From Diploscapter coronatus (lineage: Eukaryota; Nematoda; Chromadorea; Rhabditida; Rhabditidae), in NCBI GenBank assembly GCA_964036155.1, contig OZ038422.1, positions 71,571,201-71,635,200 of the forward strand: a stretch of DNA of 64,000 nt, given 5' to 3'. Position numbers and translations under genes: made by a program. The notes below the pieces were generated by a model. The model saw nothing but the letters and a program-made list of their open reading frames with translations. It searched no databases and was not told the DNA's origin. This document shows positions 1-64,000 of this stretch, in pieces. Position 1 is the stretch's first letter; the number at the start of each line of letters is the position of its first letter.

Positions 1-17
1 TTTTTTTTTATTTTCAG

Positions 18-220
18 AGGTCTCGGATTACGGTATCTACTAGTTGTGAATGATGAAAACAAGGTAAAATATGTGTGTTGTTGATTTTTTTAAATTCAAT
101 AATTTCCAGCTCCGCGGAATCATCACTCGAAAAGACGTCGCTCGGTTTAAAGAGCGTCGTCACAACAGCGAATACGTCGTTGAGGAGCTCTACATTGCAG
201 AGGATCAGAATCCAGGTTAA
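18..220 (+). CDS. clh-6: ClC-6/7-type chloride channel/transporter, C-terminal two exons (partial)
   Basis: Two exons, 18-63 and 110-220, in agreeing phase; the gene continues to the left of the window. They encode about 51 residues of a second CBS domain followed by a short tail. The motif GLRYLLVVN...LRGIITRKDVARF is the closing strand-helix of the last CBS domain of ClC-7-like intracellular chloride transporters, where a 'TRKDLAR' element near the C terminus is typical. In this family the CBS pair lies in the cytosol and gates chloride/proton exchange in endosomes and lysosomes. The tail ends in an acidic stretch (EELYIAED) and a TAA stop. The assignment to the CLH-6-like branch rather than another ClC is inferred from this short piece only. 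No pore residues are in the window. Confidence 0.72.
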
Positions 221-1256
221 ACATAAGAAATTGGAAATAGATAGCAATTTTTTATACTAGCCATTTTTCGTTTTTTTTTATTTGTATACTCCCGAAGTCC
301 TACAAAATGTTTCAGTCAAGCTGGAAAGAATAACAAGGGAGGCATAAGAAATTGCGAATATTTGTAATTCAAAAAATCGCGCACTAAATTACCAAATTCA
401 TCCAATTTATTCTCACGCAAGTGAAAGAGAAAGGCGATAATTTAAATTATTATTGAAACTAGAGATAACTTATCAGAGAGGGTCAATAGACAAGCGATGA
501 ACTGTTCAATGCTTTTATTCGTTTTCTCGTCTATTTTTTTTACATGTTCTATGCAATATCTTAATTTAATAACTTAAAATTCGCTAGAATTGCAAATATC
601 CACTTTTTAAGATTACTTTTTCAATTTAACTCCTGTGATTTTCTGCCATTTCGTCGTTATGGGTAACTCTAACTTTTACTTATTACCTTCTGACCAATCG
701 CATTCAATTCAAGAATGATCAAATTGAACTTTCACGTTTCCTCCTTATCACAGTTTACAATGTGATCAGTTACACAATAGGGAAATTGGAAGCTAAAAAT
801 TCAAACATTTAAAAAGCCAAGTTAAATTCTAAGGTCAATAATTTTTTCGAAATGACATTTTCCTACTTTTAAAATTTACTTTGTAAATGACTCTTAATTC
901 TAAATTTACTTTATGACTGATGGCTAAGAGTTTCGAGCTTTATCATCATAGAATTACGCTCAATCACTAATTCTAAAGTATCAAATTTCTGTAAAAGCAT
1001 TTGTCAAGACTACTTATAAATTATTTGGAACAAAGCTCATAATTTGAAAATATTTATTCTGGAATGCATTTGCATGACAATTTTCATCGATATGTATATA
1101 TACAGTCACTCGATCGATCACAATTAGATATGCACTAGAACATTAAAGTTATGTTGATACCGGTTTTATTGGAGGCATGTTGACTTCATTCCGATTTTGT
1201 TAACAGTGGTGGTGGCTGAATCAAAAATTTAATTCTATCACGATTATTGTAAAGGC
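221..1256. other. Intergenic, no gene recognised
   Basis: AT-rich sequence between the ClC gene and a minus-strand small gene. I see no phase-consistent exons, RNA gene or clear repeat. Part of it should be 3' UTR for both flanking genes. Confidence 0.6.
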
Positions 1257-1656
1257 TTACTGATGATGATGATGGAATGGATGCAGGATGTCATGAACGA
1301 TTCCGTGGTGCTGAAATCGACAAAAAATAAAATTTTATTTATCAACGCGGAAAAACGGCTATTCAAGTATAGAGGAGCATGCGCAGACTCGAGAGTCTAG
1401 ACGCTTTCTTTCATCTCTTCGGCGAAATAGTGCGTCCGGGCGTCTTTTACCACAAGTCATTAAAAAGACCCACATGATGGTGCCTGTGATGGTCCTCCTC
1501 GATTATTACGGTAGGTGCAGGCTGAACGACTGGCACTGGCATAGGCACAGGCATTGGAGCAGGAGGGGGATAGGCACCGTAGCCAGGATTATATCCGGGC
1601 TGAGGAGGCGGATAGCCATTGTAAGCGGGATAACCGTTGTAGGGGTTGTACGACAT
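1257..1656 (-). CDS. Small Pro/Tyr/Gly-rich protein with His-rich C-terminal end; two possible last exons
   Basis: A single open frame 1447-1656 encodes 69 residues: an N-terminal half of Asn/Pro/Gly/Tyr repeats (YNGYP, PGYNPGYGAYPPP), a Pro-Met-Val stretch, and an IIEEDHHRHHH segment ending GLFNDLW. An acceptor-like ATTTTCAG lies 18 bases before the ATG, which fits trans-splicing. There is a second way to end it: a GTGGGT donor right after the His run (exon 1474-1656) joins in phase to a well-formed acceptor (GATTTCAG) at 1310, giving exon 1257-1310 with HHGIVHDILHPFHHHHQ and a 78-residue product. No hydrophobic segment is present. The composition resembles small nematode cuticle, stress or metal-binding proteins, but I cannot name the family. 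Confidence 0.6.
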
Positions 1657-1676
1657 GATTAGAATTGAATAAGGCT

Positions 1677-3612
1677 GAAAATATTAAACCTAGAAACTTA
1701 GAAAAATGCTACATAAAAGGGAAAAAATAAAGCTGAAAAAATGCGGATTTTAGAGTCGGAAGAGACGCGTTTGTGACGAATGTCAAAATTTGCCTATTTG
1801 AATGACTCGAAACCTATAAAAATTCGCCCATAAACTTAGAGGTTAGAGATTCTTGAGAGAAAAGAAGCGGGAAAGTATCTTCTCTAAGGCTTTAGAATGG
1901 AAGATTGAAAAATGGCTATAGTAGGTCACAACCTTTTCAGGCTTATCAATAGAAAGTAAAGGTGGGTTTAGCGATAAAGTAAAAACGCTTTTTAGTGCTC
2001 GAGATGTGCGCACATTTATATGTTCGATGGGAGGAAAAAGAGCTTGAAAATGGCTTACGGAAAAGATAAGGAAAATGATGAAATAGCGCTATGAGAAGAG
2101 ATGGCAGACGGTGGAGGAAATTGCGATGACGCATTTGCAAACAGCCAGTGAAACGGAGAGAAGCTCCGAGTGATTGCAGATAGATGTCATCGATGATGAG
2201 TTGAGTAACATGAAAGGGTAACGAAATACATCTCGATCAACGTGATTACAAGGCGGAGGACGTAAATTCCGATGATGTTATGATTAGTAATGTCACTAAT
2301 AAATCATCCTAATTTATATAATCGCTTCTAAATTTAGAAATAGTAAACTTATTTGAGAAAGTGTATGCCATGATTTTACAATGTTTTATCAAGGTTCGTT
2401 AGTACGAATTTATCTGTGCCGCTAAAATATCGAACTTTCAGGCTGATAAATTACAGCTTTTAGTAAAATAACTCATTCGTATTAACGCAGGCAAGATGTG
2501 TCCATGGCTTAAAGTTGTGAATACTTTTCGGACACGGGTTCCGTTTCCCGATTGGACTCGGACGTGATAAAATACACACCGTCTCCGTGTCCGGGTCTTA
2601 AGCTTGAGCCTTTGAAGAATATTGCCTTGTGTCGATTTGTAATTTTCATTTTCAATATTCCAATCCTTTGGGGAATAATATTCAAATAATATAAATAAGA
2701 AATAGGTTTTAGCAACGAAAATTTTCAGTTTCAAATCGGCATGAGAGTTAAAATTCGCAAAGATTCGAAACCGGAATTCCAATAACAAAATCCCTACATA
2801 TCGGAAATCCAATCAGCCCTGTGCTAGTATCTTGTGGAATAATGGAATGAGTTTCAGGAAAAAGAGAATAGCCTTGATATGGCATGATGTGTTTTCCTTT
2901 ACTATTTCATGTCATTTACAAATGAAAGAGCTAATTCACCTAAAACTTTAGCTCTTTCCTTGCACAATATTGATGCAGTAATTTCAATGTCGAAAATTTA
3001 GGTAGTTTTATTTTTATGCAACGTTGGAAATAATGAAGTTGGAACCTTACGAAATCTTGGCTTGCAAAACAAGAACCACAACTTTATGAGTAATTCTTGA
3101 AAAATCATTAAATTTTCAGAATCCATTTTATTTCGAAAGATCTTAGTTGTGAAACCCTTTCTGCTGAAATGCATATTTTCGCATAATCTTCAAAAATTCT
3201 GCCGTTATGCTTCGTTGGCATACATTATTTTGCACGATAAGAGCTTAACGTTGTTCACGCTATACTTTAGACCTGCCCTACCTGTGGAGGTTATCAGTTT
3301 TCGAAGAAGCTTTCCTCGAAATGCCATAAAAGCGACTGATTCAGTTACAGATTATCAGCTATCGAGAAAAAGTGCTGAAAATTGCGAGAAAAAGCACCTT
3401 CTCGAGGGTTCCTCTCACTGTTTACCCTGCCAAAGCCTGCCTGTCTTCCAAAAAAGACAGTGCTCTTCGCAGAGATCACTGCATCATCGAGTCCTTTTAT
3501 AAGGGCCCAGAAATTCGAAGATGAACCATATTTAAAGCGAACAACTTCGTTCCATAATTTTATTTGCTTTTAATTTTGAATTTTTTCTTGAGCTTTGTAG
3601 TTTTATTTTCAG
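1677..3612. other. Intergenic region, 1.9 kb, no supported gene
   Basis: Lies between divergent genes, so it should hold both promoters. Open frames here have no matching splice structure. The only structure noticed is an imperfect inverted repeat built on GGACACGG near 2518-2605. Confidence 0.5.
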
Positions 3613-3628
3613 AATCTATATCGTAAAC

Positions 3629-4678
3629 ATGCCAGTCGACCCAGCTCAAATCGGTACGGATGAGATTATTTTACTTCTAAAGTTTGATAAAATCTGATAT
3701 GTTTGAATTACTCTTCCTTCAAGAAGTTCAAATTGGAAAAATATGACATCTTTTTTTTTGTAATTTCAGAAAAGATCAAGGAGCATCTGAAGGAGTTCTG
3801 GGAGCACCTCCACGTCCCCGGACTCTCTGAAGACACCCTCAATCATTTGAAGCAAATTGCCGAAAGCCACAAGGTTTGACCATTTTGTGATTTTCCGCAA
3901 TCATGGAAAATTGCTCTTGATCAAACAGAATATATTCCGAGGCGTGAATCGTGATGTTTGCATTACTTATAGTTTTTATTGCGAAATTTGGAAAGCTTTG
4001 AGTCATACAATTTTCGTTGAATTTCCATGGTAAAAAATGGAGAAAATAACAATTCGTTTTTGTCGGAATGTGAACCTTTAATTGATTTTATTATGGTTAA
4101 CTGGTATAATTTTCAACAATACTAAAAGAAGTCCATAATTTTTTAGGATGATTTCATAAAGGCCAAGGAAGCCCACTCGCTCGAGCAAGGAAAAGCCGTC
4201 TACGAGAAGATGCGTGGAGAGATTCATGCCTATATCGCCACAAAGTCTCCTGAGGAGCAGGTAATTTATTGTAGATTGTGGACAATTCTGAATTGGAAAA
4301 AAATGTTATCAATTGAAATTGCACTAAACTTTCGGACTTTTACATAAAATGCTTATCAATCTAGCAAAAAAAGGCTTCTTTTCATTCTTCCCGAAAAGAT
4401 CTTTTTCTCGAACTACTACAAAATTTTTGAAAATCTTCCACAAAAATTTTTCCTCGATCTACCACAACATTTTGCAATATTTGCTGAAAATCTTGAATTT
4501 GTCAATTTCAATGCTCTTTTCAATATCAAATCGTTATTTTCAAAGCCAGATATTCTCACGAAAAGTGAAACTATTTTACGTCTCATTTCAGAAAGCCTAC
4601 AAAGATGCTGTTGAAAAGGCAAAGGACAAGCTGGAACATCTGAAGGAGCATTTGATTGGAGCCGTTCACGCTCACTAG
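3629..4678 (+). CDS. Small all-helical charged protein, 109 aa, family not recognised
   Basis: Four exons in agreeing phase: 3629-3653, 3770-3873, 4147-4260 and 4592-4678. An acceptor (TTTATTTTCAG) at 3612 lies 16 bases before the ATG and probably receives a spliced leader; the product has no signal peptide. It is rich in Lys, Glu and His, with predicted amphipathic helices: EKIKEHLKEFWEHL at the start, then a GLSEDTLNHL helix, a central KAKEAHSLEQGKAVYEKM helix, and a last helix EKAKDKLEHLKEHL. The length and helix spacing recall small nematode helical proteins such as the DUF148/SXP-RAL-2 group, but that group is normally secreted, so this is a weak comparison. An AATAAA lies at 4694-4699, 15 bases after the stop. 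Confidence 0.82.
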
Positions 4679-4693
4679 ATTATAATTATAATG

Positions 4694-4699
4694 AATAAA
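4694..4699 (+). terminator. Polyadenylation signal AATAAA
   Basis: Canonical hexamer just after the stop of the small helical protein gene. Confidence 0.7.
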
Positions 4700-5300
4700 G
4701 AATTCATAACAAGAAGATAATTTTATGAAAAAAATTGCCAAACTCATTGAATCTCTAGCAAACCAAAAGTGATTCGAATCGTTTCAAATGTTGTTTAACA
4801 AAGCGCTGTTTTGTAAAATAAATTGTTTCTGAAAGAAGAAAATCGAATTACATCAGCCCATGAAATTTTTTGGTCTTTCTGGAGTTCTAGAATTCTTATC
4901 AGAAGAAGGTTTTACGGCCATAAAGTAGCCTTGTCAAGGAAAAACGACTAGAATCCAACTAAAATAACTTTTTTGTCATGTCAATAATAATTGTGATCGT
5001 AAAATAAAAAAAATATTATTGCACAAACCTGAAAATAGCACATATACTTTTGAATGCATGTATAATGTTTAGAATTGTCAATAATATTGTCGATTGGAAA
5101 GAACACGGATCTTAGCAATCACTTTGCCCTGGTTATGCCCATTATGTGAGAGGCAAAATAGAGAGATGAGAGAAATATCGCACCTCTTCCCCTTCTGGCC
5201 TAAAAGTCGAAGCTCCACTTTCTTGCCAACCGATAATACAATGTTATTAATTTGAATATCCAAACTAATTATAATCTACTACAATATTGCAGAGATTTAG

Positions 5301-7373
5301 TCAAACATGCAAATTATAAGTATAGTTGGATAAAGAGAGAAATGATTGTATCTGTCGCTCTTTTTCTTCGTCCACCCATTTTAGAAAATGTTCCAGTTTT
5401 TCTAGCTGCTTATCATCTGGCTTTTGAGGTGATTGTTGTTCTTGTAACATCGAAATTCTTTTAATTATTTATTAAGATTTTCAAATGAAACCTGAATCTT
5501 TGTGTAGTTGAATTGATATGAGAGAATGGCTTTGCATAAATTCGTTAAATCCATTTCAGGCCATAGAACATCATCAAAATAAAGATGAGTATGGGAGCAC
5601 TGAATGATAGTGAAAAAGGGAAGCTTTTCAAAATTATACCTGCCATAATAAAAAGTCGCTGAGCCGTAATTCTCCACTTGTTCTAATCAATAGATCTGGT
5701 TTATTACCAGCAGTGTCCAGACAGCGTGAAATTAACCATTCATCAATTTGGTATTCACAAAGGAGTCCCTAATATTGTATTGAATGTTATTAATCATAAT
5801 GTCTTGATATTCTGCAATATTTGCCTTCTCTTTTCCCCTCCGGATCCAATCAAAAGCTCTAGCGATTTCATCTTGAGCAGTGTATGCCATACAAATATTA
5901 ACTTTCCATCTATATAATATATAATTAAAATGTAAAAGCTCAATGTAACATGTAAATTGTTTACTTTTCGTAATTTTTCGTCATCGTCTGGAGATAATAG
6001 ATCATCTCGCATATTTTTGGTGGTAGCAATGATAAATTACCATAAACACGATATCGAATTTGATTGGTTTCCAACTTTTTCCTGTAAAGATAAGAATCAT
6101 TTAAGTGCTGTATACGATTTTCTAAAAAAACATATATACAGCAAGATTCAGTAAGGAATGAGTTCGCTGTGGATTACTCCATCGAGCCGCCAGTATTCCT
6201 GTCTTTACTTTTTTTTTTTTTTTTTTTTTTAATTTTTTAAAATTTAACATTGAACCCGTAACTTTTAAAATTAATATATGTACAATAATGGGTGAAAGTT
6301 TCGAAACAAAAACGATTTTTTATCAGACCCCGCGTTTCCATAGATTTTGTGAGTCGATTTAGCTGAACATTTCTAATTTTTTAAGAAATAAATTAGCGAA
6401 AGTGAGGAAAATATGAATGGAATTGGTTCACAAAAATAGGGAAATTGCATAAGAAAATTTTTTTTTCAAACTTTCGCTTGCCACTATATGTGTAGGAAGT
6501 AATTTGCGCTCACAAGTGAACAGACGCATTTTGCAAATAATATCGAAGACTAAATTGAATAAAGACTTTGCATACCTTTCGATCAATCGAGTAAGCTTCT
6601 TTTCAAGGATTTGCATAAAATATTCCACTTCTTCAGTATCACGCTTAAAATTTTCGATACTAAATGCGTAGAGGGTTACTTCATGAATGGAGAGCTCTTG
6701 GCACCATTCTAATACCTATAATTATTAAAAGATAAATCAATTTTCAGAATTTGATAATTATAGAAGTATACATTCTATATCGACAATAACGGAAGATTCA
6801 ACAAAGTTGTATGCACTTTATAAAACAAAATTGTATCTGATTAGATGAATTGATATGATAAATACAACGTTAATCGACATATACAAACCCTATCAAGCTG
6901 TTCGCTTCCTTTCTCATGACCTAATGAGACCTTTTCCAATTGAGATTTCTTAGCAAACCTTCGATTGCCGTCCATAATAAATGCAACGTGCTGTGGAATC
7001 TAAATATATTGCATCTTCATGAACAGAGATATAAGGAGTTTGAAGAAAATTGAGTTTGAACTCGACATAATCTCTACAGATTTTTTTTTAAAGTTAGGGG
7101 GTTGTCTCATGATCATTTTCTGCAAGAACCACTGGAGGTTGGAACTACCGTCTATAAGCAGTAGCGATATATTTGGATCAAGGCTGGGTCGGAATAGCGA
7201 TTCCGGTTCCAAAAAAAAACATTCCGGCCCAGCCCTGATAGGGATCACAGAAGAAAGAAAGAATTCGGACTGACCTGGCCACTAGCTATAATTCTTTTGA
7301 TATTCCTTTGCCACCAAGTTAGCCCTTCCTTCAAACCTTTGGTTTCAGTATCGAATTGTTCCTCGATTTTCAT
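5301..7373 (-). CDS. DHDDS: Dehydrodolichyl diphosphate synthase (cis-prenyltransferase catalytic subunit)
   Basis: Eight exons: 7275-7373, 6889-6999, 6576-6715, 5965-6081, 5825-5909, 5640-5768, 5492-5599 and 5301-5405, giving 297 residues. The protein elongates farnesyl diphosphate with isopentenyl diphosphate in cis to make the dolichol backbone at the ER, normally with a NUS1/NgBR partner. Seen directly: [15 protein letters not shown] (catalytic Asp of the MDGNRR motif) near residue 37; GHEKGSEQL; the [14 protein letters not shown] motif; [10 protein letters not shown]; and the C-terminal [17 protein letters not shown] with [10 protein letters not shown]. These appear in the order and spacing of animal DHDDS, with a helical charged C-terminal tail as in that subunit. 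The exon 5 to 6 join (5769-5824) has a GC donor. The last acceptor (5406-5408, CAG) is the least certain join. It is convergent with the gene ending at 4678. Confidence 0.93.
7183..7242. repeat. Short inverted repeat (AGGCTGGGTCGGAAT / ATTCCGGCCCAGCCCT) in DHDDS intron 1
   Basis: Two arms of about 16 bases facing each other within 60 bases in the first DHDDS intron. GC-rich against an AT-rich background, so it stands out as a small foldback repeat. Confidence 0.6.
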
Positions 7374-8964
7374 AATGATGTCGTGTCTAAGTGGAACAGA
7401 TATAACTTCATTGAGGATTTATTTAAATAATTATATAATAGAGAGTCTTCTTGGTACAGCAGTGTATCAGGATAAAATATTGAATAAGAACAACTGTTTC
7501 TGTTGTGTCTACCTATTCATACGAGCTGAGCTCATGAGAAATAGTGAACAAGCTAGAGAAACACAATCGTTCACAAAAAATTCTAGATAGATAAAAAATG
7601 TTTATGAATGTGAATGCAAATTAGTATTTCAAAAAATCAACTAACATCGCTGATACTTATCAGATTATATAGAAAGGTCTAACAATTTCCCAAAAGTAAC
7701 AGTCGAAGTTATTGATTATCGATTGATAAATATAAAATTATAAATAATAAGCAATTATCAAGTTGCTGGTTGCAACAGATGAACCGAAATCATATAAGTA
7801 ATAACAACAGTAACCTACTTATTGTTATGAATGAAGAGAGTGGAACGATCGCTGTTAAACTGTCAAAATATTTGCATGTTCATGCGCACTTTATATTGTT
7901 GGGCTCACTCACTGATTGTACAATGATCGACATTGCTTATTTCATTGAGCCAACTTAAAATTCTATGAAAATAGAAACAGACGTGCATAATGCATTTGAA
8001 TAATTCGGCTTTGTCTGTCTACCCCGGGAATAGTATGGGAGAAAGAAAGATAGAAATCCAATCATAACTATTGTTTTGGGAAAACTTTGACATGTTTCTA
8101 GGGTACGTAGCGTTGCGACCAAATTATAGTGTTGCTCATCAAGTATGATGAAACAGGAATATTTTACTAAAATTGTGTTATACCGTAACTAGATTAAGCC
8201 AGTCATGTTAGATCACGCTATTTTTATTAAATTTTAAAAAATCTATGAAAGATGAATGATCAACATTAGGACTTGCAAGAGCTAAATTATGCAAACATTT
8301 TCGTCGATTTTTACTCATTTTTTTAATTGGGAAGTACATATTATTCGTGATTCTTTTCTTATGGATAAGATATTACTTCTTTAATTGGCTCAAAATATGC
8401 ATATTCGTTAAAGTTTTGTGGTACTGTTTTTATTAATTGTCCGCCAGCATTATTAGAACAATTCAAGATAGATCATAGTTATTGAATGAAAGAGACCGAT
8501 TTTTGAGAGGTTCTACAATTTTCCAAAAAAAACCCTGGAATTTTAACAAATTATTGGTTGTTTAGAAATTAGCAATAAATCTAATTGATAACTAATAAAT
8601 TACTAATAATAATAATAACATAATTTATTTCGCTGAAAATAGATGATAGTTAAAATTTAACTGAGGAAAATTCTATGCGATGTGCAGATAGTTACAACAA
8701 AAAACTAATTACACCTGGTTGCTTCAGTAACTAAGATTTCATATTTTTAATTTCGTATCAAATGTAATAAGATACAATGTGCGTAGAAGTTATTTTTATT
8801 GCTCAAAAAGTACGTTCAATGAGAAAATAAAATAGATGATTTGCAAACTTATGCGAATACATTTGAATTTGATTTTTATTCCGCTCTATTAACATATGAT
8901 GCCTCTGGTCCTATTGCATTCACTTGATTATCCCTTCTGAAATATCATGTGGTCAACAAGATTA
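7374..8964. other. Intergenic region upstream of DHDDS, no supported gene
   Basis: AT-rich. The longest open frame (7770-7958) has no splice or family support. It should contain the DHDDS promoter and the 3' end of the receptor gene. Confidence 0.5.
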
Positions 8965-11158
8965 TTAGACTTTGTAAAACCTGAAAGCAAAAATTCGGCG
9001 GAATAGTTTTCTCCTTCTTGGACTTGTTATAAGAAACGCGATTGGCATCGTGAAACACCACAAGCACGAATCGACAACCCTTCCAATTACGTATCTCTCA
9101 CAAGCGAGTCCTGCATAGCCTTTTTCAGCTATATCCATGAGAGGTGCTAGAACATTGTAAAGAGATACTGCCATTGTAATGAGCTAAAATAAATAACGAA
9201 TTTTGAGTAACAAAAATTTATGACATGAATATGCTATTGTCAATGACCGATAACTTGAGACACAATAAATGATACACAAATTCAAGAATGCAAGAGTGTG
9301 GCATACGTATTTACAAACAGTCGTCTAACTTGTTCCTTGAATATGATATAATAGCGTAAAATCTGCTGCAAATAACATACTAATTATCGCGAATCAACAG
9401 TCAGTACTATTTCCTTGGTTTCAAGTAATCTTTCATTTTCAATAACACATTCATTATCATTATTTATTTTTATGTAATTTAATTTATTTAGATTTTGCTA
9501 TAAAACTTAAAGTATTCATATACAGTAGCGAGCAAAAGTATTCCATATTTTGCATAGTGGCTGATTTGATTTATTATACGGGTGATATCTAGCCCAAAAA
9601 TTACTGGAGAAGATTCAGTAGAATAAAATATCATGTTCAACTTTTTCATTGAAATTAGGCACTTCCCTCGATAAATTAGGAATATCTTCAGAAATTCATT
9701 TTTTAATTTTGCACGTCCACAATTTTCGGATAGAAAATAATCGAGAAGTAAACGTTTGAGTAAAATACGCAGAAAATGTTAGAGAAACAGATGTCATTAC
9801 ATTTGTACCGATATTGCCACGTGGTGATTCATGGCGTTACGTCTTCTGATCCCAACATGTCAATTACTTCTGCTTTCTTTAGCTAAGAATTTTCTTCGGA
9901 AAAAATCGTAACTCCCGAATCTGTGATCGAAATGAAATAGAATTCAGTCGATATCAGCTACAAGTATTGGTGAACTCGGCGTAATTTTTTGGGCTAGATA
10001 TCACCCGTATAATAAATCAAATCAGCCACTATGCAAAATATGGAATACTTTTGCTTGCTGCTGTACATGATGAAATGCAAACGGTATCATTTGATAGATA
10101 AATCTTCGATTTTCCGCATCATAGTTTCGACTCGACATCTCTGTCAAATCTTGAAATTTCAAATATAGTGAAATGTAGAGTAAATTAGCAAGAAACGCTG
10201 TGGCATCAATTAATATTGGAAATATCTAAATTTTCACCTTGATAAAAATACTTTCAAAATAAAGTCATTATATATACCAAACCAGGTCCGATAGTTATTA
10301 GGATTACTTCGAATATCGTTAAAGCCATTGTCAAAAGTTGCGTGAAATTTAGAAATACCGAAAATAGGCACAGCAGCTTCAACGTTCTTTCAAGCTTTTT
10401 GCTAAACTAATCTGATGATGAAATGCTTTAACAGAAATCCTCACCCAGTCAAAAATTTGAGAATTGTTTCGAATTCAAATAGAATTGCCAACTTCTGTGT
10501 GACAAGGCATATGTTGAGAAGTGCCATGTAACAGCTTATAATTGGACATACTATGCCAAAATTTATGAATCCTAATGGAATCAGGAGAATAAATATTATA
10601 TTAAACGCGTTAAACAAAGCTAAACTAGGAATATTCGATTTATCTACTTTTTCCACACCTTCTGAAAATCGAATTTTAGAACTCGTTTGATTTTTTTAAT
10701 TAGCAAGTTTACCAAACATAAATTTAGCGATACGTTTTACTGCCAAATAATAAATAAGAAATGAAAACACGATCGAATATAATAACATCATTCGCTTCAT
10801 TTGGATTAAAATTGGCATATATGGTAGCTAAATTCAGTAATTGTTATTCTAAAAACTGATTTTATTCAATGTTGTGCGGAAATGACTTTAGATTTTTCGA
10901 ACAGAACGGGAATTCCGCATAATCTTTGATTTGAATTATTCTTACAGGTTTGGCTCTGATATCCTCCTTTAAGGAATCAGAAAATATAATTACTGACGCT
11001 AACATAAAAACCAGAAATATAAAAATTATGAAAATTGCAATATCATATGAAATAGTTATTAAACATTCAACAACATCTAAAATACCAATAAATATTTTCT
11101 TTCTAAAAAGATGATTACCATATGGATATATAGTACATGGATTTTCCTCAAAATCCAT
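8965..11158 (-). CDS. Seven-transmembrane receptor, nematode chemoreceptor-like
   Basis: Seven exons in agreeing phase: 10946-11158, 10713-10827, 10445-10661, 10278-10401, 10067-10225, 9315-9365 and 8965-9183, giving 365 residues. Hydrophobic segments fall at about residues 34-58 (SYDIAIFIIFIFLVFMLAS), 85-105, 122-145, 150-170, 190-215, 225-245 and the C-terminal region. Charged loops lie between them, and a basic tail follows (TSPRRRKLFRRIF). The topology and size match the large nematode serpentine families; a motif with Asn-Arg-Arg before the sixth helix recalls the Sra/Srab/Sre group, but I cannot fix the family. No signal peptide is seen. Intron 5 contains a 545-bp MITE, and the donor used for that intron lies at the edge of the element. 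Confidence 0.75.
9521..10065. mobile_element. Tc/mariner-like MITE, 545 bp, inserted in a receptor intron
   Basis: Terminal inverted repeats of about 75 bases, nearly identical: left TACAGTAGCGAGCAAAAGTA (9521), right its complement with TGCTTGCTGCTGTA (ending 10065). The ends begin with TA-CAG, as expected for TA-target Tc1/mariner elements. The interior has no transposase frame, so it is non-autonomous. Confidence 0.85.
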
Positions 11159-11688
11159 ATTCTATCTTTATTCTGGAGAATCCTCGAAATATAAAGAAAA
11201 TACTTTTAAAAAATGTATATTTAGATCAATATAATTGGAAGAATGAATTAATATTTAAACTTGCATTAATAATTCAGAACAAATCCTTTCCAGTAAGTCC
11301 ACAAGTATCAGATGCAGTTTAGGGAATGTGAATTGATTATTATATTTTTAGCTTGACAGGTGAGAATTCTATGACTGCATAAGATAGTCTATAGCCGAAC
11401 TTATTAGCTTTTAGAATTTTTTTTGCATATTTTGTAGAAAATAGTCGTGCTCCCATTTGATTAATTTGAGCCCGCCTGCAAAAAAAATCTTCACCATCTC
11501 CTATGTTTATCGGTCTTTATAATTTACACTAAATGTCAGATACAAAAATAAACAAACTCGGTCCACTATAAAGCAATCCTTGATTATAGTTTATTGGTTT
11601 TTAAATATTTTGATTTTTTTTTTTTTTAAATTTCAGACATTATAATTTTTTTCGGTTCATAAATATAATTATTCAAAACTGAATTTTA
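11159..11688. other. Divergent promoter region between receptor (-) and G2-like gene (+)
   Basis: About 530 bases with a T-run near 11620 and an acceptor-like ATTTTAG at 11689, eight bases before the next ATG. Nothing coding recognised. Confidence 0.45.
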
Positions 11689-11696
11689 GAAAGTAA

Positions 11697-13821
11697 ATGT
11701 GGACTTCATCCAGCCTCCTTCTTCTTGTATTGATATCATCCCTTCTTCCATCCACAATGTCCTCTTCCTGTCACAAAATTCCGATTTCTCACGATTTGAA
11801 TTCCAACTGCCAAGACTCTATCGATGGCAGCCCCATATTCTGCACGATCCAACTGCATCCGACATTCTCTCTGAGCACGGATCAACGGAATGGCTGCATT
11901 GAATTCCTGGACGAGAACGATTTGATCGCGAAGTTCAATTTGAATCTCGTCAAATATTTGCGGGTCTGTGATGAAGAGCCTGAATTGTTTACTCGCGACG
12001 TGGATATCCAATATGAAAGCTCGAAGCGATGCAAGCACGCAGGCTCGTGTCAGGTACCATTTCCATTAACTATTTGTTAATCGCAGTATAAAGGTATCTT
12101 TTAGTTTAAAATGATTGGAGACGTTAACAATTTTAGCAAAAGGGTGTATAGTGACAGTCAAAAAGATGCGAATGGCTAAAATTGTTGCCATTTGACTACC
12201 TCTTACTGAAATAGTCCAAATGAAAGTTTTAATATTTTTAGTTTTTTTCATTGTATGGAAATGCAAATACAGCATGCGCAAAAGTTTGGAACGACAAGGG
12301 TTTTCTCTCTCTCTCTCGAAAACTTACCGAAACAAGAAGAGATTTTTATTTTTTAAAAAAACTTTCTTTTGATATTTCATTGACAAAGACTTTTCAACTC
12401 TATGACTTTTTTCATTTGGCAATGAACGTTATTTTTGGAATCCATGAGCTTCAATGTAAAAACAGTCCAGATTTTTTCTACGAAGCCCGTATTATAAGAG
12501 AATCTCAGTAGATTTACTTTAGTAGGGGTTGGCTAGCCTGAAAAATGTTTCAGTCGGTATTCGCATTCATTTTGATCGCCACTGCAGCTTCAAATGTCAA
12601 GCACCTATGATAGCTTAATCACAGAGCGGTGGCTGCTCGAGCATTGACGTGTCGCGATCTCTGAACGAGCTGAGGCAATTCTACGAATATCCCGGAAAGA
12701 CGACCTGCGAAGAATCTTGTGGGGGGTTTGGCTGTAGCTGTCTCTACCCCGCTAGCGGATGTCTCTTCACACGGACATTCGCTGTACCGCGATCTAATGA
12801 AATCTATCAGCTGTCAAGATGCAAATCGTGGAAGGACGTTACTGTCCTGGACATCAAAACCGAACCCAAAGGTGACAAAGCCAAGGTACTATGCTTGAAA
12901 AAATTAGTTCCGGGCTCAAAGTATAGGATTACAATATTGAAAAAATCGAATGTGATGAAATGTTTAATTCAAATATCAACTTGGTAAACGCAAACATTAT
13001 AATTTGAAGCATTGTTGAATATTATTCAAAAGATATTTTTTTGGCTTTTCTTCTCAATTCAGCCCATATTTGCATCAACATGCCATACGGTTTCCAAACA
13101 TCCATCTATTGAAAATCACTTTTATTCTAGAAGCGCTATGATTATAATTCCAGAAATACACGAAAACGATCATCCTCAGTCCCGGTAAACCGAAAAGACT
13201 CCCAACTGGAACCATTACTATGTCGATGTCTAGCACACCCTTCTACGACTTCGTTCATTCACGTTTCCTGACTAATTTGAACTCCTCGTCAACTGCAGCG
13301 TGGGCCCACAAAGATGAACATCCATATTTGACCTGTCATTCTGTTGATGGAGCAATGTCCATGACAAATTGCACGTTTACAGGTATTTGGAAATATCAAC
13401 AGTAATATTGCTCAGGATGGCATGGATCCATGCCGTCCTGCCGTCATTTTTATTGCTTTTGGAAATCTTGTAACCTCGCAACTTGAGAAATGATATGTAA
13501 AAGTGAGAAATGACTCCCTTACTCTCTTCTAGCACTACATATTATTTTGTCTAATTGTGAGGTTGAAAATTTGCGAGATTTCAAAATAACCGATTTATAG
13601 ATCCGTGCAAATGCAAGCCAGCTCAAGACAAAGCGATTTGTGACTGTCCGAAAATGAATCTATCGGAGACTTTCACTCACGCTGGATACGGATTCCCCAT
13701 TGTGAACGAGAAATATCATATCATGCGAAACAAAGACCGTCTTATTATGGCAGAATTAAAGCAGGGCGTCATTGTGCAGTTCCAAATGGGATTCGAATTG
13801 TCATACATAAATCGACAATAA
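11697..13821 (+). CDS. Secreted protein with phlebovirus G2 (class II fusion glycoprotein)-like domain
   Basis: Four exons in agreeing phase: 11697-12053, 12625-12885, 13154-13382 and 13601-13821, giving 355 residues. The first 20 residues form a clear signal peptide (SSLLLLVLISSLLP). The core is Cys-rich. The second exon carries the block C-E-x2-C-G-G-x-G-C-x-C followed by CLF and a CKSW element, which is the signature of the Pfam phlebovirus G2 glycoprotein family, known in nematodes both in env-bearing retroelements and in single host genes. I see no transmembrane anchor at the C terminus, and no gag or pol frames or LTRs nearby. This is more consistent with a host gene of viral-type origin, or a truncated copy, than with an active element. 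An extra exon after 13990 (acceptor GTATTTTCAG) is possible but no phase-matching donor was found. A spliced-leader-type acceptor precedes the ATG. Confidence 0.68.
13414..13439. repeat. 26-bp near-perfect palindrome in intron 3 of the G2-like gene
   Basis: AGGATGGCATGG followed by its near-complement centred on GGATCC. No associated feature. Confidence 0.5.
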
Positions 13822-14085
13822 TGAAAATGGAAATTCAACTAAAACAGCAGAATTTGTAAAAAAAAAAGTGACCTTGATTTTAAAGAATATCATGAGTTGT
13901 TTCTTAATTAGGCTTTGGCTTGATATTATCTGGCTAGATTATTCTCAAAAGTATATATTTTTGCTGCAATAAAAGTTTGTATTTTCAGAATGATCCAGTA
14001 AATAATTGCAAGTTTAATGATAAAGTCGATTTGTACATTTTATAATTTATTATGGTAAAATATTTTATGACGATAAATTTCCTAG

Positions 14086-14359
14086 TCTTATTCCCCACTG
14101 GGAGGGGTTGGCTACTACTTTCCGTCCGTAATGGGACAGTCGGCCTATCCTAGCCACACAGGACTAGTGGGCTCGTCCCGAGGTCCGACTGTTGTTGTGT
14201 GCAACAGCCGAGAGATTTTTAGGCAGATTTTTCGTGGTTTATCCACTACCAACATTTAACATTTCTTACAATTAGCCCCTTGGTTTGGATTGAGGTGGGG
14301 GCGAACTTGAAACCCCGTTCTAGGCATTTAACAGGCAACCACTGCGCTAGATCACCTTA
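14086..14359 (-). mobile_element. tRNA-derived SINE-like element
   Basis: Read on the minus strand, the start AAGGTGATC is followed by TAGCGCAGTGG at 14349-14339, a good tRNA A-box, and GGTTTCAAGTTC at 14314-14303, a good B-box with the usual spacing. Then comes a GC-richer non-tRNA body ending near AGTGGGGAATAAGACTAGG. The A/B boxes act as an internal RNA polymerase III promoter. No clover-leaf 3' half or CCA-type end is present, so this is not a functional tRNA. Target-site duplications were not resolved. Confidence 0.6.
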
Positions 14360-15168
14360 AATGTTAAAATCATCATATAAAAATGAAAAATACGACATTG
14401 ATGCTTATTTCGAAGCGCTATAATTTTGTGGATTTGAATCGTATATATCTTGAAATTTTTGGAAAAATGCAAAATACGAAATGGTGATTATTTCAGAGAT
14501 TTCCTTTGTAGTAAATAAGGAAAAAAATTCGAGGATTTATTTCTATTTACCCGATATTTTATATAAGTAAGATCTATTTTCCTCTAAAAAGTAATCTGAA
14601 ACTTCAAAATATGAAATAATTTTTCCAACACAAAAATATAACAATACCACGATACATGAATCATCCCGTTGTTAGGTTCTTTTGCAAGAACAGCAATACA
14701 ATAGAATATTGGGAAATAAATATATAAATGTGAAAATTGCCAAATTTGTCGTATTTTATTGCCAGGCGAAGAGTTGCTAGCTGTTCCGTTTTCAAGACTA
14801 GTTCTGATCAAAAATGCTCAAATATTCGTTGGTAAGTCCAAATGTTAAAAATATAGTCCTATGAAAAGTTGGTCCTATCTGAAATAAGAATTCCATTGAA
14901 AAAGTTGCAAAGTCGGTATGTTTTCTGTTGAGCTTCCCAAGAAACTGAAAATTAATCGATCGATCAAAAAATTCAATGAAAGTACTATGCTATATTTTTA
15001 CCAGTATCATTAGTTCAACCAAATTTAACCTAGAAGAAACCTTCTTTGATTTTGCTATGACAAGCCATTTGCCCGATGAAATTTTATTTTAGTATACACT
15101 TGGTCTCATGTATGATATGAATATGAGATGCTTTATAATTTTCTGATCAGTCCATCAAATAGAGAAAA

Positions 15169-15390
15169 GTGATAAAATCATTTGAGCTGGTAGTTCTCTT
15201 GCTGGTCGCAATCAGCACTGTCAATTCCGATGGCTCCTCACCCTTTGGATTTCCCGTCCGAGTTGCGAGAGAAGGAGGAGACTATGCCTATCCGACCATC
15301 TATCGCTACAACGCATCCCCCGCCATGTCTTCCATGCCATTCTCCATTCTCACTCTACTTTCTGTCTTTATCGCTAAATTACTCGCATGA
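15169..15390 (+). CDS. Small secreted/GPI-type protein, apparent GTG start
   Basis: A 73-residue open frame with an excellent signal peptide (IKSFELVVLLLVAISTVNSD), a short polar middle with a possible basic processing region (VRVAREGG), one N-glycosylation sequon (YNAS), and a hydrophobic C-terminal tail (SILTLLSVFIAKLLA) like a GPI-attachment signal. The only in-frame start is GTG at 15169; an in-frame TAG lies three codons upstream and no ATG precedes the signal sequence. An acceptor-like TTTCTGATCAG ends at 15150, 18 bases before. AATAAA occurs at 15500-15505. It is either a gene with a non-AUG start or a copy whose ATG has mutated. Confidence 0.5.
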   Translation: MIKSFELVVLLLVAISTVNSDGSSPFGFPVRVAREGGDYAYPTIYRYNASPAMSSMPFSILTLLSVFIAKLLA

Positions 15391-15987
15391 TCTGAATTAT
15401 AATATTTTATTTCTCAGGAATTATGCTTTCATATAATTGAAATTACTTTCATTTTTATATTTTGGGAATTTACGGTGTTTTTTCCTTCAAAATGCTTCGA
15501 ATAAAGTATTTTATGTTGCAATTAAAAAATATTCAAATAACGAAATTTTTAACAATTAGTTGGAAAGAAAACCTGAAATAAGTAAGTAAATATACAATTA
15601 GTGTTAGGCTATAAAATATTTAAACCGAAAAAAGCGATCTTAAAATTAACAAAAAAAACAATAAAATTTGATCCAAATTCAAAATAATTCATATCAGGCC
15701 AGGTAACGATTATAATGTGCTAAACGCATCAATAGTCTTCTAATTTCACCCAAATAAATCACTATTTCATGATTCACTATGGCGTTCATAAATTCGTTCA
15801 CTTTCAATATGAGCAAAATTTTAAATGTCGAAAATGACAATGATCTGGAAAAGAAAAGCAACCCATCAATGCATTTAATCGTGTCAATGTAATTTGGTCG
15901 TCGAAATTCGGTATTGATTGATAAATAACTATGCTCAAATTAGAGAAATTTGGAGTAAGTTTGTATTTTAGGCTATTTCGCAATTCC
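15391..15987. other. Intergenic, 3' UTR of small gene then AT-rich spacer
   Basis: Contains AATAAA at 15500-15505. No exon support otherwise. Confidence 0.5.
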
Positions 15988-17740
15988 ATGTTATTGACAT
16001 TTTTCGTTGATACACTTAGTATATGCTAATATGAAATGATTGCCAGATTATAGGCATCGAATATTAGCTATTTAGGCGCTGACAGGTCTCCTGATTGGAG
16101 TTTCATTTGTTACTGCTCAAAATAACGGGAACACGATAGGTATTTATAATTTATGTGATATTTTTTGATCATATACAATCTCATGATTAGACCGCCGTTG
16201 TCAATGGCCGAATGAAGAGTGGCTGTTCTGCGGGCCTGGATGCGGAGAGAAGCACTGCATGGGCGACAGGATGGCTCATATGATGCCGAGTAATGTGAGT
16301 GAAATCGTCGATTTTTGTGAATAATAAAGCTGAATAAATGTTGATTAGATATATCAATAAATGATTAAAAAACTCATTGTACTACAAATTAATCAAGCAC
16401 TAGGCTTAGTGAATTTGTAGTTTTCAATCAAAGTTCGAACTTTATACAATTTATAAAATCGAGGGAACGTGATTTCAAAACTGCACCACACCAGAATCTA
16501 GATGACCTGCAACGAACCTTGCCAACCGGGTTGTTTCTGCAAAAGCGGATACCAACGATGGGCAGCTGGTGGACCGTGCGTGCCGAGTTGTGCTGAAGGA
16601 AATCCATTCAGACCGATTTCAAGTAGAACATTTTGAAAGAACTATTGAACGATGGTGCATCGTTTCAGACGATGAAAGAGTGGATGTCATCGACACGCGA
16701 TGCAGATGGCCGAATGAGGTGTGGTATCGGTGCAATCGGGCTTGTGAGGAGACGTTATGTAATGGACAACGAAGAGGCTCAAGCATGGTTGGTTTATTTT
16801 GAAAACTTTTCTTTTTATAACAAAAATACTTTGACACGAAGGTGGTATTGATGCAATTTTAAGAGGATAGAAAATCTCTGATCTCCATAATCAACTTTTT
16901 CCTGCCAAATGAACATCTATTACAAATTCAATCGGATAAAGAAGATTTTCAGTCAAATTTATGAATTTAATGATTTTCTAAAGTAAATGACCATTTTCAG
17001 AGCCATTGCGATCTATCCTGCAAATCTGGCTGTTTCTGCCGTCCCGGCTATGTCCGAGTTGCTGCATCAGATGCTTGTGTCGAGAGCTGTTCGGACATCA
17101 ATCACGGAGGCCCAATTTCCCGCAAGAAGCGACAGATTCATCCTCCTTTGACCTGTGCTGTCGTGTTATGTGCTCCAGGACATGTATGTGTCGAGACTGG
17201 AGGTATTATAGTCAAAAATTTATAGGCAAATTATGTTTTAATTTCTTAAACCGAGGTTAAATTGACTTCGAGTTTTAAACGACAATTAGCTTGATTGCAG
17301 ATGGACCGACTTGCGAGCCGAGTAGACAATGCCCAGAAAATCAGGAATGGAGTGGATGTCACACCAGATGCGAGCCGTCTTGCACTGATCGGAATCCGGT
17401 CGGTTGCGCTGATTTGTATAAGGATGAGATTTTTATAGTGCTTACAAAATTTTCAACTTGAAATCTGAATCACATCATGTCTCTAGCATAAACATAAATG
17501 TAGATTTAAAAAGAAGTTTTTTTGATGATTTTATATCAGGATGTTGATAGGATATCGGAAAATGGGATAACTTGAGCATAAATTGAAAAATTTTAGCTGC
17601 TGTGTACGAAGGAGTGCGTGATCGGTTGTGCGTGCAAGACAGGCTTCTTCCGCAATGCATTCGGCAATTGTGTGACTGAATACGACTGCGACATGCAAGC
17701 ATACAAAAATAATAATAATGGATATTGGAATGAAGTCTAG
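15988..17740 (+). CDS. Secreted multi-domain TIL (trypsin-inhibitor-like) Cys-rich protein
   Basis: Eight exons in agreeing phase: 15988-16005, 16076-16139, 16191-16294, 16502-16622, 16669-16787, 17001-17202, 17301-17398 and 17597-17740, giving 289 residues. A signal peptide is split between the first two exons (MLLTFF / ALTGLLIGVSFVTA). Three TIL-type units follow. The first runs RRCQWPNEEWLFCGPGC to CFCKSGYQR...GPCVPSC; the second runs TRCRWPNEVWYRC to CFCRPGYVR...ACVESC; the third runs RQCPENQEWSGC to CACKTGFFRN...NCVTEYDC. TIL domains are serine-protease inhibitors stabilised by five disulphides. Between units 2 and 3 sits a basic site (SRKKRQ) and a small four-Cys segment (CAVVLCAPGHVC) like those beside TIL domains in other nematode proteins. 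Exon boundaries cut each unit at equivalent places, so the units arose by duplication. AATAAA lies at 17766. Confidence 0.88.
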
Positions 17741-17765
17741 TTTATCATGGAATTGCTTGAATTTC

Positions 17766-17771
17766 AATAAA
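17766..17771 (+). terminator. Polyadenylation signal AATAAA
   Basis: Canonical hexamer 26 bases after the TIL gene stop. Confidence 0.7.
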
Positions 17772-18063
17772 TAATTTTCGAACCTGTAAATAAATTGCTT
17801 GAGAAAATTTTGATGATATTGTGAATATTATTTGAAGTCAATAGGAGTGGATCATGAAATCGTTCATTAAATTTTAAAAGCTCGAATGAAGTTTTGAACT
17901 TGACTCTGGAGAGTACAAATTGCATGAAAAGGTGAATTTATCGTTAGAATAATGAATTTTCTATATAATTATGACGGATACTAGTTGTTTTTCAATAAAT
18001 AGAAGTAAGCATATTTTAATGCTTGTCACAGAGGTATTTATTTATTGATTCAGTATTCAGAAG

Positions 18064-18252
18064 ATGATAGTAGGCGTGCGAATAGAAGACGTTCTTCGGG
18101 AAAGAAATATTGCAGAATCGATATGGAAAATTTCCTCCGGTAGGCGTACTGAAAATCAAATGTTTTTTTCCTTATATTTTTATTTCACTCCCAACTCCAC
18201 TTCCAAGATCTTTCAATTTGCAGATACTACCCCTAAAATTGGTACTTCCTGA
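18064..18252 (+). CDS. Possible two-exon micro-gene (34 aa), hypothetical
   Basis: Exon 18064-18139 (ATG, 25 codons plus one base) joins in phase to 18224-18252 through a GTAGGC donor and a TTTGCAG acceptor. An acceptor-like TTGATTCAG lies 13 bases before the ATG. The product is a short charged helix (RIEDVLRERNIAESIWK) with a small polar tail. No family is recognised. It could equally be a remnant of a longer gene. Confidence 0.3.
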   Translation: MIVGVRIEDVLRERNIAESIWKISSGRRTENQMFFSLYFYFTPNSTSKIFQFADTTPKIGTS

Positions 18253-18494
18253 AAAAGAAATATCGTCATAATGATCAACCAAATATTTTATTCAATTTGA
18301 AGAAAAATGTTGAACAATAATAATCAATCACATCAGTAAATCTGAAAAAAAACATTTATCGGAAAGAAAATAATTGCATCGGTGGATACCAAGTCGCTTA
18401 CTATATGAATTTTTACCTCATCATCATGATGTCATATTCTAGCATTTAACGATGCACCTATTTTCAGATTTCTAAACCAATTATTAGGACCCTG

Positions 18495-21400
18495 TTAAGA
18501 AGACTGAGCCTTGGAAATCAAGAGTTTGGACATGAATTGATGATCGGATTTGAGTCTAGCATCAAGGAGAAGATATTTGAGAGTTGACGAGTATTTCTGT
18601 CCACAGACAGAGCTGGAAACGGGATATGAATAGACGTGGAAGGCGAGTTTCTGCAGGAGCGGGAAAGACTCGGCCGCCTCCTTGCTGCGCCAGAATTCGT
18701 CGAATGGAGTGTCGGAAGAGAGGTACGAGAATCGCTTCAGCTCGTCATCGAAGAAGTCGTCCAGGTCACGCAGAGTGGGAGTGCTCGAGTTATCCTCTTC
18801 GAAGATAGCGAATGGATCGTCGTCATTCGACTTCTGCCTCTTGGCCGGTGGCTGGTAAATCCCCAGTCCATGCTCCATTTTCTCTTTCCAATTCGGGAAC
18901 AACTGAGGCAGGAGCGACTTTGCGCATTGAATTGCCTGAAAGATGACAAATGTTATCAAATGAGTGCGAAGTTTAGAAGATCATGATAACGCAGGAATGA
19001 AAGAAGATCAGGGTTGATGATGAAGAGCGAATCAAATCTCCCGGAAATCTATAAAAATGAAAATGGAAAGGTGATATAAGAGTAGAAGGTGTGGAGAAGC
19101 TTGCATCAGTAATAGCATTTGATTCTGATCTTCGTGCGTCGTACCTTCTCTCTGGTCTCTTCCGGCAGGTTGACCATTTTCGTGTACTTTCGGCAGAGAA
19201 GAGTCGCGATGAGGTAGATCGGGCTGACGTGATCGATGATTTTTTTTCGAAGGTACAACAAGGACGAGTTGCACACAGCCTGAAATGGTAAAATGGGTTA
19301 TCGTGCTCAGAAACCATCAGAATCGAGTGCATGGAGTCCGACCTCAAACATTTTGAGGGTAAAAACTCACGGACTACCTTAACGATTTTTGATTGCGACG
19401 TAGCCATCAGCGTATCAATACTTCTTTCCAGTTTGTACAGATGGAGTAGAACGAGGTGCGAGTAGATAGAGGTCGTCTGCAAGTCACTGATTGGTCATGC
19501 ATTTACTTCGCAATGACTAAATAACCTGCAAACTCTTGAGCGCCGATTCAAAGATCTCGAGGAACTTGACGAGTTCTTGGATGTCCAGATCGGACGAGGG
19601 TATGTCGTTGAGAAGACCCTAAAATACCACTTATTTTGTCGCATTCGAACGAAAACCACGAATGATTCGAATTTCAACTCCATAAAATACCTCAATTTTG
19701 ATGAACTTCAAATTTATCGTTCAATATCAACAATGATCTTCATGCTCTTACCGTGATTTTTGAAGTGAGGAGACCTTCGGAATTGTCGCTGGAGAGCTGA
19801 CGGAGTTCTTCAATGACCGAAGGGATCGATCGAAGCATGCGACAGCTGGACATCCAATGAGTTGTATCGAAGATGACTGGCTTCATTGTCAGTCTATCAC
19901 AGAGCTGAAAGAACCGTTGATATGTTGATGCGCTAAACCTTCATTACCATTGGGTGCTGACGAACAGCTCTGGCCAAGTTCGAACACGTCCTCAGAAGTG
20001 TCACCGCCTTCTCGCAGTCATTCAGCTCGGATGAACTTGGAAAACTAGTACCAAAATCCGTGCTGAAATAAGCCAATGCTCCGCGATATTCAGTGTTTGC
20101 ACTTACGGATCAGGTCTCTTGAAGAAATCGCCAGAGAGCGGCAACCACATCTCCTCCTGATCTGCATCATCCGCAGAGTCATTAATCTCTTCGTCTCCCA
20201 CGCTATCAGCAACAGAATCATTGTCATCATTGTTCTGGCTCTCATCTGGTCGATATGCGTTCACTGAAACGAACCCGCGGAATGCAGCCAGTTGAAGGAA
20301 GTGAGCGGTGCAGGTCGTCGCTGAAAAGGAAACAATCAGGGGTTGTTTGAAAGAAGGATAATTCCGACTTGGAACAGCTGAAACTACGAACTCGATTTCA
20401 AGATTGGTTTCAAATACCCCCTTAGAAGTTGCACTTTCAAGTCCGACTTGAGAAAGGTGAGATGACTCAAGATGCGTAAGTTGATGACACTGATGTCGGA
20501 GTAAGCTCACAAAATGCTATCCTCCAAATCACATCTCTCCTCGAGATTTATGAGAAGGTCGAACTTTCTGGGAAACAAAAATTCAAAGATGGAAAAGGGC
20601 AAAACCACATGGAAATGAATGTTTCGGGAGGCTTACAACTCATGAACTTCTGGCCGACCGCTCTCAGCCTCTCCGATCCATCGCACATCCATCCGCACTT
20701 TTTGAGTTGCTCCTCGTTGAGAAGCCACGATGCCGCCTTCTTGATTTTCTCGTAAATCTGAAACCATCAGTGGAATTCTCAAGAAAAAAACAGGTTTACA
20801 TCATCCGTAGTGTCAGCATCTTTGATTTTTACTAGTCCAATCAAATCCGTTCGCAAAGCGATCTGGACCAGGAACGTTTCCAGACACGATGCGTACAGTA
20901 TCAAGTAGCCATCGATTTGCGTGCCGTAATCAGCAGATAGAACGATGGACCCGTACGTATTGAGTGATTTGAAGACCTAGAAGCATAAGATAAGCAATGT
21001 CTAATCAAATCATGAGTGCACCCTCAATCTCAGCGTCTCCATGATGTCATCCGCACGAGTGTCCACTGACACGCGAAGAGAGATAGGCCCTGGAATCGAC
21101 TCCAATGGAATCTCTCTGCCCTGCGCGACACTATAGCGTCAATTTTTACAAAGAAGTAATGGGTATTGATGTACCCGAATTGAATCAAATCGATGACAAA
21201 CTGCTTGAACGCAGGCGAATCCGACTCGTAGATCGACATTCCACTAGCGACGAGGTATCGCCCAATGATGTCCGAAATAACTCGTCTTTCGTTCTGAAAG
21301 AGTCAATTTATCAATGTATAACTCAAGAAAAGGTGATAGACGAGATTATCACAAGTTTGTAACACTTGACCAGTTCCGAGTAGAGATACAATTTGAGAAC

Positions 21401-24400
21401 GATCAAATTACCTATTCTCACTTCCTAGCTTTGGACTTCATCGCATGAATACAGTTCATTTGATTCGTTATCATATTCAGTATCCAAGCTGATCAGACCA
21501 AGTGATATTCCACTTTCAAATTATCTTCTGACATAAACTGTAAAAAATAATACAAGATTAAAACCAACCTGAAATACGTCGATGTCGAGAATCTGTGGCA
21601 GCAACTGCGAGAGCGTAGTATTAGGTGTTGTATTAGATTTTCTAGAACAGTGTGGCGGCAACGACCTTTCGAACGAATGCTTTCTTCGATGCTGTCTGAA
21701 ATTGTTCAGTAATAGTATTTTATCGAAAAATGCCAAGTTTAATTCGTTTTTTCTCGTTTGTTTGAGAAAGACACTTCAAAGTGCGAATGTTTGGAATCTC
21801 ATAAAGAATAGACTCGACGTTTTTTTTGTCAAAAATGTAAGAACTCACGAAAGTTGCGACCCCCCACGTCCACATCTGTCGGAGTAAATCTCTTTGCATC
21901 CATCCTCGAACTCTTTATGGAAATCGCACATCAGATAATGAGTGCGGAATTCGTCTTTGGGCGCAGCGAACCCATTCGGGTCGAGGAACACTATGTCGAA
22001 GCCACTCCGACTGCTCGGCACTGTGAACACGAACTGGAAGACGAAGAATTCGCAATAAAATTATGATAGCCGAAGCGAATAAACGTAAGCCCAGAATACC
22101 ATGCAATGCGTTTCCTTGTTCCTTGCAAAAGCTAGCTTAAATGGTATAAACTTGAGAAAAATTATATTAGGTGGTGAAAGACTTATCAACAGAGTTGGGC
22201 CAAGTTACGATTTCAAAAGTTGTTTTTACCCGAATTTTTGGTTTCGATTCTTTCTCGAAGACAAAAAATCGCTTTAGGGGTTTAAAAATTTGAATTCCGT
22301 CCAATCCTTCTATCATATTTCATCAGACTATTATTTTTAGAAAAAAAACATACCCTCTGTCCATCCTCGTTTCTCGTCTTTGCAATCCACTGCTTCAGCT
22401 TGTTCTTCTCCAGATTTGGATAGACCCCGATCCATTTCTGAGTGGGTGTTTTGGGATTGTCGAGTTCGGCCATAAACTGTTCGTAGCTGGTGGTCGGTTT
22501 GTCGTCAGAATTGAACCAGTCCGTTTCTTCTTCGGTCGTCAGGGCCATCGGAATGTTCAACTGAAGGAAGATGAATAAGAACTTTTTTTTTAAATAGGAA
22601 GGAAAAATCACACGAAAACGAGATGAATAAAATTTATAAAGAATAAAAACAACGTAGGACTTGCGAAGTGGCTAATATATGAGACGTTATTCGTAAAAAT
22701 CGAGTTTTTCATAAAGGAGGGTGGTACCCAAGAAGTTGACCCTCAATATTCGAGCTGATATTTTGTACCTGGTGGTTTTCGACTACGCTGATTACGAATC
22801 TGACGGTTAAAATCCGATCCGACCACTTGTTCCGCATGTTCCGGAAGGTCCGCATTCAGTCGTTTTTAAAAATTCTATTTTCGTTATTTGGCATGGAAAA
22901 AATTCAAATTTGGTATCAAAATGCTCGGAGAGACCAGCTGAGCACGATTCTGAAAAGATCTCGTCGGAATGACACCGAATAAGGAAGCTGTGATGAAAGT
23001 AGTAAAACGTATGGAAAGTACGATATTAATTTTTCACTTCTTTTAATTTTTTATTTTTTAAAAGCCCCAGGTTCCATGAGTTATTTATACTAGGAAGTAG
23101 TCCAGGTCTTCTAGTTTCTGGAACACTTGACCGTTTTCCTATAGACTGCCCGCTAGCTAAGAAATTCCACTTCTTCGAAGAGTTGTTATGGTTCATTTTT
23201 GCCTAGCTTGATTTCAAAAATTCATAACTTCCATAATTCCAAACCAAATTCGATCATTCCTTTTTTATTCGACAGAATTTAATCCATGGATTATCAGACA
23301 ATGAAATAAGAATTTTTTTGAATATCAATTTCTGCAGAAATGCGCACTTTTCGCGTCTTGATTACGTACTTTTCGATTCGTACTGCGTTTACGCGTAAAT
23401 GACGTTAGAAAAATCGTCCCTTCTAGTATTTTGTATAGATGGACATGGTGAATAACTTTATTCCAGGACCAACCTCGAATTCACATTTGTATGAGCTCCG
23501 AAATTTTTTGAAGTATGATGGTCAATTATTACAAAGTGTCGTTTGGACGGTAAATTTTAAAATTCATATCTTTCGATATTTCTGATGAAATTTCATAATT
23601 ATTTTTTTATTTTGTAGATCTTGTCGAAGAGAATATGAAAAAATAAAAAGACAATTTTTAGAAATTAATCTTGGCGGGAAAAAGTTACTCGAAGTTACCC
23701 TATATGCCCGTACTATATTTACAAGTGTAATGCGAGTTAACATCGAAGTTTTCCATGAAATCTTGTAGAGCTGTTCAAGTTGATCAACTTTTGTCCAGAA
23801 CCTATTCTAGAATGTGCACAAACAGGAAGCTATGAATTTTTGAAAATAATGTATAAAAAGGCATTATGTTGAATTTGGCCGTCGTACTTCAAAAAATTGT
23901 GTAACTCATGCGGTAATGATTCTAGGATTGGCCAATGATACAAATTGTTCGCCATGTCCATCTACACAAAATACTAGAAGGGCAGATTTTTCCAACGTCA
24001 TTTACGCGTAAACCCAGGACAGGCCGAAAAGTACGCAATCAAGACGCGAAAAATGCGCATTTCTGCAGAAATTGATATTCAAAAAAATTCTTATTTCATT
24101 GTCTGATAATCCATGGATTAAATTCTGTCTAATAAAGAAAGAACCATTCAATTTGGTTCAGAAATAAGGAAGTTATGAATTTTTAAATCAAACTTAGACA
24201 AAAATGAGCCATGACAACTCTTCGAAGAAGTGAAATTTCTTAGCTAGCGGGCAGTCTATAGGAAAACGGTTAAGTGTTTCAGAAAGTAGAAGACCTGGGC
24301 TACTTCCTAGTATGAATAACTCACGGAACCTGGAGCTTTTAAAAAAAATAAAATTAAAAGAAGTGAAAAATTAATATCGTACTTTCCATACGTTTTACTA

Positions 24401-25812
24401 CTTTCATCACAGCTTCCTTATTCGGTGTCATTCCGACGAAATCTTTTCAGAATCGTGCTCAGCTGGTCTCTCCGAGCATTTTGATACCAAATTTGAATTT
24501 TTTCCATGCCAAATAACGAAAATAGAATTTTTAAAAACGACTGGATGCGGACCTTCCGGAACATGCGGAACAAGTGGTCGGATCGGGTTTTAACCGTCAG
24601 ATTCGTAATCAGCGTAGTCGAAAACCCCCAGGTACAAAATATCAGCTCGAATATTGAGGGTCAACTTCTTGGGTACCACCCCATACTCGATTTTTATGAA
24701 TAACGTGTCATATAGGGTCACTTGAAGATACCCGTTTGGGCTTCTTCAGAAACGAAGATTTTCGTACTTTATCATTTCGAAATTAACTTCATAACTTTAG
24801 TTTTCAGTACTCAACTCCAATTTGACTCATGTAGTTTCGAAGGCAACTTCAACCTTTCACTGCATCTGAATGGGCTTTTTTGGAAGTGCAGTTGGAAATC
24901 CCCTTTTCAATAAAATACCCTGTATTCGTCTTTGCCCGCCTGTTTAATGGCCTCCTCGACCAGCTTGCGCAGTCCAGTGCTCTTCACGATATCATACGCG
25001 TACGTCATCTGAACAGTTTTTTGTTCAGAAATATTTTCAATCAGGGATTTGCTAACGCAATTCAACTCGTTTCGAAAGAAATTCGAGCTGATAAAAAAGT
25101 TGCCTCCGAAAATAACACGAGTCAGCTGAAGTTGCTCTGAAAATAAATTCGAATTGAATTGAGTTCGAAATCGTATGTTTTTTATTTATTTATTTTCTAT
25201 TAGCCACTTCACAAACCCTAACGTCAAGCTTGTCGGTAACAGTAAGACAAACATGATTTTTATTTGAAATTAAAAATTCAAGTTCATTTTCAAAACTTAG
25301 TGATATAGAGATTTTCCCAGAAAAAATGTTTAAAGAAATAGATCAAACCGATAAGACTGATCTCTATATTTTGCAATTTTAAAAATCTACCTCGACATTT
25401 TTGACTTCATGCTCGGTGAGGCAGTGCTCTTCCAACGCTTCCTTGGTGGATCGAGTGACCGTGCAGCCAGGCACTGCGCATTTCCACGGAGCATACTCCA
25501 GATGGGCTTCCGAAATGTGTGCCTGAAATTTGCAGCATGTTTCTCGCTTCTTCGAAAGAAAAATATTCTTTAATAGACTTCTAACATTTTCCGGCCTCCT
25601 AGAAAGTTGGGAGTTCTATGATAAATTCTTTTGAAAATAAACAAAATGCGAACTCCATAAATAGCGATCCCTCAACTGATAAACTTTTCAAAAGGCAATA
25701 TGTTTTTAAAATTATTCTTTCAAAAGTGATTTTTTTCAAATCTATTCAAACTGCCAACTTCCAGCGCTACTCCAGTTTGAACAATGAGCCCACAGAGCTG
25801 ACAGGTCAGCAT
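18495..25812 (-). CDS. Zinc-finger module fused to hAT-type transposase-derived protein
   Basis: Seventeen exons: 25759-25812, 25391-25522, 24919-25008, 22354-22560, 21849-22033, 21569-21695, 21175-21293, 21022-21130, 20800-20976, 20637-20757, 20107-20320, 19948-20062, 19752-19904, 19526-19618, 19378-19476, 19145-19279 and 18495-18935 (856 residues). Residues 1-62 hold two C2H2 fingers (CQLCGLIV...HISEAH; CAVPGC...HCLTEH) and 63-92 a helix (LRKLVEEAIKQAGKDE); this matches the neighbouring paralogue cluster in sequence and intron phase. The rest follows a hAT transposase: SADYGTQ with a candidate first Asp near 357, MCDGSERL with a candidate second Asp near 426, CTAHFLQLAAF, FDTTHWMSSCRML (His replacing Arg of 'RW'), a SPIYLIATLL block, and a C-terminal dimerisation region (EFWRSKEAAESFPLLQKLAF). 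Many introns and long open frames suggest a host gene. An acceptor 10 bases before the ATG supports the start. A 57-bp exon-like segment (20511-20567) does not fit the frame. Confidence 0.82.
22675..24716. mobile_element. Foldback element, about 2.04 kb, with arms of about 0.86 kb
   Basis: The left arm (about 22675-23545) and right arm (about 23870-24716) are reverse complements over nearly their whole length with few mismatches. For example GGTGGTACCCAAGAAGTTGA at 22731 faces its complement near 24665. The centre is a unique spacer of roughly 330 bases. No protein-coding frame is evident. It lies in intron 3 of the hAT-fusion gene. A transcript would form a very long hairpin. Confidence 0.85.
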
Positions 25813-25822
25813 CTTCAGAATC

Positions 25823-27222
25823 CTGAAATATTTAAAATTTTTAAAGAAGAAACTTGAACATCGATAGTATCATAGTCGATTCCCGACAAATCTGCCATGA
25901 AATTTCAAAAATTCAGCGAAATTTATTCGAACGACCAAAATCGATAAGTAAAACTAAAAGACGGGGGAAAATATGAGGGAAGTTGAAACGAAAAGAGGGG
26001 AAATAGGGAGAAAGGGGGCGAGAAGTGAGTGCAGTTGAAGTTAAAGTGGTTGGGCCTCTCTCTTTTTCTATACTATTTCTCCCAGTTCTGCTTCTCTTAC
26101 AACGGTCATTGAAAAACATGCAGAAATGGAAGAAATAGCGAGACAACACACAGGGCACTCAACTTCTCTGACATTCACACTATTTCCTTCTCTTTCCTAT
26201 CTCTAATTCAACTCTACGCTACGTTCAAAATAAAGCACCTCCGTAATTGGATAAAAATGAGCTAGAAATATGAATGATGATCTGAGTTTTGAGTTTTACC
26301 CGTTAGTTATGAAACTCAATATAGAATCTTTGGCAATAATAAAATCACAGATAAGAATCAAGGGGCTATCTTTTTTTTTTGGAAATAACTATCTAAATTT
26401 GTCATGTACACAAAAGTGAGAAATCTGCTCACTATATTATTTTTTTAAAAAATCTCGAATGCAGCAATGCAGCTGCTTTTCAAAATTCTAAAAAGGAGAG
26501 TAATTTCTGATCTCACATCAATAATAAATTCAGTAAAAATCAAAATTTTAGTAAAAATAAGAGGACCTTCTTGTGGCAATTCAAATATTCTTCTCAGGTC
26601 TGACTTCATTCATGACATATTCAAGTGAAGACTGAACAGATTTGAATTCGGCAGGCGATTTCAGAGCTTTCAGATCTTGCTTTCTCCTTCCATTCACTCT
26701 CTTGACATTCGTTTTCTTAAAAATCCGTCGAATTTGTCACCTTAGAAAAAGAACGTTTTGAAAGTAAAAAGTTTAAAAAATCTATTTACCTTGCTTGATT
26801 TTGCTGGTGGAACTCAAATCGACTCCTCCCGAATTTGGAATCGTCTTAGAAGAGCCTTATCCCTGTAAAATCTTGCTGAAAAATACAAAATCACTTTTCT
26901 GAACAAATTGAAAATATCACAATTGGCAAGCAACAGAAATCGATAGTTGGTGAAAAACAACGAAGTTAGTTTACTTTGAACGGTGTAAAACAAGAATGAT
27001 AATGAAATAAAAAATATTAAAATCACTAGACCCGTTGGTGAAAATGGTAGGTAGACACCAGATGTATACTTTGAGTAAATAAATATTTTGAAGATGATAC
27101 ATCACTGTTGATGTTCTAAGGACAATTTGGAAAAGTAGTTGTATCGTAACATCGTTTCATGTGAAATAGTATAGGATTCGATAGGGAAAAGTTCTCTTCC
27201 TTTACTATCCTAGGTTGCCGTT
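25823..27222. other. Spacer upstream of hAT-fusion gene, with possible gene remnants
   Basis: The right part (26590-27010, minus strand) has exon-like pieces that do not join cleanly. One begins with a signal-peptide-like ILIFFISLSFLFYTV and has a GTAAAC donor near 26970. A second starts at an acceptor near 26880. The third encodes a basic stretch (KRVNGRRKQDLKALK) and stops near 26594. The phases disagree, so I treat this as a decayed gene or chance. A pyrimidine/purine-skewed stretch lies at 26030-26220. Confidence 0.3.
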
Positions 27223-30200
27223 CTAAGCAGTTTCTTCGAAGGGTTTCTTCTCCTCCTCGTTATTCATGCTTGTCTCTTCTGTCTCCTCGATGTCCTCGAT
27301 TTCATCATCCGGGTTTGTCACTTCAATCGCAACGTTTGGAATCGGCTCTTCTCTTTCCTCTAGATTTTCTTCAAAATTTTCAACCAAGCTTTCAGCTGCC
27401 TGAAATTAGAGATTTTTTGAAGCCCTGTATTAGCAACTGCTATTTGACAAGGTGATGAGACCTATCTTTTCCCATACTATTTCAGCCTACTTTACCTCCT
27501 TCTCTATCTCTAACTATAGATCTCGTCATATAGTAATTGCCCTTGTATTCAACTAAATGATTAGGCTTTCTTCATAAAAGTAAAAATTCCTTTCCATCTC
27601 CTTCATTTTCTTATTTAGAAAAGGTGGACTTCATAAATTTGTCTCATCGCCAAATATGGGTTGCCACTAGATTTGTGAAGCTATTGTGCCTACCTGGTCA
27701 AAGATGATCCGCTCTGGGAACAGCTCGTGGATGACGTCCAGCACGAGATTTTCGTCGCTGAAGCACACGTTCGAAATCGACTTCAGCAGGTCGCTCCTCC
27801 ATTGCTGAGAAATCATTTTATTGAAAATGTTAATTTATTCCAGCTCATTCGAAACTACCATTAATTTATGGAGATTACTCAAATTTCAAAGTAATAACAA
27901 TTTAGTCTTACAAGTGCATGATCATCGTAACCTGCTCGATTTTTGTGGACCGCTTTGGAATGCGTCTGGAGCGAGCTCAAGTTGGCCACAGAGAAATTGC
28001 ACAGCTGACAGTGGAAACGCTCTTGGCCGAATAGTTTCGACATGTGAGTAGCAACATGGTCCAGGATCATCTGAAAATGAAATTAGAAACGGACCAAAAT
28101 AAAGATCTATCTTTCCGGAAGTTGTTGAAGATGTTGCTCTTCTAAAACAATGATTCCATTTTGTAAACGATTTCAAATTTGTATATTCGAGAAGCTAAGA
28201 AGGAGGATGTAAGGAATAAGACTAAGAATATATATATATATATATATTTATTTTCTTTTCTGATGGTTATAACTTTATTTTTCTTGCGATGGCATCTTTT
28301 TTTTTATTTATTTTTTAAGATAAATCTGATTAATTTTTGAATAAGTCGAAAATGATTAAATAAAAATTGCTAATAAATTGCTGAATGAACTAACCGCATT
28401 AGCGTTGTCCTTGTTGTTGTACCTCGGCAGCCATCGATTGCAGAGCGTGCATTTGGGCGCGTATCGCATAGATCGATGACCGACCATCTGATTTTGAGCC
28501 CTTGGAGTCACATTGCTCGTATTCTTCTTCTGGGGTTTGGGGTTTGGAGTCTAAAATGGAAATATCTTGAAAATCAATATTGAAAAATTCGAAATCCTTA
28601 TGGAAAATGAGAAAATGTCAGTCTTTAAATGTAGTTTATTCCTTCTTCAATTTTCAAATATTTCTGAACATTTTAGGAGCAAAAGGCTCTTTCATATGAT
28701 ATTCAAATAAATTTAAAATTCCGTAAAAGACATTCCAACATAATAAAATTAGTATATGGTTGTAGAAAAAAAAAAGTTCTATACTATTCGCTTTGGAATG
28801 TCTTTTATAGTTTCCAAATTAGTTGTTCATAGAAAGCCTTATAATCTCCGGGATGACGTACACCTTTGACAACTCTGACAGGGACGAACTTTGCGGACTG
28901 TGGAACGATTGGAGTGACTTGTCTGACGGCTGCCCCCCTCTCCTCGATTCTTCTCCTTACGTCCTTCCTACCCGCAGTCACTAGGGCTGTTTCCATCAAG
29001 CGACGCAACTCCTGGCTTTTCCAGGTATTGCACATGTAAGTTACCTGAAAATAGACATTTTCGCTTTTTAAAATGTCAAATATTAAAAAAAAAATATATA
29101 TATATATTTTTAAAGGGTTGAAAAGGGGAATGCAAATAAATTTCGCTCTAAAATCATTTGAAGATTTCATTCATCAGATAGCACCTTGCTAACCTAAAAG
29201 AAATGGAATTTTCGAATGAAAAGTGTAGGACTTTTATGCTTACATAAATCAAAAATTCCCTACCGAAGTAGACCTATCATTGTGCTGAGAGATAACATGC
29301 TTCTGAATCTGTTCCTTGGTGAATCTGGTGGATTTGCAGTGGCTACAGGTCCAGGGCCTGAATTCCAGGTGGATCGAGCAGATGTGCGCCTCGAGTTCCT
29401 CTGTCGAATTCGCTACGATCCCACACTTCGGACAATTGAACTTGTTAGGGAGAGGCTGGAAAAAGTTTTTCCCCTTTATTCAAATTGATATTTTTATGTG
29501 ACTTCAAAAAGTAGCTGCGTCGTAGCATCGTTGCATGCGAACTAGAGTAGGGTTTGTCAGAGAAAAGATCCCTTGTCCATACTATTTCGTGCGCAACGAT
29601 CAAACTATTGCAATCACTGTTCCAGGTTGCTAATGTTTAACTTATGCGATATTATTCCAAGTGATATTTTTATCTCATCGCATTTTGAAAATTTCAGGAA
29701 TAGCTCAATGTGAAGTTCATCAAATTATTCTTCCTCCGAAGTTGTGAACTTTCCGGAAAAAATAAACGAAAAGCGAGGAAAAATCTTACTAGATTTTCGT
29801 AGTTGAAGTTCACATTATTGAGAAGAAAAGCCTGTCGATTATCATCAGCGGCAGAATTTTCAGCTGCGTGGCTGGAAGTAGGCAGCACCTCGATAGAACT
29901 GCCTGTGTACTGAGTGTCGCGGGAATCGGGACGATAACTCGACTCGGAGTTCGATCGGGCTGCAATCATTTCAAAATTATTCCCAAATTTCCATAGGCAA
30001 TTTGGATAGTTCATTGCTTCGTGGCCTATGAAAATATGTGGAAAAATATTTCTTCCTATCTTGTTCGACATTCTTAAATAGGCTACGAAGTAATGAAGCA
30101 ACGAATTATCAAAATTACTGTTTCAAACTTAAAGCTAATTTTAACACAGCATTTGATATATTCATGATTCATGATAATTTATTTAGAGTGAAATTTAGTT

Positions 30201-30944
30201 CCTAGTTTAAGCTGTTAAAGAATCTTCTACCTGGAGATGGAGCTTCTTCTATGAATTCATGCGCAACTTCATCAATATCGCCGATGAGTTCGCCAACGGG
30301 CAGACCATTCATTTGGATTTCAACTGAAAAGTTGAAAATTAAAAAATTGAGTAATTTTCAGGAATTTATGGAATGAAACTAGGGAAACAGTGGTTCGTGA
30401 AGATTGAGCTAATTGAAAAATCTCCGAGAATCTTAGAAACTTTCGTCTTTCCACAACTTTGAAAAATAAATCCAGATCCAATCATTTTTAATTCTTTACA
30501 GAAATATAGCATTTTTACCAATGGCATGATCGATGTGAGAGGTGGGTTCATTTTCCTCAGCCTTGATATCAGCCATGGTCTTTGCCTGTTTGAAGGGCGG
30601 CTCTGTGTTGTCCATTTCTTGACTGACCTCATGTTTCGATCGCTTCTTCGGTATTTCTGCCGCTGGTACCGATTCTGGAAATTTGTATTTTTCTGAAAAA
30701 TAAGATAAAATTTCACCTAGCGACTGAGCAATGCGAGATTTTGGTTCAATATCGTCGATTTTCTCGGCTTTGACTTCGACCACTGAAAACTTGATTTTCA
30801 TTTCGTATAGTTTTAAAAAATGAAAATTTTGAGGACAATTAAAAAGAAAAAAATATATATATTACATTTTTCATCCTTAGAAGGCGTTGGATCAGCAGGT
30901 GTTTCTTCCAAATTTTTATCGTCCTTCTCGGAATCGTTTACCAT
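27223..30944 (-). CDS. C2H2 zinc-finger protein B of tandem cluster (ZIM/HIM-8-like candidate)
   Basis: Eleven exons in agreeing phase: 30866-30944, 30717-30782, 30519-30674, 30231-30323, 29790-29959, 29264-29455, 28862-29044, 28395-28550, 27912-28070, 27694-27804 and 27223-27399, giving 513 residues. Residues 1-188 are acidic and low-complexity (basic patch IPKKRSK; motif SSIEVLPTSS). Fingers 1 and 2 lie at about 196-217 and 226-247 (CPKCGIV...HICSIH; CSHCKST...HVISQH). A helical block follows (SQELRRLMETALVTAGRK). A second unit comprises finger 3 (CTLCNRW, with a long C-to-H gap), finger 4 (CQLCNFS...HSKAVH) and another helix (WRSDLLKSISNVCF). The tail is Glu-rich. Nuclear DNA binding is expected; ZIM/HIM-8 identity is inferred only from the finger type and tandem family. 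The next gene starts 1.4 kb downstream. Confidence 0.85.
27451..27652. repeat. Foldback-type repeat in zinc-finger gene B
   Basis: Arms CAAGGTGATGAGAC and GTCTCATCGCC face each other at the edges, and the sequence TTTTCCCATACTATTTC inside recurs in other repeats of the cluster (29565, 37615, 42050). Confidence 0.4.
29995..30110. repeat. Palindromic repeat in intron of zinc-finger gene B
   Basis: The left arm GATAGTTCATTGCTTCGTGG faces a right arm ending GAAGCAACGAATTATC. The sequence is related to the one at 37564-37661. Confidence 0.45.
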
Positions 30945-31311
30945 CGTCTTTTCTGAGCTGATTTTGAAAATTTTCAGTTTTTTTTATATAGGAAAAGTTG
31001 AAAGATATTCAAGCTGATCTTCAACAAGTAAGTCGATGAAATTTCACACAAAAATCAAAGCAAATTCCTTTATTCGAAACACAACAGATAATAAAATAAA
31101 CTCCAATGAAAACACAACCCGATAATAAAACCTGTAACACATGTAGATATGATTGAGATTATGAAGCCCACAACAACATTATGGATTTCGACTACCAAAA
31201 TTACTTTGATTTCACAAAATCAAAAATATAACTCCTTGAAGATAAATTAAATTAGCCAAAACATTTCTCGTAAAATAGTTTACCTTCAAGAGTCAAACAC
31301 GACTTATTTTC

Positions 31312-33980
31312 TCAATCATCAATAGTTATGATATCCGGCTTAGTTTCTTCGACCACTTTAAATGCTTCTTCCTCTTCACAGAAAGGACCTTCCAATTCAC
31401 CTGCATCTTCAAACTCAGACCCAGGACTGCTTATGTAATTCTGATCGTCGCCGTGAAACTCGAAATCCTTCTGATCGTATTCTATCTCGATTCCGTCTTC
31501 TGTTTCAGCCTAAAAAGTCAAAATTATGAGATCAAAAATTAAATGGGGAAAAGCTGATTTGGCAAATTATGAAACTCCAATGCAAAAGCGAAATTTCCAA
31601 AATCTTACTTGCCGTCAAAATTCTGGAACTTCATTTGAAAGCAAAATTGAAAGAAATAAAAAATATTGTACCTGATTAAGGATGACTTCCGCTTTGAATG
31701 AGGTGGCCAAACATTGGAGCACGAAATCCTCATTGTTAAAGCAGAGCCGGGACACTTCTCGAATCAGTGTGGAGTCCCATTTCTGAAAATCTCAAAGCTG
31801 AATAAATTGACAATTTAGAAAATAACGTAAAAAAGCATTTCAATCATTCCTTTTTGTCTTCATTTCGCCATGTTCTCACACAATGTCGTGATATTTTCGA
31901 ATTTCTCGATAAGATCCGAAAAAATGACCAACCAGCGTGAGATCCTCGAAATGCGCGTTTTTGCCCTTGTGCATCTGGGTGGTGTGCAGAAGGAGACCGC
32001 ACTTCTTGTACCCGCTGTAGCTCCTGCAGTGCAGGCAGCGGTAGCGGCTCTTGTTGAACAGCATGAACATGTGGAACGAGGCGTGATCGATTATCTTCTG
32101 AAATTTTTCAAAATATTACTCTTTCGGGCTTAAGATTAAAGTCTTATCGAATTGATTCACTTGAAAACAAATGAAAAGGATCAAGTTGAAACGAACAAGA
32201 TCCTTCATCTTCAAATCAACGTCAAAACTTCCAAGATAATTCGTATGAAGTTATGAAATTACGCTTGAATATTTTGAATTAAAAAAAACCAGATAAATTC
32301 ACTTACATTATTGTGTCGTTTGACATTGAAGGATGAAGGAATCTTGACCTTGCAGAGCGAACAAGTCATTTGGATGGGACCCTCGTTTGCTGGAGATGCT
32401 CGAGATTCGGTGTCGAGTTCATACTGTTAAATATCAAATTGGTTCATATTTTCATAGGTTTTTATTCAAAATGAAAAAGAAAAAGATCTTCCTTGAAAGT
32501 TAATGAATATCCCCAATACTTTAAAGAAAAACGATAAAGAAACATGAAAAAGTTGGAGAATTTCAAAGCAACGAAATAAATAATGAAAGTTCCAATTGAG
32601 TGGTAATTTTTGCACATAAAATACCTGTGGTCGTGGATGCCGGCTGTGATACTGGAGCTCGATTCTGTGACTCATCTCCTTTCTTCCCGCATTCACGAGT
32701 GCAGTGATCAGCATCGTTTGCAACTGCCGACTCTTCTCGAGGTCGATTGTGTAAAGCATCTGAAATAATGCAAATTTCCCCATAAAAATCTCGAGCCTGA
32801 AATTCCTATTTTCACTTCACTAGATTTTCTTGAAAAAATGTAAAAGAACGAGACAAAATTAAGGAAACTTTATACTATGCTCTACTTTTCTTTCATAATA
32901 TTTCCTTTTTTAATAGCAGAAATTGGAAAAAACGCCAACCTCAGGACTTTTGAGATTGTGTTGCGCGTCGTAGTGTCTCTCTAACTGCTCCTTCGAATAC
33001 CTGCTCGCCATACATAGTGTGCACCGCCAGGCCTTGTACGACAGATGCACTTTCATTATGTGCTCCTGAAAATAATCTTAACAAATAATGAACAAGTGAA
33101 AAATACCTCGAGTTCTTCGGTCGATTCCTCCTCTTTTCTGCATTGAGGACAGGTGTATGAACTGGGAAGAGGCTGAAAATTTGAATTGTCACAAGAATCT
33201 TTAAGCTTGAATATTCAAATCGGGTGCATGAAGCATATTTGAAACTTTTCAAAGTTGAAAAATAAAACCCCTCAAAGTCGAGATTCTTGCAAAAATCCAT
33301 AAAAATATTCATGATCTATTCTTTGAAAAATTTCATCTTGAATTAAAAAAAGTAAAAACTAACCAACTGATGCAGTTCGATGTCGGAATAGTCGTAAGTA
33401 GCGGTTGTTGGGTCGAAGTCCTTGCTGGCAGTGCTCGTCGAGGGCAGAATTTCGATGGAATCGTCCGAATCCGACTCAACTTCACAAGGCCGGATGATAT
33501 TCGCTGCACTCACCACAACTTGATCGATGCTCTCCTTGATACGCGACTCATTCTCGATTTTATACGCTAAAATACAAGGTTTTTCCAATGGATATAAAAT
33601 TCGGTTAAAAAGTATGCATGTTTTGAATAAAATGTTAGACTATTCATTTTTAAATTAGAAATTAAAGTTTACTGACTCCCTGTAAAATTCATCAAGCCTT
33701 GAAAGTAGGGAGTGTAGGGGAAAGAAAAATAACTGGTAAATTTTGCAAATTGTGGTCATGGTAAGTTGATTAGTTATACAGTGGGCCAAGTTTACCCAGC
33801 GTCTGATCGATGTAGGAGATTCGCTCAGCCTGACCGCTTTGCTCCTTCTTGACTTCAGCCACTGAAAAAGTAAAGATAAAGTTTCTAGAAAATTTGAAGA
33901 TGTTTACATTTTGTCAGTTTGGCAGGGGGTGAAGCAACAGCTTCATCTTCCAACTCATCCAATCTCGACCGACCTGGCAT
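31312..33980 (-). CDS. C2H2 zinc-finger protein C of tandem cluster (ZIM/HIM-8-like candidate)
   Basis: Ten exons in agreeing phase: 33908-33980, 33796-33861, 33364-33566, 33107-33172, 32940-33065, 32625-32759, 32307-32423, 31933-32097, 31672-31782 and 31312-31509, giving 419 residues. It is a clear paralogue of gene B: an acidic N terminus with DDSIEILPSTS; finger 1 (CPQCRKE...HIMKVH) split by an intron after Glu-Glu-Leu-Glu where gene B has none; finger 2 (CTLCMAS...HYDAQH); the helix SRQLQTMLITALVNAGRK; finger 3 (CSLCKVK); finger 4 (CLHCRSY...HTTQMH); the helix WDSTLIREVSRLCF; and an acidic tail. The exon of 111 bp has the same length as in gene B. It ends 368 bp before the start of gene B, which suits an operon with downstream trans-splicing. 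Confidence 0.87.
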
Positions 33981-34325
33981 TGTCGCATTAACTGAACTCT
34001 CTGAAAATAGAATGTGTTTAGAAGAGACATGAAAAATGATAAGATATTTCAGTTGATCGTCAACAACTAATTTAGTAAAATGCACGAATACAAGGATTGA
34101 AATTTATTTGGAGTAGAAATAATTGTAAAAGACAAAGAAATAACGAAAAGTAAAACGTACTCTATCCAAATTAAATCAGAAAAAATCTAAAATAGAATGT
34201 AGCACATTTCATTTTGCGTAAATTTTTGGCCTTCAATAAAAGTAAAAATGAAAATGACAAAATTTTTAAAATCTAAAAACAAGCCCGTTGAAATTGAGGT
34301 AAATGAAGATCATTGAATGACAAAA

Positions 34326-37300
34326 TCATGAAGAAGTTCCAGGTTTCACTTCCTTTGCATCCTGATTTTGAGGTGCTGGTTTCGACTTGAACATAACGCG
34401 AGTTCCATCTGCATATCGAGGCACGGGTTTGAGCGAGGGTTGAGCGATTTTAGACGGGGGTTGAACGATTTTGGGCATGAATTTGACTGGCTGCTGCTCG
34501 ACCACTTTTAACTTGTGAAAAAGGAGATTTACAGGGGTAGTTGGCTGAAATAGTGAAATTAAAAAAATGAAATTTTCTATAGATACGAAATGACAGGATG
34601 ATATGAGGTATTGCAAGAGATAAAGAGTGAGAATTATGAGGGATAATTAGAGTTCCCAAGTGGATATGCCAAGTCTCATCATGGCTTTTTGAAAAGTTCA
34701 CCTACTTTTGGTGTAAAATTGTGTTATTATAAACAAAAATACTAAAATCTCAAGAAGCTGTCATGTCGTCATTTAGGAATAATCATAATTAAAAAATAAA
34801 TTTCTTACTCCATGTTTGATGCCTGAACGCTTGAGGATGTTGAGTGAATTGATGCAGTCGCTAATGAATTCGCTCATTTTGAAGCAGTAATACGACAATT
34901 TTTTCACTACGAACGTCTCCCACGACTGAAATACAATTTTCAACACATTAAAAATATGTTAATTTTGCTTTGAGATATTCATTCATGAAGTTAGAGGACA
35001 GATACGACGAATGCAACTCATTCCGCTGACAAAGTACTCATAATCATTTGGATTCGTCTACATAATTTAATGGGACACTCCTATCCAGAACTCGCCATTT
35101 TAGAATTTACTTATTAAGATGCATAAAATCATTTTGATGCTTAATGTAAAAGTTTCTATAATCCAATTTTAGTTCATAAAATCATAAAAATGATAATAAA
35201 AACTACAATTTTTGGCGAGTTTTTAGCGATTTTTGTAAAAGAATTAAAGGGTAATTCAAGTGAAAAAACGACTTTTGAATACAGCGAAATATTTTCATGT
35301 CAAGTAGAAAACTTCAAGAAATTTTAAAGTAATTAGAATACAAAATTCGTATGTTAAAAATGAATTAACTGGAAATCAATATTTTCATATACTTTCATAC
35401 CGAAACTGAAGTCAAAATAGGTTTTGATTATTTCCATGATCAATTTTAGCCTTTCTTTCAATTAACTTCGAACTTTGAAAATAATAAAGAAAGCTTAAAG
35501 TGATTTTTTAGGAAAAAAGTAAAGTAAAGTGGCAAATGATGTAAAATGACTAACCTGAATCTTATCAATGTACGCGAATTCGCTGTCCGGGTGATGCGAC
35601 AAGTAGTGGATTTGCAGTGTCTTCATCTTGCCGGCACAGAACTGGCAGTACTTGCACTTGTAGCGAGGCACGTTGTAGACTGCGTACATGTGGATGGACA
35701 CGTGGTCTTGAAGTGCTTCCTGCAAAAAATCCTTATTGAAAAATTATTGAAATTGCATGTTATAAGCCTTATCGAGGTGTTGTACCAATTTTCAAAACTA
35801 AATTAATTATTCTAAACTTGCTCATACTGAATTTGTATAAGCTCTCTAGATGAATTCTATCTATTTGAAAGTCAACCCATCTGTCAGGTGAAATAGAGTT
35901 GGAGAATAGGAAATTGGATAAATTTTCAATAAACCGCTATGCTAAAATGGAACTTACGATATCTTGAACATTGACGCAGGGTAGATCGCGATGGCATATT
36001 CGACAATAGACGGTTACAGTCTGATCATCGTCAGCATTTGAGACAGGAGTAGAAACTGGAGCAGAAACAGGAACTGGATCAGGAGCGGGAGGCTTAGATG
36101 TGGTCGGTTTCTGAAAAGTATTTTTGAAAATTATTTTTCCAGGAAAGGAGAATTTTTTTGCCAAAAATGTTCTCTAATCGAAGCTTTAACTCATGTTTTA
36201 GAAATTTCGTAAATAAATAAAATTGACCTGATCTTGAAGTTGGTTGAGTGGAATGAAGGACGAGGTTTGGGGAGGAACGATTGGTACCAAATTAGTCCTG
36301 GGAGGTCTGATTGTAGAAGGACACAAGGTATTGAGTTGCTTCTTGCTGAGCCTTCTTCCGGTGATAATCACAACTTCTGTCATCAAGTCGCGAAGATACG
36401 TGCTTTTAGCCTTGTTGCATTCGTACGATACCTGAAAATCATTCAACGTTTTCTTGATCTATCAGAGGCGTCAAATAGAAATCCCAAATAATTTCGTATC
36501 AAAGATAAAATTTTTCGAGATAAAGGAGCAGGATCAAAACTCAGTGCTCTCGATGTTTTATATATTCCTGAAAATTGATGGAAGAGAAAAATAAGAAACA
36601 AGCATAACGAACTGTAGGACTGGCTGTGCCGTGTTCAGTGACTGAATGCGATTCTATTTCCTCGCTGGTGGGTGCACGAGCCTGGCACACATTGCACACA
36701 TATGGCTCGTATTGAACGTGTTCCCGAGAAACGTGGATCTGAAATAAGAAACTAGGACATTTCCAAGCTTTTAATACAAAAATTGTTGAATGGTAGAATA
36801 TTTTAGGAAAGATTATGTTTGCCGTTTTATTCAGTTTCTCATTTTTCAAAATAACCTCATAGGAAGTCCGAAGAGTGTTATACTTATCGATTTCTTAAAC
36901 TCTAAGAAGCTTTACAAAATTGATCATTTGAAAAAGTCTGAGTTCAAAACCAACCTCGAGGCAAGCAGGAGTGTCGTATGAATTGCCGCAGAGAGGACAG
37001 TTGAAGAGAATAGGCTCGGGCTCCTTTTCCCTCAAATCAGGAATGGTCGGAATCAAGGCTCGTCCGGGTTTGGGTTGGGACGGTTTGAACATCCGCGAGT
37101 CGTTAATTACGCTGTTGATTATGTCGTCGATTGGGTCTGCAAAATTCAATATTGTGGTAAACTTATTTTCCTATGCTGAAAAGAGATTTTTTTGAAAAAA
37201 TTCGATAAGTCGTACCGAAAGATCGATGATTATAAGATTTGGAAGAATGAGAAGATTCAGTCGATTCGCACCAATTTTCATCTTCTTCAAGAACAATAGG

Positions 37301-38128
37301 CTCAGTTTCTTCGGCTGAAATTTCAGTTCCCGTTAAAATTGACTGTAGATCCGAATTACAATCATTAAACATTTGGACTATGCAATGATAGAAATATTTT
37401 TCAAATTACAAGAAAGTTTAAATTATTACGCCTCATCTGGTTGAAGCTGTTCGGATCATCAGGTTCTTGCTTGATTTCAGAGTCATCCATTGGCCGTCTT
37501 CTCAAATCCATTTCCATTGCTACTGGATCTAAATTTTGAAAATTGTTAGAAAAGGCGATTTGAATAATTCGTTACTTCGCTACATAAAAGAAGGGTATAG
37601 GGCAAAGTAGGGAGATATCTTTTCTCATACTATTTCGTAGGTAACGAAGTAACGAATTATCCAGGTTTCCTTAAACAAGACGAATAAGAAAATGTGATTA
37701 TTCAAAATGTCAATAAATTTTAAGGTCAAGTCTTACCAAAAGACGGCTCACGATCAGAATTCGAAGAATGTGCAGACTCAGCAGATTCGCACAGATTGAT
37801 TTCATCTTCGCCAACATCAGGCTCTATTTCTTCGGCTGTAAGGTTAGCTTTATGCATTTTTCTGATCGATCAAAAGTAGTGGGTCAAAATTGTGGAACAA
37901 CTTTACAATCAGCGATGTCTTAATTTCACTTGTGAAAAATTCGAAAGTGCGTGATCTCGGAACCGAGATTTTCAGGATCGAAAAGAAGAAATATCCCGGT
38001 TATAATCTTCAAAAAGTGCAGATATTGAAAAGATACTAACGTTTGACTTGCTTGTAGAGAGGCATTTCTTCGGACTCCTCTTTGATTTCCAAATCATCCA
38101 ATGGTCGTTTTCGCGATCTCATATCCAT
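34326..38128 (-). CDS. C2H2 zinc-finger protein D of tandem cluster (ZIM/HIM-8-like candidate)
   Basis: Eleven exons: 38041-38128, 37737-37835, 37430-37528, 37216-37314, 36955-37136, 36613-36738, 36228-36431, 35958-36110, 35555-35719, 34809-34925 and 34326-34544, giving 516 residues. The N-terminal 130 residues come from three consecutive 99-bp exons after the first, forming a duplicated exon pair: DPSEMDM/DPVAMEM blocks with RPLDD or RPMDD, then EEIEP/EETEP blocks with CES. Fingers 1 and 2 follow (CPLCGNSYDTPACLE; CNVCQAR...HSVTEH), then a helix (STYLRDLMTEVVIITGRR), a Pro/Val/Ser-rich linker, finger 3 (CRICHRD...HVSIH), finger 4 (CKYCQFC...HYLSHH), a helix (WETFVVKKLSYYCFK) and a basic Pro/Lys-rich tail unlike the acidic tails of B and C. 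It ends 346 bp before gene C. The start ATG follows an ATTCAG acceptor by 11 bases. Confidence 0.86.
37564..37661. repeat. Palindromic repeat in intron of zinc-finger gene D
   Basis: Arms ATAATTCGTTACTTCGCTAC and GTAACGAAGTAACGAATTAT flank TTTTCTCATACTATTTCGTA. It is related to the repeats at 29995 and 42050. Confidence 0.55.
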
Positions 38129-38922
38129 TTCTGATGGATCTGAATTTTGAAAACCTCTCTTTTACAAAAAAAAAACAAATACTATTGTTGAATATCAACA
38201 AGTGACCAAATCTAAAAAGAAGAATCATTAAGAAACGGTTTATTCAATCAAACTAAATTTCAAATTTAGACACGACAAAAATCATAAAAAGAGAATTTTA
38301 TAAACGTATCAGAGTGAACCACATTTCTGCATGTTTAGAATATGGCGAATTTTATACATAAAGATAAAGACAGCGAAATGGCGTGCAGTTTACAGTAGTT
38401 CATTGCCGAATTGTAAACTATTTGAGTAGAAAGATAAAATTTGTAAGATTCGTCATATTTTAAAGGTGAAAATGCGGTGAAAAGGGAAGTAGTAAATTGT
38501 ACGTTTCATCGATATGCATTTGCAGTGAGAATGAATGTCTATTTCTCATAGTTAGGCAAAGGGGAAATAGCATAGAAATTCGAGAGAGTACTTTATGCAT
38601 TCTTTTCTTCTCTTGCCGCTCTACGCTATTTCGTCTTCGTAAGATTGCTAATGAGAAAGGAGCGAGAGAAAAAGGAAAAGAGAAAAAAAAAACCCCTTTT
38701 CCTATTTGAATCGAGGAAATTGTACTGGTTTTAGCATTATCCTTCAATGCTAAAATAACAGGAACAAAAAAGAGGAGAATTCCAATTGATTTGGAAAGAG
38801 AAAGATATAATCCCCGTAAATACAATAGGAGGAAATGAAATTTACCCGCATAAATTCAAAAGTCAAATAAATTGGAAAAAAAAACCTACTGAGGAGCTAG
38901 TGGGAAATTCGATAGAAATAGG
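38129..38922. other. Spacer between zinc-finger genes E and D
   Basis: About 800 bases, AT-rich, with a purine-rich stretch at 38650-38690. No exon support. Confidence 0.5.
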
Positions 38923-41900
38923 CTACTCTTCCTCTTCCACTTCCATTTTGACTTTGTCACAGAGCTTAGAGAGTGGCACAAAGGAGGAACGGGCGTTCGG
39001 AGTTGAATTTGCAACGGCATCGATCGATTCTGAAACAATAGATTCAAAAGTAACGCGTATTGCGGCTTTATATTTGACTGAGTTATCTTTCTCTCACGAC
39101 GTTATTTTTCCCCACCTCGCATTTTTGAGAAAACCCTTCCTTGAAAGCGCAAGTGGGGAAAAAGTAACCGTGCGAGAGAAAAATAACTCTGCTTTTATAT
39201 TTTCACAGAACTGGATGGCGGCTCGTGCGTGCGTTCTGATGCTAATGATCGAAAATAGGAAATAATAATTAGTCTATAGGCATCCATTTTCGGATTGAAA
39301 AAATTCCAGTATCTTTTCCTTGATTTGCGCCTATCTTCGAACATTGGCATTGGAGCGAATTCATACGGTTCAAATAGAAAGAGATTCGCGATAAAATTAG
39401 ACTGTTTGTCAAAAAATTTCAGACCTGAGTGACGAGATAGTGTTGTATCGATAGTGGAAAAGATAATCTCTTCTCTTCTGTCTCTCAAAAAGACAGGCTA
39501 TCTCGTCACTCGGGCCTAAATTTGCAGCCCTAGCCGGCATACAATTCTTACCCTGAATATGCTGACTGCTTTCTGGATCGGGCTTGATATAGTCCTGTTT
39601 GTGGAAGCTGCTCAGCTCGTTGCCGGTCTGTGTCTGATTGTTGGGCAGTTTCTGATAGCCCTGCGAGTTGGCGAGTCGCACTCGCGGACTCAGCTCGTTC
39701 TTGGCTCGTCTGTAGAGCCGCGTTATGTTATCAGAATGAATCATGTATCGCATAGAATTTGCCTGAAACTATTTAACTTCTAATGCGATTTTCAGAATAT
39801 TTTTAAGGTCAAATTTAGCCATTCTAAATGAAAGTCTTTCTTCTTTCAAAACGCGTTGCATCTCTTCTCGTGTTTCCAATCAGAAATTTCGAAGGAAAAG
39901 TTAATCCAATAAGTTCTCGGAATTGATAAAAAAAAAATTAGCATCCTGACTTCAACATCATTTTCACTATTTCCTATTAGAAATATTGTAAAGATGTTCG
40001 AAATAGGCGATTCGTAAATGACGAGATGACGATATCCATATAGTGTGCAAAACGAAAAATCGTCATCTCGTCATTTATGAATTGCCTCAAGACAGCACTT
40101 GAATTCCAAAAGAACATTGGACTGCCCGTTTTTAAAATTACGAAAATCCTACCCCATTTTTTCCGATAGGAACAGAAAGAGTCACACTGCGCTTGGCAGG
40201 AATCATAGGAAGCGGGGGGAGGGGTTCAACAAGTGCCGACTGTTTCTGCTCTTCAGTCGCAAGCACAGATGCAGCCTCTTTCCAAACCTCGACTGCATTT
40301 GTAGTCGGGGTCGTGACTTTTGCGATATTTGCCATCTTCTTGCCCCGATTCACCAGCGACTCTTCCAGCATTCGATGCAACTTCTCGTTCTTTCCCTTGT
40401 CGTAGAGGAACACCATCTGGAATCGTAAAAGTAAACGAAAACTCGAATCTCCTTAGAAACCTACTCTGAAAAGATTTGGTTTTGATGTAAATCTAGACAG
40501 TTTAGGGAGAGGTACGCAAGAAACGAATTTTGTCTCTAGAAAAATGATGCATGAGGGGGTAACGCACGGAAATTCCCTCTCTTAAAGCTGTCTAGGTCTA
40601 TTTTTGTGATTTTGATTTTTATCAAAAATAAACACGTTTTAGAAAGTGAAAAGTGAGTTCTATCAAATAACCTCCACATCAAACTCTACCTCCGGTTTAT
40701 CCTGATCATGTTCCTTCTTGCAGTGATCGGCGAGGTCTTCACAGGTCGACAGAGTCGCCAAACAAGTCATGCAGCGCCAGGGAGTCCAATTCAGATGGAA
40801 ACGGCAGATGTGATACTGAAAGTTGTGAACGATAAATAAGGGGGGAAATGTATGAAATTTCATTTTTGATCATTTTCAAAATAATGGGAAATTTTTATCT
40901 TGAAAAATCGAAATGTCTAATCTTCACGAGATTATTTACCTCGAGAGTTTTGATAGAAGGAGTGATGAAGCCACACAGAGAGCATGATACCATCATAGGG
41001 TTGCTGAATAAAAAATGTTAGCCAAAATGAAAAATAAAATTTTTCGTTATAATTCCACAAGGTTTGAAATTTGTGAAATTCAAACGAAATAATGGGTTAT
41101 TTCATTGTTTAGTTTATTATTAAAAAAAGATTCATTATTGAACTCATTCAAAAATCGTGGAAAAGTTAGATTTTTTTCGAAAGCATCATAAAAAATACCT
41201 GCTTCCAGGTTCACCTTCCGGCGCCTTATCTGAGGGTCGCTGTTCGAGAGGACTCTGTCTAGGTTTGTACGGTTTAGGCAGTTTGCCGGTCGTTTTCAGC
41301 TTCTGGGCGATTCGGAAGTACGCATTGTACGCCTGCTGCTTGCTCATCATCATTCCCCGCTCGGCCATGAGCTTCTGATTGGCCTCTGCCAACGCCGTCT
41401 GCATATCTCTATGCTTTTCCGCGAGCTCCGTCAGATGCAAAATATGACTCCTGAAATGTCCTTAATCATTGAGATATAGAAGAATTGAAAATTTTGATCT
41501 TTCTGTCACGATATGAACGGAATTGTGAAATTAGCTAGCCGCAGATTTGGAGTAAACCTTTGGTTGTGAAAAAATGAATATCAATTCTTATCAAGTTTGA
41601 AGAAGCATGAATGTGAAAAGAGATTGCGGTTGCTCCTTCTATAGTCGGTCAACAATTGCTAATCAAGCAACTGCACAATTTACTCGAATAAACAAGAAGA
41701 AAGGAGAATATAACATTTAAAAGAGGCAACCCGAAGCGACAGCACACTGCCCGAACAAGAAGCAAGAGATGAGCCTTGAGGGGGAAATGATGGCAACTAA
41801 AAAATAACCGTAAGAGAACACGAGAGACGGAGAGAAAGAAAAGATGTAGAGAAAATCAATAGTCGATGTGCAGTCAGTGGCTGTAAGAGGAGAGAGAGAA

Positions 41901-44143
41901 AAGAGAGCAGCCAGTGGGGATAGACGCAGAGTAGAGATAAAAGAAATGAGGAGAGGCTAGAAGAAGAAAAAGCGAGAAAATAGAAGAATGAGTGAATGAC
42001 ATTCTAACAAAAGCGATGACTTTAGAAATGACGAGATAACGAGTTGGCATGACCTGTCTTTTCCCACACTATTTCGTCTCACATTCATATATCATCATAC
42101 CACATATCCCTAACTCTAGTTCACATTCTTACGTCATCTCGTCACTTCAAAATTGTCAATATGAGCAAAATCCAACCTTGGAGTGGAAATGAAGACCGAA
42201 TCTTTCTTGGCTTTAGAGCAGTTGCCGTGCGGTTTGCCTTTGACCACTTCGAAATCTGAAAATTTTAGCGTTATTCAAGGAAAGAATATAACAAACTGAG
42301 TTAGTGATTTTGCACTGTAGTCGTGCAAAATGAACTATTTTATTCTTTCAATACTATTTCTTCTTTAAGAGTTCATCAATTTTAAACGAAAATAAAATAG
42401 CATACCATGGGCAGTCATGTAGGAAACGACGATCGCACCGACTGGGTCTTTTGTGTCGACACTCCCGTCCTCATACAGCCCTGTGACTCGGAATCCTCTC
42501 CAGATGTTTCTGTAGAAAGTGCATCTGGGAAGTGAGTCGGGACAAGGCCCGTAGTATCTCGTGAGCATGTACGTGGGCGTGCCTGTCGGATCGCGTCTGT
42601 CCATCATTCGGAGGTTCTCATCGAACAGACGTGTTGCCTGTGATTGTTTGCAACCATCTCCTCGCCAACGGGCTGAAAAGATTAGATTTAAATAAAAACC
42701 TTCTGGAAAAAATAATGTCATAATGTAAAACTATGACCCTTCGTTTTCTACTCTACATTTCATTATTTAGGGCGATGACTATTTTTCCAAAGTAAAAGAA
42801 AAAAGACCATTTTGATGATTTTCAAATAATCAAGTATTGAAAAAGCATTAACTGGAAATAACTCACTCGACCCATCAGAAGTGATATCTCTTGACGTACT
42901 GACAGTGTGCTTGACAAGAAATGAATAAATATGGTAGCCAGCGGGAAGGTTTTCCGGATAAATTGTAGGACAGTTATCGAGGGCCTCAGGGGCCGCTCTG
43001 AATCAAAACAATATCTATGAAAAGAGAAAATTCTTACTCGAATCCAAAAATGACTTTGAGCGGCAGATTATCGATTTTGTTGTAATAGATATCGTTCCAA
43101 ACAGGCATCGAGGAGATTCGGCCATCTGAAACGGGAAATTATTTTGAACGATGATTGAATTGGGGAAACAAGTATTTTCTAACAAGGAAAATTTCAGAAG
43201 TGTTAGCCACCGATTTGGTTAATTTTCACTAAGGGGTTTTCCATGACGCTAATCAGTTCTGAAATCGAAAAGTGCAATGGTAGCCTCCTTGGTCTTGGCC
43301 ATCCCGAAAACCGTTTTATGCAGTCGAAAAATCGCGTGCAAGATTGAAATTTCAAATTAGCATACATTATTTCTCTGCAACATAGAACGTTCTCTACTAT
43401 ATAGGCGTTCAGGATTTGCAAGGCCAGCGAAACGACCATTGCACTTTTTGGCTTCAGATCCGTGATCAGCGTCATGAAAAACCCTCTTGGTGAAAAAAGT
43501 AGCCGCCAAATCGGAGGCGGACTTGTGAAATTTTCCTTGTAAGCTCGAGGATGTCTCGAGGAATTTACCAAATGAAGAATGTGTAAAATACAAAAACCCT
43601 GAGAATTTAAAAATAAATGACCCCACCTGTGTGATTTCCCTGATATGCGATTCTGTGTTCGAATGGTGCAGCAATGCCGGGTATCAATTTGAAATTCTGA
43701 GAATCTTGACCGCCTTCATTCCGCAAGTCTTTCAGGATGCCATTCAATGTTTGTAGCTCTTCAAGGTTTTCTTCAATCTGTTGAATATTGTCTTTTCTGT
43801 CTGAAAATAATTTAAAAATTGAAAAAAATATTTTTTTAGTTTGAAAAAATCGTAAATTTAAGTTTTCTGAACCCATTCTATAAAATTGTTGCTAATGTCT
43901 GCTTGGTGAGTGAACACTTTTTGTTCCAGAAACTTTTATATGATACATTTTTGCAAATAATATGGTTGCAAAAAATAATTACGTGAAAATCTCACCGATC
44001 TCTTCCTCTCTAGAATTGTTACTATCATCTTCTCCAAATTCATCCATACCATGGTTGCTCGAAGTGGCTTCCTGATCGTTGTTCCACTCTGTCGGGTTCC
44101 GTTCAGATTCTCTTTCATTGAAGAGCTGCTCAAGTTGGTCCAT
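38923..44143 (-). CDS. C2H2 zinc-finger protein E with extra N-terminal domain (first gene of tandem cluster)
   Basis: Twelve exons in agreeing phase: 43996-44143, 43627-43800, 43038-43125, 42867-42997, 42406-42672, 42177-42255, 41199-41450, 40940-41003, 40672-40815, 40153-40416, 39552-39762 and 38923-39029, giving 642 residues. Residues 1-49 are acidic. Residues 70-295 form a globular region not found in B, C or D, with Trp/Tyr/Cys-rich motifs (PVWNDIYYNKID, NCPTIYPENLPAGYHIYSFL, RWRGDGCKQSQ, MLTRYYGPCPDSLPRCTFY, WRGFRVTGLYEDG); I do not recognise it. A Gln/Ala coiled region follows (MQTALAEANQKL), then fingers 1 and 2 (CSLCGFI...HICRFH; CMTCLAT...HCKKEH) and the helix KLHRMLEESLVNRGKK shared with the cluster. 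There is no second finger pair; the tail ends in Glu residues. An ISTPR site near residue 293 could be a kinase-docking motif (inference). Confidence 0.78.
39419..39517. repeat. Palindromic repeat, TGACGAGAT family, copy 1
   Basis: Arms CCTGAGTGACGAGATAG and CTATCTCGTCACTCGGG, about 60 bases apart, lie in the last intron of zinc-finger gene E. Confidence 0.65.
40004..40086. repeat. Palindromic repeat, TGACGAGAT family, copy 2
   Basis: Arms of about 29 bases (TAAATGACGAGATGACGAT and its complement) with only two or three mismatches, 25 bases apart. A strong hairpin. Confidence 0.75.
42024..42150. repeat. Palindromic repeat, TGACGAGAT family, copy 3
   Basis: Starts GAAATGACGAGATAACG and ends CGTCATCTCGTCACTTC. 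Inside is TTTTCCCACACTATTTCGT, shared with other repeats in the cluster. It lies in an intron of gene E. Confidence 0.65.
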
Positions 44144-44460
44144 GATTGAAAATCTTAAGGGACAAAAGATTGTCAAAACAGACGATTGGAATTCTGAAAC
44201 AACGGGATTCTAGAGGTCAATTTGAGGAGATGCAACGACAAGTAAAAACTGAAATAAAAGCGCACGAATCAGTAAAAAAGTGGAAAAGGCCTTTCGCAAA
44301 TTCAAAGTTTTTGAAAAAAAAATGATTATGCAAAAGAGAAAGAAATTCCATAGAAATAACATGAAATAAAAAAGTAAACAAACGAAGCTGCATCTGAAAT
44401 GGCATTTGGCAGAGAAATGGCCTTTCACAATAACGCTAATTGAAATACATAGAAGAAGAG
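44144..44460. other. Upstream region of zinc-finger gene E
   Basis: About 300 AT-rich bases before the gene E start, presumably promoter. No motif recognised. Confidence 0.4.
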
Positions 44461-44594
44461 AAAATCGATTTAGAAAGACCATACAATGCGTTCAAACTGT
44501 ATCCGTGTGGATCCGCAAAAAATGCGAACGTCCACGCGGATCCACATGGATACACAGTTTGAACGCATCGTATGGCCTTTCTAAATCGATTTTT
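44461..44594. mobile_element. Near-perfect 134-bp hairpin MITE
   Basis: The left arm starting AAAATCGATTTAGAAAGACC pairs with a right arm ending in its complement. About 55 bases per arm with about three mismatches, and a loop of about 20 bases near 44517-44535. Confidence 0.8.
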
Positions 44595-45547
44595 GACGGC
44601 ATGTTGTTTAGAGAGTGAAGGAGGAAAAGAGGGAGAAAAGAAATAAAGTGAGAAAAGAAGAGAGCCGACATCAGGGGTGCACGAACTCCGGTTTCGGGGG
44701 GCTTTTCTTAACTTCGACTTCGGGAATGTTAGAAACAAAAATCGGTCAAAGTTTCAAAGATTTGGTCAATTTTTCACTATCAAAATCCACGAATTTTCGA
44801 CTAAATTGTTTAATTTTAGAATAAACATTCATTCTTCGGGTTAAAATTATCATATTTGGGAGGAAAGCTTCGACTTCGAAAATCTGCAAATCGAAATTTC
44901 GTAAACCTCTGGTCGCGACACGTCTTTTCGCATTTGTCGATAGAAGAGGGGAGAGAAATAAGGGTAATGAAGGACACGCTTTAGACAGACATCTTATCCT
45001 GTTGTAAATGGCCTTACTAAAACATATTGCTTTTTATATTATGGCATGTGAGAAGACAGATACTGCATTCTCTTTGCAACGCGCTTTTGCACGAGCCACG
45101 CCTCTTTCTCCTCGCTATTTCCTTCTCTCTTTTCTTTGCTATCTCTTCAGGACACATGCTATATCTCAGAGGTAGAGTTTGCGAAAGGAGAGTTGCAAAG
45201 ACAGTGCAATATCTACTTCCTCACACTCCATAATAAGAAATGAAAAACGAGTACTTTTCGAAATTATTGAGTTTTGTGAAGAAAAGTTATAATCTAGATT
45301 TCGTAACTTGTTTCACTTGGTGACATCACCAGACGTTGAAACAGTGTGCCACTTCACGACACATTAAGTTAGTTTATTGCCAATCATGCTTTCTCCCTGT
45401 TTTCGGGTTGACGTGATATGAAGCATCTCTTCGTTGCTACCCCTTATCTTTTATCATATTTTCCAATCAAATAGAAAATTTATAAGTTTTCAGATCTTCA
45501 AATGTTAACAAATAAAAATTCACAAAATATTTATTCCTTTAAAATCA
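44595..45547. other. Spacer, no supported gene
   Basis: Contains a small CGGTTTCGGGG/TTCGACTTCGG-rich patch at 44686-44722. The 3' end of the next minus-strand gene begins at its right edge, with TTTATT (AATAAA on the minus strand) near 45530. Confidence 0.45.
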
Positions 45548-45814
45548 TCATTCTACATTGTCATTGTAGGGAATCCACCAAGGTGCATTCTCAAACCCAT
45601 TCTTCTTTACTGCCTGCCTCTGTTGTGCAAGGTATCGGAACTAAATTGCAAATTTCAACTTCTGAACTGATATGATTCCAAAAATGCTCTACAATCACTA
45701 ACTCACCATATCGAATGGTCGATTCCTCTGGGTATACGGGCCAAAAGAGGCGTAAACGGCAGCTACTGTCGTCACAAAACATAGAAAACAAACCCAACAG
45801 ATTAGTTGGTGCAT
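45548..45814 (-). CDS. Short secreted peptide, 66 aa
   Basis: Two exons, 45707-45814 and 45548-45640, joined in phase 0 by a GTGAGT donor and a TTTAG acceptor. The first about 22 residues form a signal peptide (LICWVCFLCFVTTVAAVYA). The mature part is short, has no Cys, and contains Arg, Gln and aromatic residues: SFGPYTQRNRPFDM, then FRYLAQQRQAVKKNGF and ENAPWWIPYND. A Lys-Lys pair followed by Asn-Gly could be a processing site, so a peptide precursor is possible. No known family is recognised. Confidence 0.68.
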
Positions 45815-46765
45815 TACTTCTTATAAAACAGAACAAAAGTGACTAGAATTGCTATAGACTTTAGTAGATAGTGCCAAAAAGCAGATAGGAATCGGATAAA
45901 ATGGAAGTTTTAAAATAAAGAACGCGATAGCGAAGGCGTGAAGGTGTCAAATCTGTGAGAAACGTGAAATCGGATACTCCTACTAACCTTGGGATCACCT
46001 TCATTGCTTTTGCCAATGTAAACTGATGATGTGAGACTTCCGATTGCGCTGAACAATTTTGAAATTAGTGGCTCAATTTGGTCACATGATATTCTATTTC
46101 GTTATTTTGACAGAAGCTATTTACTGGTTATGAAATGCATCGAATTCATAGCAGTCCTGAATGAGCCTGTATCATCAGGGACGAGACGGAATTGGAATGT
46201 GAAAAATTGGAACCGGAAGTTACGTTTCGTTTCTGACCAGCATTACTTTAATTTGATGATAATTTCAAATAATATTTTCTCAAATACTTGCAGTTTATCG
46301 TGACGTTAATTTTAATCTCGGCTTTTCTACGTATGACTGATGATAAAATAATAACTTTAAAGAAAACTGATTATTTTAATCCGAATATAATGATTTGAAG
46401 TTGATGATTCAATTAGTGAAAAATCAATGAGCTAATAAAAGCAACGACAAACCTCGAAGCAAATTCAAAGGCAAAATGACAAGCAATATGTCTATGAGTT
46501 GAATATTTTAGATTAAGAAAAAGACCCATAAAGCCCGAAATTCGTCATGAGCATATTCACCCCGATAGGTTTTAGGTTTAATTACTTCTTCTTATCATCA
46601 CTTTTTCAAGATTTTACGTAATCCTACATTTTAAAACAGGGCGTTGGCTTCCCATAAAGCCTTATCAGCTCTATATAAAAATGGAGATACTTCCCTAATG
46701 AGCATAGGTGACTGTATTTGAAATTTTTCTATCGAAAAGCTCTTCTACCTCTATAAAATTAAATA
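45815..46765. other. Divergent spacer between peptide gene (-) and MAP kinase (+)
   Basis: Should hold both promoters. AT-rich, no exon support. Confidence 0.45.
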
Positions 46766-46919
46766 ATGCAAGAAGTCTACGCTACCTTCCAAAGTTCTTC
46801 TCCTTCTATACTCGGTCAAAAGCGAGGTCTCTATCGAAATTCGGAATATTACAAATCGGTACCCGACGAGAGTTTTCAAAGTTGGCCTTATAAGAAACAA
46901 CAGCAGTTTCTGCAGTATA

Positions 46920-49190
<2,271 letters not shown>

Positions 49191-49518
49191 AACTTCGAGA
49201 TTGCTGTATATTCAATGCTTTTAATTTTAACTGTTTTTCATTCATATTAACATCTTTTATGTCTTTGTCGAACTTACCTCAACTAATAATCTAATCTCGA
49301 TTTTCTATGTTCTAGTCATTTTTGTTGAAATTTATGTCGCTTAATAATAAACGCTTTAAATTTTTGTGTTAACTTGGATATTTTCAATCTTTTAAATTTG
49401 ATATGTTCTAGCTAAGTTTATGCTAATTTTTATTCCGCTTAATAAACACTTTACATTTTAGTTAAATAAATTAAGCAAAAAGTTGGAAGTTAAATTTAAT
49501 AGGACGACCCCACCAACG

Positions 49519-50062
49519 ATGGAGGACTTAAATGACGAAGAAAAGTCTGAAAGCGTGGAAAAACCAAGGATGGATGCTAGTTATAGGCGAATTGATAACG
49601 ATACATTCAGTCAAATTCGGGAAGAGGTAATTTTTCGGATTTAGAAAGAAAAACATTTAGAAGTTGCCCTCTTCCTCTTGTTCCATGACCCAATGTAGTC
49701 TTTGCTCTTCAACATCGACGGCTAGAAGGATGGACGAACCTAGTAAAAGGTTAGGATTTTAGAAGTTTTCTCTCAACTCTTTTTTAAGTTTCATTTTCTA
49801 TATATAAAATCTCCTAATTTGAAAATTTATTCAATGCTTAATTTTTTGCATTCTCAGAAACTCGAGGCTTATGGAATATTCGTCTACGGAGACTCTGAAT
49901 TTAACCTCCGACAGATTTGAAACTGGTGAAGATCAGTTTCATTTTTCGAAAGGATGGCCTCGGCCGAGCTCCAATATCCCTGGCTACAACGATCCTGGAT
50001 GCCCTTTACTTCTATATTTTAGAAGAGTGATATGTGAGTTCAAGTCGATTTATCCTGCATGA
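49519..50062 (+). CDS. Small Ser/Thr-rich acidic protein, 133 aa, hypothetical
   Basis: Three exons in agreeing phase: 49519-49626, 49661-49749 and 49858-50062. The first intron is only 34 bases, short even for nematodes. The product starts MEDLNDEEKSES, has a Ser/Cys/Thr-rich centre (CSLCSSTSTARRMDEPSK), a Ser/Thr stretch (SSTETLNLTS), and ends with an aromatic/Pro-rich part (SKGWPRPSSNIPGYNDPG) and a TGA stop. No family is recognised. It lies 328 bases after the MAP kinase on the same strand, so it may be a second gene of an operon. The C-terminal end could differ if the GTGAGT at 50032 is used as a donor. Confidence 0.5.
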
Positions 50063-53000
50063 CTCCTTTTTTCGGAATTGTTGCCTTTTTAAACGTTCAA
50101 TTTTTGAGCATCAAGAGCGCAGATACTTTTGCGTGGGGTAATTTCTATCGAGCATAGTTTAGTTTGAATGTCGAAATCACTTGAGACTTTTTTATCTCGT
50201 CATTCAATTCATTCGTTGTGCATAGTTTCACCCTTTGTGAGTCTTTAGAAGAACTCCAACTGTGGTATGCAATAAGTCAGCAAATTGCATCCCTTTGCTT
50301 CACACTTCTTCCCTGACAACGACCACACAATAGAGTTCCGCTTCCGCACTTTCCTCGTGTTTTCACGTAACTCTGTTTCTTGCCATATAAATGCATTAAT
50401 TTTTTATCCTAGCATCAAAATTCTTCCGCTTTTTGTACTCTCGTGGGACTTCGGAAATTAAAAATTGTTGACCTCGAAGATTTAAGACTAATATAGAGAT
50501 TTTACTGTAAGTTGTAAGATCCTCCTACGTATGTTTTGTCAGGGCAATGAGGAAATTGGAATTTTGATGAATTTATAGCTTTGTGTGAGATCCAGGAAGA
50601 ATTTTTGAAAAATGGTGATATCGAAATCTTGATCACGTGATAAAATTTTTAAATCTTGATGTAAATCATCGTGTGAATGTGAGCAATTCCGAGGTCAAAT
50701 TCCTTTCTTTCGTCGTTTACTTTTAACTTGCAAATTTTGAATTATTCTTTGAAGCAAAGTTGTACTTCATCAGAAGAAATGCTCGTCTTTTTTCTTGTTG
50801 ACTTTTGCAAGCTCGCTAGTTTCATTGCGCGACATCAATTTCACATGATTCTAGTCTTTTTACTCGGCGTTTTTGCCTTTCAATTGGCCAGGGAAAATTT
50901 CATCCGAATATTCGAATATTTACACAGTCGGGTATGCGAAATTTCGAGAGGAATGAACCTTTTCATTTGGAAAATGAGCGCCACATTTCGATAATATCAT
51001 TACGTCATCGAAATTTCACTTTCAATACGCTGACTCACAAATAGGAAATATCTTTATGCCAGATTTTCACGATATTTTCTTATCCTTCGCTCTTTTGAGA
51101 CATACCGAAATTGCAAGACTAATTTTGAGGAAAGAAGTTCATTGAATTTTTTTGATTGAAAAGCTCATCACTAATGCACCTGATATTTATTTTTCTAGGT
51201 TTCTCGATTTAACGAACCTTGAAAATAATTATTTTGCATTCCTACTTGTTGTTCCAAGAAATTTTTGGCAATGTTTTTGCATGTAATTTAAGGATGCGAA
51301 GTGCTAAATTCATCGTGGGAAATTGTCTGTTACAAAAACTATCGAGTCTTGACATAAGCCCTGCCCATTTTCTATGAAAACTTTATTATATAACTTTAAA
51401 TAAATAAAAATAACAAGTGACATATTAATAACAACGAAGAATGGCTCAGTAATTCATTGGGTTGAAACCTGAATCCAGTATCTCACAGAATTGCGGGAAT
51501 ATGGACCCTTGAAATGGGAGTATTTACTTTTTAGAGTAAATTGTTTTAATGACGGCTCTTTCTTTCGTACACGCATAGCTTCAGAATTTGATAAAGAAGC
51601 TCATCAGAATCTGAACTTCCTCCATAAAATAGCACAAAAGATATTTCACGAAACGTTCATCTTTCATTTTCTTCCTTCAGCTCTTGTTGACTCGTATCAT
51701 ATGCATTTTTCTGCTACCAGACGATGACTCTCATTTTGAAAATTCATCCACTATAAAAAGACTAAAACCGAAAATTCACTCATTGCATATGACAGGCTAG
51801 GGCACTGAATTACAATATGCAACATCCTTTCGGTATTAGCTCAAACTTGCTTTAGAAAAACTTGAAAGGAAAAGTGAGCAAAGACTTATGTTAAGGCCCA
51901 ATATTTTGTCTAATTTTATTTTAATTTTTTTTCTAGTAAACCGCAGAGTTTTTATTAGTGAAAAAACTTCTTGCTTTCTAAAATCTAAAAATCTACGACA
52001 GTAAGTATGACATTTTTGCCGTTGACCGAAAATGTACGATATCTACCCGTATAAATTACTATGTTTTTGAATATATTATTAGTATTTACGAGAAGATTCA
52101 TTTTAGCCGAAAATATTATACTATTCGAATCATCGATAAGTGATCCTGCTCTGTTAATCATTCATTTCAGTCTGACTTCTGACTTAACTACGCCGCAAAA
52201 CCGCTGTTATCGCGTGCAAATCTGCAATAATGCTCGGATGGAGAAAATCCATCCGATTAGAAGAAAATTAGGAAAATTGAAAAGGAGATTCGAGTCATTC
52301 ATTTGATTTGCCCAGGAAAGGGCTGCTAAACTAGCTACGTTTTTAATTTTCTTTTACGATTTTGCGCCTAATCAATTTCAACATTCAAAGTACCATTCGA
52401 ATTGATCGTTCTTTTTGTTCAATAATAATCCCATTCTAAGTACTTGTCGTCATTAACTACTGAGAATTTTCACTAAATTGGATTTCTTTCCAATTTGGGA
52501 GAAGAGCACAATTCTTATCTGATAGACATTTCGGAACAGAATTTTTGATATTTTTGTTCTCTTAAATTTTTTCACATGATTAAAAATTGGAATTCCCTAG
52601 CACCGAAACATACGAACCTCAAAGTCTTTGCCTCGTGTAGTTTCAAATGCAAAAAGTTGACAGCGATTTTCTCACGTTCGCTAGAAAATGTGACAAAATG
52701 CTCCATCGTGTGAAAAGTATCCTGAAATTAGCGCAGTTCTGACGAAAAATGAATTTTCATAAAACCTTCGGATTTTAGCAGTAAATAGAGCGGGCAACCT
52801 TCCGAAATGAAATGGCGTGGGTTAGCTAAATATTTTCGTATCCCAAATTGAGTGGTTAATTATTCCGTCCGGCTTTAATCGGTTATTTGAGTCCATTTGA
52901 TGAGGAAATTTGGCAATTTTTATTGAAGGAGCCGTTAGAAATTTGGACGTGTGTTTAGATGAAATGAGAGACGAGGCAGAGAGGAAGAACTTGAGAAATT

Positions 53001-56000
53001 GCAAATGGCCCCGCGCTTGGCCCGAGATGGGCCAGGAAGAGAAGGGTAGGGAAAGGACCCGTCTATTTGTCGTTCCATCTCCTGATTGCTCAAATGCGCC
53101 GGAAAGATTTGCAACTAACGAGGCAAACTCGGCAAATTCGTCTGCCCATTTCAAATCTTACCTATTTCTCTTCCCAAGTCAGCTTTTTGATGAGTGCAAA
53201 TTTGCAAAAGCCACGACATAGCTACAAAATATTGCAAAGGCAGACGAGGAAATTTTGGGCATTTTATTTGGGCTTCGGTTTGCTCGTTGTTTACCCATTT
53301 TGGTTGCTGAATCAAACACATTTTTCACTTTGATTCTATTGCAAATGAACGAGTATAAAGATCGTGCATTATGGAAATTTTCAGTCATTTCTTTTCATAG
53401 TTGCCTACAATTTTTATCCAATCTATTAGGCCTGTAGAAAATGCATCTGACAGATTTGCAATCAAACCATACTTTCCTGCAAGATTTTCCCATCATTTGG
53501 TCTAAGAAGTTTCGCGTTCACATCAACAGGTGTAAAATCACGCTGGGTTTTGCGAATTTTCGTAGTTTCCAAATATTACAGTTATTTTTCTTCCGTGTAA
53601 AATTCATTACATTTCGGAAATTCTATGACTTTGCCTAAAAACAAAAGCGAGCATCTTCGTGTTGATTTACAGGGTGTGGTAAAAGTTGGGTCTTGTCTTA
53701 CATTGACTTGAAATATTGTCTATAGCCAATGAAATGAGGCATTTTCTAAATTTCCTAAAATTTATCTAATTTTAGTTAAATTTTGTGTTCTGATGCATAC
53801 GTTCGATTTTGATCCTCTGTATTAATCACCGCTTAGGCACCGACATCGCCTGTACTAGTCACCGGATTTTAGGGTGAGAGAGTAGGCAAAGAGGAGAAAT
53901 AAGAAAAAGCCAGTGCCGAAACGGTGACTAATATAGAGGGCCTTCGATTTTTTGGCACTTTTCAATTTACGGGATGATTCTTTGTGTTAATGATGGCGTG
54001 TCTAATTTGTCTGTAAAGGCAGAGTGTCGCTTGACAGACAGAACTGTCAGGTACAGAAAACGTCACCCCGTTAATTCAATTGGCTAATTCTTCCTGGAAA
54101 TCATTTCTGATTGATTACTAGCCATGCAAATATTCAGAAGTAAATTTCCTAACAAACCAAAGCAAAACTTGCTTCATCCTGTATTAGCCAAAAGTAGTTT
54201 GACGTTAGCATAGACTATTTTTATCCATATCCAATTGCGATATTTAATTGTTCACACTGGCGCACGTTTGTTTATTGAGTTATTTTGCCTAACACCATCC
54301 ATCACAGCTCAAAGGCGAGCACCATTACATGAATGTCCACCATTAGCGTGGTGAACTGAGCGAGAGCTTTGAACTGCTATTATTACTCAGCAAATATGTT
54401 ATTTTTCCGACCATTTATTGGCATTTTTATGGATCTATTTTTTTAATTATCACAATGTGATAACTTTGTTCTATTTTTACGCATTTGATCTAGAAACTTT
54501 GAACTAACGAAGGTGTTTTGCATAAATTGGCTACAATTTTCCACGATATTATACAATTTCTTCGAATGGCGATCGTGGCATTTGTGCCACCCATTTCATC
54601 TTCTAAGAATTAGCTCTGAATTTTTGAATTAGTGATTCTTCTTCTAAAAATAGAAATTTTCATATTCTGTCTAATTATGCAATTTTCAGCCTAAAATCGA
54701 GATGAAGTTTCCTGTTAAAAATTAACGCGTTTGCACGTTCTTCGGCGCCATTCACATCTGGCGATTTTTTGCGGTCTTTTTGGATTTTCCTCGGTTTTGT
54801 TCGGATTTTCTCGGCTTTCCTTGGACTCTTCTTGGTGTCTGGGGTGAGGGGGAAGCGACTTTGCATTTTTTATTGCCGCGAGAAAAATGCCTGGAAAAAG
54901 CAAAGCAAAGTCGCGGCAAATCTGCAAATCTTTACGTACCAAAGAAGAAGCCATTCTACTTTTATTTGCAGGACTTCTAATTTTATATAATACAAATATG
55001 ATCGAAGATTTTTCATTAATCCTTTTCACTGTGGCAAAGATCACGTATTGCGACACTTCGATTTTTGAGCCTAAAATATCTTCTTATCAGGGTATTTTAC
55101 GGAGAATCTTCGCAAAACGTTCGTAAAAATTTATGCCTCCTACTGAACTATCGATAACCGAATTTTATGGCTGCTTTGATCGAGAAATCAATTTTCCTTA
55201 ATAAAATTTAGTGATAAAGCGGAATAATTCGGTTTGCTTTCTGCTTCACCTGAAAAATCTTATAAAAGTTTGAGGTATTCTGAAATTTCTGAATTTTATT
55301 CTTCAATCACATGATTTCCTCGAATTTCATTTGAATTACGCAAAGTTTAGGGAAGTTTCTCGTATCGTTTGCACAATGTTACTGATATCCTGTCCTTCTG
55401 CTTGTGATGATGCAACTCATAGTCTCAGCCCGTGCGAATTCCCAATTCTCCGTCTTTTTTCTTTCTTCTTTCATTGTTCTCTGCATCATTTCTTCTCACG
55501 TTACTCGTCTCGTTTTGCCTCCTTTTTATGTCATCCTCTCCGCTTTTTTTTCTTCGCGGTTTCAAGGAGATCAATGGCAATGAACGTCGCGTTGTCATGA
55601 TTTTTTTGTTTGAAAATTATTTATGCCATTTTCTAAAATCCTGACAATCGCCTTCTTTCATTATATTTTACATAGATCTGGTTTATCTTTTTTATCATCT
55701 ATTTCAAATAATTCCATGAGATCCGAATTTATTAGGATTGAAAATTTATCATTGCTGCTACACTAAATTCAGAAAATGCCCTTCTCGTGGGTCCAAACTA
55801 TTTGACTTTTTCCCAAATGCTAGACGACTTTTTCTAATATTTCGTGATACAAGATGCATGAGAAATAGCCGCTACAGACACGAACATGTTCGACTAATTT
55901 CAGTTTTATGTAGTATCATAATTTATTGCTCTAGTTTAGTCATTTTTACGCCAAATTTACTTACCATGAAACCTCTAATAGAAACTAGGGGGCTTCAAAT

Positions 56001-57070
56001 TGAGGGAGAGCCACTATTGCTCAACTCAAGTTTTTGAACAATTGTCTATTTTTGGCTAATTTCCGATTAAGCTTTCTAAAATATTTCAATTTAGTGACAA
56101 AGCAATAGTATGTATGCACATTTAGACTAATTGTAAAGGTATAATTCGATTTTGAACGATTTTTGACCTAAGCATATAAAAAAACTGCTTATTTTTAAAG
56201 GGGGCCTCAATTAGAGCCTTTACTGTATTAGTGTTCTAATTTAGTTAGGATTGAAGTTTAGTTTAAATCAAAACTCTAAAATTTATCGATAATAGACTAG
56301 AGTTGACGTGTAATTTTTCTCATTCATCGCATCCCTGAATTTCCCCTGTTTATTTCTTTGTTTGCCTATTTCTGACGAGGTCAAAGTCAATTTTAATTCT
56401 ACGTGCCGAAAACGGCAAAGAATATGATGCTTCTTTAAATCGGCGCACACACACACGCGTGTTGTTGATAGCATTATCTGGGTTTATGTGTGGGGGAGTA
56501 GGTCTCCTTTGCTGATTTGCTTCTAGGCAGAAACCCAAAGAAGTTTCTTCCCGAGGTAAATTATTTTATCTCACTCGATTGCATTCGTCGTGTTGTTATG
56601 CTTTACTATTTATTTCCTCGTTTTCTGCTCATTTCACTCGGTAGCAGGAATATTATCAAGTCCCTGAACCCAACCTCGAGTTTTTTTCTCTTCGATTTTA
56701 AACCACGATCTCAAAATTTATAAAATTCAATTTTCATCTCTACCTTCACGGTCAAAAAAATTTGAATTCGACCCTGAGCCTGGAATTTTTCGATTTTCAT
56801 CCCTCTTCATCAATAGTAAATATCCGTATTTTCTGCCGTCTATTTTGCCAATGTCTCATTATCTGTGAATCTCCGTTTCTGCTTCTGTTTCTTCTTCTTC
56901 TAAATTCTCTATTTTCAAACATCCTCCTCCTTCCCTCCCCTGCTCTAGCTCCTTTTCATTCTTTATCTCCATCCCCTTCCCCATTCACCTCTCCATTTAC
57001 CTTTCAGCGACTCTTCCTTCTTCCCGCGTCCCATTCTAGTCTTTCTTCAGCTTCTTTGTCCAATGCTTTA
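50063..57070. other. Gene-poor 7 kb region
   Basis: No phase-consistent exon chain on either strand. It holds scattered palindromes (53802-53950, 54852-54916), a CA/CG run at 56446-56462 and a pyrimidine-rich stretch 56860-57060. It could be intergenic or a very long intron. Confidence 0.5.
53802..53950. repeat. Foldback repeat, about 150 bp
   Basis: The left arm CTCTGTATTAATCACCGC faces a right arm containing GGTGACTAATATAGAGGGCC; about 35 bases per arm with several mismatches. Confidence 0.6.
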
Positions 57071-57074
57071 CCGG

Positions 57075-57810
57075 GTGTTCAAAAAGTTCTGTTTACAAAG
57101 TTTAAACGCAGATAGTTCTGACTGGATAAGACGAAAACCAGTCAAATTTGATATGTATGAATAGTCCATCTCAAAATTAGTATTCATGCCAAGTTTCATG
57201 AAGTTCCGATGTACTATGCCAAAGTTATACTATATCAATCAAAATGTTTCCAAATTCGCATTTTATGTAGAAAAACCATGTTTTAATTCTAACAAATAGT
57301 TGAAATTTTGAAAATGCGCTTTTTTCTTTAAAAAGTTTTTTAACTATATCATAAGCGAGAGATGATTGCTTTTTATTATGACTATCAAATTCTGGCTGAG
57401 TTTTCTACATTTTCTTATTTTCATAATTGAAATATGCTACGGACTTATAAAATCGGTTCTATAAATCGACACACCAATCGATGTACTATAAATGAGATAT
57501 CATTTTGAAGCCACGTAGTCACTGATTATTTATAGCATTTTATTCAATGATGACGATACTTTTATCACTAATAATGGGCTCGACAATCAGTAATGGTCGA
57601 AAAATGGATCATCGTTGATTTCTGAATCCTGGGGACATCGCCATGATTCAGATGATCTCAAATTGAGTCGTAAATTATCGTCATGAAACATTCAATTAAT
57701 TTTTATCAAATTTTTAGAATTCATTTTTCAGTATTTTGAACCACCTGCTGTTTCGAAATGCGAGAATTTTACGCCTGCAAGATGTGAATAAAAAAACTTT
57801 TTGAACGCTT
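57075..57810. mobile_element. Non-autonomous mariner-type element, about 735 bp
   Basis: The left end GTGTTCAAAAAGTTCTG and the right end AACTTTTTGAACGC are matching inverted termini. The interior is AT-rich without a transposase frame. Confidence 0.55.
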
Positions 57811-57978
57811 GGTATTTAATTTCCTAGATTTTTCATATACTTGTATTTGCTCATATGAAATTTACAATTTTACTATACTGTATCAAGAATTCTTCTGGTA
57901 GTGTGAAACGTGAATAATTTATTATAGAAGAGAACATTTTTTTTACAATTCTGAACTCCTTCAGGTTGTGAGAGAATA

Positions 57979-58193
57979 TACAGTAACGGCAAAAAGTTTG
58001 AAATAATTGCGATTATGAATGCGGTCTGGTAGGATCACTAATCATAGACCAATTTGAGTGAGATTTAGCAGGAATTCTCAATACACTGGAAAGAATATGT
58101 GTGCAAAATTTCATTCTAATTTATTCACAATTATGGGGCATATCAAATTGCATTCATAATGATAATTGTTCCAAATTTTTGACCGCCACTGTA
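57979..58193. mobile_element. Tc1/mariner-like MITE, 215 bp
   Basis: The left terminus TACAGTAACGGCAAAAAGTT matches the complement of the right end (TTTTTGACCGCCACTGTA). The inverted match runs about 50 bases (…ATTATGAATGC). TA at both ends. Confidence 0.8.
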
Positions 58194-58313
58194 TTTCACC
58201 TTTCGCAGAATATTTTATTCTTGTTCTATCTTATACTCTAGTCTTTGGATGATCATCCACGTGGATAACTTTTAGTTCCGCCAACTTTTATTCATTTTTC
58301 ACGACTTATTCTA

Positions 58314-58661
58314 GAGTCCCCAAGCAGATATGCCGAATTTATGTTTCGAATAAAATTTTTGTGCAGAAATGTCACTAGGGATATAAATAAGCTTTCGTGA
58401 AGAAAAAAGAATTTTCTTACCGAAAAACCGCAAAAACCCATCACCCAAATGAACACATTTTCGCAAACAAAATATTTTTGTGTGCGGCTATCTTGTTCTG
58501 ATTTTTGGCACAGAATCGTTTTATCAAATTTATCGTCAATCTAGACTAGGTCTTTCATGACATTTTGGGTTTGAAGGGTACTTCTTTCCAAATTTTCTGC
58601 TTCAAACTATCACGTTTCTATCACAAACGCATTTTTGCAAAGGGGCGGAAATTGGGAATCC
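58314..58661. mobile_element. TIR element, copy 1 (about 348 bp)
   Basis: Starts GAGTCCCCAAG and ends TTGGGAATC. The interior (for example AGACTAGGTCTTTCATGACA) is found in reverse complement at 62793-63165. Confidence 0.7.
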
Positions 58662-60030
58662 TAATTTATTCTATAAACTTAATGGAGGTGTAACATTCAG
58701 GTTGGCCCTAATGGTCATTCTCTAGAAGTATGCAACATTAATGTGCGTCATTTGTTAACAGAAGTATTAGTTGCACAAATTAACGCCATAATTGAATGTG
58801 GTGGTAAATAGTTTATCCGAGGTCATTTTTATAACTGTTTTGGCACGCTTAGAGTGGTATTTACTTTGGTTTTTATCAATTGCATTCACGCACGCTAAGT
58901 TATTGGTGGATTAAAAAATTATACTTTGGAGGATCAAGAAAAAATTACTTGAGTCAAATTTGGCCCTTTCCTCTGGTGTAACTCATTCACCGTTGAATAT
59001 AGATGAGATTATTATTTTTAACTCAACGGAATGTCCTGTATGTATAACAAAGAATGAAACTCCTTGAAAGCAGCGGTGTGCGGAATTTGAATTAGAAAAA
59101 AATCTTAATCCGAGTCAGAATTGAAAATTTTCCGAGTTCTTGAATCCTATTTTCAAGACCATAATTCTCGGAATCGAGATTTTTTACTCGAGAAAGTGAA
59201 AAATCTTTTAAATTTCCGAACCTTGTTCGTTTTTAATATCCGTAGCTGCCTTCTAGATTCCAAATACATCATTTCTGACGTATTTGAGGGAAAAATAAAA
59301 ATTTTTATCTTCCAAAATTTGAAAATTTCCAGGAATTTTGATCAAAACTATCTCGGAACGGAATCGAAATCCCTCACGCCTCTGCTTGCAATGAAAATAA
59401 GTGCTTCTAAACTCTACTATTTCTTACTTCTGAAACTAATTCTAGGAAGTGAATTTGAAACCTTCATCTCATTTAGTCAATTATATTTCATTAGCGTTCA
59501 TCTTCTCACTGGCCATCATTTTATGCTTTATTCACCAATTATTCTTTTTCAAGCGCCAAATGATCTGTTTTCTTTCTAAAGTCTGTATAATTTGACTATT
59601 CGACTTTTAATGAGCCTTTTTGACTTCATAATATGCTGAATTTTATTTCTACATTGCGTTTTTTATTCTTGTCTCATTCTGAATCGAATTACAAATTCAT
59701 GAAAGGCCATGTTTTTTTTCTGCCAAGTTTACATTGCAAGAAAAAACTAAACAGGTCTTCTTCACAAGTTCAAATATTGAATTACACGGAACTCGCTAGA
59801 ACAAATTCAAGTTCACTCTTTAAGATGCTCTATCGATAGAGATTATGAAATTTTATTCTCTAGCATATTAAACTTTTAACGCATACTAAATTAAATTTAT
59901 CATCAAAGACTAAAGGTGATCCATTCTTCTTGAAATTTTACGCGTGATTCCAAGATGAACGTTGATTTTTGAATGAAGAACGTATCTCTCAACTGAATTT
60001 TGACTATTTTCAGAGTTTTAATGCTAAATT
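58662..60030. other. Intergenic region upstream of second receptor
   Basis: AT-rich; contains one long open frame (59121-59579) with no ATG and no family match. Confidence 0.5.
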
Positions 60031-62584
60031 ATGAGTCCTATGGTTCAAACTAGTCTACAACAAGAGCCATTGCCCGTTATTCCTGTGACTGCAATGGAAG
60101 GAGCAGCGTTGGATTGGCATTCTAGACCACTCGATTGGGAAGACTTACTTGCTGCATTGTCGCTATTGTCACTTGGCCTAACATCTATCATTGTGTATAT
60201 CGTCGTCATGAAGATCATGAAGCAACAGGATAAGGTTAATTTTGAGGATCTTGAGTAGAGTATTGTATTCGTCCTGAAGTTGTTTCTTCAGCTTTTTGTC
60301 AATATCGTATCATACTCCAGAAATCGCTATTCTAATTTCTAACTTTCAAGTTCCAAAACCTACCAGACTATGGTAGTTGTTTATTCAAAGTTTTAGCCTT
60401 CTAAATATAATTTTCAAAAATTAGTTAATTCACAACTTATTACCAAATAGACTTATTGAATTAGTCCAAGCCTATGAGTTTAGTGAAAACAACACTATTC
60501 AGTTCCTTGTTTTGATTCAAAGTACAAAGATTTTATGGTTGAAGTTCAGGAAATTGTTGGCTACCGTTTTCTGTTTTCGATAGGTATCGCAGACGTATTG
60601 TTGTTGGTGAACTACTCGGTTTGGCCTGCGATTACGATACTGGCCAAGTCAGAACTAGTGACTAAGGAGATGAGACCTTGGATACAGGCAGGACATTTTA
60701 ACGAAATGTTATTTTTACATGAAAAATGAAAATTCAAGCAACAAGACAATGTATGAAATCTAAAATAATCTCAAAAAATATTTTTTTTTTCACTTTTACT
60801 TTGATATATATTTCTGCATTATGAAATTTTCTTTTTTTTACAAATAATTGTCATTTGCACTTGGCATAGTTTCAACAATATGAAGGGCTTGAAAAGTAAG
60901 GAGATGCAAAAATGGGTTGAAGCAATTCAACAATTCTGATTTTTTTGTAGATTTACTTGGATTGGACATGGTTTTCAATGGTGGCTCAATACAGTACGAT
61001 AGCTTGGACTCGTTGGATGGCATTGTACAGGCCGCATTCATTTCGAACCCAGACTCCACTATTCTCATACACATTGTCATTCTTCTGCTACGTTTTAGCT
61101 CTAGTTATGGTAAGATTGTAAGAATCGAGACTTTGGTGAAAAGACTAAAGTTCCAGGTTTTATCAACCCATTTTCAAACGTGGTACGTAACATTCTACTA
61201 TGAACCTTCGAATTATGGGATGTTGGCTGAGGATTTCCCTTTATATTTGACTGGTGGCCAATCGGCAATGTTTCTGATTTTTCATCTATGTGGAGTTGTT
61301 CTGCCTATAATATTCTACACGTAAGAATTATTATTCCAAACAATTATAGAGATCAATAACTCAAAGCTTATGAAATCTCATCGTATTTCCTACAAATCTG
61401 AAATGTGACTTGCAAATAATTCATGATAACATTTAGCTGGACTTTTTATATGCTGTATCAGCGACGCCAAAGCCATACATTTCGAAGTGCCGTTCAAAAT
61501 CCGAACTCTGTGCAAAGCAGTGTCGAAAGCAGGTGATTTCCAACCTCCATTCTAAATTTACACAATTTAAAAAATACTTAATTTGAAATTAACTGAAACC
61601 TTTAATTAATGCGGAGGCACATTCATAATTAAATCTGCTCATTTTGCACATACCACCAGCTAGCAAAATCTAGTCCGAAAGCTATTTCTAAATTTGTGCA
61701 AAAGCGATCATGAGATTTCGAAATATCATGAGAAAATGTTGAAGCTACAAAAGCTTCCATTTCATGTGCAGTATAAAGATCAACCGACACTAATCGAATT
61801 ACAATAGTTCTTATCTTGGAAAGGGTCTATAAGACTCAAACGAGAAATGTTATTTACCTCGAAATCAAACTACAAATCATAAACTGAAAAATCACAAAAT
61901 ACAAATATCAGTTCAATATTACCGTAAATTCAGACTGCTTATTCCGTGTGTGATAAATCTTATTATTTTTATTATTGGTCAATTTCTCATTACGTGGGGA
62001 ACTGGCGAAGGAAAATGGGCCGGATTCCTCGTTATGCTCATCTTCTCGCTGAATTCTGCTATCAATCCTATTTTATTGCTGATGTTCTCAAATCAGCTGA
62101 GGTAGCTTTTTTTTGTATATTTTATTTTCTCTGAATGACCAAATAGTCATTTCGTAAAGTTTTATTTTCATGCATTTTATTTTCAGACGCCAATTTTTGG
62201 ACCAATTTGGCTTCCGAGCTCCATTAGTGGTTGATAAAACTGAAGCTTCAACAATTTACAGGTAAGAACACTTTGAAATCGTAATGCATGACGAAGATGC
62301 CGATTTTTATTTATGCATGCTTATCCTTCTTTCAAATTATGAAGATATCGAGAAATTGAATTTTTAAACTACTGAAAGGTTCATTCGTCTTAGAGGCGAG
62401 ATAGTTTTCATAGATAAAATAAAGTATATGAACTTTGCGAGTATTTAAGAAATGAACTGGATGGACTTTCCTCGAAACTGACAGATTTCTCGATATTTTC
62501 GAATTTTAACTTTTTTTCAAAATTTAATCTAATTTTAGCGGTAACTTCGTCAAGCGTAGATCATCAGTCGTAATTTTTCATTAA
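60031..62584 (+). CDS. Seven-transmembrane receptor, nematode chemoreceptor-like
   Basis: Eight exons: 60031-60234, 60550-60687, 60951-61109, 61157-61320, 61437-61532, 61934-62101, 62187-62261 and 62539-62584, giving 349 residues. Helix 1 is LLAALSLLSLGLTSIIVYIV; then an IADVLLLVNYSVWPAITILA segment, an IAWTRWMALYRP motif at the end of helix 3, helix 4 with LSFFCYVLALVM, an AMFLIFHLCGVVLPIIFY segment, LLIPCVINLIIFIIGQFL, and helix 7 with NSAINPILLLMFS followed by NQLRRQF. The 'NP' in helix 7 and the 'R-x-x-x-L-x-x-P' after helix 3 place it among the Srx/Srt/Srv-type serpentine families; the exact family is uncertain. The exon 2 to 3 intron (60688-60950) starts with GC. An out-of-frame ATG at 60021 lies after the TTTTCAG acceptor and opens a 10-codon upstream frame overlapping the start. 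Confidence 0.83.
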
Positions 62585-62792
62585 CAGCGATAAACTTATT
62601 GACTTCCTTATGTGCGTTTCATCAACAACTACAGTTGATAGCGGAAAGATATTTTCTACGACAACTGTAGATAATATCAGGCGCCTATCTCCTGCATAAC
62701 ATAGTTTATTCTACAATATCTTATCGTTTTTATTCTACGAAAGCATGACAATACTTTAAAGGTAAAGCATAGAAGAAATAGATCTTCAGGTA

Positions 62793-63165
62793 GGGTCCCC
62801 AAGTTTCGCCTTCTTGCGAAAATGCGTTTGCGGTAGAAGCGTGGTAATTTCAAACCAAAAATTTAGGAAAGAAGCACCCTTCAAACCCAAAATGTCATAA
62901 AAGACCTAGTCTAGATTGACGATAAATTTGATAAAACGGTTCTGTGCAAAAAATCAGAACAAAATAGTCACACACAACCAACCACGACCAATATTTTGTT
63001 TGCGAAAATGTGTTCATTTTGGGTGACGGATTTTTTCGATTTTTCGATCAGAGAATCTTCTTTTTATTTTTCGTCACGAAATTCTTATTCACGCCCCTTA
63101 AAACATTGCTGCATAAAATTCTACCACAAACCGAGATTTGGCGTATCTGTCCACTTGGGAGCCCT
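62793..63165. mobile_element. TIR element, copy 2 (about 373 bp), inverted relative to copy 1
   Basis: Starts GGGTCCCCAAG and ends CTTGGGAGCCCT. It shares long stretches in reverse complement with 58314-58661 (for example TGTCATAAAAGACCTAGTCT). Confidence 0.75.
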
Positions 63166-64000
63166 AATCTTCAGAATTATGAAAATATATTTCTAAAATT
63201 TTTCTTTTAAAATATGGATACAAGGTTCACTTGTGATCAAACTACCGTATTTTCACAACCTTTTTGATATGACGCTCATTCTATTTTCTGTTTTGATAAA
63301 AAGTGCGAAACGCGGTTAAATACGTAATTCCATAATTCCTTGTTTTGCAGCTGCGGAAAAATGTTTATTGTTAACGCGAATTTGTACTTGTGCGACTGAC
63401 ATGTATGTGTTTTATAATCAAACGCAATTGCGAAGTAGAAAATTAGTGCACTTGCGATGCAACTCAATTTCTTCTGGCTACTTATTACCACACAGGGGTT
63501 TTTTTTCTGAAAATCAAAAGATTATTTAGAAAAAAGATAGGAAATTTTCTAATCCAACAGGCTTTTAGACGAATTTTATGATAATAAATCTTCGATATTC
63601 TACAGAATCGACACAAAAATATTTTCGATATTCTACAAGCATCTCCATTTTCATATGAAATGTTATTAGGAAACCGACGACGGGTATCGCAGAAAAGCAG
63701 CAAGTTATTCAACTCTGCGATAATCTCACCACTCCACTCACCGTAAATGACGACTCGCTCGATATTTAACCGATAATCTCGCTGTTTTTCAAACAAATAT
63801 TTTTTAAAATCATAAATAGCCTGATCATGCGAAATGTAGTAATTTTACAAATGGGACTAATGTTTCAGCATCTGAAGAATATAGGTAGAAGTACAGATCC
63901 ATCTTAAATAAGTATTCTTCGCATGAGCGGGCTATTTACCAATTTTTGTTGATATGCATCTTTGAAAAATATTATTTATCCTCTATTTTCGTGATTTCAT
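63166..64000. other. Window end; possible partial minus-strand exon
   Basis: On the minus strand an open stretch near 63735-63825 encodes a charged segment (LFEKQRDYRLNIERVVIYG) after an ATCAG and before a GTGAGT. It could be an exon of a gene entering from the right, but there is no family match. The rest shows nothing clear. Confidence 0.25.

Follow-up and report, generated by a model that had tools for sequence, protein, structure and literature searches.

The window, the whole 64,000-nucleotide stretch of Diploscapter coronatus DNA that was analysed, carries a 17-exon gene model in which two C2H2 fingers and a helix (exons 1-3) precede a hAT-derived part (exons 4-17). The model adjoins an array of related paired-C2H2 genes (G1 to G4). 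The genome is apparently phased, which allowed a comparison of the locus with its own allele; the haplotype of the window is referred to as C1 and the allele on the other chromosome copy as C2. The features are as follows, in window coordinates.

Exon 1, 25759..25812, minus strand: first half of C2H2 finger 1 (C-x2-C); TTTCAG acceptor, with an ATG 10 nt after it
Exon 2, 25391..25522, minus strand: remainder of finger 1, and finger 2 (C-x4-C-x12-H-x4-H)
Exon 3, 24919..25008, minus strand: helix MTYAYDIVKSTGLRKLVEEAIKQAGKDEYR, homologous to the helix exons of the neighbouring array genes; 5-nt deletion in the C2 allele
Foldback insertion, 22681..24709, no strand assigned: in intron 3; 2.03 kb, with 826-nt arms that are 90% complementary; on C1, absent from C2
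Exon 4, 22354..22560, minus strand: hAT-derived sequence begins with this exon; Met in frame, 12 nt past the acceptor
Exon 5, 21849..22033, minus strand: D. pachys protein match and haplotype comparison
Exon 6, 21569..21695, minus strand: with exon 5, a possible degenerate BED-like finger (by eye only)
Exon 7, 21175..21293, minus strand: D. pachys protein match and haplotype comparison
Exon 8, 21022..21130, minus strand: D. pachys protein match and haplotype comparison
Exon 9, 20800..20976, minus strand: SADYG, putative first catalytic Asp, ~20929-20931 (by eye)
Exon 10, 20637..20757, minus strand: GWMCDG, putative second catalytic Asp, ~20680-20682 (by eye)
Exon 11, 20107..20320, minus strand: CTAHFLQLA, a hAT-like C-x2-H block (by eye)
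Exon 12, 19948..20062, minus strand: D. pachys protein match and haplotype comparison
Exon 13, 19752..19904, minus strand: D. pachys protein match and haplotype comparison
Exon 14, 19526..19618, minus strand: D. pachys protein match and haplotype comparison
Exon 15, 19378..19476, minus strand: D. pachys protein match and haplotype comparison
Exon 16, 19145..19279, minus strand: D. pachys protein match and haplotype comparison
Exon 17, 18495..18935, minus strand: hAT C-terminal dimerisation domain; SSSVCGQKYS against SCSCERTFS in two mobile relatives; Glu lost at ~18600-18602
Breakpoint of a C2-only 3.8-kb stretch, 18058..18145, no strand assigned: the stretch holds G0, a further member of the array family and the immediate 3' neighbour of the hAT gene
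G1, 27223..30944, minus strand: two finger-finger-helix modules; D. pachys relative WR25_14253; model provisional
G2, 31312..33980, minus strand: two finger-finger-helix modules; model provisional
G3, 34326..38128, minus strand: two finger-finger-helix modules; model provisional
G4, 38923..41003, minus strand: module 1 and a C-terminal part, second module not found; upstream exons uncertain

On C1, the 17 exons form a single frame of 856 aa with GT-AG at every internal junction; the boundaries were set by hand. Those of exons 5-17 are independently supported by a D. pachys protein (718 aa), which aligns to the products of these exons over 695 residues without a gap. The gene predictor had the fusion's exons as its training data and returned nearly the same fusion model, with exon 6 nine bases shorter at its end; the near-agreement is therefore circular. 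The array gene models come from the same predictor and are provisional, most of all in the upstream exons of G4. The segment 20637-20320 was considered as coding sequence and rejected, as its allele differences are intron-like and its residues are missing from the D. pachys protein.

We compared the front module with its neighbours. The sequence-only reading had matched its fingers and helix to those of the four array genes, and both likenesses proved strong. The finger pair gave z scores of 6.7-11.1 and the helix 4.7-11.0, in each case against all four neighbours and with 0 of 2000 shuffles as high; the shuffles for the finger pair kept C and H in place. Both similarities lie far above chance. 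The claimed agreement in layout held in part. Finger 2 is spaced C-x4-C here and C-x2-C in the neighbours. Three of the four share the intron placed just ahead of the first His of finger 1, whereas G1 encodes both fingers in one exon (29440-29264). The phase-0 boundary past finger 2 is present in all four, the predictor having placed the G4 donor 18 nt farther on with the phase unchanged. In addition, exon 3 stops directly behind the helix, whereas the helix exons of the neighbours continue further. Exons 1-3 contain the finger-finger-helix module with the shared exon boundaries of the paired-C2H2 array family. In a tree of 10 rows with a midpoint root, one branch (94/95, which is under the program's own star level) divides the array from members of the family at other loci, and the fused module lay with the array, with no firm position among the array members. 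Judged by their sequence, exons 1-3 are the front module of an array-family member.

Exons 4-17 had been read as hAT-like from the first Asp block to the dimerisation block. The hAT derivation was upheld, and the dimerisation domain PF05699 (cut-off 21.4 bits) was matched at 22.2 bits in the whole protein, 26.1 in the ORF, 26.9 in the C1 locus and 28.3 in the C2 locus; both catalytic Asp residues are assignments by eye. The zf-BED profile had no match in the protein at E up to 1. A PDB sequence search with the D. pachys hAT relative (P0001) returned nothing at E up to 1. AlphaFold2 without an alignment gave mean pLDDT values of 36.0 for P0001 and 37.8 for the D. pachys relative of G1 (P0002), at which fold matches from the models are meaningless.

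The genome also contains non-autonomous hAT elements (L017/L025 and L018/L026) with a C-terminal ORF 31-32% identical to the hAT part (L017 ORF: 32% identity, E 3e-20; the L018 ORF is a near-copy). A low-threshold tblastn gave mostly noise, and the top matches alone were used. L017 has CAGGGATG terminal repeats and perfect 8-bp target duplications. These elements retain the CER motif, the terminal repeats and the 8-bp target duplications, and the hAT gene differs from them in these features. At the position of the Glu in CER, which we take to be the hAT catalytic Glu, all three sequences of the gene (C1, C2 and D. pachys) have Gly, in CGQ. Such mobile relatives of the same subfamily are what would favour a still mobile hAT element with captured zinc-finger exons, a reading that is barely credible: the first 15 bases of their terminal repeat have no match within the window at up to three mismatches, the Glu is gone, and the hAT part is spread over 14 exons at an identical position on both haplotypes. 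Moreover, a genome search with the subfamily's C-terminal ORF gave just four matches at E up to 0.01, and the alleles of the hAT gene account for two of them. An active transposon was rejected on the lost Glu, the unmatched repeat and the shared site.

The two parts had been taken as one gene. On C1 all junctions are in frame, as this claim implies, but on C2 the 5-nt deletion puts exons 3 and 4 out of frame: both plausible exon 3 donors then lead to phase 1, and a stop follows fewer than 20 codons past the join. A direct join of exon 2 to exon 4, with exon 3 skipped, keeps the frame in phase 0. The D. pachys model starts downstream of the front module: its first residues are intron-derived and lie ahead of exon 5, which leaves room for two genes. 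Residues 1-180, searched against 385 candidates, matched no protein at E values up to 10.

Exons 1-3 could instead be a truncated array gene (~95-110 aa) followed by a separate hAT gene, translated from the exon 4 Met on a spliced-leader-capped mRNA. We consider this a substantial possibility that falls short of even. The C2 frameshift spares the hAT frame, the exon 4 Met lies close behind a strong acceptor, and no protein joining a finger part to a hAT part was found in the protein searches. The C2 gap between exons 3 and 4, which lacks the foldback, is 324 bp; this falls inside the 42-382 bp span of the gene's other introns, a point in favour of the fusion. The gap is about as short as the G3-G2 and G2-G1 spaces (345 and 367 bp), a size at which it may also be an operon-like boundary between genes. 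However, the stop after exon 3 is reached differently on the two haplotypes (KDEYRVFY then stop versus GRIQGIFIEKG...QMQ then stop), which is unexpected for a conserved short protein, and the donor GGGTATTT is present in both C1 and C2. AATAAA is also absent from the C2 exon 3-4 gap and from the first 260 nt past the exon 3 stop on C1; it occurs within 500 nt at three of five gene ends and is lacking at the other two, in stretches unequal in length to those scanned at the gap. The odds of a single fused gene and of two neighbouring genes are roughly even.

The haplotypes were also compared for selection. The hAT exons are open, with no internal stop, on C1 and C2 alike. Across exons 4-17 the haplotypes show 54 synonymous and 25 non-synonymous differences (pN/pS 0.13; P ~2e-18), and across exons 1-2 they show 5 and 2 (ratio 0.12; P ~0.01). 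The hAT exons are under strong purifying selection. Among the exons counted, the non-synonymous rate peaks in exon 3 (pN 0.078, pS 0.200, 25 codons), with exon 11 next (~0.036). Between C2 and the D. pachys hAT protein, 8 of 695 residues differ, with four changes private to each. The rate in exon 3, its deletion on C2 and the foldback in intron 3 of C1 would suit a once-working fusion in decay, open on C1 and broken on C2, and tolerated thanks to parthenogenesis and permanent heterozygosity. This is unlikely, since the hAT exons are strongly constrained and stop-free on both haplotypes and so few residues separate C2 from D. pachys. On the evidence of the open frames on both haplotypes, the purifying selection, the lost Glu and the missing terminal repeat of its relatives in the window, we infer that the hAT part is a domesticated host gene kept by selection and that it is probably catalytically dead.

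At exon level, at least 61 matches to the paired-C2H2 family lie on the two chromosomes, a count that includes the array and its alleles. At least nine hAT dimerisation matches were found in the genome; among those listed, only the hAT gene and its allele adjoin the family, and the remaining seven are more than 400 kb away from any listed family match. The sequence-only reading had left the direction of the event undecided. Descent of the entire zinc-finger family from a hAT transposase stripped of its catalytic part is disfavoured, to the point of being extremely improbable, because the family occupies many loci and, among the matches listed, a hAT domain match adjoins it at one alone. That adjacency is the single point on its side, and the placement of the fused module in the family tree, on the side of the array, also speaks against it. 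The other direction, acquisition of hAT sequence by a host zinc-finger gene, fits; the fingers have their kin in the array family, and the remaining exons derive from a hAT. On C2, the hAT gene is flanked by array-family genes on both sides (G1 and G0).

A link to the HIM-8/ZIM pairing-centre proteins had also been raised. In PMC9071541 and PMC5483258, these are described as four C2H2 genes in a C. elegans operon and reported absent from D. coronatus, a species for which PMC5483258 gives more than 270,000 ESTs. The likeness lies in related C2H2 genes in a row; the difference is that three of the four array genes in the window have two finger-pair modules. A module-1 profile searched against the PDB gave ordinary C2H2 chains among the best 60 of 189. 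The module-2 profile weakly matched 8YVA and 8YVB, which we take to be ZIM/HIM-8 structures, beyond the finger (E 0.029 and 0.041; 8YVB at 0.059 in a second search). Neither entry was found by helix-only profiles or by the second module of G2 alone, and the second module of G3 matched 8YVB around the finger only (E 0.057); the weak module-2 matches therefore carry little weight. The ZIM/HIM-8 link of the arrays is unproven. It is very unlikely that the arrays are diverged Diploscapter HIM-8/ZIM genes and that one member's second half was swapped for a dead hAT, yielding a protein that dimerises and binds chromosomes in an animal that has only one pair of them.

Our leading reading, held tentatively and at close to an even chance, is that a hAT gene was caught in the array behind a truncated member and that the C1 product is a host-transposase fusion regulator. 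A hAT transposase gene would have lodged in the tandem paired-C2H2 array, immediately past the helix exon in a member that no longer has its second half. It would then have lost the catalytic Glu, kept no recognisable terminal repeat, and been retained by selection as a host gene. Since every junction is in frame on C1, the fusion protein would be the most likely product there, presumably from a single transcript. The fingers and helix would contact DNA, the scaffold would be the dead RNase-H/insertion body, and the hAT C-terminal block would offer a dimerisation surface, giving a putative dimeric DNA-binding regulator. On C2, the fusion may be disabled, exon 3 may be skipped, or the hAT part may be produced alone from the exon 4 Met.

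Known host-transposase fusion genes named in PMC12062965 include SETMAR, CSB-PGBD3 and KRABINER, which likewise join a host regulatory domain to a transposase-derived protein in frame. In the present gene, the host contribution would be a C2H2 pair with a helix and the transposase a Glu-less hAT, and the fusion is read from the genome alone and is out of frame on C2. Domesticated hAT genes include ZBED, SLEEPER and the Caenorhabditis LIN-15B-domain family (PMC12570147), whose domain includes a hAT-like region; the shared traits are an intact gene, a hAT-like dimerisation block and maintenance by selection. According to that paper, LIN-15B-domain genes are undetected in D. pachys and D. coronatus, and the hAT gene here is a separate Diploscapter gene. 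The locus likely adds to these known host-transposase fusion or domesticated hAT genes.

An expressed fusion would provide a nematode case of a hAT body attached to a host DNA-binding module. The open fusion frame differs by allele in an apparently unichromosomal parthenogen, and its effect, if it is expressed, could be studied allele by allele. If it is not expressed, the locus is still a selected, Glu-less hAT gene within a zinc-finger array. The array family, with its many loci and several members bearing a double finger-finger-helix module, is worth comparing with HIM-8/ZIM.

We placed the exon boundaries of the candidate fusion gene by hand. The resulting 17-exon model (18495..25812, minus strand) gave a single frame of 856 codons with GT-AG internal junctions, and the product of exons 5–17 matched a D. 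pachys protein over 695 residues without a gap. Exons 1–3 encode a C-x2-C-x12-H-x4-H finger, a C-x4-C-x12-H-x4-H finger, and then a helix, and the same module was present in four neighbours on the same strand (G4, G3, G2, and G1). The sequence-only reading had claimed that the fingers and helix match these neighbours, and the scores bore this out. Scored against shuffled sequences (2000 per comparison; C and H positions fixed for the fingers), G1, G2, G3, and G4 gave z values of 11.1, 6.7, 9.0, and 8.0 for the fingers and 11.0, 7.6, 4.7, and 7.2 for the helix; in each of the eight comparisons, 0 of 2000 shuffles reached the real score. Five control finger pairs (two entered by hand, three being second modules of the neighbours themselves) gave z values of 1.1–3.3. 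The phase-0 boundary following finger 2, also said to be common to the neighbours, occurred in all four, but the intron ahead of the first His in only three. A second finger-finger-helix module was present in three of the four neighbours (G1–G3); none was found in G4 or the fusion gene. The anatomy of the locus, a finger module plus a hAT part, is real.

The window corresponds to C1:71571201-71635200 in a genome of 169.7 Mb in three contigs (87.7 Mb, 82.0 Mb, and a last one of roughly 13 kb). The other haplotype, C2, was alignable along the window at 66.76-66.82 Mb, with gaps, and same-strand pieces >300 bp showed 87–95% identity. We read the assembly as phased and diploid, from a Diploscapter with a single chromosome; a diploid assembly of 170 Mb and 2n = 2 are published for D. 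coronatus (PMC5483258). The D. pachys protein, WR25_24891 isoform B, had 96% identity to the hAT part. Over the 695 residues compared, C1 and C2 differed at 25, and the public D. pachys protein was much nearer to C2 (8 differences) than to C1 (25), as if the two haplotypes had differing histories.

A foldback element with 826-nt arms (22681-24709) was seen on one haplotype only. Because C2 lacks it and separates exon 3 from exon 4 by only 324 bp, the foldback worry for the fusion is removed. In C2, a 5-nt deletion in exon 3 places both plausible donors in phase 1, with a stop ≤20 codons past the join. The first 140 bases hold six GT sites; the two that lie early in exon 3 are the only ones to keep the frame. 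Skipping of exon 3 would keep the frame, since the end of exon 2 and the start of exon 4 are both phase 0. The 25 codons of exon 3 ahead of the deletion showed 4.5 non-synonymous and 3.5 synonymous differences (P 0.09 for synonymous excess), and exons 1–2 showed 2 and 5 between C1 and C2 (P 0.01); pooling exons 1–3 gave a pN/pS of 0.23 (P 0.012). AATAAA was found neither in the C2 exon 3–4 gap (340 nt scanned) nor in C1 within the first 260 nt past the exon 3 stop; it lay within 500 nt at three of five gene ends and not at the other two. Its absence from the scanned gap weakly favours one gene. Protein searches gave one match each, both from D. pachys, for residues 93-856 (7986 candidates scored) and for G1 (850 candidates), and none at E up to 10 for residues 1-180 (385 candidates). 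As the search requires shared 5-residue words and scores only similar-length proteins, distant relatives or separate short models could be missed. Whether the fusion protein is made from C1 seems to us about evenly balanced.

Introns 2 and 3 (25009-25390; 22561-22680 with 24710-24918) resemble diverged inverted copies flanking exon 3. Their inverted local score on C2 was 76. The highest of 300 dinucleotide shuffles reached 58, and comparison with 28 control introns gave ≤52 for intron 2 and ≤42 for intron 3.

Two origins had been proposed: capture of a hAT transposase by a zinc-finger gene, or descent of the whole finger family from a hAT transposase that lost its catalytic part. A C2-only stretch of 3.8 kb carries a further family gene (G0), absent from C1 and placed immediately 3' of the hAT gene:

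Window 18058-18145; C2:66778518-66781458: breakpoint and C2-only 3.8-kb stretch, with a paired-C2H2 gene within.

The fingers (E 4.9e-17) and helix (E 3.4e-5) of G0 were clear, and the second module gave weak matches (0.014 and 0.23). Since a family gene thus also stands directly 3' of it on C2, the hAT gene lies inside the array. Genome-wide, scoring of 114 candidates gave at least 61 exon-level matches to the family (E up to 0.01), a count that takes in the array and its alleles; they fall in several clusters on both chromosomes. Seven hAT dimerisation matches besides the two alleles of the fusion gene were >400 kb from any finger-family match listed. A 10-row module tree put the fused module on the array side of a 94/95 branch but left the order within the array unsettled, with no branch at the program's own star and long branches flagged. 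The spread, the distances, and the tree therefore argue against the family as a hAT derivative, an origin that we consider extremely improbable. The arrangement fits a hAT sequence that would have landed in an array gene. More paired-C2H2 clusters were seen at C1:83.46, 51.84-51.95, 44.63-44.66, 7.55, and 6.84 Mb, with C2 counterparts.

We compared the modules with PDB chains, among them 8YVA and 8YVB, which are probably ZIM/HIM-8 structures. A module-2 profile (7 rows, two near-identical pairs included) matched 8YVA (E 0.029) and 8YVB (E 0.041) over a finger and about 25 residues further; they ranked 43rd and 48th within the best 60 of 102 matches. Those above were mostly ordinary C2H2 chains matched at the finger only, and at least one other (U1-C) extended past the finger. 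Neither structure was found with helix-only profiles or with the G2 second module alone. The match is a lead for possible ZIM/HIM-8 kinship, no more. D. coronatus is reported to lack HIM-8 and the ZIMs (PMC5483258), HIM-8/ZIM homologues are reported in many Clade V genomes and not in Pristionchus (PMC8455136), and LIN-15B-domain genes went undetected in D. pachys and D. coronatus in one study (PMC12570147). Among the openly licensed papers listed (15 of 23 on domesticated nematode hAT transposases with zinc fingers and 12 of 1,297 on host-transposase fusions), no title concerned a nematode C2H2-hAT fusion.

The remaining exons had been called hAT-like. Exon 17 passed the PF05699 cut-off; with the whole protein as query, none of the other hAT profiles reached E 1. 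PF05699 matched nine places genome-wide at E up to 0.001. Two of these (C1:32.25 and C1:44.04 Mb) are elements of 1.4 kb that carry CAGGGATGTTCGCGG repeats and are flanked by perfect 8-bp target duplications; the 196-aa ORF of both showed 31–32% identity to fusion-gene residues 686-852 (E 3e-20 for one, L017). The 20-base repeat end of these elements had ten exact matches genome-wide. A partner end was present in the stretch examined at seven, including both 1.4-kb elements, and absent at three; the 8-bp flanks of the seven were identical in three and 1–2 bases apart in four. A small-element family (L024-L033) has CAGGGATGTTCGCGGTGCGG ends, with 8-bp target duplications in several. A further hAT-derived locus with long ORFs, at C1:75.75 Mb (L019) and C2:70.82 Mb (L020), showed 92% identity between contigs, apparently as an allelic pair.

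At the catalytic Glu, the motif was CER in the two related 1.4-kb elements and CGQ on C1, on C2, and in D. pachys; the replaced Glu is presumably the one essential in hAT enzymes. All three hAT parts were open across the 695 compared residues. Given a pS of 0.108 and a pN of 0.014 between C1 and C2 in exons 4–17 (intron-split codons omitted), the hAT part is a selected protein that is probably catalytically dead. We are highly confident that the locus represents a domesticated, dead hAT gene inside a paired-C2H2 array.
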